A stretch of DNA of 64,000 bases from Branchiostoma floridae (lineage: Eukaryota > Chordata > Leptocardii > Amphioxiformes > Branchiostomatidae). The stretch covers positions 15,339,569-15,403,568 of the forward strand of contig NC_049986.1 of assembly GCF_000003815.2 (NCBI RefSeq). The letters are read 5' to 3'. The position numbers and the translations under genes are program-made. This document shows, piece after piece, positions 1-64,000 of this stretch (positions are counted from its first letter, which is position 1; each line of letters opens with the position of its first letter). The notes beneath the pieces were generated by a model. That model searched no databases. It saw only the letters and a list, made by a program, of their open reading frames with translations, and had not been told where the DNA came from.

Positions 1-2098
1 GGATCACAGAACAGCAAAACAAAGAAAAATGAGTACTGTCTGTGTTCTAGTGTCAGGGACAGCGTCCAATACAAGACAAAACGACGCGCTATGCTGTGTC
101 AGGCACGATATTAACTCTTGTTGTATTCTGCTATGCTGCTTCTCCCAAAATCGTATGCTTGAAAGTAGGTTTAACTGACTATACAACTAAACGATATGTA
201 TCCCGTACTTCGATTTTTCTGACCGAAACCTGTGTTGTTTCTTCTCTTCCCCCCCCCCCCCTCACCCCCCGGAAACACACCCACACTTAGACTAAGCATG
301 GCCATCGGACAGGGACACGAATCCCCGCTACTCTGCACCCCCCCCCTCCTTTATGAAAAAGAAAGGATAAAACCCCAAACGAAGTCTACATGACGCGAAT
401 TTCTACACTCGGACATCCGGATCGCAAAATAGTAATATTTAAGCGAATTTCTTGCCAGGTGTGATGAAAAATTGATACCTGGGCAGTATTCTAACTCTCC
501 TTGTAAAAGTTCTTATTTTGTTCTGTGATAGGTCCCGTCCCTTAAGCTCACCTTCCTTTGTGAGTGCTACAATTTGGTGTCAATGTGATTTCATTTACCG
601 TTCTCCTACTCGCCAAGGTGGAAAAGCTACTTTTGGGCCAACCTGATCGCGAATTTATAAGTTGAACACCGCGCTATCTCAGTAAGACATTGCCCATCCC
701 TTCTTTAGACTGACTTCTACAGCGCGCTACCTGGACTATCAGCAGCATTTCTCTTTCTTTTCTAAACGCGGGTAGCTACTTTGGCTATTGTAGAGGCTTG
801 GCTTTACAGCTGTTCGTGATATGTGAATGTCTTTGGTTTTGGGGGGTAATTCCGATTCGATTTTTATCTAAATGCCCTTACAGTTACTCCCCCTTTCTTC
901 CAGCAGCATACACACGTGGTTTAGTATCGAAAAAAGCCATTTCTTGCATTCTCTTCCGGTTTAGATGAAAACCAGATGGACATAGCATATCATTCTAACC
1001 CATAGTGTAAAGCAAGCACTTTTAATTGCTACTCCGACACGTCAAAATAGCAATTAAAGTTCTTTTCAAAAAATTGTACTTTTACTAGAGTTGGGTAGGG
1101 GGCGCTTCTTATATGCGGCAAGATGTGGGCGACGTTTCTTGAGGCGTTGCTAGGTAACGGTTTGACTTGAGACGGAAATATTTTCAGAGATTATTGGGGG
1201 ACAAGTATTCTTTTGTTTGCCAAGACATCTTAATAATCGACGGAATTAAGGTCTCGTTCCGGTATTACTCCGCCGGTGGACACTCAAACGTAGATCCTTC
1301 CAAAATATAAATGGGGCCCCAAATCGTGTGTTTATGTAGGTGATAAATTGCCTTTTGTCGCCCCCATGTCATATCGAAGGATTTGAGATGAAAGGTTGTG
1401 TATTTCTGACAGGATCGGTTGGAAAAGTTTCGGCATTCGGGCGATTCTCGGACGTGTACGTTTGTTTGTCCTGAGTAATGCGGTAAGCGGGTCACTGAAG
1501 GAAAGCCCCACTTTCTGGATAGTTTTTCTGTGCAGTTATAGATATTATAAAAATCGATCCATCGGTCAGATTTTGAGGGTATTTTTTTGATTGATTACTG
1601 GATAAGTGCTCTTGTAATAGAAATTAAAACATCTCCAGCAGAACGGTTTCTTTATTGGATTTTCGCCCATTAAAGTTGCATAATAATACGTTGTTTTCAA
1701 TGAGAGAGCAAAAGTCCGGAATGAGACCTGAAGTGAAGGATGATAACAGATCCCTATAGGTGGCTATAGGTTCATTTTTAAAGCCTAAAGAATTACCTAA
1801 AATCAATTTCAAATCAAACATCTAAAATAAGTATACTAACATTTTTGGTGTCTTTAATATATATCAAATGAGTTTTAAAATTACTGGCTTTAGTACAATT
1901 GACCATTCAATGATTATTTGTCATGAAAGTATACGTATTCATTAGGCACTCACATAGTCTTTCTAAGGCTACCTACAAACACTTGTTTCTAAACTGCCAT
2001 CTGATTGGTTGTCAATCGAAGCATCCAAAGTTGGAACCAATCAGCAGTGAGCTTTGATTTTTTTGGAATGTTGCCAATCATCAGGTAATCTTTCAATA
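1..2098. other. Left-edge non-coding region
   Basis: I see no supportable coding exon here. It holds C-rich runs near 248-268 and 338-348, AT-rich DNA around 1600-1950, and an X-box-like site at 1146-1158 listed separately. The short open frames have no splice context or recognisable protein. It is most likely promoter and intergenic DNA for the plus-strand gene that starts at 2213; a promoter of a gene lying to the left of the window is also possible. Confidence 0.5.
1146..1158 (+). promoter_or_regulatory. X-box-like RFX site
   Basis: GTTGCTAGGTAAC fits the RFX consensus GTNRCC(N0-3)RGYAAC with a one-base spacer and a single mismatch (T for C at position 6). RFX factors drive ciliary genes in animals. 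The site is about 1,050 bases upstream of the start codon of the gene beginning at 2213, which is further than usual unless transcription starts near here, and the motif could equally serve a divergent gene. It is a motif match only. Confidence 0.4.
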
Positions 2099-2161
2099 AT
2101 GGCGGCCGAAGAACTTTGGACCGAGCGACTGTCCCGAGTAACTTCTGCAACAATGCGGTGA
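2099..2161 (+). other. Upstream ORF or alternative first exon
   Basis: An ATG in good context (A at -3, G at +4) opens a 20-codon frame ending in TGA at 2159-2161, about 50 bases before the main start at 2213. It is probably a uORF in the 5' leader. A possible donor GTAACT after codon 13 is also phase 0, so it could instead serve as an alternative first coding exon joined to 9662. The donor at 2267 (GTAAGT) is stronger. Confidence 0.35.
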
Positions 2162-2212
2162 AAAACCCACAAAGAATCGTTGTTTTGGTTCAGGTTCCGT
2201 CCAATAGAATCA

Positions 2213-5200
2213 ATGGAAGGCGAAGACGATGTTTACATCGAGGGAAGATCGTCGGCAGCGAGACGGGTAAGTTGTGAGAAAAGTTATGGACTGACCTCTG
2301 CGCTTCATCGGACGTGCATTTCGTTGAAACTTGGCCAAATTTTTGCTCGCGCGAGGACTGCTCTCTCTTGAATCGTATTTTATTCCTTACAGATCTCTTC
2401 CCCCTAACTGCTAACAGCCGTATCACTCTCTGTGTTAAGGGTTAACGTTACAAATTTAAAGCTAGAGACCGCGGCGAAGGACGGTAGAAATGGCTAGCTT
2501 GCGTGGTTTGAATTTTCGTGTGGTCTGTGCTTCAGTAGTGGGACCGGGACTGGACACGGCTGAGGTATCATGTAACACCGCACGAAGCCCCATGCCACGT
2601 ATGCATGCACCAAAATAAGCACGTTATCTACGATATATCCCACGTACAACTGTAATGTTTGCACCGTTGTTCACTTCTATTGCATATGCCAACAATTTTT
2701 GTGCGGAGTGTTTATTTTCGTTGTGTGCTATTCTTGAAAGAGTCCGGAGGATATGGTTGACTTCCTGTGAACACTGAGCAGGATTCCTCGGTTTTTCCCG
2801 CCTCAAACTGACCACATGACCGCTCCTGACCCGATCGAGCTGCCCAGGAATGCAGGCTTGACCCACAGGGAGTAGTAGCCACTCCCCCTGGACCTAGAAC
2901 CCTGCAGTGGTTCCCCATATGTGACCACCAACCAGCACCTTGGCTGGGGTAACGTCCTTGGCAAAATGCCAGCGGTAAAGTTCAGGTTCAGAAGTTTGAC
3001 ATGGGATTTATCCCTGATTTAAAGCTTAGTAGAGAGCTGCCGAATTCCTACCAGTGGAGCATTTAGTGGTGAATTTTTGATTTTACACATGCATAGTGCA
3101 TGCTGCAAGTGATCCCTTGAAAATGAATCATGGTCGTTTTGCATAGATTTGTCTTCACATACATAATTTGCCCTTTGCCTACATGATGCTGTCCTATGAC
3201 CTTAATGCTAAAGGCCTTGTCCCTGCAATTTGAACCTGGCATGTGCATAGTTATGGTTCAGGTTGGTACCTGGCATGTGTATAGTTATGGTTCAGGCATT
3301 GAAACACGTTAACATCCTTATGAAATCTAAAACATAACAGGTAACTCTCAAGACGTATACGTAGGGCACCCAATTTTCTTTCCTTGAAGATCTAGGGGAC
3401 ACAGTACCAAGAAGCTTCCTTGACATTACAGGGACTTTTAAAGTCGGTTGAAAACTAAAAGAGAATGCATATAGCGCATGAATGCAAGACTATACAAAGC
3501 TGCATACCAGGACACGCCCCTCTCTGTTCCCTAACAATGAGAAAGGAGCCTCAAGGGAAGATAATGTCTTTACCTGGTTGGGGTAGGTCGTTGGACAAGG
3601 TCCCTTTTAACAGTATGAGGTCATTCTGCAGTGTAGTTTATTTATATGTTAATGACAAGGTCTGATATATACAAGTGTTCCTCCTAAATGCAATAAATGC
3701 CTGATACAAGCGCTGGTCATGCATTTCAAAGTTTCTACTGAGATAGGTGATGTATGAACAAAGGTAGTTTTCAAATTCCATTCCTTGAGGAGGGCCTGTT
3801 TGGGTCACTCTCTGCCTCTGGTGGGGGCATATCATGATTTTCTGTAACTTTGTAGGGAAAGCCATCTTATAGTAATACTAATATGTCATAGTAGCAAGGC
3901 TACCAACTTTCACATGATTTCCTTCCTTGAATTTAGTGAAGTAGATAGCAGTTTCTTCTGAATTCAGCATACTGTAATTTGTCTGGACCCCATGCATACC
4001 CTCCTTGTATATGGTTCAATGGGACTTCTATGCATCTGGATCTCATAAGCAGCAGGAGTGCAGATCTTCTGTCCTTGCTAGCATGCCAGCTCCCATTGTG
4101 TCACCACCTAGTGCAGACCCACATCTCAGACACACCCCCTTTCTAAACAAGGTTGGGTGGCATGGAGCAGAGAAGAGTAAGAGGAGGAAGATCCAAAGAG
4201 GAGACTTTTGATCTCAGGGTCAGGTAAAACATGGGATAAGACAGCATGCAAGGGTTGGGTGAAATTGATTACTGTGCAATAATTGTGCAAGAAGTGGGTG
4301 CTAATTTTTTTTACTGACTGATGGAAACAATCATGGAAAAATGTGGGTGGGCCAGTTAATCTGGATGTCCCATAGGTATCAGGTATCCCCATGTGTCCTG
4401 ACCACATTTCATTTGATTGTCTTAGGCCCAATCTACTAGGGGGCCCGGACCCCCATGGCGCTTGCAGTCATAAACATATAGCGCGATTTCCCAAATGGCG
4501 TTATATGCTAATGAGCTTTCCCGAAATCGGGAAGCATCTACACGCGCGCGAAGCTGTCGGGGACCCCTGCTAAGCTATCGGTAAGGTATCGTAGGAGTGG
4601 TCCGGACCTTTCGGGAAAAATTTTCCCGATATCTTGACGGCGATATTGCAGTTCCATCTAGACACTGAAAAAAAGCTGTCGGCGAGAGGTTGTTGGCTTG
4701 CCGATATCGGGAAAAACCGTGTCTAGATCGTGCCTTATACTTCACAATCAGGATGAAGTAACTAGGCATACATAGATTCCCATCTTTGGGGACATTGTGG
4801 TTTACAATTTGGGGTGGTATTAATAGAATAATTCTTTAATCAGTGATTTGTGAAAGCATGTACCCCCAAATTTACGATGTCTGCATGCTCAGAGCAGCTC
4901 AGTACAAAATTGAAGATGTACTGAGCAAACATAAAAAATGTGGAGGTACATGTTTTCAATAGTCACTGATTGAAGAATTATTCTATTAACTTACTCATGT
5001 GACTGATGAACCTCTTTGATAATGGCCAAGATATGATTTTCAAGTTGGAATGCTCTTGAAATGAAAATAGACATACCAATCTTGTAAGTTTTTTAAAGAA
5101 GAAATACTCAAACTACCCTGTTTACAAATTATAGTCATAGTGCTGGAAAAATACCATGAGTGTGTAAATAATGAACTGTAATGACATACAATTTACAGTC

Positions 5201-8200
5201 ATTTATTTGGACAGTGGTTTAGGATAGAAGACATTTTGAAGGAACATCCTACCAGTTTATTTCTTTAAGGAAAATGTGTATACTAAAGATATACGCTCAT
5301 CACGAAGTTCTTGTCGTTATTCCTTCTTGAATTTTTTTGTGACGAATACAAACTTCCATGTTTTAGACCATGTTTTAGACCATGTGCATACCTGCTGGCA
5401 GTCTTAACACCACTCAAACGAAGCCACGCCCACTCCCTGATTTTCCCGCCTTTTTTCCACCCTGATGATAACAGGTGATAATACAGGGGTTTGCCAACTT
5501 TAGGTACAAAGGCCTCAATAGATGTTTAACAAAGTCTGTTTGTCTTGGAGATAACTGGGAAAAGACTCAGAAGAGCTTCTCAGCACCCTGTTTACAGAAC
5601 AAAATCTGCCAACAGTTTGGGCTAGTTGAGAGCTGCAGTAATTCGACCTGTGGGGAAAATGTTCATCATTTTTCCAGCTCATTGAGTTAACACAGCACAA
5701 TGCTGACCCGTAAATACATCAGAAACTTCAGACGATTTGGCCTCAACTTGAGTTCAGACTCTGCTTCACCGATAATCCCTTCTTACTAGAGTACCTCTTA
5801 GCTTCCAATTAGCACGGTAAGAAAATTAATGTGTCTTTTATCTAAGTAGTCGGAATGTCTACTTGAAGTAAGTTCTTACCAACAAGGCAAGACTGGTTGC
5901 TTCCTGCCAGTGTCTTTTCGTTCAAGGGTCGTCGCAATGAAAATGTTAGAAAAGCCTTTTCTTTTTGCGGGGGAGTGGCATGTTTGTAATGATGTTTACA
6001 TGGTTGAAAGGCAGCGAGGAATGCAGCTGAACTGGGGAGAGCGGAATCCAGGTAAAAAGTCATATCTGGAGGCTAACACCTTATCAGTGGCTTGGGAGGG
6101 CTACCACCTTTGATGGTATCCACCTGTTAGAATGGATGTGTGCTCAGGACTGTTCAAACAGAGGAACCCAAACACCTGTACGCGATTGGGGGCCTCGATA
6201 AAAGTTGGTTCCGCGTCTTTACCGTGTGAGGAAACGAGAATGCGGCTCTTTCATTGCCAGCAAGCGTGGCCATCACCCGACCCCTTCCATTGGTCGGAGC
6301 GAATGGCTCGGACAAACACGGGAGTGCCCGAGCGCCATTCATCGGACGCTGCCCGTAGTGCCTGCAGCGGGTTTTTACTTTCAGGCGAAGAAAAGGCCAA
6401 AGTCAATCTAATCATGCCATTCCGGCGTGGGCCCCTTTGTTGGAAGGCGGGGCTTGGTTGGTCAAACCTGCCCCAGCATTGTTTCGTACTTTGTTGCCCC
6501 AGCTACTGTCATCATAGCTGGGAACATGTTGGCTCTAGTGAATGGGCCCAGCAGAGTTGGCAAGATGGCAGGTAGGAGGGAAGGGCTGACCAAGAGATTT
6601 GTGTAGAGGGTGCAGGAGTTCCCAGGGGACGTGTTGGCCTGGTGCCTCCCACAGGACCACACTATGTTCAGATATGCCTACCCAGATCAGCTCAGCTTCA
6701 GCAAGGATAGCCATGCACAGCGCCACATGACGTGCAGGGTGGGTATTATTATGTAAATACTACTTAGAAAGCGATCAAGCTAAGTGTTTCTACTTTAGAT
6801 CAAGGAGAATAATGTACTGGCCCTCCCCTTACTTGTTCCATGATGTTCCAACATATATCGGTATGTTTAAAAAATAGTACTTAATGCAAGGAAGTCCTTG
6901 CCTCGGCTTCCCTTTTTTTCCTAGGCTTTGGTTTAGTCTATTAGTAGTAGCACTACCATGCCTATAGTATAATGCTTGCCATGTCAGAATTTACAAATTT
7001 TTGAGAGTTGCATGCAAGGTTAAACATCCACCCCAGATTGATAGAAGTGTTGGCCTTATGAGGTGAACGCTTTCCTTAAGTGTGTGGGGATCATTCTTGA
7101 TAGTAGCTGCAAAAGTTTTTAGAGAAAGAAGGAAAATTACTAATACTAGAGTGGAGTGGAGTGGAGCTGAAGATGAGAGAATGTCAGTCAGTCAATGATT
7201 GTTCTGAAATCTGCCGTCCTGAAGCCCAACTCGCTAACAGTTGTATGGCAGACAGACATGTTTCTCTTACTGCAATGTATATGCAGGAGTAGTAGTTGCT
7301 AGTATAGTAATTTAGCCCTCAACCGCTGCTGACCTTTAGCACAATAGATGGGTATCTCGATAAACCCCATTGTTTCCCCACCTTGCTTCACAGGCATAGA
7401 TGAAAGAGGCCAGGCAAATCCTACCAGTCATTTTGAGTTATCCAAACATATCAGCTTCCCAAGGACGCTTCATTCCAATGTCGCTATATTTCAAGTTATG
7501 GCTACATAGTAACAACATACTTTTGTGAGGCTTTAGTTTTAGTACTTTGTAGTAGAGGAATTTGCTCTGTCCCCTTTCTTTCTGTGATCCTCATTAGAAA
7601 GGGATATTTCCCCATGGGTTTCTCTTTTTCCTGAAAGAAAATCCTTGTGAGGGAACTCTGTTGGCCCTGGCACAGTTTGGTGCACAGTAGGGGAGGGCAC
7701 TACACAGTGGCACACACACAAGGATTCAATTTGCCTTTAATGAAACTCTGGTAGAACTCTGGTGTTGCAAAGTTCCCAGTAAATTAGTTTTTGAAAAGGA
7801 CCACGAGATAGAGTGAGTAGGTCTGTAGATTCCAAAATGGGTGCACGGATCTGTGCGCTGTAGCTATTGAATGTGTGATTTTGATTTTGGGGTCATTCAT
7901 CAAATCTTGGCAATGACAAAGTTGAAGGTAAAGCTGCATTGGCCATGTTGGCATAGTCTGTTACCTGGTTGTGGGTTTGGCAAGAATTGTGCTTACCTCC
8001 AATGTTCATGTCATACACTACACAATGTGCGACTGTCCAGTAACCAGTAAATCTCATTTGGTGGTCTTTTTTTTCCCCGCAGTCAAGCGCTCCGCTAAAA
8101 AGACATACGATTAGTGAATCAGGATTCACTCAGGTTGAACCGTTCTGGATTGATCTAGATTGGTGAATCCTGATAGGGATGAACAGTTCTTATCAAACCT

Positions 8201-11200
8201 GCTAAGGCCACACCTCTGCTTGGAGATTAAAGTCTCACATACTGATGTGGCTCAGAGCAGGCCCCAGAACTAAAGTGGGTATTCATTTGGGATGGACCAG
8301 GAGGAAAGGTCACATTCCATGGGATAGGCTTCACCACATGGGCTTACCCTTGGTGGGGTAAATGGGGTTCACTATACAGCCAAATATATCATTAGTACTT
8401 CATACTTCTTTAAGAGGCTTTTCTCAAGAAAATAGGACAGATAAGAATACCCAGAGTAAAGCTCTGTTCTTCAGTTGTCTGTAGAAGAGACTTAATCTGA
8501 TTATGAATATGTGGTTATACCTTTTGACAGCAGTCAATGGGGATCTGTAGGAGAAGGCATCAGGTTACTCAGGTTATTAGAGGTGTCTCAGCTATTTAGT
8601 CAAAGCAGTGGGCCTGTCCTAATTTCTGCTGAAAGGATTTGGGAAGGTGGAGTGGATACCATTTTGAAGTCATAATTGATATAAATAGTGGCATATTATG
8701 ATGGATGTGTTTCATGTTGTATCTTGGGTAAAAAGTAAATAAAGAAATTTATGCCACTGGGAATGTCGGGAAATTTATTGTCTTCCATATAGTAACATAG
8801 CAATACGTAATATTTTGGTAAGGTTTAAGACAAAGAGAAGGCCATTATATACTTTAAAGGTCATTTGTCTAGTGTCGTACGAATAGAGCACTTATGACGA
8901 CCTTAAAGAGATTTGATGGTCACATTTGACATATTTATGTAAATGTAAATGACACCGGGTGTCATTTATAATTATATAAATATCCCCACAAATGTCAAAT
9001 GTGGTTTTCTAAGGAAACCAAATTTAGTGTCAGTTAAACTTAAAGGCTATCAGGCTGTGAGTAGGTCTCATGAATATTAATTCATTCTCCATTGAAATTG
9101 GTTTTGCTATAGTCCGTTATGTCCTTCATTGTGATAGCTCACAAAGTGCATAAAATGTATTGTTCTAGGGTTTGAATAATATATGTGTCCCGCTTGTAAA
9201 TTATGAAGGAGTTACCACAGCGTTTTCATGCACTGCTAGATCTGGTGCTCTGTGGTTTCAGGAATTCCATCACTCCTATGCCTTTACCTGTATTAGCTGA
9301 TTGATTTAATTGCTATTTCTGTTATATAACAGTGTCGCATGTGCACAGGGCAATCTGATTTTGAGCCCTTCGTACATAGCGCAACATTAACCTTAAAAGT
9401 AGGACTTGTGGTTGCCAATCTTGAGTGTACATACAAAATGTTTTTGCAAGGCAAGAAATATCATTTCCATTCTTCAACCTATGTCTGCAAGACTTATTGT
9501 ATACCACAGGTAAAGTGCATTTGGTATCCCACATCATGTTTCTTTTATTTATCTGATAACAAACAGACCAGGTGTTGGTACGATGTTATACTTGTAATTT
9601 TTTGTTGTGCTCCTCCAAAGTACTCCTCTCTTGACGATGGATTTTATTGATGTCACTACAGGACTGGATGCGGGCATCTGGGGCGTCCCTGTCGCGGCTG
9701 GACCAAGTCCGTCCCAACGTGTACACCATGGGAGCCCAGGACCCGCGAGCACTACGGCCGGGGAGTGGGAGACGGCGACGGTCCTCCGGTAGACAGCCCG
9801 GCAGCACACCATACCAACAGATCGACACAGAGCCACCCCTGGCTGGAGTCGACTATCAGAAAACTGCATGGTAAGACTAAAAGTAAAACAACGGAGATTC
9901 TTCCCTCTACCTGCTGTTGCCTATTCACATGAAATTATCACATCATCAACTTTTGATGGTAAGGATGTCAGTGGTGAAGGCCACAATCTTACATATTGTT
10001 GTTGATAATGGGTTAACTTAGCTTGTTGTCAAGAATCTTGAATTTCTAAGTAAATGGTAACCAGATTCAGTTACTCTTACAGGAAAATTCCTGTAATTTC
10101 CTGTAACCACCTGTAAGGGTTCTGGCTCTCTGCTTAGTTAAATTTTATTTTACAAATACTATAGTGAAAATTGATCAATACTCCAGAAGAATTCAGTGGT
10201 GACAGTTTCTGTGGTAGTTTGGACCTTTGTCTTAGTTTGACTAATTGGCTAGTTTCTCCATGGTGTGTTTTGTCATCAGGCTCATTCATTACGCACACAT
10301 CATCTCTGAGTGATCGTCCGATAGTGCCGCACTGCAGGTACATGTACGTGTTAACCTGCCGTGTTTGCCTTTTGGTTAGAAGTGAGGTGCCGAGCAAACA
10401 CTTCAATGCAACCGTCACCCCCTTGTGCAAACGGTCACTCCCCCCAGTCTTTGCTTACTGTCAGGGACTCTCCAAAAGATGGTGTTAAATTTTGACTAAC
10501 CCCTCCCCTTGTGGGAATATTGTGATAGGCAAATGTCATGGAGAGCTAACGTATGAGACAGGTGGGTTGTTAAATGGTGACAAAGGCATGAATGGGTAGC
10601 GTTGACACATTTCCTAACGTCTGCTTGTATAGGGGGAGCCAGACTTCCATCCCTGAGTTGATCAGACAACAGAGCGAGAGACAGCGGCCGCAGAGTGGGA
10701 GGCGGCCGTGGAGTGGGAGGGGGGTGCCACCCCCTCCGCAACGGAAGGACAGCCGGGAACAACCACCACCGAGGGCTCCAGGGGGGCTGATAGCAGGTAT
10801 GCTAAGTTGCTGTCTCTTCAGAATTGTTATCAAAGCTGTAGCTTTAGAAGGTAAATTGTGCTTCTTCTTTTTGTTTGTTTTGTCGCTTTGATGTATAGAT
10901 AGTTGCTTTTGTAAGATGGGTCAAAGTATCAAAGAGGCACCTCTTTTCCCTTCCATTCTTCCTTTTATTTGTATGCAGGAGAGTCCAGGCACCCATCTTG
11001 TATTTAGAATCACTCAGTTGTATGGCACAAGGGGTGTTGAAGTGCTCCTCAGCTAAAAGGTGTAGCCTAAGTGTTACTAAGACAGAGAGGTTCAGTACCT
11101 GAAGCGTCCCCCCAAAAATCCCATCTGGGCCTCTTGTAACTCACTTCGAGCACTTGAAGGTTCCAACAGTTCAAACTTTCACATACCTGACTTTGTGCCC

Positions 11201-14200
11201 TGCCTGGCACTACCACAACTAGCATAAGCCAATTCTTCCATCTAGCAATGTAAGCTGGAAATTAGGGGGTGGGGGGCAGTTTCTTGACATTTCCTGCAAG
11301 GCCATAGAGATAAGAAGCTAGTGCCTTACCTAGCATTAGTTCAGCCTGTGTCATGAAGTTACTGTAATTTTTTATAAAAGTTTTTTGCTCAAATTTTGCA
11401 GCACTGTGAAAGTCCTACAATTCAATTTGTTTTAATAGATATCTTAAGAGCTATTTATCACATGGTGCTTCAATGAATGACTTCTCCTCCAAAATTAATT
11501 CTTCTCCAATCAGATGGGCCATAGATTTGTCTAGCTTATCATGTATTAAGAGATAAACCCACTGAGGGGATACAATTCTTATCTTGAGGAACTGGACTTT
11601 GCTTTCCTGTATATTTATTGTCTCTACGGACTACAGCATAGACACGTAAAAATTTCTTAACATTTTTTCTGTGCGTCTTCAGTGCTCGGAGAGAAGTACT
11701 CGCCATCGGAACGTCCTCCTAGTGGAGTAGCGACGCATAACACGTCCACGTGGGTGGGGTCGAAAGGCGGTCGTGGCGCGAAAGACGAAGATGCGGAAGA
11801 CACAGACCGCATCATCCAAGAAATCCTCAACAGCCAGGACCAGACTGATAAGTCTCTTGGTGAGTTTTGCATTTACTGAGATGAGAAATTGTTTTGCACA
11901 GAAGCTGTGGGGTACTGAAGCACTTGCAAGTGAAGGCCTTAGTAGACTTCATAGAGTGTTTAAGAAAAATGATATGTTTTGGAGTGTGGTTTGCAGAAAA
12001 TCACTATTTAAAAGTCTATATTTTGTACAGATTCTTTGTATCTTACAATGTAGCCTGTACAAATCCTGGAGAAGTAGCCCAAAGTGAGAGATACATTTCA
12101 AAATTCTTTTAGAGGAAGAATTCTCAGAGTCTTGCTCGCATTGAATCTCTATTTACATTGTCATTGTGTTTAGTCCAAAACGCCTGACCACCATACATCA
12201 TGTGTACTCTTAAGAATACATTACTAATTCATCAAGGTGTTGTCTGAATACAAGCAAACTAAGCCTCTGGGTTAGCATCAGAAAGCAGCAGATTTTCCTC
12301 AGGAAATGCGGAGTAATAAGACTCAAGGCATGCGGAGAAGCGATCAGTGCGCAATTAAGTAGGATTAGACGCCAGGTGACTCCAGTTGTCTTAAAACAAA
12401 CGCTGGTCATCAAGCCGTGCCCCTGGCTGTGTTTGTGCTGCAGCTAAGATGACAAGGCTGTATGGAGAGACCCAGCCACCGCCCCCTCCCAGGGGCTCAC
12501 CTGACCTGGAGCAGATGATCAAAGACCTGCCTTCAGAGCCAGACCAGCAGCAGGCAGTCACACAGCAGGATGGTGCAGAGGGTCAGCAGGAACCTACAAC
12601 TGTAAGTACTCAAAATAATGCTGCAAGGTTGCGTAGTTGTGTAGTCTTTGTAAGGTTGTTCCGTGGTCTCAGCTTTATATGTTGTAAAACTGGAATCCAG
12701 TGGACAGAAATGTGTGCAAAAGATCTGCAAGTCATCTTTGTTAGTACTGTAAATCTTGAAATGTAGGCCCTATTTTCGACAGTACTCAGTAGTGTCCTCT
12801 CCACCGTGAATTCTTTACACCACAAACACGAATTCACACCACAAACACGTGTTTTCCAATTACACTGTGGTACAGAATTGTTTCAATTATGCAGCAAAAA
12901 CCCGGTTTCCTTTCAATTGTGAAAACAAATCCCTGCGAAAATGAATTACTGTACAGTGTTGAAAATACCTGCCTACACTCATTATCCTAGGGAAGACATG
13001 GATAAAAAGTTTCAGCTCACTAATTTTAGTCAATTGACCAATGTTGAATGTAACCATGCTGCAGTGGGTACTCAAATACCTGTAATTCCATCATCATTTT
13101 CTGAAATTGTATGTCAGAAAAGTTAGGTTTAATTGGGAGTATTATGGTCAAAGGACAGAGCTATGTTATCGTGGCCATTGACAATATTTTTGAGTTGCAA
13201 TACAAAAGTCGTGAAGCAGCTACTGTAGCATCTCAAATTTTTTCGCTAAATAGCTGAGGGCAAGTAGAAAGGAATGTGGTAGATCCACTGTAAATCCTCA
13301 CGTGTTTGTGAACAGAAGGCAAGTGGGAGTCTTCAAACAACCTGTTAAGATTTTCTGTGTCAAGAGATAGAGTTAAGGACCTGAGGACAGAAATGTTGAT
13401 AGGTAAAACCACCCTAAATAATTGGAAACTAGTATGGAGGTTGTTGGTGTCAAGCTTGGAGCCAGAAAAGTCAGCAAGGCAGACGAATAGGTGTGAAACA
13501 CTGAAGTGATCCCAGTGGATTAATTGTCGCATATATTACTAAGGTGTTGGATTTGGCTAAGTTTTAACCTGTTAATGTATGGTGTGTTTGGATTTCAGCT
13601 ATAAGGGAGCTTAAGATGATAAGAAAACACAAAAGTTAAATGTGTCATAATGAATGTTTTATTTCTACTTTGTAGTGCCACGCCACCATTTTTTCTGGAA
13701 GTTAGCAGTGGTGTATTAAAGTTGGACTGGTCTATATACCTAAGCTGAGAAGTTAGATGTATCTTAATCATGACTAAACACATGATTTAATTTTAACCAT
13801 TTTGCAACTTGTAAGCTAACTAGAGATATGAACAGGTTCATCATAAGTTAAGATTTGGTCAAATAGTGAGCTTTTCCAAGGAAATAAGGGGGATTACTCG
13901 AAGGTTTGCACAGTGAGTGCATGGTTGAGTGGTTCAATCCATCAGGCTGTTTGATAGCACAACAGGGAACGCCCACCTCAAGAATTCCGCTCTTTGTAGG
14001 TAGAGCCCGAGTGTTGACCAGTCGGCCATTGTGTCCTGCCGACCTTTGCCACACCTTTCTGACCACCTCCTTAGTCTCCAGTCGATCTCTTTTTCTCCGA
14101 ACAGATTTGTTGGTGTAATCTTTTTAAGTGTAATGTCCATGCCAAATTCGTTCCAACATGTAAACTTAAGGCCTTTGTAGTTGTAGCCTTGTAATTCAGT

Positions 14201-17200
14201 GACTTTTTTGGCACAAGTAGAAAAGTTGCATTACATTTTGCCTACTTGTACAGATTTTGTAGCTCGTTTTCGACAGGTTTCTTTTTGCATGGGATGTGTT
14301 TGAGTCTTTTCTGATGTAATCCACCTATATCTGATTACATTACCAAGGAAACAGACTATTGTATTCATTTGTAGCTGGGAAATTCCCAGGGGCTGCGAGG
14401 GGTCTTTTGTTGTTCTGTTTGGTTCTCATGAGATGGCTCAGAAACTACCTGTTCTCTGTTTGGTCCAATTATATTCTTGATAGCTTGTAAGGTCAATTTC
14501 TGTACCACTTGGAAAATGTGCATCATTAGAAAAGATGAAAATCTGCGAAGTGAAACAAAAAAGTTTGTAATTCCTTTTAGAATTTGTTCAGGTAGTTGTT
14601 AAACCATTTTACAAAAGATACATGTGCAACTGACTTGACAAATGTTTTGACTATGTCCTCAACAATTATACTAGGCTTGTTTTGGTTTTGTTTTAACGGT
14701 CAGTTTTCTCTCCACCAGGAAATCTTGGTGCGGCAGGCGCCGGTACCCCCGACCGTACCGCTCTTGCGCAGACCCGCCCCAGAGCCCATCCGCTTTGCCA
14801 TTCCTACAGGAGATGACGATGAAGGGAATGAAGAGGAAAGTGACGAGGAACTCAAAAGGTGACATGGTAGAACTGCAGATGGTGAAAGACTTACATGTAC
14901 TAGTACTCCAAATTGTCTTCAACTTGGATGAGGGGTGGGGTTTGCAAGGAAAATGTAGAAGTGTTTGCTAACATCCCTGTTGTTGTTGATTCCTGTTATC
15001 TTCAAATAGCTCATAATAGATTTTAATCAAGATGTCAGTTCTTAGTAAAAGGCTATTTATATTATTACTCGCGATTTAGAAGCTTGATACAGTTATTTCA
15101 TTGATACATCCTTATAGGATAGCCTTTCCTGTGGTAAATCAATTACACAAAGCAGGAAATTTCTATTCAGGTGGGCAAAATCCCTGAGTTGTCTACAAAC
15201 AGTTCCCACCCTAGATTAACAGATTAATCAGGAACTAATTCATGATGTTAATTTGCATACCCAATTAACAGCTTCCTCTGGGAAAACTTTTTGCAAACAC
15301 AGCATTAATCCCCCTGATTGTGAGATAAAAGGGACAAAAAAGCTGTAATTGCATTGACAAACAACAATGAACAACACAAACAAGATGTGTGCACACAAAC
15401 AAAGTGTAAGTGTACAAAGTTCAGTTATCAGTGAGAACAAATGTTTTTTCGTTCTACTGCATAAAAAAGGCGTTTAAATAAGTCTGATTGTAAAGGACAT
15501 TACAACAAAGGCAATGTGCTTTTTTTTTAGAAGTTGTACAATGTGATGTCCATGTACCACTTTTGAAATGAATTTTTGAATCCTTGTAAATTGTGTATAA
15601 TGGGCAAGAGGAGGCCTTTTCTGTATGAGACATTTTAGTATAGCTCTTGCCTTTGGTTATCCCATGTTCCAGTTTGTTGAGGGGCTGTGTTCATTCACGG
15701 CCGCCCTGCTCTGCAACAATATTTCATCAGTGGTGAACTCCAAAATCTACTGGTGAAATGTAGTTGCGTAGGAGGCCGGCCACTGTCAACAGGGGGAACG
15801 TACAGAATCAATGGTTTTCTAGATGTCAGAGCTTTAAAACTCCGATGTACAGGAAAATGCTGGTCACATTAGATTTTGAAAGTCACTTTCTTGACTTGAG
15901 ACCGAGGATGGCAATCATCATCATCATGGACAATTCTATCATGCTTTAATGTGTACAATTCAACCTTTTCTGAAAATGTGTGAAAAAGATCTTCATGCTA
16001 ATTATACTATCATGCATTTTTCATCTTTCATGAGAAGGGCGAAATAGCAGCGTTCTAGATTATGATGTTGTTTTTTTTATTTCTGTGAGAAATGGTCTGA
16101 TCTAAAAGTCAGATTCCAGTTTCTTTTTGTCTTTCCAAATTGAATGTGATCAGTGTAACTGTATAGTGCACAAAAAAGGTTTAAGTATTGGGAAAAAGGC
16201 TTATGACAGTTATAACAGTGAATTTTGTTTAAAATGTGAAACCAGTGCAGTGTTATGGTTTGGTCATTTGTGAGGGGGAGCTACACAGAGACCTTCAGCT
16301 GCTTCATGTTGGGCTCTGTTGTGGACAACCCTTTTCACTTGTGGCTCAGAGACAGACGTCTGGGCCACTGTGGTCACCAATGACCAAATCTACTACCAAC
16401 AGATTTAAACTGGAGAAGGCGGCAGATGAAATATGCACTAGTGGAGTATGATGTGAACTCGAAAAAAGCGTTTGGGTAGGCTTATCTTTCAAGCTTACTA
16501 CTTTGAATGAAGCAGAGGAACAAAGATCTTGTGTATCCTGTAGTTTGATAATTACTGAAGTATCTGTTTGGCCCAGCGACAGCATAACCAACACGCAATA
16601 TATCTTCCAGGCGGGGAGCTTTGTTTAGGTACAGGTAGAGGTACCTGTACCTAAACCTCTGTACCAGCACCTCTACCTGTACCTGATGTTATGTTTAGTT
16701 AGGCAGCCCTATTGTGTACCCTGCAGTTTGATGATAACTGAAGTAGCCTTTTAGCTACCAATTTTCCAATGTTTATGGAGCTAGGCAACAGGGAGAAGGC
16801 CTTAGGGTTAAACAGACATGCACCTGCTGTAATTGCCCCCTCTTGCAATGAATATAAGAACTGCATGTACTAAAGTATTGTGCCTTTACTGACAGATGTG
16901 TGCCTCAAGCAGAGCAAACCTTTCAGTGTGCCACCTGCATTGTTTTTTGCTAATGCAGCATGACTTAAGCAGGCCTTTTGTTCCTTGGAAAAATGCCATT
17001 CCTTGCTTTGTCTCGTTTTTTATTTCAAACTGCTTTGATTGAGCAGAAGGCTTAAATTTGCTTCAGAACTGAAGAAGAATCAATGATTCATGTTTTAATG
17101 TTTTTAAAGTGTTACAATAAAGTTGGTACGGAGTAGGAGACCAGAGCTTTGGTCCGCATGCTTGAATGAAACAATTACCTTTTACACTGTTATTATACAG

Positions 17201-20200
17201 AGACAATACAAGGACCAGGGAGCTATCAAAGGATGTGGACATTGTCAGCATCACCAGCAATACTTCCTCCCCTAGACTGCTCCCCTCAACCTCTACAACG
17301 CTACACGCACAAGGAACAGAAGAACCACCAAATGTTGCAAGAAAGTTGAACGTCACTATTGACGAGGGTCAAAATGTACTGATAAACATTACACCTAGAA
17401 ATGTTGCATCCAGTACCTCAGAGCCTCCTAGCAGACGCCCCAAAAGTGCAACGGTCGATCGTAAGCCGTCCCCTGACACGAGTCTACAGTCTCTACAAGA
17501 AGAGCTAGGGCTCACGGTGAAAGACGACAAACAGAAAACAGTATCTCCTAGAGGAGTACGATCTTCGGTTAAGTCTCCGAGGTTGGTTAAGCGCAGGGTG
17601 AAGTCTGCAAAGGCAAGGCTTGAGGTAAGGACAGTTTCTGTAGAATATGGTGAGGAAAGAGATGAAGACAAAGAGGAGAAAGATGAAGAGCAAATCACAG
17701 CCGAAAATGAGGTCAAGAAGAGGAGAAGGAGAAGACCCGACGATGTTGAAACCATGGTGTCTCGAATCTCTATGTCCGACTCAGAGGAGCACCAGGCACA
17801 GATTGTTGCAAACGAGGGCAAAACAGAAAGTAGAAGACCACAAGTCAGTTCTGTCAAACCCAACAGAAACTACTACCAACTGTCTCTACAGCAAGGGAAG
17901 GACTACAGCGAAAAGTACAAGACTGTGAAAACAATCGAGTTTGCAGATGGCGGGCCATCAGAAACAAAGACGAAGACACTCATCAGTGTGACAGAGAGAC
18001 CGGAAGGTGTCAGATCAGGAGCTTGGGAAGTGGGTGCTGGGGAGGGGAAAGAAAACCACCTTGGCATCAAGAGACCGGTGTCTGCCCAAAGGGTACGATG
18101 TTTTGCACATGTAGCTCATCAGCACCTCCTACCTACTCATGTAGAAACTACAGCAACATCCTTGGTCTTTGTTCTGGAACATAACAAAATAAAAGAATTT
18201 CATTGTCTCCTTTGTATCTTTCTTTTTGTTCTGTCTAGTAGGCTCCTGTTCTCTTTTATTTATAGTAGCACAATATGTGTATGGAGTGCTCTAAGGCCTT
18301 GTAACTCTGGGCTTTATGTATTTAGGTTGTGACCAGGCCACCACCAAGGCCAGAGTGTCGCCAAGGCTACTATGCAGACATGGACAAGCCTCAACTAGAA
18401 CCAACAGAACAGGCAGTGCATGTAGATCCAGAGCTGCAACGGAGCCCCTCTGCACTACAGCAGGCCATGACATTGGTATGGGACATCCTTTGGTCCTACT
18501 TTGTAAACATCCCTCATTCATTTGTTTTTGTGAGAAACGTCCTTTAAAAGAGCTTTGCAATAGTTGTGTAAAAGTTTCTTTATTTGGATAGCATATCTGT
18601 CAGTGCTTGCATGTGATTCTGCATTTGAATTAAACTCATTGTCTTCATTACTATCCAAGTCTCGCCAGAGGATGGAAACTAAAATACGGGTATTTAAGCT
18701 TAGTCAATGTCTTCTGGGAGTCTCGTACACAACCACCTGATTAGACCTGTTTAGATGTGTATAAGATTCTCTTCATCATCAAAAAGTGACACGCCTGTAG
18801 TTCATTAGGTTCTTTTCGAACTAAAAGTGAAGTAGTGGACACTGCTTTTCCAATCACTTATCACAGGATATAAAGAAGTTGTAGATATCTTACTTTTTTT
18901 GGTAAATCACAACTTATATTACATGTATGACGTGTAATTCTGGTCCAATGGTGCTCATTGAGAGATCCTGATGTATCACGGAGCAGCTTTTTTTAGATTT
19001 TCTTTGTAGTAACTTGCAGGTAAGGTTGGAGGCACCCCTTTATATAGATCTAACTCTTTGGCAGGATCTATGAAATAAGAAAAAAATCTATGAAAGTACT
19101 CGTAATGGCATAAATCAAAGCTTACAGTGGCTTTTATGTCCATTTTATTTAACAGCATCAGAAACCTCCCAGACCCCACTCGGCCAAGGTTCCTTGTAAC
19201 AGACATGGAGGTCTAGCTAAGAGTCCCAGGAAACATTCCCACCGGAGACCCAGGTCTGCAACAGTAGGCAGCACGGTAAGAGTAACTACATTCAAGTTAA
19301 ACTGAAAAACGTTTGCGCTGTTGAATACCCCCAGCAAGGTGTTCTTTCATACATGCATACACACTACTCAGACCATGCATAGATTGTCACTGGTGTATAT
19401 GCATATACTTTGGCCAGAGAAAAAGGATTTAGGGCCCCCTTGCAGCTTTCTTCCAGACTGGAGCATACTTTGAAACTACAGATAACAAGCATGTTGATTT
19501 AGCATTAGAAGTTTTTTTGAACCTTGTTTTTATCTGTATTTCATGCCAGAGATCTGTTCTTCAGTTGCCAAATTATTTCTGTTGCAACAAACAAACTGAT
19601 GATGATTTACCTTATGTAACTTTTATATATTCTGAAGACAATAGGACTCATTGGCATGGTAATTATGAAATTGTCTGCATTGAACAGCTGTGGCTGCATG
19701 CACTTAGGTTGTCCCGAAGGCCCTTTAGTTGGACAGGTGTTCGTGTAAGGACTGACGACATGTGTTATTTATTATGTCTACATGCCCAACCATAGGGACA
19801 GTGCACTGAAAACTTCAAGTATATTCCTCTTGAGTAGGGTTATTTCTCCACTGTTGGTGGTATCATTTTAACAACTCCTACCAGTATAAGACTAGTCAGC
19901 GTTGTTGAACGTTTTTGGGGTGATTCAAATTAAAATTCATTGCCGTCTATGAAACAGGGTACGAAGAAGGAAGAGAAGGCTGCAAGCCGGGCTCTGGTGC
20001 CAGCGGCGCCCAAACCAAGTGTGGCAGAACTGAGAAGGAACAGAGCAGCGGTGAAGGCCCTGAAGGCTGGCACCCTGTGTAAGGAGAAGGCTTACATCGC
20101 GCCGTCCCCTCCGGTACAGGCCGTGAAGCCCATCATCAGGAAAACCAGGAGGAAGGACAGCTCCAGCTCTGACGAGGAACTGGTGGAGAAAATGTTACTG

Positions 20201-21789
20201 GCCAGACAGGAAGATGTAAATGTAAGAGTTGTTGTTAATATATACTTGGAATCATTTTTTTTTCAGAAATTCAATTCATGGCAACATGTACGTGTAGGAA
20301 ATACTGTAAATGTATTTAAGTTCGCGGGGATTTAATTTTGCAGTAGCGGGAAAAGGGACTTTTCGCGGTGGATTTAAGTTCGTGGTAACACCATACACTG
20401 CAGTCTAATACCATAATAGAAAAATTCTCGCGGTGGCTTTAAGTTCGCGGTGAAGTGGTCACCGCAAAACCGCGTACATTTCTGCATTTACAGTATATGT
20501 TTTTAAACTGAATGCATGGATTGTTCTCCTGTCTCTGAACCCCTATTCCAATGTTTGTACAAAGTATTAAAGGCTAGGTAGGGGATTACTAAACAAGATC
20601 CATCAACCTGAACTTGAATATTAGAAAACTGGAGGAGACTGCAATCAAAATACTTTTTCATGGTCCCATGTCACTGATTTGTAGTGTAGTCCAGGGTATA
20701 CAAAATGTATATGTAGTTTGGAAAACATTCTGTTTGTGATGAACAAAAAGCTAAACAGAGCATTATTGTTGTACATCCCTACAGGGGACTGACACTCCTC
20801 GCACTGCAGAGTGTAGGGACATCTATGACAGACTGCAGGAGAAGGGCGTGGTTGTTTCCATGGACACCATCAAGAAGTAAGCAATGCCTTTGTTTGAAAA
20901 TTTGTGGAAAAAAATGGTCTGTTTTTAGATTTTTTCATATCAGTACTTAGATGTTTGAGAAAATTATTTGATTGTATTCTGATTTCTTGAAAATGTGATT
21001 CTTGTTACCCTGGGTTTTGTATTGGGTAAAGAAGGAGTATAGGTATCATTACATTTCCAATAGGGGCTTGCAATTGTAATTTAATACCTGCTCTTCTTTC
21101 GTGTTCAGAGGATTGATTCCACCAGAAGAGAAAACCTTCTCAGAGTGCTCATCCAAGCTCCCTACCAACTCCACTTCAAGGTAGGATGGGCAAAGTATTT
21201 GCTTATGCATCTAACTAAACCTGGTTGCTACTTTGGGTTTGGAAAAACACTAGCAGGTTTTAAGGGAACTGAAGTTTGTTGCTGTTAGGCATTAACTTAG
21301 GCTTTATTGGATGGTCTTTCAAATGATGTTGAACAGTTCTAAACATGCATACTGAAGAGCATGGAAGATGAACATGAACATTTTTATGACCAGTATGGTT
21401 AAGGAAATTACTTTTAAGTGATCATAATTTTGTCCTTTATTATGGAGATAAGTCAAAAGAAGAGCAGTGAACTAATTATTTGGAAACTTGCTATTTACTG
21501 TGTTGAATTGCAGTCCATGACTTGAAACTAGTTTCAAATGTGTAGATCAGTTTTTTAATGTCAAAGTATTCCTCCCCTTATCAGTCTCCTGAGCAGTCCT
21601 GAAGTCTGGCTTAGCACAGAGTTTAAAAGGCTGCGATTGGCTGAGAAAGCTGTGGAGCTGGCCAATGAGAGACTGGCACAGCAGCAGAGGGAAGAGAGAG
21701 GGGAAACTGACAAGGCAAAGGCGAAGAAAAAGAAGAAGGCACCAAGTAGCAACAAGAAGAAACACAAGAGATCAGCCACTACAAGCTGA
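2213..21789 (+). CDS. Unrecognised basic, proline-rich protein, possibly ciliary (13 exons)
   Basis: I do not recognise the family. Exons: 2213-2266, 9662-9870, 10633-10796, 11683-11859, 12444-12601, 14719-14858, 17201-18092, 18326-18475, 19156-19275, 19958-20221, 20785-20876, 21109-21180, 21585-21789. All have AG acceptors and GT donors, and all phases agree, giving about 898 residues. There is no signal peptide or membrane helix. The N-terminal half is rich in P, R, Q and S. Residues ~290-299 are acidic. The large exon encodes a charged, mostly disordered stretch. Short motifs RPKSA, RPVSA, RPHSA and RPRSA occur at ~380, 592, 654 and 679. A DSSSSDEE acidic patch is near 760, and the last ~40 residues are lysine-rich after a helical segment. 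Repeated R-P-x-S-A motifs and the upstream X-box make a ciliary or microtubule protein my best guess. The start is uncertain because of the 7.4-kb first intron; extra small exons could lie in it. Confidence 0.75.
4820..4989. mobile_element. TTAA-flanked MITE (piggyBac-like)
   Basis: 27-base ends at 4820-4846 and 4963-4989 are inverted copies with one mismatch, and both outer ends are TTAA, the piggyBac target site. Internal stems (GCTCAGTACA pairing with TGTACTGAGC) let the whole 170-base element fold back. There is no open reading frame, so it is non-autonomous. Confidence 0.75.
8921..9003. repeat. Nested inverted repeat
   Basis: Outer arms CACATTTGACAT (8921-8932) and ATGTCAAATGTG (8992-9003) are perfect. 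Inside is a second perfect 11-base hairpin, TAAATGACACC with GGTGTCATTTA (8946-8968). It looks like the core of a fold-back MITE; the outer ends and target duplication were not defined. Confidence 0.6.
16623..16684. repeat. Alternative overlapping hairpins
   Basis: The left segment beginning at 16623 can pair either with 16642-16655 (14 bases, GTTTAGGTACAGGT arm) or, from 16627, with 16669-16684 (16 bases, AGGTACAGGTAGAGGT arm). Both pairings are perfect and mutually exclusive. It lies in an intron of the 2213-21789 gene. Confidence 0.6.
20302..20495. mobile_element. TA-flanked MITE, copy A
   Basis: Ends TACTGTAAATGTA and TGCATTTACAGTA are inverted repeats with one mismatch, consistent with a Tc1/mariner-type TA target. 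The body has repeated 'aagttcgcgg' and 'gcggtg' phrases in both orientations. It is homologous to copy B at 28445-28673, sharing internal phrases such as the 'gcggtagcgggaaaa' and 'ggacttttc' stretches. It lies in the intron after exon 10 of the first gene. Confidence 0.75.
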
Positions 21790-22276
21790 AGGGTTGTCAA
21801 ACGTTCCTAAACAAGAAGTAGTGAACAAATACATCTATGACAAGGGAAATAGCTAGAACTGTGGTATGTTACGGATTGTAACAGAACGGTTACTGGTTTG
21901 AACTGATAAACTTGAAAGTTCATGAAAGACCTTTCAGTTTATCAGTGTTGCCATTTAGAAAGTAGGTCCCCACTGCAGGCTCTGTGTCTGTTGCCATTCT
22001 AGTACATGCTTTTGTTAGTGAATACGTACTGTCTAGCATATATGTTGCAAAAAAACAGGTGAAAAAGTAACAATTTTTCTTTTCCTGTCAGATAGTGTAA
22101 TGTGGCTTTCCACCAACTGCTTTTGAAAGCTCTGAGTCGGTCACTAAATATTATTGACAACAATATGACATAATTAGCCCCAAAATGTCAGTATTGAAAT
22201 GCAGACAGCAAGGCTTGCCATAGAGGCATTAGATATTACTGGATCTGTATGCATATGGTAATCTAGTTACCTACAC

Positions 22277-22300
22277 CAAGGAGGTGATATAACCTCCTTG
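22277..22300. repeat. 24-bp palindromic repeat, copy 1
   Basis: Arms CAAGGAGGT and ACCTCCTTG flank a 6-base centre. The exact reverse complement of the whole 24-mer occurs at 27935-27958, and a half copy (ATATAACCTCCTTGG) is at about 60518. It is a dispersed palindromic repeat of unknown origin. Confidence 0.65.
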
Positions 22301-22399
22301 CCTACACAATATGTCATATATAGTAAGCAAAGTATACAACTGTTGCAGTTTTCTACATATCATGTTATCTTCTCAGTTAACCAGTATTGAATTGTTCTG

Positions 22400-22560
22400 C
22401 CAGTTCATTCTAGTGACGCTGAAGAGGAGTGGTGGATGTTGTCCTTCGAAACGTCCAAAAGTAAATTGACGTTATTTATCTAGTTGTAGAGATTGAATTG
22501 TATATGAATATCGTTTACCTGGATGTCTAACCTTCATAAAGGAACCAGTATTATGATTTT
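22400..22560 (+). repeat. Possible retroelement 3' tail
   Basis: The stretch with 'gctgaagaggagtggtgga' followed by 'cgaaacgtcc' resembles the 3' ends of Penelope-like or RTE-type elements (…GAAGAG…CGAAACGTC…). Only that motif supports the call. It lies in the 3' flank of the first gene, 600 bases after its stop codon. Confidence 0.3.
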
Positions 22561-22986
22561 GAGCTTTATTTTACTTCTCTTAGCAGCCCAAGGCTGTCCC
22601 TTCTGTGTGAAGCTCTTACTTAGTCTTAGAGTCTCTTTAAATCATAAAGATGCAATATGCTGAGCCAAAATTGTTGTCACTAGAAAGAGATGTACACTTT
22701 TGTTGTTGTTGACTCCGTGCTTGTGAATTCTTCTTTAGAAGTGATGCCACCCCTGAGGGGTTGAGGTAGAGTTGTACAAATTTGTCAATTAAAAGTCATT
22801 TTTTGTAGAACAAGCTATAACTTATGGAATTAAACACAAATAGTTTTATTTTCGTATGTATGTGATTTACTTACATTCTTTAGTGTGTCACTTGCATGAC
22901 CAAGATACTGTGAACCTGTATATGAACTGTATATGTAGTGGCCAACACTACAAGATTAGAGTACATGGTTGCAGTTACAGAAGACT

Positions 22987-22992
22987 AATAAA
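22987..22992 (+). other. Poly(A) signal candidate
   Basis: AATAAA, about 1.2 kb after the stop at 21789; the first canonical signal I noticed downstream of that gene. A later AATAAA lies at 24425-24430. Confidence 0.4.
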
Positions 22993-23499
22993 ACAGAAAG
23001 GAAGGCACTGAAATGTATGCACTTGTACTTGTCACCTCTTTGCAATCCACCCTTAATTAAGATAAAGCTAAAGAGCACCTATGTAAGATGAGTGGGTCAA
23101 CACATTTGAATCAAGTTATTATCAACTCCTCCTGAAGTGTATTTCAACAAGGAGCTTGATTTCAGCAATAACTTAATAAGCAATGAAACTTTTAATCCAA
23201 TACAAAATATTTTTGTGCACCGTTGTTACGTTAGCCTTTAGACTGAACCTCTGACTTTACTTTGGCTATCTAGTAATTTTATGTACATGATGATGCTGAT
23301 ATCTGGTGTATTCTGCCAGCCAGTAGGTACCCAATGTGCTGAGTAATGAGGCACCACAGCAGAAGTTGAGTAGTGTGTACAAGACTCCGTGGGTGACTAA
23401 GAATTAGTGGAAGTTGGACAAATAAGACGGATAGTTTACCAGAAGTGTTGGCTTGTATCAGTTGCTTGTACAATGAGGTCAGCTAAGACCCTTAGCTTA

Positions 23500-24990
23500 C
23501 AAGATCTCTTAATTACCAGTGCCGCCTCGTTTAAAATGCGAAAATTTCCTTTATACAAATCCCTTCTTTCAACCTCCTTGCTTTAAACTATTCTAGATTT
23601 GTTTTTCCCTACTAGAGTCTAGAATAGACACTCTTCTTGTGTTTTGGAAACTTTATCACATATCACAAACCGTCACATACAGCATTAGAAAACAGTTTGT
23701 TTCAGTTTATGATTTAGTACAGTTTGATACAAGTTCTTAGTGGCCTTGGCCTGGGCAAGGTGGCCTGGGGCATGGATTTGCAACAAATAGATTTTCGCGT
23801 GTGTCTGTGCAAACCAGTTGGACCAGGGGGGCCGATAGTGAATTAATGAATGACCTTTGTCCTCATGGGTCCGTCCATTCTATTGTAACAGGTAAGACAG
23901 CTGTATGCTAATCAGAACTGCATATCAAAGCTCTCACTCCTTCGAGGTATAAAGAGGGCGATATAAGAGATTACTAGTGTGCGAAAGAATATGTAGAAAC
24001 CGAACATCTACAGCAGTGGAAGAAAAAACACATTTTATTCCCAAGGGTTCATTTAACCAAACGGAAATAATCACGTTGTATAGAGAAGTCAGAAAGAAAT
24101 GCTCCAACTTTACCACATTCACAGACGAACAAAAAGCAAGACGAACAAAGTCACAGTTCCCACAAATTGCAGGAAAATTGAGCTTTTCGTCTTCCCCTGC
24201 TTCCAAAAAAGAAGTCCGACCCAACCTGTTAAGATATAGCCAATACTCAGTAGTCTTTTTTATTGACAATTACCTTTTCCCAATGAGATTTCAACCTCCT
24301 TGTGTTTACTATAAAAAGTGACTTCATTGTCACATGTACATCGTATGTCCCTCGTGTTTCAACAAGGGGGTTGGTCTTTACCATGTTTAATACGTAATAG
24401 TTAGTCTCCGGGCATGAACTTGCAAATAAACTTTCTCATTCTTTCCTGTGCTTTTGTTCCAGCTTTTATAATGATGTACTGTAATTAAAGGTTTCGCGCT
24501 GAATATTTAAAATCGCCATCGGCATATTTGAATTACGTGTAATGCTAATTTGATGAAATCACCTTGAATAACCATATTAAAACAAGTCGGGTATACATGA
24601 ATTTGCAAATTTCAAGTGTTGTTTTATCGTATTTATCAAGGATATCAAGGAGGATATATTTTATCATAATTTTTTTAATACTGTATTTACCAATGTGTTA
24701 CACTTTATAAATACAGAAGTCCTCACATTTGTTTCAAACTCCACAAGCGCAAGCTAGATTTTGACACTTCAATTTCAAATACTGCAGAACGGACGGATAT
24801 GCTAAATCAGAAAAGAGGAATGAAAAATGATTAAAAGTAACTCTAAGTCATTTTTTAATTTCATACTCCAACTGGCTAGAGTTTGGGGACACCAAAAGTT
24901 AAATAATCAATGGCTTTAAAAAAATCTTTTTAAACATCCCTGTAAGTTTTGAATGGGCTCGCCCGCCATGACTGCGCATTCATTGACCTT
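23500..24990. other. AT-rich intergenic region
   Basis: No supported gene. An octamer-like ATGCTAAT (23905-23912) and a TATAAAG (23948-23954) precede a 114-codon open frame at 23977-24321 on the plus strand, a promoter-like arrangement. The predicted peptide has no recognisable domain, and the opposite strand is open over the same stretch, so I do not call it a gene. Confidence 0.45.
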
Positions 24991-24998
24991 CCCCAGCA

Positions 24999-25016
24999 CA
25001 CGTGCTCAATTTGCAT
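24999..25016 (+). promoter_or_regulatory. E-box and octamer upstream of RRM gene
   Basis: CACGTG (24999-25004) is followed directly by ATTTGCAT (25009-25016), a perfect octamer, about 80 bases before the start codon at 25095. No TATA box was seen. These are motif matches in a plausible promoter position. Confidence 0.45.
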
Positions 25017-25094
25017 ATTCACAGTCCGGCGTTTTCAGGGCTTGGGCGATTTCAGATTTTTCCTGGCGCTGAACTGAAATAGCCGTGCTTCAAT

Positions 25095-25631
25095 ATGGTC
25101 GACAGGACGAAACTCTATGTCGGTGGGCTGGATTTCAGGATGACTGAAGACGATGTGTACACGGCCTTCAGCGACCACGGACAGATCGTCGACTGCAAGC
25201 TCATCACAGACAGGGAAACGGGGAAGTCGCGTGGGTTCGCCTTCGTCACGTTTTCCGATGAAGACAGCGCTGCCCGCGCCGAGAAGGCTTTGGATCAGAC
25301 GGAACTCGGGACGCGGGTAATCAACGTCAGCGTGGCCAAGCCCCAGGGCGAGCGGAGAGGAGGAGGCGGTGGAGGAGGCTACAGAGGCCGAGGTGGAGGC
25401 GGCTACGGCGGTGGAGGAGGCTACAGAGGCCGAGGTGGAGGCGGCTACGGCGGTAGCTATGGCGGCGGCGGTGGCTATGGCGGCGGCGGCGGCGGTTATG
25501 GCGGCGGCGGCGGCAGCTATGGCGGGGGTGGCTATGGAGGTGGTTCGTACGGAGGCGGTGGTGGCAGCTACGGCGGTGGCGGAAACTACAGCCAACAGCA
25601 GCAGTACGACCAAGGCTACGGCGGTTACTAG
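25095..25631 (+). CDS. Glycine-rich RRM protein, CIRBP/RBM3-like
   Basis: A single-exon 178-residue RNA-binding protein. One RRM fills residues ~5-83, with RNP2 as LYVGGL and RNP1 as KSRGFAFVTF, both with the aromatic residues that stack on RNA. From ~90 to the end is a Gly-rich tail: RGG/YRGRGGG blocks, then many GGY/GGS repeats, closing with Q and GYGGY. This is the layout of cold-inducible RNA-binding proteins and plant GRPs, which act as nuclear and cytoplasmic RNA chaperones during stress. The ATG has a purine at -3 and no upstream in-frame alternative is needed. Vertebrate CIRBP and RBM3 genes have introns; this CDS has none, so it may be a retrocopy that stayed open or a lineage-specific single-exon gene. 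The promoter-like motifs argue it is expressed. The GC-rich repeats make other frames open; those are shadows. Confidence 0.9.
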   Translation: MVDRTKLYVGGLDFRMTEDDVYTAFSDHGQIVDCKLITDRETGKSRGFAFVTFSDEDSAARAEKALDQTELGTRVINVSVAKPQGERRGGGGGGGYRGRGGGGYGGGGGYRGRGGGGYGGSYGGGGGYGGGGGGYGGGGGSYGGGGYGGGSYGGGGGSYGGGGNYSQQQQYDQGYGGY

Positions 25632-27600
25632 TCCCCCTGAAAAGTCCAAGCTAACGATTTCTGTCTATCTTGACTGCATATAACACTCCTGAAGATTTAA
25701 ACAAAAGGCCTCGTGGACTGGGATTTGGCTGGCCAACAGAGAACAAAGAACTTGCTTCTTGTACTGATACGCATGTGAGGACTTCTGGCCCCTTTGGGGG
25801 CTGTTTGTTCGTTTGAAAAAAGTGTTCCACAACGTTTACCCGAGCCAGTTTTCCTTTTTTTGTATGCCAAACATTCCAATGATTAGATATGTGTAGGCAT
25901 CTGTGGATATTTCTGCCTGCCCTCTCTAGATTATATCACTGCATATGTAACAACCTTTTCCAATCTTGCACGTGGTATCTTTTCCGTTGAAACAATGGAC
26001 GCTGTGTGTGTAAATTTGTGGCCAGAGTTAAACTATGAAGAATGGACTTGATGCAGTACGAATAAGTTTATATACCGTAACGATAGTCGATACATCTGTA
26101 ACATATAATATCTAAGAAATCTCAGATCCACCGTGAAAAGTTAAACTTCGATTATGTATCGTTCCAAAAATGATGGCACACAATTATGGTGGATAATTTC
26201 GTGTATGGGGCTCTTTGTTTCTATGTGGCCCATTGTGGGCCCATTTGTGTATAGCTTGGGTAAATGTATAACGATAAAATGCTCCTTTACTATCCTGATA
26301 AGCTTCTTCCGATGTAGTCAAGTGTGTTTCACCTTTTTTTCTGTGGATGACTAACGTTACAAGAAACGTGGGGCATCACAAGACATGACAGTAAAATTGT
26401 TTGAAAAGAAACTATGTGCGTTGCTTCTGTTTCTCAGTTAGTGACCAGCGATATTTGAACTTATGAAGTAAGTGTCTGACTATCAGAAAATACATTCATA
26501 TTCGTTTTAATCCAACGACGACGTGGAAAACTCGTGGTGTTTTCCAGGGCAAGCATGTAGCTAGGGAGGGGCCCAGGGAGGGTTTTTTTGCAGAGTCAAC
26601 ATAGAAAGTAGCGGGTGATTCGCGCCATTCCCATCAGGCCTTTCGCGGCAAGGCAGACACTAGCACCATGATTGGGAAACCATTCGCATCTACTCTCCAA
26701 GCAAAGGTTGAGTCCAGAGTCGCGTGGATATAGTAGTACAATGTAGTCGGAAAAATTACACCGGCGCTCCTCAACCTCTGCTTGGAGAGTAATTCGCATC
26801 ATGCTCTTCTTTGAAAAGTCATTCAATTTAGCGGGCATTTGACTAAATACCCGTTAATAATAAAAGGCTTAACGTTAATGTTGAAGAAGAAATAGTAACG
26901 CCAACATAAAGGTGAATGGTGATCAAGATCTCTTTTTTTTCATACAGGTAAGAGTAATTCAGAAGGCTCCATTCAGTTTTTAGAAGGCATATAACGTTAG
27001 AGTGTAACGTAAACGTTAACCGTTACATGAAATAAGCTAATCTTTTGCTACCGTAGGATGTGCTTGGAGATTAATTTTACCAGCAAATGGAAGATGTGGA
27101 GGTATTCTACTAAAGATCAAACTGCTCGAAAACTGGATGCAACTCTGACATCCGAAATTAATGGTAACTAACGTTAATATTAAAGTAGTTGTAGACGTTG
27201 GCCTAAATGCCAGTGCTTTACGCCCGTTACTGAGGCTTTTTAGACGTCTTTTGTTGTGCACCCCATCGCTTCAGCCCCCAAACATGTGTAAATCGCAGAC
27301 CCGCACCCTACATCTGCTTTGAGATAAATGAGGGAGCGACGCCGAGGCAAGAGTTTGTTGACCTCTGACCTGAAAGTTTTGGCGCGAAATGGTGTGGCAG
27401 TATGTGTCAACATATCATTTGTTTATCTGTGCGTTCTCTTCCGCGTAATCGCCCCCAAGGAAAAAATGCGAAAACTTGATTGGTCATAGATGTATGTTTG
27501 CATGCGTGTGATAATAAAATTCGCGTCAGTGCATAGGGACACCCGTTTTTTTAACAGACGAAGCGAAGGGGGAGGGGGCGAGGTCCAGTCCCAAAAGTTC
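25632..27600. other. 3' UTR of RRM gene and intergenic DNA
   Basis: The first several hundred bases are probably the RRM gene's 3' UTR, although no canonical AATAAA was found. The remainder holds the inverted repeat at 26691-26791. I see no coding exon. Confidence 0.5.
26691..26791. repeat. Inverted repeat (22-bp arms)
   Basis: Arms 26691-26712 (starting TACTCTCCAAGC) and 26770-26791 are reverse complements with one mismatch. The loop is 57 bases. It is probably a MITE or part of one. Confidence 0.6.
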
Positions 27601-27615
27601 TTACAACATTGTGCA

Positions 27616-27668
27616 ATGAAGAACCACCAATAACAATGAAGTATGGCATCAACAGACAAACAGTTTAG
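27616..27668 (+). promoter_or_regulatory. Two short uORFs before HSPBAP1
   Basis: ATG at 27616 opens a 5-codon frame ending in TAA at 27633. ATG at 27636 opens a frame that overlaps the main start (27643) and ends at 27668. Both would reduce initiation at the HSPBAP1 start if the leader includes them. Confidence 0.4.
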
Positions 27669-30600
27669 TCGTGAAGAAGCCCATTTCCTTCTGATGCACG
27701 GGAACCTTCCATCTCCTGCTGTTTTCAAAGGCATGGTTGAAGATTGGCCGGCGTTAAAGTGGAGTCCAGCAAGATTAGCTCAAGTGCTCGAAAATAGAAC
27801 TCTGCGATTCCGCACAGGACCACGGAATCCGGCGTCTAAAGGTGATGTATGAGTATATACTTTTCCAATCAGTAGCAATCAGATTTTTGAAAAGGTAAAC
27901 TTGCATTTTTGAACAGCGAAAGTGATGATTATTGCAAGGAGGTTATATCACCTCCTTGATTATTGTCACAGTATATTAAAATGTTTGTCTTTTACTATTT
28001 GCACATGCAAGTTTCTTCAGACCACTATTGAGTATTAGACTAAAACCACCTTTTCCCCCTCATGTTTAGGTTATCTGTGGAAGACATTCGAACCCCAGAC
28101 CTTGTGATTCAGAAATTCTCCCACTGTCAATGACTGAAATCATGTTTCTCGCTACATCAACATTACTTCTCTTCGGGAAACAGCCTACATATGCCCATAT
28201 TTGCTTTGCTGAAGGATTTGAATCACAGACCTTGTTGAATTTGCTACACTGCACCCACACCAAGTTTAAATGTTCCTGATACAGTCTTTTCATTGACGTA
28301 ATAATAAACATGATAATTTTTTTGATACCGCAACAACCATGTAACAGGTATGGATTAAGCACTAGCATCATTTTGTGCTTTACAGACCTACGCAGTAATC
28401 CAACTTGTGTGTGTACATGTATATGAAAGACTGCAACCATGACGTACTGTAAATGCATTCAAGGAAACAAACCTCCTTGATGTTTGCGGAGATTCGATTT
28501 TGCGGTAGCGGGAAAATGGACTTTTCACTGTGGTTTTAATTTCACGGTAGTACCATGCACCAGTCTCTTACTGTTATGGAAAAATGTTTGCGCTGGTTTT
28601 AGATTCGCAGTGAAGGGGCCGCCTCGAAAACCGCTAACATTAAACCACTGCGAAAGTTTCTGCATTTACAGTATCTCTGTTCTGTGCAGATGTACTGTGG
28701 GAGACGGACTGTGAGTACATAGATGCTACACTGCAGCAGTTCTGTGAGTGGTTAGACCCTGTCTCCTCGCCTGCACCCAGAGAAGAGTGTGTAACTGACA
28801 ACAAAGAAAACAGTAACCCCTTCCAGCCCTACCACCCAGCACACACCTGGGCTTACCTGGACTACAAGTACATGGCAGAAGTATTCTGTGATCAACCAGA
28901 CATTCTGCAGGTAAGCAAGGGCTGTTGCATTCAATGCATGACTATCAATGTATTTACAGTATTATCTGGTTAAAGTCCCATGTTCTGACTCCCCTAATAA
29001 AAGGTGAAAGTGATATCAATCTAATTATAATAGCTCAAGAAGCTATTCTCCATCTGGTTGTGACAGAGAAGACAGATGATATACTAGTAATAGGTTCATT
29101 GTAGGAGGGGAATTCCCCTAGCTTTTTTCAACAGGCGCAACCCTCTAACCCTAACCCTAACATAGGTGTATGGGAAGGTACTATTACTGGTGTCGGAACA
29201 TAGTTTCTCAGAACATGGGGCTGTCCCTATTGTTCCTGTGAAAATCTGTCAAATCAACATCACTTTTTTGTCAGTTATAGAAATCATTTAGAACACAGAC
29301 CATATAAAAGCTGGAGTTCCTCTCCACATGAGTGCTTACATGTCAGAAGAACATTTGAACATTTGAATGGTCATTGTTGTTTTAGGAAAGCTTTCCGCAG
29401 CAGAGTCTTTGCTTCATAAACAATTATGCACTTCTCCACCATGTTAGGGTGTGAGGTGGGAGGACTTTGGCTTCCCAGGTCGCACTGGCACGGAGAGTAC
29501 GATATGGGTCGGCAGCGCGGGAGCACACACTCCCTGTCACTACGACACCTACGGCTGCAATCTGGTGCTCCAGGTGTATGGAAGGTAGGATGTATACAAA
29601 ATACTGATCGCTTTATAGATTGGCAAGGTATCAGCAAGTAATTGGATAGAATTTGGAAATGGTCACGTTTCAGCTAGACAGCATCCTCTTTGAATGGTGA
29701 CAGTGATCGCTTTACAGTTGAAATTTTAAGTCACTTCTCAAGTTTTAAGTACATCATGGTGGAAGTCCTACATTCAGTCTTGTCACTGTTGTCAGTTCTT
29801 AAGTCTGCTACAATGGAATTGTTGCTTCCACATCGGAAATATGTATAGGTCTGGTACCACAAGTTGATTTTGACATCTGCATATTCACCTGAAATCATTG
29901 TGCATTGCATTATTGGTAAAGCAATTGTTAAGAGTAGACTGGAACTTACATGATCAGTGCTTTTCCTTATTCTGCAGGAAAAAGTGGGTTCTTTTCCCAC
30001 CTGAAGACAGTGCAAATCTGTATCCTACACGGCTGCCGTATGAGGAGTCCAGTGTGTTCAGTCAGGTCAGCACATCTGATTATCTTAGAGTACAATTCTT
30101 TATTTCCCAGGTATTCGTGTTTCTTCATTTTGTATGGCAAGCAGGGCCCGAAAAAACACCATATACCAGTATTTGTGTTATCCCTTAAATGCACTTGAGA
30201 AAGTACAATCAATGCTGACAATTCCTTTAGATTATTGAAAGAGAATGGCATTTCAGAAAGCACCTGTGTATTGCATTACTTTACAATCACAGAATTGCAA
30301 TTATCTAAATTTCAAAATGACATTACTAGTATATTGCCTTTTTATCATGTTAACTGTTGTATACTCTCTTCCTTATGTATTCATATTATATATGTTGTAC
30401 AAATGTACTACTTTTCATGTAGTTATATACCATAGGCTGCCAGAAAACATTGATCTGTAAGTAGTGTTCTGGTTTGTAAAGGATTGTGCTGGATGCTACA
30501 TAAATTTTCTTAACACCATCTAAGAGGTGCAATGGCCAAGTGGGTAAAGCGTTGGCCTTGCATTCGGCTGGTCAAGTCATACCAAAGACATAAAAATGGT

Positions 30601-33421
30601 ACATGCTGCTTTCTCTGCTTAGCACATAGCATTAATGAGAAATAATATGGGGGTTTAACACACATCATTACCAGTGGACTAACCCCCTGCTGTAGTCGCT
30701 TGCCCAAATGTGTGGCCCAAAGGCTACATGAATGGAGATGGGCACCACCCATAAGTATCTGTTACAGATGCACAAGCAACTTAGTCAACTAATCTTAGTG
30801 GTACATTACATTTTTCAGGTGAACGTGGCTCATCCTGACATTCAACAGCATCCTAAGTTGATGAGCAGTCACCCCCATGTTGTGATTCTGGAGCCTGGCG
30901 ATGTTCTGTTCGTCCCTAAACACTGGTGGCATTACGTGGAGTCCCTCAGCACCAGCGTAGCTGTCAACTCATGGATAGAGATGGTCAGTGGAAGATGACA
31001 ACATCAACTCTCATAATTCCCCCAGGTGCCATAGTACAGCAACTTAAAAAAAAAACTGATACAGAGGCCTTCCCATTATCTTGAACACCTAATTTAGGCT
31101 AAATATCTGAAGCATGTGTACCTCAGGATTACTGATGTTGGATTTGTACATCTCTTTAAATCACTTAAGATTCATGTATTTGTTCTCAATTGGCAGTATT
31201 ATGTCTCCTGGTGGAATTATGAGAGTTGCTGTTACATTACTTCTAAGCCCATATTGCTTTGGCTCATTTTTTGTGCTGTCAGTATGTTATCAAAAGTTAA
31301 TTTCTGGTCACAAAACACCACCTGCATATGACTTAAAGAAAAATCTAGACATATGTTTATGATAGAGATTTTGCAAATATTGTTGATTCTTAATGTATTG
31401 TATTGCCAACATTGTCTTCAGTGTGTGGAAGTGCAAATTGTAAAGGTGTATATGCACCTGTTTTGCAAACCCCACCCTGTCTTTTACATTCAAATAAGAT
31501 AATGATAAAAAAGTAAAGACTTTTCCAGAAAATCTTCACTGAGCCATGGAAGGTTCCCTGCTTATGTGTTGCTGTAGGCCAGTGATGCGGAGGATCGTCT
31601 GCAGGAGGCTGTGGTCAGGCTGGTGCTACTGTCAATCAAATCTGATGCTGACCAATCACCGTGGCTTAATCCAACAGAGGTGAGTACTGTTAATGCATCA
31701 AACTTCACAATGATGTAATTTTGTGTCTGGGAGAAAAAAGGGAGTGTAGCAAAGTTTTAGGTGGGCAGAATACAAAACATACTTTTTTTTGTGGTGGTTT
31801 TAAGATGGAAGAGGCTGCAAAATTGTGAACATAAAACCACCACAGAGTTAAATGCATTTAAAAAGATATCTTGTGTTTGCTTTACAGAGGTCTTGTGTTG
31901 TGTATGCTAGATGTACATGTACAGCTGTTTGTTCTTTAGCTACAGGTAGTCATCTGACCATGAAAATGACTATGATATTAGATAAAGGACAGGTGCTCCT
32001 CTGTATGAAAGACAGACAGAAATCTGTATCTATATAGCCGGTATAACCGCCGTTCGGTGTAACACACCAGCTTCGCAGGCACGCGGCGCGGCAGCAGCTG
32101 GTTCTGTATCTGTAATTACTGAAGTTAGATTACAGGACTTGTGTAGCACATGTAACATTATCTATCTGAATGTAAGAACACGAAGAAAAAGATAAACATT
32201 CTTCTGGAAGGTGCTTGGTAGTTGAAATAAAATCACTACTGTTAACGATCACTCCAGTGATTTTGGTTTTGTTATCATACAGAATGTGACATCTAGAGCA
32301 TCAAACCTGGGTTACCTTCAGGCAGCACTGGAAGAACTAAGAGCTAGAAATGGACCAGGATCCACTGGGGCCTCAAACTGTACCTTCGCTGGGGGATGCC
32401 CTTTTCCTCAGGTATAGCTTCTTATCTACTCTATCTACTAGTACTTTGTCATTCCTGTGTTTTGTTTTTGGTATTCTTGTCTCTTTGTGTGTGTGATCTG
32501 TCTGATGGTGTGATTCTGACCTATATGTAGGTTTTTTTATAAAGTCTGCCTTTTTTGAGCCAAAGAGAAAATTGCACTGACCTGAAAGTTACTGGTTCAT
32601 AGCCAAAGGTCCTTACTCCACTTTTCTGTCAAATAGCTGTTGCACTTTACTTGCTGCACCTCATAGAGGATGATTAATGATGATGATGATGCTGTTGCAT
32701 AAATGTTTCACCAACCTTTCATGGTTTTAATTTTTGAATACATCTTAATATAACTATTATACAAGGCCAATGTTCTTCTCTCCAAAAATGCTTAAAACAT
32801 GTTTGAACTTTTCCTTATACTTGCTGGCAGTTCTCACTGCAATGTTTCTCCATGTAGGAGGACACTAAAACTACCCCACCTCCCAGCAAGAGGAGTAAAC
32901 TGGAAGATTCTAATACTAGAACTGAAGCATCTGATCGCACCAACTCTTATTCAACTCCATCCTCTTGGTTTGGGCCGAACCTCGTACCTGTGCTACCGTG
33001 TAAAGATTATATCACAGACAAACTGTGTAGCATGCAGGCTAGTGATGTTACTGCAGACAAGCTGAGTCAGGAAAGGACTTCAGTAGCTGTAAGACCAGCA
33101 GATTCATCAGCAGCAGCTAAACACACTGCAGTACAGCACACTGCAGAAATGACTGCAGGAGAAAGTATGACAACAAAAAGACGTGAAGTAGCAAAAACTG
33201 CAGAACAAACTACAGCAAAACAGACTCCAGATGAACATATGTCTTCATCAGCAAAGGTTAAGGCATGCTTAGAAGGCTCAGAGAGTGCAGACATGTCCAG
33301 GAGCATGGAGCAGGACAGGGGATTGCGGGAACTAGAGAGCACTATTGTGAACTGTTTGGTACAGCCACATGTTGTGCAAGAAGTTGCCAAGCTACTGAAG
33401 GAAAGGCTTAGGTTGTCATAG
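27643..33421 (+). CDS. HSPBAP1: HSPB1-associated protein 1 (JmjC, FIH-like)
   Basis: Exons: 27643-27841, 28690-28910, 29448-29584, 29978-30065, 30819-30983, 31578-31679, 32283-32411, 32858-33421. All phases agree; 534 residues, against 488 in human. The product matches vertebrate HSPBAP1 along its length. Diagnostic blocks include VFKGMVEDWPAL near the N-terminus, WEDFGFPGR (144-152), CHYDTYGCNL, LFPPED, LYPTRLPYEESSVFS and FVPKHWWHYVES. The Fe(II) facial triad is H171-x-D173 plus H253, so a 2-oxoglutarate dioxygenase fold of the FIH branch is intact. The vertebrate protein binds HSP27; the enzymatic substrate is not established. The last exon is longer than in human, with a T/A/K-rich spacer before a conserved helical end (ESTIVNCLVQPHVVQEVAK). 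Start: ATG with A at -3. A MITE, a SINE-like element and short telomere repeats sit in its introns. It converges on the minus-strand gene ending at 34587. Confidence 0.95.
27935..27958. repeat. 24-bp palindromic repeat, copy 2
   Basis: Exact reverse complement of the 24-mer at 22277-22300, here in HSPBAP1 intron 1. Confidence 0.65.
28445..28673. mobile_element. TA-flanked MITE, copy B
   Basis: Perfect 13-base inverted ends, TACTGTAAATGCA and TGCATTTACAGTA. The element ends 16 bases before exon 2 of HSPBAP1 (28690), so its right end supplies sequence close to the 3' splice site. It is homologous to copy A at 20302-20495. A remnant of the same family may lie at about 31785-31845 (gtggtggttttaa … ttaaaaccaccac-like arms). 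Confidence 0.8.
29144..29163 (+). repeat. Short interstitial telomere repeat
   Basis: About three CCCTAA units in HSPBAP1 intron 2. Flanks ('cataggtgt', 'tcggaacata') resemble those of the two arrays near 41.4 and 41.8 kb, so the three probably belong to one repeat family. Confidence 0.5.
30526..30760 (+). mobile_element. tRNA-headed SINE-like element
   Basis: Starts with an A-box-like TGGCCAAGTGG (cf. TGGCNNAGTGG) and has a weak B-box-like GGTCAAGTCATACC about 45 bases on, followed by ~170 bases of non-tRNA body. It lies in HSPBAP1 intron 4. It cannot be a working tRNA: no cloverleaf closes. Confidence 0.45.
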
Positions 33422-33610
33422 AATTTACCATGAGAAATCTTGCTGGAATTTTATTGATCCATTGGACATTGATTGCATGAAATGTCAATTGCTTACTAGA
33501 CTTCGAAAATACAATATTTTTTGTGGTTTATTGTATTATAAAGAGAGCTTGTGAAATGCTTTAATCACAGTGGAACTGTTTCCTAAGCAAGCAAAATTAT
33601 GAAAAAACAC

Positions 33611-33616
33611 AATAAA
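33611..33616 (+). other. HSPBAP1 poly(A) signal candidate
   Basis: AATAAA 190 bases after the stop codon. A second AATAAA lies in the hairpin at 33678-33720. Confidence 0.55.
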
Positions 33617-33677
33617 TATTGTGACATACATGAAGTTTGTATTGTAAAATCACTTAAAAACTTAAACAAGTACATGT

Positions 33678-33720
33678 ACTGTTATTATATATAATAAAAT
33701 GTATTATATATAATAACAGT
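33678..33720. repeat. Perfect 19-bp hairpin
   Basis: Arms 33678-33696 (starting ACTGTTATTATA) and 33702-33720 are perfect reverse complements around a 5-base loop AAATG. It lies in the HSPBAP1 3' region; an AATAAA spans the end of the first arm, so the fold could hide that poly(A) signal. Confidence 0.75.
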
Positions 33721-34586
33721 AAAATTTTGTTGATTCTTTGGAGAATGATACCATGTAATTCATATAGATACAGCAGAGACAGATTGATAGTATAGAGCAT
33801 AATGCTTACACTCATCACTTAAAACTTTCACCATCTGAAAATATGGAAATATACATGTAGCAGCATTTTGTCGTACAGTAAGTTATACTCTGTACATTTA
33901 CCAGCCATGCGATGATGCATTCACTTAGATGTATATATCTTATGTATTAGATTACTGCATTCACTGAACTTAGATATTTGTCCAAATCACTTCTAAAAAG
34001 TCAATACTAAACAATGGGTTTCCAAAAACAAAGAATAATATGGTATACAAGTGATGGTCTTCTTTTTCATGCTCCCTGTCAGTTGTACTGAGAGATTTCA
34101 TGAAGTATAGCAAACGAGTTAACTGCAGTAGTTAAACTATTTTGCTAATAACATGAACAATTCTGAAGCATTTAAATGATAGCAGCATAAACAAGATGTT
34201 GGTCCATCCCAGTTGAAGTTTTCACTTTTCAAAGAAATCTTTAAGTTAAAAGACACTGTGGCATTTACGATGAAAGGCATACCATGTCATGTAGTTGGTA
34301 GTGGCAAGGCAATATGCATCATACACACTTGCATTGTTGCTTTGGTTAAGAAGCTCTGTTTACAAGAGACTGTCATGTATATGATGTGGACTGAACTTTA
34401 TCGGTATACCCTAGAGTAAGACCCTGTTTTGTCAGTCACTGTAACTGCATAGTTGCTAATCTTCTATTCTGATAGGACATCATCTTCTGATTGCCAGTCA
34501 TTCAGTGCAATCAGAGGGCTGCATGTCAGATAAATTGGAGCATACAGAAAACTTTACAATCTTCCTTCTGAATATCTGCTTGGACA

Positions 34587-37500
34587 TTAAGGAGCTGCTA
34601 CATTAGACTCAGCACCATCCTCCTCCACTGCCAGCTTGGCTAGTTCTGCCTCTACTACATACACACTTGTGGATCCTCCTCCTTCTTCCCCCTCCCCACC
34701 CTCATTAACCCCTTCCTCCTCTGGAGCAGCTGCCTTGTCGTTGTCCTGACTGCCCATCCCTTGGTCCTCCTCCTCTGCCCCCTCTGGAACCCCCCTCTGT
34801 CCAGTGCCTTCCTCATTACTTCCTGAAATTTCCACAGGTTTAGCAGCTTCAGTATCTTCCTCCTCCTCCTTTTTTTCCTGGGAATCATCACCACCAACAG
34901 GAACCCCTCTCGCAGTAATGGTCTCTTCCCCGTTCTGAGCAGGCTGTGAGCTGTCAGAAACTTCAGGGATTGTCTGTCCACTTTTCTCAGCAGCCGTTTC
35001 TCTGTCGTCCTGTTGCTCAACAAGTGTTTTCACAGCTTCAGGTTCTGCACCATCAACAGTCTGTGTTTCTCCTTTTTCTAGTGGTACTGTGTCCTCAGTA
35101 CCAAAGGGGATTTCCATGATAGGTTCCTGTCCCGATGTTTCCTTGCGATCTGCTGAGGGAGGTTCTGATGGATCCTTTCTGTTACTCTGTAAAAACATGA
35201 TTTTAAAGAGTTAAGGTTAATAGGTAACTGCTATTCTCCAGCTGGAGCTTAGGCTCAAGGTTTTGGATGTATTTTTTAAAACACTTATTGGGCTTCCTAT
35301 ATTGCCAGGTTTTCTTTTTGTCTGTTAGCCTACAGTGTATAAATAAAACCTGACAGTATGCAAAGCCTAAAAAAGACGCATTAAAAACATCCTAAAATAC
35401 CTAGAGCCAAACCTCTGATTTGAGAGCAGGTAACTGCAGCTTTCCTAGTAAAAAAAGGGAATAATTTGGTGCAATGCAAGTAGCAAGATTCATCCTTGTA
35501 ATGTTTCAAAATTCTGAGATCAACTTTGTTTCAGTCTGATTACCACACCTTGTAATCAACTTCCGTTAAAGAAGACTTTGTCTCAAGCTAGGCTGAGTGG
35601 ATTGCTTGAAGGTAAAAAAGATTAACATCAAGAGCTACCAACCTCAGGACCGGATTCATCTTCCTCATCCTCCTCTAGTGTCTCCAGGGGCAGGAGTTTG
35701 TGAGACACGGGGGTGGGGGTGGGGACGGGTTCTGGGGAGGGAGGGGGAGGCGCTGGGGACGACTCTTCCTCCTGGGCCCGGGCAGCCTTCATCGCTGACA
35801 CAACCTAAGGGGAAAGGTTAGATACACTTGTTAAATGGTGCTGTCTTATTACTCAATGAGATCTTGACTTAATTGCATTTTGCCACATAATTTTCCATTC
35901 AGCACTATTCACACTCGTCATCTTTATAACAGAATTGACAAGCTTGCAATTTCCAAAGAAGCTGCTAGGTATAACTGTAATACAGTGTCATCAAAAAGAA
36001 TTTCCAGACCAAATTTGATAGCAGGTTCTTTTTGGACAACGTCTACCGAGAAAAAAAAGACAGACTTCCTTGTTTTCCTGATAATCACAAACCAACACCA
36101 TCTGGCAAAAACATATAATATTTCCCGAGTACCTGTGGTGAATGTGGTGTCCCCACGTTGTCCTGGCCTGGATGGAAGGCCCCGCCTGGTGACCATCCAG
36201 ACATTTCTGTGTCTGACTCCATACTGGGCCATGGCTCCGGTGAGGAGGCTGGTGGAGGCGGCGTGAGGATCTGCTTTTGCGGGATCGGTGACGGCGGTTT
36301 CCTTGGTAATGGTGACCCAGGTTTTCTCCTCGTGGGTGAGCCTGGTATCCGGCGTATGGGCGAGCCTGGTTTTCTTCTGGTTGGGGAGCCGGGTTTCACG
36401 GCGGGGGGAAACGGTTTTCGGACGGGCGAGGAGGGGTCCTCTTGAGAGATTGATTCGTGGATGGTGTCGAGAGTCGGTTCGGCAGTCAGCTGGGTTGGCG
36501 TGGGTGCGGTGGAGTGATCGGGGGTGCCGCCCGGGTGGGACGGGGACTCGGCGCCACTGCGGTTCGACCGAGCCGTGTCCTCGGCCTGGAAGGACTTCCC
36601 GGGCCAGGTACCTGACGTCTGTAAGGAGCTCATGGAAGCGCGGGAATGTCGCCGCTCCTGGGAACAAAGAAGAATTGTCTGGTGTATCATCGAGTATGGC
36701 ATTCTCAGATACATTCTCAGTACATAACACATTAGAGTTGTGTAAATTCTATACATCAAAATCTGACTTCTGTATAGTGAAAACCCCAAAGGAAAATAAA
36801 TGCTCCAAGATTTTTTTGTAGCTTCATGACAGTTATTGTGGTGAAAGCTTCATGAGTGCATACAGCCACTTCTTGATTTGCTTAAAGGTTTGTTTATGGG
36901 GCTTTATCAAGTGTCAATGGCCTTTTCATTAAGAATGATAATTGTTTTTTTCTGAAAAACAGGCCAACCAAAACTAAGTTTGAGTTTTACCCAATCATCT
37001 GACAGTGCACAAGAGCACATTACATGTACAGTATATAACATACAGGAGTGGTACATGTATACACCCTATGACTAACCTGTAACATGACTTGGTCACTGAA
37101 GAAGTCATCAGGTGAGGGTGAGGACAGGGTTGGCATGGTAACGTGGATGGTGGAGGCCAGCTCCGACTCCATCGTGGCTTCATCCCACTGGTCCTGTTCT
37201 GCTGCAGGGGGGCGCTGCACGGGTGCTGGGCAGGGATTGGGGAACAAATTAAAGTTTTCCTGTACAGACTGGGCATCAATGTCTACAATCACGATCATAG
37301 TCTATTACTCAAGATTTGATCATCTAAGTTTCGAAAAAGACACAGGACGTGGAAAATAAACGGACAATGTAATTCTGTGATTTACAAGAATACCCTTTCT
37401 TTGATCAATGTTCTGGTGCCTTTATCTAAAATGTATGTTATAGGAATGTTTGACTTTAAAGCTGAATTAGAATTGATTTCTTCAATTCCTTGATCAATGA

Positions 37501-40500
37501 TTGACTTTTTCATAGTAATCAGGGGAACTGAAATATAAAGTGAAATACAGCTTTATCACACCTCACTATTACTTACCCATGACCACGTCAAATGGCACAT
37601 TCTTGTAGTGGAAAGGTCTGGCCATGGTTGGTGACGGCTCCTCCCACGGCGCGGTGTACGCTGGGGTCACGGACGTCATGTGGGGATGGTTCATCGCTGC
37701 TTGTGTGGGGGAGGGATGGGATGTCCTTTTGTCTCCTATATTGGGTCATATATATATTCAATTTACAGATAGAGCAGGTGCAAGGTAGCCACAATTCATC
37801 GTTTTATATAAACTTTCGACAACAAGGTTTGAATAGAAAGACTCGTTATAAGATTCTTAGCTTGTAACCCAAACACAATTAGACCATCTCTAAAGTAAAA
37901 TTTCATGGTCTCAGATATCCATTGACAGAACCTGACATTTTTTTATGTGTGAAGACACCGTTTGAAAGGAATATACAGGCCCCTTAAAGCCATTAAAGTC
38001 TGACTGTCCACAATTAGCAGTTGAATCAATTATATCATGGCATTATTATTGGTTTGACCAATGACAGAATGCTTGCAAGTCTTTTAATGCGTCCACTTTT
38101 ATGTCTTTATTTTGCATGTCTACATTTTGACAGAGTTGGACAAGGCTACAAGATCAGTCTATTGTAACAGAACAGACCAATAGCATTACAGTAGTATCAT
38201 TCACCTGGACGGGACACCCGGCGGCCCCCGTCTTGTATCAGACCGGTGCGGTATAACCCCTACCTAACAGCTACAACTTTCATCTCACCGTAGATTTTCT
38301 GATACTTCCTCTCCAGCTGGGCCTGTAGCGATGTGGGCTCCACATCCTCCCTGCTGGTCTGGGGGTGGGGGTGAGGCTCCCCTGTCCCTGGGGCTGCCCT
38401 GTCCCCCAGGGGGTCCAGTCTCCAGGGCCCTGCCGTCCCCAACGTCCGAGGGGGCATGGGGGGAAGGGACTTCTCTCGGGCATCAAGTAGCCTCATTTTC
38501 CTAGAAGATATCAATTTTGAAAACATTAATATCAGTCTTGATGCACAATCATCCTTAACAGTATTGAGGAAAGTTGTATCGTTTGACTATCTTTTACAAC
38601 AGCAAACTCTGCATTGTTGTGATGCATTTTTGTTATCACAAGATAAGTATGTCATTGACTAAATGCCATTTTTGCAAGTTTTGCTATTTCCTTTTCAAAG
38701 GATCCTTTAGCTTATCTATTATAAAGCAGACTTTATCTAGAAAAAATCACACAGAGACTTGACTGTCTCAGAGTAGTCTCCAAGCAGATATGTCAGCGAG
38801 ATGACAAAAGAGAAGAGTTTGGCCAAATAGGGAAAAATAAGTTACCATGGGATCTCAGCCAGTCAGTTCCCTCCTAGACCAATTAACTCCTACTAGACTT
38901 TTATTCCTAACTGGGCCAAAGTCCCCTATTACTATTCGGCCAGGTAGGAGTCTGGTAGAGACTAGTCTGAGAGTACCAAAAAATTGTCTGTCTCTGCTCT
39001 AGATCTGTACCTGTGGTTGAGGATGGAGCTCTGTTGCCGGGGCGGAGACGGGGACCTAGCAACCTCCTGTATAGCCTCCTTCAGCCCCGGTAGCATCTTC
39101 TCTAGTAGCTTCTGCAGGTTTGGGTCACTGAGGGAAGAAACAAACAAACAAACAAATAAACAAATGTAATAAAACCTAATTACCAGTCATTTCAAGCTGA
39201 GCAACATGGCAATTTAGAACCTTACTACAATGTATATGACTGTTTGTTTTCAAAGTATTCTGAACAAATCATGTAAACTATATGGAGTTACATAAAAGAA
39301 TTGTCAACATACCTTAAGTTTTATAGAAATATGTACAAATTCTGTTTTCAAAGATAACAGCTACTCTCTACAGAATGTATTGTCCTGTAGACATGAAGAG
39401 TTGACATGGTTAAGTTACCTCTGTGCATTCTGTAGCAGCTGGATCAGTGTTTCTTGTGAGATGCCTTTCAATCTGTGAAACAAAGTTAACATATAAAAAC
39501 ACTTTTTATATTTTTAAGAATACGTAAGTCCACACCATTATTTTACTCAATCCTTGGTTGTCAGACATTGCAAAATAAAGATTTGCACAACATGAAAACA
39601 AAGGGTAAACTTATATTAGCATGAAAGCTCATCTGTGTTGATGTAGTACATATTGAAGATTTTCCACTGTCTTACAACACTAAAATTAGCTTACCTCGAA
39701 TTTTCAGTTGCACTTTTTAAAAAACTAATGGAAGCAGAACTATAATGTTCACAGTTCATGATGCCAAAAAAAGACTCACCCCTCATGCCTGGGACTGAGG
39801 CGGTTGGACGTGTAGGGCTGTCCTCCCGTCGGCACGCCCGACTTGTTTTTAGATGATCGCTTCTTCTTTTTCTGGAGGTTATTAAACAAATAGACAACTG
39901 TTGCTTTATTCAACATTCTTGTCTACATCTGTACAGCTTACAGCCATAGTAAGATTATAATTGAAGCTTAGTCATAAGTATTTTCTTTAATTTCAGTAAA
40001 CAGTCAACCAAAATTTCAACACCTAGGCTTATTGACTGCAAACCACTAGCATGCAAGTCAAGTGAGCCGCAACACCAGGGACTCAAACTCTGGAACCATC
40101 ATCAGTACTATGTCAACAAACAAACCATTCACTTTTTTTGTCAAAATACACATTGACAATGGTTTTATTGTGTTTAAAAACATTTACTTGATTTCCGAGT
40201 ATTGTGCAACATGTCTAACGTTACAATTTGAATAAACAGTAACTGTTACAGTAACATCTACAGCAGTCACTGTTACAATCTACGTCTGAATAATATGTTT
40301 GCTAGAGTCGACTGCTTTGAAGTTCTATTCAGTAACTGCCCAATGAAGCTATTGATCTTGAAAGTACAGAAATTAACATGTAGATAAAAATGTGACTTAA
40401 TTTCAAGAGTTTCGAAGATTTTGACATTAGTAAACACCTGTCACTGCTTACACAGTAAATTCTAACTTACCGTTTTCCTTTTGTAAAAGTTGTGTGGCAG

Positions 40501-43500
40501 AAGCTCCTTGGTGATGTCTTTAGCTCTCACCACTCCTGACTTGCTCACTGACCTGGTGATCACACAAAATGATTCTTATATCTTATATAACTTTTACCAT
40601 AATGTGTTTCAAAGCATGTCAAGCAGCTTTGGAACTGACAGTAGATGACAACATTTAAGTACTCTATAAGATTTTTAATTTAACAGTAGCAAGACTTTGA
40701 CAAGCTTTAGCTGATATTTACTAAAATCCATGAGATTTTTCATATGGCAAGTGCAAAGTTGACAAGCTTTGGCCGATATTCACTAAAATGATTTATGTGG
40801 AACCAAAAGGGGGAAACGAATGATAATTATTATAGTCTTTGGTTTATAGCTTGTGAATGTGAATTATAACATGATAACTATAGAACTGTGCCATAAAACT
40901 GACCTGGAAAAAACACCTACCAGATACTGCCATCTCACTACTGATCCATTGGAAAGTCATGTATCAGGGTGTTTAAAAGAAAGGTATTGTCATGGGGCAT
41001 TGTCTAGTGACAATGAGATAAAACAAGTAATTCATAAGAACTGAAATTTCAGGAAATTTTGATGCAGCCCAAACTGTCCAAGAAGACCACTTTTAAAGAT
41101 GAAATCTGATAAACATAGAATACAACACGGTGTATTCCGTATCACCCGAGGTACCAGCTCGACTGCGGGAAGGATCGCCCAAAGGCCGGAGGGTGATCTG
41201 ACCCGCGGGAGGGCTGGGACCGAGTGGTCACAATGGCCAGGTGGTCCTTTTGTAGAGGTGGTCACTTGTACAGGTTTGACTTTATTTAGCAGCATAACTG
41301 AATGGTTGAAATTTTTGTCCATCCCAACTGCTAGCAGTAAAATTTGCTCCAGAGACAAAAGAAACGACACTCGCCCTGCGTAATATCACCCTTTGTTCTT
41401 ACACTCCTATGTTCCCATACCCCAATGTTACGACACCCCCTAACCCTAACCCTAACCCTAACCCTAACCCTAACCCTAACCTTAACCCTAACATGCATAC
41501 ATTATGTGTGTCACTCAAATATAGGTGTCTGAACATAGCCCTGCCATAGAAAGCCCTGTCACTCAACTAGTAGACTTAACCCTTACCCTGCCTGGGGCGT
41601 GGTCCTGTGGCGCCGCCTGTGTGGGCTGAATGGTTGAAATTTTTGTCCAAATTCCCAACTGCTGCAGTAAAATTTGCTCTAGAGACAAAAGAAACAACAC
41701 TCGCCCTGTGTAATATAACCTTTTGTTCTTACACTCCTAATCCTATGTTCCCATACTCCAATGTTACGACACGCCCTAACCCTAACCCTAACCCTAACCC
41801 TAACCCTAACCCTAACCCTAACCCTAACCGGTGTCTGAGCATAGCACTGCCATAGAGAGCCCTGTTACTCAACTACGTAGTAGACTTAACCCTCACCCTG
41901 CCTGGGGCGTGGTCCTGTGGCGCCGCCTGTGAGGGCGCGGGAACCAGATGTACTCCAGGAAGCTGCCGCCCAGCAGGTTGTTCACGGCCTTGCTTCTGTC
42001 GGTGAGGTCTACAACTTCATGCACTTCCACCTGTGGGAGGTCAGATCAAGAAGGCAATCAGAGACGGCAGACTCCACTCAATGGTAAAATTTTGTCCGTC
42101 ATCTTTATTTCGAAATACTTTGAAAAAGGACATGTTTAAAACACGAATGTAAGAATCACTTTCTATGATGAAATGTGAAATGAAGAAACAGACAGACAAG
42201 CCCCCCCAAATTCTTCACTCCCTTGGGGTTTAGTTAGTATCTTCAAGGTCACTGGATTGACTAATTTAGTGCTTTGGATATCCACTATTTTGTCAATAAA
42301 GATGTGTGCAGGAAATGTAGCACTGAATATTGATAGCCACCGACAAAAGGTCGCTAGAAATGATTTTTTGTCTCAAATGGGTGACGTCATGATATTCTAT
42401 ATCAACGTTACAACTGAATGGCTTTTTACGAGGCTTCTCAAATCAAAATTTTGAAAAATAAGTCTCTAAAGAGAGCCTGTTAATCTTCTAACTTTTCTTG
42501 GTTCTGGTTGAAAACACTTCCCAACTCCACCAACCTTCTGTGCAGGTCTGACTGGGATGGAAGTTGAAGTGTTTCTGGATGTTGCGCCCTCTGCTGACTT
42601 GCGGAGGAACTGCGCAGAGCTCATCATGGGGCTGACGTGGGGACCCATGTACCCGCTCCAGTTCTTCCCGCTGCCATGGTAACAAGGTCAGAAGGTCAAC
42701 ATGTGTCACAGACGTACTTCTATCATATCTTACTACTAGATCAGGTCTACATTTCAAGGGAGTAAGTAATACTTTGATATCTGTACCTTCATGGAAAAAT
42801 CTCACATTCCTCAATACTAGTATGTAGCATTAGATCACCCAAAGGCTAAAACATTTTACTAGTACTACATTATAGTACACTGTAGTTTATTTTCCTTGAC
42901 CCATAGTCAGCAAAATGTGCAGGTGTAGATAGAAACTCAGACTATCCAAGTGCAAGTTCTCTCTATAGATTAAGAAAAACTTTGACTAAGTTAAACCTGG
43001 TCCACAATGCTTTTTTCTACTTGAATCACTTGTGCTTTCAGTAAAATGATAACGTTACACCCTCATGACACTGACCTTGGGCGTTGTCGCTGTGGAGACA
43101 TCGCCCCTGACAGCGACCCAGCGACCAGCCTGTCTGCCAGTGGCTGTCCCGTGTCCAGGTTAAACTGGTCCCGCTTGTCGAAGCCGTAGTCGCCAAGCAG
43201 GTTTACCACATTCTGTGTGGGCAGGCTGCCTGGAGAGTGGGAAACATATTCAAGGTCAAATCAGGCTTCACCTCCTTATGCAATGCTGCATTAATGTGTA
43301 ATTATAGTTTAAATGGCTGGCCAGCCAAGAAAGGGACATGAATGGAGATCCGGACAATTCAGCCCTTTACCAACTTGACCCTGTCAACTAGGCCCAACAC
43401 CCTGTCAACTCCGCCAGGGTTAGGGTGTTGGTCCGAGATGACCTAAGGGTGTTGGACGAAGTTGGTCTGATTAGACAGCCATGAGCAAAGTTGTTATTAA

Positions 43501-44420
43501 AAGGACTGAAACATCTGACATTCATGATCACATGGTTGGCCGATAACTAAAATGCTGCCAGACGGAAAGGTAGTCAGTGTTTCCGCCAGAGGGCCGTCTA
43601 CCTGTCCAATGACGGTCTCGGTAGGTAGTACATTATTTTGTCAGGACTAGGGCTGGGTACCGGTACAGAAAATTCAGGTCCAGGTCCGGTTCAGGTCCAA
43701 AGGATTAGGTCCAGGTCCGGACCTGAACCTGATGCAGTATGACTCATACCAATGGTCCATTTCACTACAAAGAGATCTATTTGGTGGAGTATTAGACTTA
43801 CACTAGCGTTTTAAAATCCTTCAACGCTTACTGAACCTGTACGATTGGCTGTAAAACGTGGTAGAAATTTACTATAAACTCTACTCTACTTCACTCTTGT
43901 TATTTTCTTCCACCTGCAAGCGCCAAAACGTGTGAATGCCTGATAAAATAATCTGTTAATTTTCTAATCGGTCCAACATCCGGTCCACCTAATTTTTTCA
44001 GGTCCGGTTTTTCTGGACCGGTCCAATAAGAAAAAACGGTTTTGTACCGGTACACTGTACTGATACCCAGCCCTAGTCAGGACCATTGCTTGGTTTCACT
44101 TTTGCTTGGTATTTCACACTGCAATAACTGCATTCAATACAAGGTTAAAGGGAGACCTTCTCCATATAATCTCTTGATACAACAAGTGGCAGTCTGGTAA
44201 ATGAGGGTGGTTATACAGTTAAGATACAGAAACAGAAAATGACAACACCACAGCTACAAGCTGCCATGTACATACCTCCTCCTGAAGACTGCTGGGAGCC
44301 GGTCAACGGGCTGAGTGAACGAGGCGGTTGCGGGCGGTGCGCATGTTTGTGAGCCAACCAGCAGCCGGGGTGTTGGCACAAGACACCACAGGTCGCCGGC
44401 GGGACTGCAAACTCACTCAT
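34587..44420 (-). CDS. Unrecognised Pro-rich protein with acidic tail, possibly ciliary (14 exons)
   Basis: I do not recognise the family. Exons, in transcript order: 44276-44420, 43076-43229, 42535-42670, 41897-42030, 40471-40552, 39780-39871, 39419-39472, 39011-39127, 38289-38500, 37577-37696, 37077-37282, 36133-36657, 35643-35804, 34587-35186. All phases agree; about 912 residues. The start is set by an in-frame TAA just upstream. The N-terminus carries C11, C15, C20, H24 and H28, spaced like a small zinc-binding site. Residues ~218-235 are very basic (KKKKR). Two helical stretches follow (~248-300). Residues ~572-601 repeat PGSP(T/I)RR. The last ~200 residues are strongly acidic, rich in E and G. 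There is no signal peptide or membrane helix. Two donors are GTTGGT (35642, 42534), a weak form. An acceptor at 44441 shows that a non-coding 5' exon exists upstream. The X-box at 45331 suggests a ciliary role. Confidence 0.78.
39616..39712. repeat. Dispersed repeat shared with 49667
   Basis: 'ttagcatgaaagctcatctg' and, further on, 'gcttacctcgaattttc' occur here and at 49667-49757 in the same order. It is a two-copy dispersed repeat within the window. Confidence 0.55.
41447..41492 (+). repeat. Interstitial telomere array 1
   Basis: About seven CCCTAA units, one changed to CCTTAA. On the minus strand this reads TTAGGG, the vertebrate and general deuterostome telomere unit. Confidence 0.85.
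41774..41829 (+). repeat. Interstitial telomere array 2
   Basis: About nine uninterrupted CCCTAA units in the second copy of the tandem duplication. The unit number differs from copy one, as expected for slippage after duplication. Confidence 0.88.
43648..44075. mobile_element. hAT-type MITE with 8-bp target duplication
   Basis: The element starts TAGGGCTGGGTACCGGTAC and ends with the inverted TACCCAGCCCTA. It is flanked on both sides by the identical octamer GTCAGGAC (43640-43647 and 44076-44083). The 8-base duplication and TAGGG ends are hAT hallmarks. At 428 bases with no coding frame it is non-autonomous. Sub-terminal GGTCCAGGTCCGG-type repeats, with their inverses near the other end, could bind transposase. 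The perfect target duplication suggests a recent insertion in intron 1 of the minus-strand gene. Confidence 0.92.
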
Positions 44421-44717
44421 CAGGATGAAATTTTAACCCATCTGGAAAAAAAGGTAGATTGTAATAACTTTTTCAGCATTTTTAATTGATTTATTAATAT
44501 ATAAAGCACATATTTATTTGGATGAAAGAGCAACATGTTTTAGGGTTCTGTTTCTGAAAAACGGGCAGCTAGACTATGATATGTCTTCTCCATATCTGCT
44601 GAGTATAACAGCATTTTATCCATGTCATTAGTCACTCAAGTGCTACTTATGTACGGAACTATATCCCGAAGAAGAAGAAGAACTCCCTTGCCATTACTTT
44701 TATTACCTATTTCTTAC

Positions 44718-44760
44718 CTCTGTTTGGTGGGGATTCTAGGAGAAAATCCGGAAAGCTGGT
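44718..44760 (-). other. Candidate 5' UTR exon end of minus-strand gene
   Basis: On the minus strand, exon-like sequence ending in ACAGAG is followed by GTAAGA at 44717. It could splice to the acceptor at 44441. Another donor (CGAG then GTAAGT) lies near 44840. Either or both may be leader exons; left limits are unknown. Confidence 0.35.
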
Positions 44761-45248
44761 GTGCAAACCGTAATTTGGAATAACTAAGAAAGCACTCGTC
44801 TGTTACCCGGCAGATTGCATGGACCTAGAGCACTTACCTCGAGTATGTCATCTATGATCTAGCGATCTGAAACCCATCGTATGTTACTTACTAAAACCTA
44901 TGTATAAACTTTCTCTGTTACTCAAATCATAATCACAGTGAAGCTCAACACATATGGATATGAAATACATAAACCGATGTTTGAGTCACCTTATGAAGAC
45001 GTTAGCGTTACGCCATACAACGATCTCAGTCGATTAAGTAGTGGGCATTATGCGTGATGTTGTGTCAACAGAGAGCATGTAACCTTAAACTTCACCCTCC
45101 CCCTCTCTCCGTAACTTTTAGGATTTGCTACGTGTCAAAAGTGACAAAACGACGCAAAACCTGGACATCTGGCAAAACCCCTCGCAACATACTGACCGTC
45201 GGCATTCCATTCATGATCTATTACACACGAACAGCAAGCGGAACTTAC

Positions 45249-45305
45249 CGTCAAACAATAAATCTGTGCCCCGGATTTTACGACATTGTTGACAGCGTCC
45301 GCCAT
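45249..45305 (-). other. Candidate upstream first exon or uORF (19 codons)
   Basis: On the minus strand, ATG at 45305 in strong context (A at -3, G at +4) opens MADAVNNVVKSG and so on for 19 codons, ending in a strong donor, ACG then GTAAGT, at phase 0. The X-box lies 26 bases upstream. Joined to the next acceptor (44441), the frame stops after two codons, so it is either a spliced uORF in the leader of the 34587-44420 gene or a coding exon of an isoform whose partner exon I could not find. Confidence 0.45.
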
Positions 45306-45330
45306 GTTCTTGATCCGCACTCAACTTTGG

Positions 45331-45343
45331 GTCACCTAGCAAC
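45331..45343 (-). promoter_or_regulatory. Consensus X-box (RFX site)
   Basis: Plus-strand GTCACCTAGCAAC matches GTNRCC(N0-3)RGYAAC at every position with a one-base spacer. It is 26 bases upstream of the ATG at 45305 and about 900 bases from the main start at 44420 of the minus-strand gene. X-boxes at this distance from transcription starts are typical of ciliary genes. Confidence 0.6.
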
Positions 45344-46036
45344 AGGTGGAAAGGCACACCACTCAGAAGCGACATCTGCCGATTGCTATACGAACTGCAG
45401 CAAGGTTAGCATTATCCTGCAATGTGTGCCAAAATCGCTAGGTGGGACTAACATACTTATTATCAATCTTATTACTAAAATGCCATATAACCGTTGCGTT
45501 TATTGGTCAGCACTATTTCAACACATTGGGGATATATCTAGTATGAACATAGGACAGATGACACTTTCTACATTGAAATATTGCTGTGAATCGCCCAAAT
45601 GAATGAATTAATGAATGGTTTATGAATGAATGGTTTATTGAAAAACGATATACCTCGCAGCCAGAGTTTTTGGTAAATTTATATTAGGATATGCGTAGGA
45701 TATATAAAGACGTCCTTCTTTTGCCATTTTCTAGTCACTTCATATCATTTCTCACTTAGGTTTGAGCTCAATTTACTACATGTATTGTAGTATCATTCAT
45801 TCAGTAGGTGTCAATTAACACCCTGTATCACAGGTATGATGAGCACCTCAAACAAATGCAAATTAGACACATACCTTTCCAATTGATAACAACCGGGGTT
45901 GTCTGACCAGTGTTGGTTCAGACCTTGGCTTGGGAAACAGACAACATACAATCATTTCCTTCCGTCCACAAGTTCCAGTAAACATCCACTCGCGCACCTC
46001 TGATCCTCGCAACATTTTTCTGCGGCAAACGCGAAG

Positions 46037-49000
46037 ATGCTGCTGCAGCAACTTGTTCTGCTGATCGGTATTCTCGCCGTCCATCCTTTGGCTGCATCTG
46101 TGAGCGTATCTGGTGAGTACTTGACTGTCGTGACTTGATCAGAAGTTGTTAACTGTTTTAGAAGTCTTTGTACTAAATGACGGACGCCGATCCCATAAGG
46201 TGGTCCGGACTGACTGTTTGGATCTGTGATATAAATTATTATGTTTTATGAGGTTGGATGTTTCAAGTTATGTTGTAGGAGGAGAGAGTTTTAAGCTGTC
46301 TGGTATTACCGAACTTTCCGTATTTTCACATAGAAATTAGCAAAATATGTCGCACTGTTTTGCATTGTGCCCTTGATGATAGCATATATAATGGCCTAGA
46401 AGTTGATGATAGCAAGAAATAGTAGTACATGTAATAGAACAAATATGTACTTCGTATTACTACGTTATACATACAAAGTGTATTTAGATAAGTGTGTGAA
46501 GGTGATCTGAAATTGAAAGAGCTTGCTCATGCAAAACAAGAAAAACAAATTCAAGCACAACTAAAACAATGAGTTGTTCATGTCGTTACTTGAGAGTGGT
46601 GCATTGTCTTGTTACGTCGTGATTTAGCACTCATTTGCCAAGACTCACATTATCACAATATTGTTTGAATAGTGGCATTTGTATGTTTACTGTGAATTTG
46701 TTACAGACATATGATGCACGAGTGAGGGTAGCAAGTTGTTCAGATCTGTTAGAATAGACGAACAGTATGGATAATTGTTTGTAACGTATATGTAATTGTG
46801 CATGATCAGCAGTAATTTTACACACCCACGGAAATCTGTAATGATAAAAATACGTAGATGTTAAATAAAATTATTGTTTTGTCCATAGCGACTGCATCTC
46901 CACAATCGATATCGGCCGTTCAGACTGCATCAGCAAGTCTTCAACCGAGTCCATCCCAAACACCTAATGGTCTCGCCTCCCAGGCCCCTCATCTTGACAG
47001 CACTGCAGCGATGTCCCTCGGAACATCTGCTCCAGTTATGACGCCGCCCCTCGGCACATCAGGTCCAGTTGTGACGCCGTCCCTCGACATATCAGCCCCA
47101 GTTGTGACGCCGTCCCTCGTCACATCTGCTTCAGTTGTGGCTCCGTCCCTCGGCACATCTAATCCAATTGTGGCACAGTCCCTCGGTACATCGGCTCCAG
47201 TTATGACGCCGTCCCTCGGCACATCGGCTCCAGTTGTGACGCCATCCCTCGGCACATCGGCTCCAGTTGTGACGCCGTCCCTCGGTACATCTGCTGCAGT
47301 TATGTCCCTCGGCGCATCGGCTCCAGTTGTGACACCGTCCCTCGGCACATCGGCTCCAGTTGTGACGCCGTCCCTCGGCACATTGGCTCCAATTATGTCC
47401 CTCGGTGCATCGGCTCCAGTTGTGACGACGTCCCTCGGTACATCGGCTCCGGTTGTGTCCCTCGGTACATCAGCTCCAGTTGTTGCCCCGTCCCTCAGTA
47501 CATCAGCTCCAGTTGTTGCCCCGTCCCTCGGTACATCAGCTCCAGTTGTTGCCCCGTCCCTCGGCACATCTGCTCCGATTGTGGCTACGTCCCTCGGTAC
47601 ATCTACTCCAGTTGTGGCGCCTTCCCTCGGCACATTGGGTCCAGCCATGACACCATCCCTTGGTATATCGAGCGCCACCATCGTGCCATACCTCAGCACA
47701 CTATCGCCGACTCGTGGTATTTCACCATCCTTGAGTACCCAGGGCCACGTACCCTCTCCCAGGCCGTCTTTACTTGCCATTACACCTTCCCCCGGCATAA
47801 TGACCTCGATAATTACGCCTGTCATGGGTACACAAACCCCAGTCATCGCAAACTCCCTCGGTACACCGACTCCAACCGTCACACCTTCACTGAGGACATC
47901 GGAACCACTTGCCAGACCGTCCTCTAGCACTGCTACACAGGCGCCTTCCATCACCTCGTCCTTGGAAGCTTTTAGGTCAGCCGGTTTCTCGACCGCATCG
48001 GCGACACACAGTACACCACAGCTGAACACCGTGCGACTCAACACCTCTCAGATGACAGTGATGCAGACAAGTACGGTGCTCATATCTCCCTCTGTGGCGA
48101 GATCAATGTCATCAGTGACAGCAACCGTGACCGCAAACACAACAGCTCCGACATCACCACCTCGTCAGGTACCAGGTAAGACCACCTTTTAGAACACCCT
48201 TTCCATCGTCATTGCGGCATGCCCTAACAAGACAAGTTTCATGTTTTGTTGCCGCTTGAGGCACTGTCTGTATGAACTTTCGCAATGTCTTTTTTTTTTC
48301 ATTCTAACGCCCTAGCTGAATAGGCTATTGTTCTGTAGTACATGTCTGGTGCTTGGTAAAACTTATTTGTATCTTCAGAGCAAAGTTCTAAGCAAACGTT
48401 TTACAATTTTACTGAAGAGTATTTCTTTCTCCGTCTACCCCTCTACAGTTCTCCAGGCACAGTCGTTTGACGTCATTTCGCGGAGCAGTGACGTGTTCAG
48501 TCCGGTAGAGGGCACTACAGTCGTTTTCAACTACATCATACGGAACACTGGCCCCGTGGACCTCCCTCCCAGCCGCGGCGGGACTCTGCAAATAAAGGTA
48601 GTCATGTTTTATTTTGCTTGTTTGTTTTGAAAACCATAACGGGTAAACCTTAATTTGTACGAGGTCGAATGACCGAGTGGCTACGCTGCAGGAGCGGAAG
48701 TTTGTACCTGACTTCGGTTGGGGAAGTAAAAGGCTAGTTGTGGAAAGAGATGGACTGGCCCCATCTCCCAATACCGTACCATGGATGACCCGCTGGCTGG
48801 GCCGCTGCTGCCTCAAAATTACCGTTAACGGGTAATCCACCCTATGTCGGCTCCACTGTTGATGTGTTGTCAAAAATGTCACTATTTATTATACATTTAG
48901 TATTGTACTTCCAACAGCAAGTTGACATGTAGGAATTCTAGTTTTGATACCAGGTATTTGAATCTAGAACTCAAAGCGCAATGTGTTATTTTCTTCCACA

Positions 49001-52000
49001 GGTGTACCTAACTGACAGTGCACAGTTTGACGCCGCCACGCTCGTGTCTAAACCCACAGACGCCACCGTGAGTCCCCTGCACACCGTCCTGATCAGGCAC
49101 GGCTTAAAGACGGGCGATGTTGTTGAACTGTCCGACTTGTCAGCCAAAGTGTCTGTTCCCGGGGCTAACTGCAGTTCCTATACCCACCTCTGTGTGGCGC
49201 TTGAGATACACGGGACGGCAGTGAATCAGACCACGACTGGGGTCTGCAAACCGCTGGGGAGTGGACAAGGCGGAGTTGGGGCACAGGATTGTAGTAAAGG
49301 TACTAGAAGTCTTTTATTGTAGTAAAGGTACTAGAAGTCTTTCTTTTTCCAATATGAGGATCTTAAGTTGCATAAATGTTTGCGTAAAAATGGGACCCCA
49401 TCGTCATCATTAATTCACAAATCTGACTAGCGACCGTTTTGCAAAGGACAAGCATAAAAGTTAACGTCGTTATCTATTCCTTCGCAGTGTTAGGGACGTG
49501 CAGCGTCACATGCGACGCCAATGCGAACTGCATCAGGGCAGACGACGGTAAAGCGAGCTGCGCATGTGCATCAGGGTATACCGGGGATGGCACAGTCTGC
49601 TGGGGTGAGTATCCGACTTTGAAATTCTAGACGAGAATTAGAGGGAATTATGCATATTTCTTACTTAGCATGAAAGCTCATCTGTGTGGGTAAAACCCAC
49701 CTCGGAGTCCCAACTTTCGTTCAACACAAGCAAATTGCTTACCTCGAATTTTCGAGGTAACTGATTTGCTTATGTAGAATGAAAGTTACAAACTCCAATA
49801 CACATTTCTTGCTCATTTGTTACTACAGAAGACTTAAACAATAAATATACAAAGCACTGTCATCAAACGGCAAGCAAGCTATACAAAAAAAAGATTGAGG
49901 AAATTACATATGGATATTAATCTATCACTCTAATATTCACTCAAAGATCTTCCTTTGCTCCCGGTATCCCAAACTACAGACGAAGACGAGTGCAGGAGCG
50001 CTCCTTGCGCCGATGTCTCGAACTCCAGGTGCGTGAACACTGTCGGGTCGTACCATTGCGCGTGCGTGCCGGGGTACGTCAAGACTGGTGGGGCGTGCAG
50101 AGCCGTGATGTCGTTCCAAGCAGACGTGCGGTTCTTCGCCTACAACTACACAGACGCCTACTCGAACAGGAGCTCCGCGGAGTATAGGCAGTTAGCAGAT
50201 ATCTACTTAACAGAGGTATGGCTTTGTTCAGTGCATTTTATGATATTTAACGAGTAGCTTCGTTATGAACCACAGTTCCATATAAAGCAAATTTCAAGCT
50301 TGTAACTCCTACAGGGAAAACTATTCTGACCTCACAGATTGAGAGACCTCTACTTTCTGAGAGTTGTCTACTTAACGTGTTTGACGTGTACATACTAGCA
50401 TAGAGTGTAGAGAAAATGTACGGTAAGCTTTTTTGTCGTGATATTCGTGACTACATATATCGTTATTAACGTTAGTAGCTGATGTGATAACCCAATATCT
50501 ATATATACGCAGATGACAAGCCTGTACCTAGCCAGCCCCCTAGCGACTGTCTTCCGAAGTGTGGAAGTTCTGGGATTCCGGAAAGGCAGTGTGATCGGCA
50601 CCCATGCAGTGAATGTGGCAGAGGGTAGCGGACAGACGGCAAGTGCCGTCAGCACAACCCTGCAGAACGCCATCCAGTCGGCAGGGGGCACCACTCTACA
50701 GATGTCTTCAGAGGTTACAGTCACAGGTAAGCGAAAAATAATAAAAAAATAGAATGTTACTTGCCTTGGTAATCACACCCTCGACGTCAACCAAAGAAAA
50801 AGAAACTTGCCATAAAATCTTAAACGCCAGTAGAGCCCACACGGCCTTATGTCAGCATTCAAAACCATTTTTCGTGATAGAATTCTATAGCATAGTCTAT
50901 AGCAAATAATGCCGATCTGTAGTATGAAAAGTATCGTGTGAAATGCCAATCCGTAGCATGAAAAGCATAGACTTAATTTTCTTCAAATCAATCCGGTTGA
51001 AAAGAAGGACTGAAATGCGGTATGCTGTTACTAGGTGCCCGAAAACTGTAACATTTTCCGACATGTATTTGCACAGATTATGACGAATGCGGCCCTGACA
51101 GTAACGAACCATTACTAGGTGCCTGGAGACTATAAAAGTTTTCCGATATGTGTTTTTTTCACAGATTATGACAAGTGCACAAGCTCGGACAGTAATGAAC
51201 ATTTTCCGATTTTTTTTCACAGATTATGACGAGTGTGCGAGCCCGGACAGTCACGACTGCAGCCCTGACGCCAGGTGTGAGAACCAGGTGGGCGGGTTCA
51301 CCTGCGTGTGTCGCACGGGCTACCAGGACAGGTCACCTCAGGACAGGCCGGGAAGGAAATGCTACAGTCAGTAATATCTCTTCTCTATATGACCGAATTT
51401 ATTTCGGAGGAAGAAATAGGGAGTAAGAAAACAAGCGGTAAAGAAATTACAGACAAGAAGAGTGCAATGTTGCCGAGAATTAAACTGGTTTGAATAACTA
51501 TGGCGGGAATACAGAAATGTCTTTCATTCTTTATAAAATCTTTTAATTCTTTAATTCTGTATAAACATTTATTGTATACAGAAATAGAAGAAGCTTACTC
51601 ACCTAGATATTTCATTTCCAGACTCAACCCTTGTTGCCGGGGTTACCTTAGGGCTGGTGGCTCTAGCGCTACTTATCATCGTCCTGGCTGTCTGCTGTTG
51701 TCGGAAGAGGAAGAAAGCTGAGGTAATTATAGCGTCACAACTTTTACACTTTTCCCCAAACTCCAACAACCATCGTTTGATGTAGCAACAATTTGCCGTA
51801 AGGTCGTGTTGATTTGATCATACAGATGACATCCTCTGGAACTACCCACCCCCCAACTGATGCAAGCGTGTGAATAAAGAAATGGCTTTAAAAGTTGCCT
51901 TCATTATGAAATTCAAATGGTCAGGAAGGTTGAACAGATGACAATTAGAAATAGTTGAAAATAGATGTGTGGGAGAATGTTATCCATATACTCAAATCAT

Positions 52001-54063
52001 CATGGCCTAACTATAGAATAAGTAGAATTGTACACTGCACTGCGTTTCAAAGTAGATGCCCTATGTTTGACACTTGCTGCTTATCACTTTTGGGAAGTCG
52101 TTTTTTCTGCGTTTCACACAGTTCACCAACATAACATCACTGCATGTGTGTTATTTGTTGTTCAGCCTGTTGGAGTAGGAGACCTTGTTTGGGGGAAACA
52201 GAGCGTGCGGGCGTTCTGGTGGCCAGGCGAGGTGGTGCCGGGAAGGAACGGGAACTCGCTCTGGGTCCGCTGGTTCGGACTCAACACCTTCTCTCCGGTG
52301 AGTTTTGCGTGATGAAAGGAACGCACATTGTGTCATAAAAATTTCATAGCGGTTGTAGGGTTACCAAGAAGTACTAGTAATTCATCTTACAATACTGGGT
52401 TACGAACCTCAAACGGATTTGTACGTAAAATGTTTGCCAGTAATATTTGTATCTGCCCAGTACATCGTAATAAGCAAACGGGTTAAATTTTCGTAACATC
52501 AGTCATGTTTTTGTCAGCTTGCGTTTATCATTTTTTGTCTTATCTGCTGATTGATTATCACCCTTTGACCCTTTCCTTCAAGATCACAATTGAGATATGC
52601 TTGATTTATTGTCAAATATGTCAAGACCTTATTGCACTGCACTCAACCGCTTCCTATGTACAGTCGTATACTTTAACATGGCGTAGACATTACTATATCC
52701 TTCACATTTTATGTTTTTTTACCAGGTCAGCGAACTAAAAGTTCAGAAGTTCCAGTCGCTGGAGCAACACTACGACTCAGAAGCTAACGAGACAATGCAG
52801 TCCTACCGCGAGGGTTTGAACAGAATTATGGAGGTACGTCAAAAACTTTTCCTCGTTCACTCCATAGTAGTTTGGCCTTGGTACTCAACGCCATCCACAC
52901 ATAACGGTAACGACGTAAAGGGAGCAAAACCTGTTCCTAGTGCTGAATACCATCTACATATAGGCGTATAGGCCTTTTACATAAAGTGAATACCAACCAC
53001 ATATAGTATGGTAAGATGCACTGTCCTTGGTGCTGAACGCCATCCGCACACATGAGTAACAACATTAAGGCAACAAGACCTGTTCTTAGTGCTGAATACC
53101 ACCCACATATTGGCATACAGGCCTGTACCTTGTGTTGAAGTTGAGTTGAACACCGACCACATCCAGTACATTAAGTTGCCCTGTCCTTGGTGCTGAACAT
53201 CATTCGCTGACGGCATACAAGGGAACAATACACAGACGTTTTTTCTAGTTCTGAACGCTGTACGTACATACTAGTAGTAGTATTGGAAGGCCCTGTCCTT
53301 GGTACTGAACATCGGCCATACGGGTGAACAGACCTAAGCGTTACTAAGTGTGAGTTTTGAAAATGAAAAATGATGTTGTCTTCTATGAAATATACTTCAA
53401 ATCTTCTGCATGCTTCATTACAGAAAAAGAATTCACAGCGAAGGGACATGTACGAAATGATATCGGGCAATGAGGTAAGTGCTTTAAGGGAAATTGTGTC
53501 GTTGGGATTAAGAAAAATTTAAGACGTCTACATTGTTATTCTGTCTGTAAAGTTTTCGCATGAATAGCAAATTAGAACACAACCGTTTTAATCACTTATA
53601 AACGTAATTCTCCTTTTGCCCAGTTTGTTCCGTTGTATGCAGAAACCGTTTTGGACGACACCGCACCTCCAGACGAAAATGCGTACCAAGACGTCATCAA
53701 TGAATATCAGCGGGTAAGTAATAAAGAATATTTTTCGAAGTCACATTACCCGGTATGTATGCCACAGCAATTAAGAACTGCTCTAACAGATGTTCGGAGG
53801 GAGGAGCAACTATGTTCAAGATTTTTTTTATCTAAACATAGCCACTGACATCGTTACCTCAGATTAATTCTTTTGACATAGGGTGCAATATAGTATCTGG
53901 CCGTGTGCAATTGAATGTTTAAATGATGAATTTTTTTCATTTAAAGCTGATGTTACCCCCTTCTTCGGGACCAATGGACGAGTCCACTGCTGAGGCGCAT
54001 GCTTACACCAACGGTGCCATCCTTCTGGACGAGGGCCCATACCGAGAAATGGAAGTTAGATGA
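46037..54063 (+). CDS. Membrane mucin-like SEA/EGF protein with cytoplasmic PWWP domain (14 exons)
   Basis: Exons: 46037-46112, 46889-48175, 48449-48597, 49002-49299, 49488-49604, 49980-50215, 50513-50726, 51223-51366, 51622-51722, 52166-52297, 52726-52833, 53424-53474, 53624-53713, 53947-54063. All phases agree; 1039 residues. Order: signal peptide (1-~22); S/T/P/V-rich repeats of 11 residues (~60-300) and a further S/T-rich stretch; a beta-rich region ~455-600 that may be CARDB- or Ig-like; EGF (604-642); calcium-type EGF with DEDEC (643-683); SEA (~684-792) with a likely self-cleavage site G746-S747 (FRKGSVIG); EGF with DYDEC (793-840); membrane helix 842-867; basic RKRKK; PWWP (876-954); tail with six tyrosines. 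The PWWP part resembles DNMT3: GDLVWGK, FWWPGEV, VRWFG, then the helical half. Likely a cell-surface protein; the role of the PWWP domain is unknown. The TM-PWWP junction (intron 51723-52165) needs transcript proof. Confidence 0.85.
47008..47690 (+). repeat. 33-bp coding tandem repeat
   Basis: About 20 units of 33 bases encode SLGTSAPVVTP-type 11-mers; three units are cut to nine residues (SLGTSAAVM, SLGTLAPIM, SLGTSAPVV), so unit loss is always a multiple of three. Sites for O-glycosylation are S and T. Decay into irregular S/T/P-rich sequence follows at the right end. The copy number is likely to vary between alleles. Confidence 0.9.
48655..48835 (+). mobile_element. Deu-like SINE copy 1
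   Basis: A-box-like TGACCGAGTGGC near the start; the body contains 'gtacctgacttcggttgggga', which is also in the copy at 61.5 kb, and the end 'ggccgctgctgcctcaaaa', also in the copy ending near 55.49 kb. The B-box part is missing, so it is internally deleted. It lies in the intron after exon 3 of the SEA/PWWP gene. Confidence 0.55.
49289..49343 (+). repeat. 28-bp tandem duplication over a splice donor
   Basis: 'ttgtagtaaaggtactagaa' and the next few bases repeat at 49289 and 49317. Each copy contains the same donor (AAAG then GTACTA). Use of the second donor would insert 28 bases and meet TAG, so the first must be used to keep phase with exon 5. Confidence 0.8.
49667..49790. repeat. Dispersed repeat with long interrupted hairpin
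   Basis: A copy of the repeat at 39616. Here it adds an inverted half: TTACCTCGAA…TTCGAGGTAA (49739-49760) nested in AAGCAAAT…ATTTGCTT and further AACTTTC…GAAAGTT arms. It is probably the complete element, with the 39.6-kb copy truncated. Confidence 0.55.
51074..51222 (+). pseudogene. Two decayed copies of the DYDEC EGF exon start
   Basis: 'cacagattatgacgaatgc' near 51074 and 'cacagattatgacaagtgc' near 51162 repeat the acceptor and first codons of the working EGF exon at 51223 (cacagattatgacgagtgt). The similarity runs on through 'gacagtaa(c/t)gaac' and then is lost; both miss the rest of the domain and any donor. They are remnants of a tandem EGF-exon array and cannot encode a domain, though their acceptors remain. 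Confidence 0.75.
52166..52833 (+). other. PWWP domain exons
   Basis: Exons 52166-52297 and 52726-52833 of the 46037-54063 gene encode a complete DNMT3-type PWWP: beta-barrel VGVGDLVWGK, FWWPGEVV, LWVRWFG, then a helical bundle with SYREGLNRIME. From memory of DNMT3A, the methyl-lysine cage is F303, W306, W330 and D333; the matching residues here are A890, W893, W910 and L913, so two are lost. F891 next to A890 might partly compensate. Binding to H3K36 methyl marks therefore cannot be assumed. Confidence 0.8.
52873..53325 (+). repeat. Degenerate minisatellite
   Basis: Phrases 'ccttggtgctgaacgccatcc', 'cctgttc(c/t)tagtgctgaatacca' and 'cacatatnggcnta' recur about every 50-60 bases through the intron between the second PWWP exon and the next exon. 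It is an old, diverged tandem repeat. Confidence 0.65.
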
Positions 54064-57000
54064 ACAAATTAGAAGACAGTTCCAGGATATTGCCTAGTTC
54101 CTTATTAAGTAGAGATATGTGTTGAACAGGTATTAATGTCAGCGTCCCACTAGTGACTGAAGTCCTGAGAAATTTTGTAACACTATAGTTTTGTATTGTT
54201 ATGTAGTATTGTTCACTTGTGCATACACATGTACTGTTGTAGTGTAGGCAGCCGTTGTGAAATAGATACTAGTACGAGGTAATGTAAGCGTAGACTATGA
54301 AGCGGAAATTCGCCTAACTTTGTAAATACTTTTATCAAGTTTCCCATGTTAGTAGTGACTGTGTGTTTTGAAGCCAATAGAAATCTGAATGGTAATCTGT
54401 GTGGTGTGTGTATGCTTCAAAGGGCAGGTGTTTGTATATTGTATGTACATGACACAAACAAAAGTATCAACAATTGTGAATGAGTCGTGATTTATTGGAA
54501 GATGGTTCGGGTACATACATGGATGTGCTGTAGATTTAAAGCCGAAGTCGCTAGAAGAGCAGTACTAGTCTTAGATGCTTTCACAAAATGTGCAAATAAG
54601 GTCAAACATCAAAACACACAAAGTTGTAAATGGCATATCCAGAATCTTTAACTGGGATATAAAGTCTACTCCACACCTTTTAATCAAAAAGCCAAGACAC
54701 CAGTGAATGCTTTTTTGAACCACACGACACGTTTTAAACCCTCTCTGGTGCTAGTTGGTACAACACCTGTGCAGACCACAGCATTTATACGTCCACCTTA
54801 TGTAGTAAGGCAAGAAGAACAACAAGGAGACGGTCAGAAATGGATTGCTTCTGGTGCGCAGAACGTTTACGTGTCAAAGTTATTCAAAAGCGTGTGTCTT
54901 CTATGTTTCATAATTTCTATCATACACAATTCGGCATTGCGTACATGCTAGTTCTGTCCGTGGGGCTGAAAAGGTCACAAAACAATATGGGCTAACAAAG
55001 GGTCTGCCATATCTAATTGCCTTGTTTTCTATCCCTGTTTATACCCCCAGACTTACCTTATATAGAGTGTCGGAAACAAAGTAATAAAGGTTCGACAACA
55101 ACATGTGATATTCTGGTGATGTTTGCGATGTACACATTGGGTGTCTGAGTGTTTAGGCGAGCGGACACGAGATCGAAGGGCACGGGTTCGATTCCTGTCG
55201 TTCCTGGCTAGACGCTGTGTCCTTAGAAAGGGCAATTTTCACAACTCTCCTGGCTCCTAGCCTCTACCAGGTTCCACAGGTCGCTAAAAGAATAGTAATG
55301 ACCAAATAATACCCTTATTCGGCCAGGCGGGAGTCTGGTAGAGACTACCTCACTTCACCCATGTGTAAAAGTGGGAACATGACTTCCGTAAAAAGGCGCG
55401 GTAGAAAGAGAGGGATGGACTCTGCCTTCCGGATCCAATACAATAGATAACAGTGCATAACAACCCACTGCCTCTACTGCCTCAAAAGGCGACTATTTTT
55501 ACACAATGGATGAAAGGTATGTCGGCACGTCGCACCCTCATAAAGAGCGTTATCGATCCTTCCTTATCCACCTCTGCTTTATATAAATGCGTTCTTATCA
55601 TCCATTTATGGCGCCAGCAGTACAAATCAAACATTTACACACGGAGAATAGTCTCCCGATATCTTGTTACCAGGGCACTGTTGACATGCTTGACGGGTGG
55701 TGTGATCTTCGGAACTTTGGTCCGCGCGTACGTGGTCATATTCACACAGGTATTATATACACAGAACACGCTTAGCGTTCTACTGGTCAAGGTCATCTAC
55801 ATACAGAACCTGGATTTTGATGACAAAGCTCTTTGTTGGAACCGTTTGGTTGGAAGGGTTTGGTGTGGTAGCGGAACGCTCCTTCTTGCTGCCTAAGCCT
55901 AGTCTCTACCAGACTGACTACACTGGCTATTATAGGGAGGATAATTTGCCAGGGGAGGTTTGCTACCAGAGGAGTTGGCCGGTCGCGCAACCGGAGGGGA
56001 AACATGAACCTTAGAGTGGACTGACTCCAATGGCCAATAAAAGCATTTTCTCGATTTTTTTTTGCCGAATTCTACTTTCCACGTACCCCGTAGGACGGCC
56101 TGATGGAGGCTAGCCTAACCCTGTGACCAATGCAGACTTGGTACCAAATAACTAAATTAGCAGGACGAGGTTACATCTATCGGCATGATTACACATATTC
56201 GAGCCCATTTGCCAGTCTTTTTTATTTCGATGGGGGTAAAAAAGTTGTGGCGTGCATGCCAAAATATTTCCAGTCTTCAGATGTTTATACCGCATCTAAA
56301 GACGCAAAAATAATCTAATGGGACATGTACATTGCCTCTTTTACACGTTTTGTTCTCTAATGTCAACGTATCCAACAACACAGGCACATACCAAACAATA
56401 ACAATTGAAATTTATGACCGTAGTATCTGCGTGGGTTCTACATACACATGTCATCTGTAGGTCTAGACGACTGCGTCAGAGACGTTTCCGACAAACAGAG
56501 ATGTAATATACGAGGAATGCTGTCGGTATTCTGTACACGGCATTGTTCATGGCATTGTCCGATGAACATCCCAGATATCGAGTCTGTCTTTAAACTCAAC
56601 GGTTAGTGACGATAGCTCTGTTTTACTTCTCTGTAGGTACAATTAAGTTTGGACCATACTACCAGAAGAGTTATGGGGGGGGGGGGTGTTGTCCTATGAT
56701 CGAGAATCGAGAATATAAGGAATGGTGTAAGAGTAAAAGAACATGGAAAATCGTAAATAATGACAAACATTAAGCCGCAAGAAAGCAACCCGTCAAAGCC
56801 GTCAATTTTCCAATTCTACTCTGATTTGATATTATCCATTATGCTGGCAATATGTGCCTATAGCCACAGGAATGGAAAGACCCTAGGTCTGGGGTAATGT
56901 AAGGTGAAGATGATAATATTTAATTTCGTTATTTTTCTACTTCGGTGAGCTTTTGATAAGCTTTCATGTTGTGTACGGGCTTTGAAGTAAGTTAAGTCCT

Positions 57001-57382
57001 CCGATTGGCCCATGTCTCTTGGGAGTGCATGTATGTAAACTAAACAGGGTCGGTTATATGTAGGGTCTTCGTATTTGTTATGATTAAGTCAGTCGCAACA
57101 CTCAATGCTGAAGACCTGGTCTCACTCCACAGCACTTCAGGTCAAGGGTCACAGTACACCTGTCAGTCGACTGACCCTTTAAGTAACGATAAACAGGGGA
57201 CTCTGGTCGGTAAGTGGAGTAACAGAGCGCCAAAAAGGCTTTTTTGTCACCCATACAACATTTTTGCGGTTTCCGACAGGGTAGAACAACCCTCGAAGGT
57301 CTCCCACTTGACGAAAGTTGTGGGAAGCGTGTCAGTGAAGTATTGCGCTGATAGACTTCTCTTCTACAGGCATTCATATGGC
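54064..57382. other. 3' flank and intergenic region with SINE and MITE debris
   Basis: No coding exon. No clear AATAAA was found in the first 400 bases after the stop codon at 54063. It contains the SINE at 55138-55500 and, near 55893-55985, a 'tagtctctaccaga' end whose inverse 'tctggtagagacta' occurs at 55330 and 38950, which suggests a further MITE family. Several open frames of 60-150 codons have no recognisable protein. Confidence 0.45.
55138..55500 (+). mobile_element. tRNA-headed Deu-like SINE copy 2, with insertion
   Basis: The head has a perfect B-box GGTTCGATTCC (55187-55197) and a degenerate A-box. After 'ccttagaaagggca' comes an inserted stretch bounded by 'cctctacca' and 'tctggtagagacta', then the SINE tail resumes with 'ctcacttcacccatgtgtaaaa' and ends 'ctactgcctcaaaa'. 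So a second element appears to be nested in the SINE. Confidence 0.6.
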
Positions 57383-60300
57383 ATGATGGCGTTTAATAAG
57401 TTTATCTTGTTCTGTCTGGAAATCGTCTGTCTCCTTGTGGACTCATTGAATACAGCATCATCTGAGAGGTAAGCTGTCATGTTCATCATATGTACATTTA
57501 GGACGTTAACTTTGATTACCGATGCTGCGATAGCGTACTACTTGGGAATATGGCCAGTTAGAACATTTTCATTTCTGGCTCTATTCAAGAAAAAACACGA
57601 CGTTACTTAGCATACGTTAATATGCCTGCTTTCCTGCCAGATGATAATATAAAACGAGGACGAGTTGGGTGTTTGAAACGTTCATTGCTGTTTCGTTTCT
57701 ATTCTTTTTTCTAAACTTGTGCACTTTTGTTGTAGCTGTTTCATGAGAGGTATACAACATTGCAGTGGTGTTGTCCATAGCTTGTTTTAATGTTTGGTGA
57801 GGATAAGCTAAAAAAAAAAACTTTGGTTGATCATATCTCCCATGTTTCATAACGTTTCGTGATCATCATCAACATCATCAGTCACTGCATTCTGTATCTA
57901 CAGTCTTTCGTGATCAACTCTATCGTATTATGCACCTAGTGCAGCTAGGATGCAGGGAAATGTTGCTACTTTATTTTTGCGACCCATTCCCAAAAGCAGG
58001 GTTGGTTACAATGAAATTGAGTTTGGGTATTACAGGAAATCTTTTGTAAAATACTCAGTGTAAAATTGCGACCTGACTCTTTCGTAACATAGCAACAAAA
58101 TAGGGGTAGGGAATCTCCCGAGCAGCCCTCGTAACCCCTGCTTCGCCTATTGGGTCAGTTAGTTCTCACTCATAGTGAGCAATTGGGCTGGTCTCAATCA
58201 TGATGTTTCTGACCTAGGGCGAAGAGTTGCTGTTACAGTTCCAATCATGTAACCCGTAACCTTGAGTGGCCTTCAGGCCTTGTTACGTGGTGACCATTGA
58301 GTAAAACAAAAAAAAAAAAACTCAACTGTGTGATAAACAGGCCTTGATAGATTTCTATAATCACATGCTAACATTATGAATGCCGTGCCATTGCCATGTT
58401 CCTTAGATAAAGTTCTAGCTGCAATAATCAATGATGTAGAAATTTTCTCACTGTAACCCTGTTAAGTAAATCCTCCTTCGTTTGTATAGTATTACCCGTA
58501 ATCATGAGATTGAAATATAATGAATCCTACAAAATACATCTCTACTGTTAAAAACAAGAGTGCAAAAATAGCACACCTGTCCCTTGAAGTTGTCCACTTT
58601 AGGAGCCAACAGAACTAAGTATAAACAACTGTGCGTGCCAGTGAGAGGGTCCAGAACACGTGCCATTTGCGTGGTGTGGACAGACATCATGCATATTCGG
58701 TGTACAGTGTTGAAATATATGGCCATTTGCTGCCATGTATAACTCTTCTGACAGCAAGTTTTAGCAAAAAAAGCATCCTTTCTGATATATCATTATCATC
58801 ATTTACTTAGTATTCGGCATTACCTAAAACTGTATTCATTTGTATGTGAAAGTTTGCAGTTTGTTCTCCTGGAGTTGTAGGGTAAATGAGGTCAGCAGTA
58901 TTCGGTACATCCAGACGTAAGTCGCAGGTTCGTAACATTTAGATGTTAGTGCAGAATATCACATCTTATAGCGATGTAAATTTCTTCTGCCGCCGCCATA
59001 TTGGTGGAGCTGAAGGAACCAAGATGGCGACCAATAATTTAGAACGTTACGTGGCCTTAAACGTTCGTTTTTCTTTACACAGTCAGATGAATCTGCCGAG
59101 TTTCTGCGAGAAGGAGTGCCCGCCGTTTGAAACCCTGTGCTCTACTGGAGACTACGAGGTTCGGCGCTACGCCAGCTCCATGTGGGTCTCAACTACCGAG
59201 CACAGCGACTCGTTCTCTTTCGGCCAGCTTCGGGCAGCCGAGAGACTGGTCAACTACATAGAGGGAGAAAACAGCAAAGGTATAATGGGTATTTAGTTTT
59301 AGTGTATGTTTGTGCGCGCATGTGTGTGCTAGGAAGATCTCTGTTTTTGTCTAGTGCGTGCGTGTTTGGCGTGTATGTGTGTGTGCGTGCTGACTAAAAA
59401 AAACTCATAATCTTAAGCCGTTTGATTGTTGGCAGGTATGAAGATGCCTCTGACGGTACCGTTTGTGACGCAGCTGAGCATGTCGGGAGATGCGGTTACC
59501 GTGGCTACCCTGGTGCCCAAGAACCTCCATGCAGACCCTCCGACCCCTCAGCATCCTAAGGTGCACTTTTCTTTAAGTGTAAGCTTTTCACTGAGACTAG
59601 GATGCATGTGCGGCGACAGGAATTCTAGGTAATATGTCAAAGGTAAAGGCCCACAAAAAGAAAACAAAACCCGTCTGGACGTTGTTACACAAATCGAACA
59701 ATGGCCGACATAAGGACTGTTTACCTTTGACGTATTACCTAGAATTCCTGTCAGCGCATATGTGTTCTGATCTCTGTGAAAGGGCTTTCAGTGTATGTAC
59801 AGCCATGTGAATTAGTTCTTTCAATGGTTTTTGCCACATATGTTACCGTGGCCCGAAATTTGACTTCAATATACCATTACGTAACATGCCTCCTTTTACC
59901 TCTGCATGTCAAGAAAGAAGAAGACCTTCGAACACATGTCGACAGGTCACCATCTTTGATCTTAATAGGTTTCGGTGTTACGCTTTTAATCTGTAATCAA
60001 AAAGGCAAATCTCGTTAATTGAAGTCCTCGTCGCCTCGTCAGTAATTCATTGACGTATTGTATTCAACTTACGATGACGTATTTATCTATACTTTATTTC
60101 AGGCACTAACGGGCCCATAGCACGAGCAAACTGTACAATAACGTTATAAACAACAGATACATTAGAGATGTACATAGTTTTTGTGGGTTTTTTTTTTGCA
60201 CAGGTGGTACTTGACGTTCTACCGGAGACAGTCCTGTATGTCCGTCCCTTCTCTGGGTACACCACGCGCAGCCTGGTGAAATCCCAGGCACAGAAACTCT

Positions 60301-63300
60301 TCCGGTCACTCCAGAGGAACGCAGAACCGTTTTACGGCGAGCAGGATTATTTTTACGTTGCCCGTTATCCCAGGTAAGGCCGTAAGACTGTTGCGGATAA
60401 AACTAGTACACTCACACTCGTAGGGAGCCTGCAATATGTGTAACGTTACATTTCTGGTCACACAAGTAAACTGTGCCAAAAGTTAGATAGTTATGTACGC
60501 GTGGCTGCAAGCAGGCCATATAACCTCCTTGGTGCCTTATGATGTCATATGAGCGATTGCGATGATGTCACTGTGACGCAATGGCATGCAGAACCCAGGT
60601 TGAAGACAAAATACTGATTTACATATTAAATTTTAATTTGATCTGTTTGTTTAGATGTCAACTAAAAGTCCTTGTAGGCACCAGTCACAGAATACTCCTG
60701 ATGTAAGCATAACAGCTATCGCTTGTATTGCAAGTTGTATCGACATCCAATTGATAAATACAGTATCATCATGTGAACTTTTTCCAGAATTGGTACTTTC
60801 AAGACACCCAAACCGCGGAACTCGAGACACTGCCTTCTCTACGGCGACACCCACGAGTGTGACTCATACAGGGCACAGAAACGTAGGTACGCCTTCCAGT
60901 ACCTTTAACTTCATCGTCACTGTCATTTCTATGATCATTATGACCATTACCTTCATTCTTTCTATCTTCGTTGCTTTTTATTATCTATTACCCCTATTAT
61001 CAATATCGTGACAGTCATCGTCATTATTATCATAACTTCTATTTCTCTACCATCACAAGATGTAAAAAGGTCTTTATGTGTCATGCAATCTTCAGGATCT
61101 CCTCATCAAGAAAGCGGGTTCGGAGATATAACGAGATCTGGGTGTTCGCCACCAACGAGCGGACCCAGAACTACCGCCGGTTCGTCTACGGGAGAGAACT
61201 CAACTTTCTGAGCGTTCCGTCATGCCTGAGACATTCTGCAAACAACAGTCTGCAGACATGGGGACGCCCTCTACCAGGAGCCACCGAGTGGATGCTGAAG
61301 TCACAGTGTGGGGACAAGTTTTGCACATGTAAGTGATGTTAGCGAGTAGAATACGATGAATTTCGTGGCGTCGTGTGTGGCGTAAGAGCGTTCGGCTACG
61401 AATCTAGGGGTTCCGACTTCGATACCCACCATGCCCCGACGTTGTGCTCTTAGGAAAGGCACTTAACACGACCTTCCTCACTTCACCCAGGTGTAAAATG
61501 GGTACCTGACTTCGGTCGGGGAGGTAAAAGAAGAGACTACATTTACCTTCTGTCTGTACCGTGTATGTGACACTGTTGATATAAGTTACTAACCTGAGTG
61601 CAGTGCCAAATTCTCCTTGTTTGTCCAAAACCAAATAAAAAAGAATACGATGAATTGCCTCACCGAAATATCTTTCAACAACCTGGCAAAACCAATTGTT
61701 TTTTTTTTTTCATTAAGCTTCTGGTATTTTTCTCTTCTTCCCAGCGAAAAGTTGCCCGAGGTACAAAGTACTTGAGACTCACAAGACCGGGATTGAGACC
61801 CGGAGTTACGGGAACCTGCACCTGATTGGTCACATGCCGGCCACGTGTCACTACGACTACGTGGAACCGCTGGGAACAGAGCCAATCAAACGTCACATGA
61901 ATAAGACAGGTACGATGTTTTGCCATTGGAGTGATGCGTTTTCTACCCTTGTGTGTTTGTATATGACGTCACAGCTTATGGAAATCATAAGCTACCACCG
62001 CTTTACTGGTGGAGGTGAAGATGGTAAGATGTTAACCGATAATTCAAATCGACATACTCTGCAAATGAAGCAATTCATAGTTCACAGCATATCGAAAACA
62101 AAGGCCAACCGAGTTGATGGCCTGTGTACTGTTCCTGGGACACTTTCCTATCGCTTTGACTCTGAAGTAGTGTGGAAGTTGGTCTTATTATAACGATGGC
62201 GTTTACGAAAGGAACTAATCAATTTAGTATAGGCTAGCTGTTACTTTTCTTTAACTGATCTCAAAATGATTGAAATACAACTTCTCTCCCCAGACGAGCT
62301 CTCGAGGTTGTCCACAGACATGCTGCCCCGCAAGGCTACCTTCATCACCCAGCGGTACCGGAGGGGGCACGAGGGGTGCGACAAGTTCTTCCTCTTCTAC
62401 TACCCTGTAGCAGACGTCAGCGAACTCAACCTGGTACCTTGTAGTTTCCCTTTCAATCCTTAACAAACCATAAACACACTGCTTTGCTTAAGACATGGCT
62501 AATTCTAGGGCATGATCTTATAATGTTGTATTAATGTTGTATCTATGAAGAATTTTGATATTTGTTTATTTGCAAATACACACGCAAGGGCTAATCGCAA
62601 GTACATGTAGCATGGAATAATGATAATTGCCGTGATATTAACAGATGATGCCACTATATGCCAAGTTACTAGTTAACAAAAGTTTGAAATATCGACAAAC
62701 AGGTCAACTTTCATGCGAATTTAAGCGGACGTTTTTGTCTCGTTTAGAAAAGAGCCCTCCTCCTAAAGCGCTTTGATTACCTGGACACGTACGTCAGATG
62801 CTTCACCGGTTACGTCAGTCCTGACGTCACCATGGACCAGGCGCGTTACCTTAGCGACCAGCTCCATGACAACGGGCTGTGTCGTGTGCGGGACAGGGTG
62901 ACGGTGGCGGAGTACGACAGCCAATCACGACTGTTCGATCGTCATAACGAAGTAAGTTTAAACTTTATGCCAGAATAAAAGAAAGTAGATATTTACTTTT
63001 AGTGACCTTCGCCCAGAAGGTTATGTTTTTGGTAGCGTTTGTATTTGTGTATGCATGTTTGCACGTATGTGAAATGGACAGCATAACTCGAGAAGGATGG
63101 ATTGTATTGATATTTGGTATGGGGGCAGGTCTTGATGACGCCTTGACATGATTAGATGTTGGGCCACCTAGCGGCTTGTAACGGAATCTCAGCGGAACTC
63201 CCGTTTTATCTCGTGTTCTGGACATGTAATGATGTGAGTTTGGGGATGTAAATATAGCTCTTGAGACAGACCGTGTATGCTGCAGGTTTCTTTGAACTGC

Positions 63301-63669
63301 TGGAGCCGGTTTACTTTCAAACTTTGAAAGATAGCAACCCAAGAACGGGCTGGTGATTGATTTTTGTCTGCACATGAGTTTGAAATGTCGGGCAGGTAAT
63401 TAGCATCATCAAGCGACAATGGAAGAAAAAATTATTTATATTTTGCAATTACTTGCTATGGACAAATCTTGTAAAACAAATGTTCTCGAGTCAGTGAAAT
63501 GTTACTTGTATTTATCAATTTCCCTTCGAAGATCTTCTACTAGATCCTTTCTCTGCTATTCGTACTACAGATCCTTTTTGACGCAGCGGATTGCAAGAAG
63601 ACCCAGGAGCGCGCACCGGAGTTTGTCTTCAGTCTGCCTGTCAGGTCAGATGGCGTTAACGTCCATTAG
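57383..63669 (+). CDS. Secreted protein with two SOUL/HEBP domains (10 exons)
   Basis: Exons: 57383-57468, 59083-59279, 59436-59560, 60204-60373, 60788-60886, 61096-61328, 61745-61909, 62294-62433, 62748-62951, 63571-63669. All phases agree; 505 residues. Exon 1 supplies a signal peptide (KFILFCLEIVCLLV). Domain 1 (~35-245) has the SOUL hallmarks: CPPFETL, YEVRRYASSMWVST, a KMPLTVPF strand, VLYVRPFSGY, and RYNEIWVFA matching the HEBP2 end. Domain 2 (~305-490) repeats the layout, more diverged: SCPRYKVLE, IETRSYG, YVRCFTGYVSPDV, and YDSQSRLFDRHNEILF. SOUL/HEBP proteins bind heme or other ligands in a hydrophobic groove; a secreted tandem form would act outside the cell or in the secretory pathway. 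Exon 5 (99 bases, symmetric phase) inserts 33 residues where HEBP2 has none and may be a cassette exon. An ATG at 59024, in frame with exon 2, could give a leaderless form. The last exon could continue past a GT at 63648. Confidence 0.85.
58100..58322 (+). repeat. Possible retroposon with poly(A) tail
   Basis: A block ending in a 14-base A run at ~58306-58320 inside intron 1 of the SOUL gene. The A tract suggests a retroposed sequence; I recognise no family and saw no clear target duplication. Confidence 0.3.
59616..59752. mobile_element. MITE with ~32-bp inverted ends
   Basis: 59616-59647 (starting GACAGGAATTCTAGG) and 59720-59752 are reverse complements apart from one substitution and one missing base. 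Weaker pairing continues outward for about 12 bases. It lies in the intron just after exon 3 of the SOUL gene and has no coding capacity. Confidence 0.75.
61365..61535 (+). mobile_element. Deu-like SINE copy 3
   Basis: tRNA-related head (TGTGGCGTAAGAGCG, then a degenerate B-box near 61429) followed by the tail 'aggaaaggcactta', 'cctcacttcacccaggtgtaaaatgggtacctg' in parts, which is the Deu-domain signature known from deuterostome SINEs. It lies in the intron after exon 6 of the SOUL gene. Shares 'gtacctgacttcggt(c/t)gggga' with the copy at 48.7 kb. Confidence 0.65.
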
Positions 63670-63704
63670 CCGTATCGTCACACTTATTCATTTCATGTCA
63701 ATTA

Positions 63705-63901
63705 NNNNNNNNNNNNNNNNNNNNNNNNNNNNNNNNNNNNNNNNNNNNNNNNNNNNNNNNNNNNNNNNNNNNNNNNNNNNNNNNNNNNNNNNNNNNNNNN
63801 NNNNNNNNNNNNNNNNNNNNNNNNNNNNNNNNNNNNNNNNNNNNNNNNNNNNNNNNNNNNNNNNNNNNNNNNNNNNNNNNNNNNNNNNNNNNNNNNNNNN
63901 N
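63705..63901. other. Assembly gap
   Basis: 197 N, followed by a run of 16 G. The homopolymer probably caused the break; the true length is unknown. The 83 bases after the G run show nothing recognisable. Confidence 0.98.
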
Positions 63902-64000
63902 GGGGGGGGGGGGGGGGCTGATCTTATAAATCCCCTTTTCCAGGGCCCAGATTTCTGTCCCGCAAACGGTCGTTGCCATTTGCAACGGTCGATGCCCGTC

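Follow-up and report, generated by a model that had tools for sequence, protein, structure and literature searches.

A gene of the lancelet Branchiostoma floridae joins a mucin-like SEA/EGF ectodomain, a membrane helix, and a PWWP domain, and this architecture is confirmed as real, as encoded in a single predicted protein, and as conserved among Branchiostoma species. According to the whole analysis, which is based on the genome sequence and gene models, the best-fitting reading (probability about 0.64) is that lancelets carry a family of type I mucin-like SEA/EGF receptors, the ancestor of which gained the two-exon PWWP of DNMT3 directly after the helix exon. PWWP domains are known as nuclear readers. 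The family would be a clean example from nature of such a chromatin module being moved to the cell surface, one in which both the exon boundaries and the likely donor gene can still be recognised, and it would allow a test of what the pocket of a PWWP can achieve away from chromatin.

The gene runs from an ATG at position 46037 to the end of a TGA at position 54063 of the window (the whole stretch of 64,000 nucleotides that was analysed) and comprises 14 exons, which encode a predicted type I membrane protein of 1039 aa (Table 1). All 13 introns are of the GT-AG type, their phases agree, and there are zero internal stops; since the splice sites were chosen by eye, this phase consistency is partly built into the model. 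P0003, a B. floridae database model, matches the window's model exactly in all compared domain segments through the PWWP, and is thus taken to be the database model of the same gene. Its exon 12 reads into intron 12 and stops early, as a result of which the tyrosine tail is missing. A copy of exon 12 together with upstream intron sequence lies about 6 Mb away on the window's own contig, C8, at C8:21641302 (L032:5005-5359 against window positions 53149-53475, 82-96% identical); it stops at the exon end and represents a small duplicated fragment.

Table 1. Exons of the receptor gene, in window positions.
Feature	Position	Strand	Content	Source
Exon 1	46037..46112	+	Start codon, hydrophobic N-terminus; signal peptide (by eye)	
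Exon 2	46889..48175	+	Mucin-like region, 429 residues, SLGTSAPVVTP-like repeat units	
Exon 3	48449..48597	+	First part of a domain of no assigned family; common to paralogues	
Exon 4	49002..49299	+	Second part of the exon-3/4 domain; common to paralogues	
Exon 5	49488..49604	+	EGF-like domain 1	Gene model, Pfam
Exon 6	49980..50215	+	EGF-like domain 2 and first half of SEA	Gene model, Pfam
Exon 7	50513..50726	+	Second half of SEA, FRKGSVIG	Gene model, Pfam
Exon 8	51223..51366	+	EGF-like domain 3 (EGF_CA)	Gene model, Pfam
Exon 9	51622..51722	+	Transmembrane helix, CCC, RKRKK; intron phase 1 in, 0 out	
Exon 10	52166..52297	+	Beta-barrel half of PWWP, phase 0-0	
Exon 11	52726..52833	+	Helical half of PWWP, 36 codons, phase 0-0	
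Exon 12	53424..53474	+	Linker KKNSQRRDMYEMISGNE	
Exon 13	53624..53713	+	Tail with YAETV, YQDV, YQRL; found in P0001, P0002, P0006	
Exon 14	53947..54063	+	Tail with YTNG, YREM; stop	

The joined protein consists of a hydrophobic N-terminus, the mucin-like region, the exon-3/4 domain, two EGF-like domains, SEA, a third EGF-like domain, the helix, CCC-RKRKK, PWWP, and a tyrosine-rich tail. A preliminary description of this DNA had listed signal peptide, mucin repeats, EGF, SEA, EGF, helix, and PWWP; this order holds along the exons of Table 1, except that two EGF-like domains, and not one, precede SEA. The exon-3/4 domain, the second EGF before SEA, the tail with its six conserved tyrosines, and the paralogues go beyond that list. 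A Pfam search of the joined protein, which had been proposed as a check, recovers both SEA (residues 687-780, 35.5 bits, cut-off 26.4) and PWWP (PF00855, residues 879-954, 26.4 bits, a narrow margin over the cut-off of 25.6), and the piece with the helix and PWWP alone reaches 29.0 bits against the same PF00855 cut-off. EGF-type domains score above the cut-off on both sides of SEA, and Pfam finds no ADD or methyltransferase domain in the 1039-aa protein. Counted from the CCC at the end of the helix, the first residue of exon 10 is the eighth, in agreement with the earlier estimate that the PWWP starts about eight residues past it. As for the proposed DNMT3 type of this PWWP, it is borne out by the comparison of the cytoplasmic part with the PDB, which returns the DNMT3B PWWP with E-values of 2.3e-19 (6r3e, a tandem construct) and 2.4e-9 (5ciu, a single domain).

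The ectodomain has the features of a SEA-containing transmembrane mucin, namely SEA near a single membrane helix (with EGF3 between them) and Ser/Thr/Pro-rich repeats. Ser+Thr+Pro make up 48% of the 429 residues of the exon 2 region, in which the repeat-core pattern is matched 19 times; the Pfam Mucin-like model scores 16.9 bits there, below its cut-off of 28.7. The helix is also present in the predicted structure of P0006, a B. belcheri protein. The EGF-SEA-EGF order is known from mucins such as MUC13 and MUC17. Within SEA, FRKGSVIG aligns by eye with the position of the MUC1 cleavage motif, which is GSVVV according to passages of PMC9564314. The receptor resembles transmembrane mucins with SEA in its Ser/Thr/Pro-rich repeats, its SEA with a GSV motif, its single helix, its juxtamembrane cysteines and basic run, and the YTNG of the tail, the MUC1 counterpart of which, YTNP, binds Grb2 (passages of PMC5039420). 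It differs from transmembrane mucins in having the exon-3/4 domain in addition and, immediately after the helix, a PWWP. The exon-3/4 domain has zero Pfam matches and a best PDB sequence match at chance level (E 0.69), and it appears beta-rich by eye and in a low-confidence structure model of P0004.

Five PWWP-bearing lancelet proteins were retrieved, all of them gene models (P0001, P0002, P0003, P0004, and P0006), and each has the helix joined to the PWWP. The search for the same order in other lancelets, also suggested in the preliminary description, finds it with the same join in P0001 (B. floridae x B. japonicum hybrid) and P0002 (B. lanceolatum), and paralogous loci repeat it; P0003 carries the join too, but models the window's own gene. 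P0004 of B. belcheri, a relative, combines SEA, EGF, helix, and PWWP in a single chain, and its PWWP is 77% identical to that of the C17 paralogue. Among the protein matches listed in word-based, length-limited searches, there are no PWWP-bearing relatives from outside Branchiostoma.

The B. belcheri orthologue is annotated as two proteins, P0005 (the ectodomain part, without PWWP) and P0006 (helix, PWWP, and tail), one of which is named DNMT3A-like. This annotation would suit the supposition that two neighbouring genes, a SEA/EGF receptor whose last exon is the membrane exon and a small PWWP gene resembling DNMT3, have been fused by the model only. P0006 itself, however, starts within the membrane helix and extends into the PWWP, and therefore the break in the B. 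belcheri annotation is upstream of the helix-PWWP join. Four other lancelet models also carry the join (one of them, P0003, for the same gene), three further loci have a helix exon ahead of the PWWP exon, and exon 10 contains zero Met codons, all of which makes an artificial fusion extremely improbable. A separate PWWP mRNA, which had been named as the outcome contrary to the single-protein claim, is likewise unsupported by the gene models. P0006 is called DNMT3A-like in the database, though it consists of the helix, PWWP, and tail of the receptor, and PWWP-based counts of DNMT3 in lancelets could therefore be misled; the database names given to such receptor genes are DNMT3A-like, FBN1, and FLO11-like.

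A search of the B. floridae genome with the cytoplasmic part gives 14 matches, including PWWP-like exons at C17:2902091, C2:13105009, and C8:18495513 (minus strand), as well as the DNMT3 gene at C2:25575589. At four loci (the window, C17, C2, and C8), a helix exon is followed by a PWWP that is split at the same site and has a second exon of 36 codons. When the PWWP of the C8 paralogue is used as the query, the genome matches with E up to 5 are the four receptor loci and DNMT3 only. PF00855 scores are 27.8 for C2 and 32.4 for C8, above the cut-off of 25.6, and 19.8 for C17, below it. Exons of the exon-3/4 domain lie near the C17 and C2 PWWPs, and EGF exons near those of C17, C2, and C8. Both SEA halves are found at C17, C2 gives a weak match (E 0.043), and C8 has a stretch with a GS motif, recognised by eye. 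A continuous model from the exon-3/4 domain as far as the PWWP was assembled at C17 only, the ectodomains of C2 and C8 being traced in part.

In the helix-exon scan, phase 1 in was imposed throughout, and phase 0 out was imposed for C17 and left free for C2 and C8. Both candidates listed for C2 are phase 0 out, and C8 has a phase 0 donor and a phase 2 donor. Second PWWP exons were located by a phase-free profile (for C2, E 1.3e-9 with a profile not containing C2). Phase 0-0 splice sites bound exactly 36 codons at each locus with all phases imposed; because phases were partly imposed in the scans, the paralogue phases show that fitting splice sites are present and are not independent proof. At C17 and C2, the acceptor of the first PWWP exon has a weak pyrimidine tract, and the C17 acceptor that adds KK agrees with KKSVDL of P0004. 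The exon-3/4 domain is also found at C6 and C1, and these searches detect a PWWP at neither. Extra EGF-type ectodomain exons occur upstream of the PWWP receptors in L024 (C17:2.887-2.892 Mb, which also has SEA) and L030 (C8:18.502-18.505 Mb). The helix-exon scan finds no convincing helix exon belonging to these extra exons, and the C17 and C8 receptors may have doubled ectodomains.

According to the comparison of the window with B. lanceolatum, the best-conserved segments are PWWP (74/81 identical), EGF2 (40/43), EGF3 (43/48), and the helix exon (31/33), and the less conserved ones are SEA (87/107), the exon-3/4 domain (113/150), and the tail (62/85). Over four lancelet sequences, 67 of the 80 PWWP residues are invariant, and in the tail all six tyrosine columns are invariant versus 47 of the 79 other columns. 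These values bear on the suggestion that exon shuffling, in a genome of very high domain turnover, has left the PWWP as a passenger that is passive or decaying. The gain and loss of domain pairs is unusually rapid in lancelets (passages of PMC4284660), the cage of the PWWP is partly degraded, and the C17 copy falls below the Pfam cut-off. However, the PWWP is conserved at the level of the best-kept ectodomain parts and above SEA, the exon-3/4 domain, and the tail, and the 36-codon exon and two pocket tryptophans are still kept at four loci with 29-52% identity, which makes a passenger quite improbable.

Sequence comparisons place the receptor PWWP closest to DNMT3. The top PDB matches of a profile of five receptor PWWPs from four loci are DNMT3B and DNMT3A (2.5e-27 to 7.5e-12), with PWWP2B next (1.7e-6). 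The P0006 structure model (mean pLDDT 57.5, barrel about 66-77) has modest confidence and gives zero Foldseek matches with E <0.001, the top four ranks being held by DNMT3A and DNMT3B PWWPs. The lancelet DNMT3 locus at C2:25575589 was recognised by a nearby exon that we take, from its motif, to be ADD-like. Its PWWP is likewise encoded by two phase 0-0 exons split at the receptors' site, so that both intron sites and phases are common; the second exon has 37 codons in the preferred reading and 35 with an alternative acceptor. According to passages of PMC6976628, DNMT3 is single-copy in B. floridae and B. lanceolatum. Seven other PWWP matches were found in the lancelet genome, and none of the five that are readable to or past the DNMT3 intron site shares it by eye, the remaining two (L005 and L007) ending before the site and being left out of this comparison.

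A ten-sequence tree sets the seven receptor PWWPs apart from one other lancelet PWWP, DNMT3, and DNMT3B with a support of 91.5/94; common to all seven are an insertion of one residue before WWP and a shortened beta2-beta3 loop. Support for separating DNMT3 from the other lancelet PWWP is weak (0.7/49), as trees of small domains are, and 2/7 of the other lancelet matches end before the intron site; both points leave some room for an origin from another PWWP gene, or for convergence. Such an origin is nevertheless very unlikely, as DNMT3 tops the sequence comparisons and has the intron sites and phases of the receptors, which are seen in none of the five other readable matches. Judging from these comparisons, the DNMT3 PWWP module was most likely acquired in one exon-shuffling event that placed it after the helix of a SEA/EGF receptor, and a single capture followed by duplication is the simplest account of the four loci. 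Compared with DNMT3A and DNMT3B, the receptor has no ADD or methyltransferase domain found, carries the insertion and the shorter loop, has Leu, Ile, or Ser in place of the cage aspartate and no equivalent of K294, and has its PWWP behind a membrane helix.

As for the pocket, the aromatic cage of DNMT3B is taken here to consist of F236, W239, W263, and D266. Passages of PMC7615734 include W263 and D266 in the DNMT3 pocket and report that a single charge swap at K276 or K294 of DNMT3B highly decreases DNA binding. Bis-tris contacts of D266 and D333 are described in passages of PMC3119473, and in DNMT3A, according to passages of PMC8162659, W330R and D333N lower H3K36me2/3 binding and D329A severely affects it. 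The W239 and W263 equivalents are kept in all seven receptor PWWPs, the D266 equivalent is lost in all seven (L, L, L, I, I, S, and S), and the F236 position is displaced by the insertion. By eye, the K294 equivalent is also lost in 7/7 (T, T, T, G, S, T, and N), and the K276 equivalent is K, K, K, E, E, R, and R, with Glu in the C17 pair and a basic residue in the other five. Lancelet DNMT3 keeps the cage aspartate and basic residues at both lysine sites; net charge is uninformative (-2 to +7 for the receptor PWWPs versus +1 for lancelet DNMT3). Thus, the cage acidic residue and the K276/K294 lysine pair of a DNMT3-type H3K36me reader are not found in the receptors. Going by these residues, classic nucleosome reading by the receptor PWWP appears unlikely, and the pocket with its two kept tryptophans may bind some other ligand.

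The same residues weigh on the proposal that SEA cleavage is followed by an intramembrane cut, after which a fragment of RKRKK, PWWP, and tail would enter the nucleus and bind chromatin. MUC1 provides a precedent, with SEA autoproteolysis and nuclear MUC1-C described in passages of PMC9564314, and the receptor has a SEA above the cut-off with a GSV motif, both cage tryptophans in 7/7 sequences, and a basic run after the helix (RKRKK in the window, KKQRGTKK in C17, SKKQ in C2, and KGTKYGRRK in C8), which varies in strength among paralogues and is not weak in C17. This run, however, argues neither way, since it is ordinary for a stop-transfer signal. The cage aspartate is absent in 7/7, and D333N and D329A of DNMT3A impair H3K36me2/3 recognition (same passages of PMC8162659); the K294 equivalent is lost in 7/7 and the K276 equivalent is Glu in the C17 pair, and either swap cuts DNA binding of DNMT3B (PMC7615734, as above). 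Because the cage aspartate and one DNA-contact lysine are lost in all seven sequences, a re-purposed membrane-side module is likelier than a shed nuclear H3K36me reader, and nuclear signalling by a shed fragment is unlikely. Of the two fates that the preliminary description had offered for the PWWP, travel to the nucleus is consequently the less well supported, and re-use as a membrane-side module is the better fit.

According to the preferred reading, a two-exon DNMT3 PWWP module would have been inserted by exon shuffling directly behind the membrane-helix exon of the ancestor. The glycosylated ectodomain would be held by SEA, with a working mode like that of the transmembrane mucin MUC1, and SEA self-cleavage would leave a membrane-bound stub, as in MUC1. 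The PWWP would stay at the inner membrane face as a docking module that binds a protein or ligand, its chromatin contacts being lost, and the tail may signal or drive endocytosis via the putative phosphotyrosine motifs YTNG (Grb2-type), YREM, and YQRL. A more speculative and rather unlikely extension is that the histone-reader pocket has turned into a membrane-side sensor of a quaternary-ammonium ligand, which would couple ectodomain shedding to tyrosine signalling. The PWWP would then sit about 10 residues from the bilayer, its two kept tryptophans would bind the ligand, and the ligand may be a methylated lysine of a cytosolic partner or the choline headgroups of the inner leaflet. PDB 5nvo, an entry among the structure matches listed, is a DNMT3B PWWP crystallised with choline.

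Lancelets are described as having very active exon shuffling with a bias to 1-1 phase exons (passages of PMC4284660, Nat Commun 2014). The receptor is similar to the shuffled-domain genes covered there and in passages of PMC2575513 (Genome Biol 2008) in being a lineage-specific new combination of domains; in contrast to the 1-1 bias, it uses a 0-0 exon pair, which appears to come from a chromatin enzyme and is placed on the cytosolic side. The word PWWP is absent from the main texts of PMC4284660 and PMC2575513, and no description of a membrane receptor or membrane mucin with a PWWP was found in the titles and abstract starts of the open-licence papers listed. Within these papers, and given the conservation in lancelets, the earlier wording of an unusual, perhaps undescribed architecture is appropriate.

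Other candidate coding segments lie on the plus strand of the window. A single-exon open frame at 25083-25628 has an RRM domain (Pfam RRM_1) and a glycine-rich tail, and it is perhaps, as a guess, a retrocopy of cold-inducible RNA-binding protein. The exon at 30732-30992 has Cupin_8 and JmjC_2 matches above the cut-off and is perhaps part of a JmjC-type hydroxylase gene, and the exon at 58943-59293 matches the SOUL heme-binding domain.
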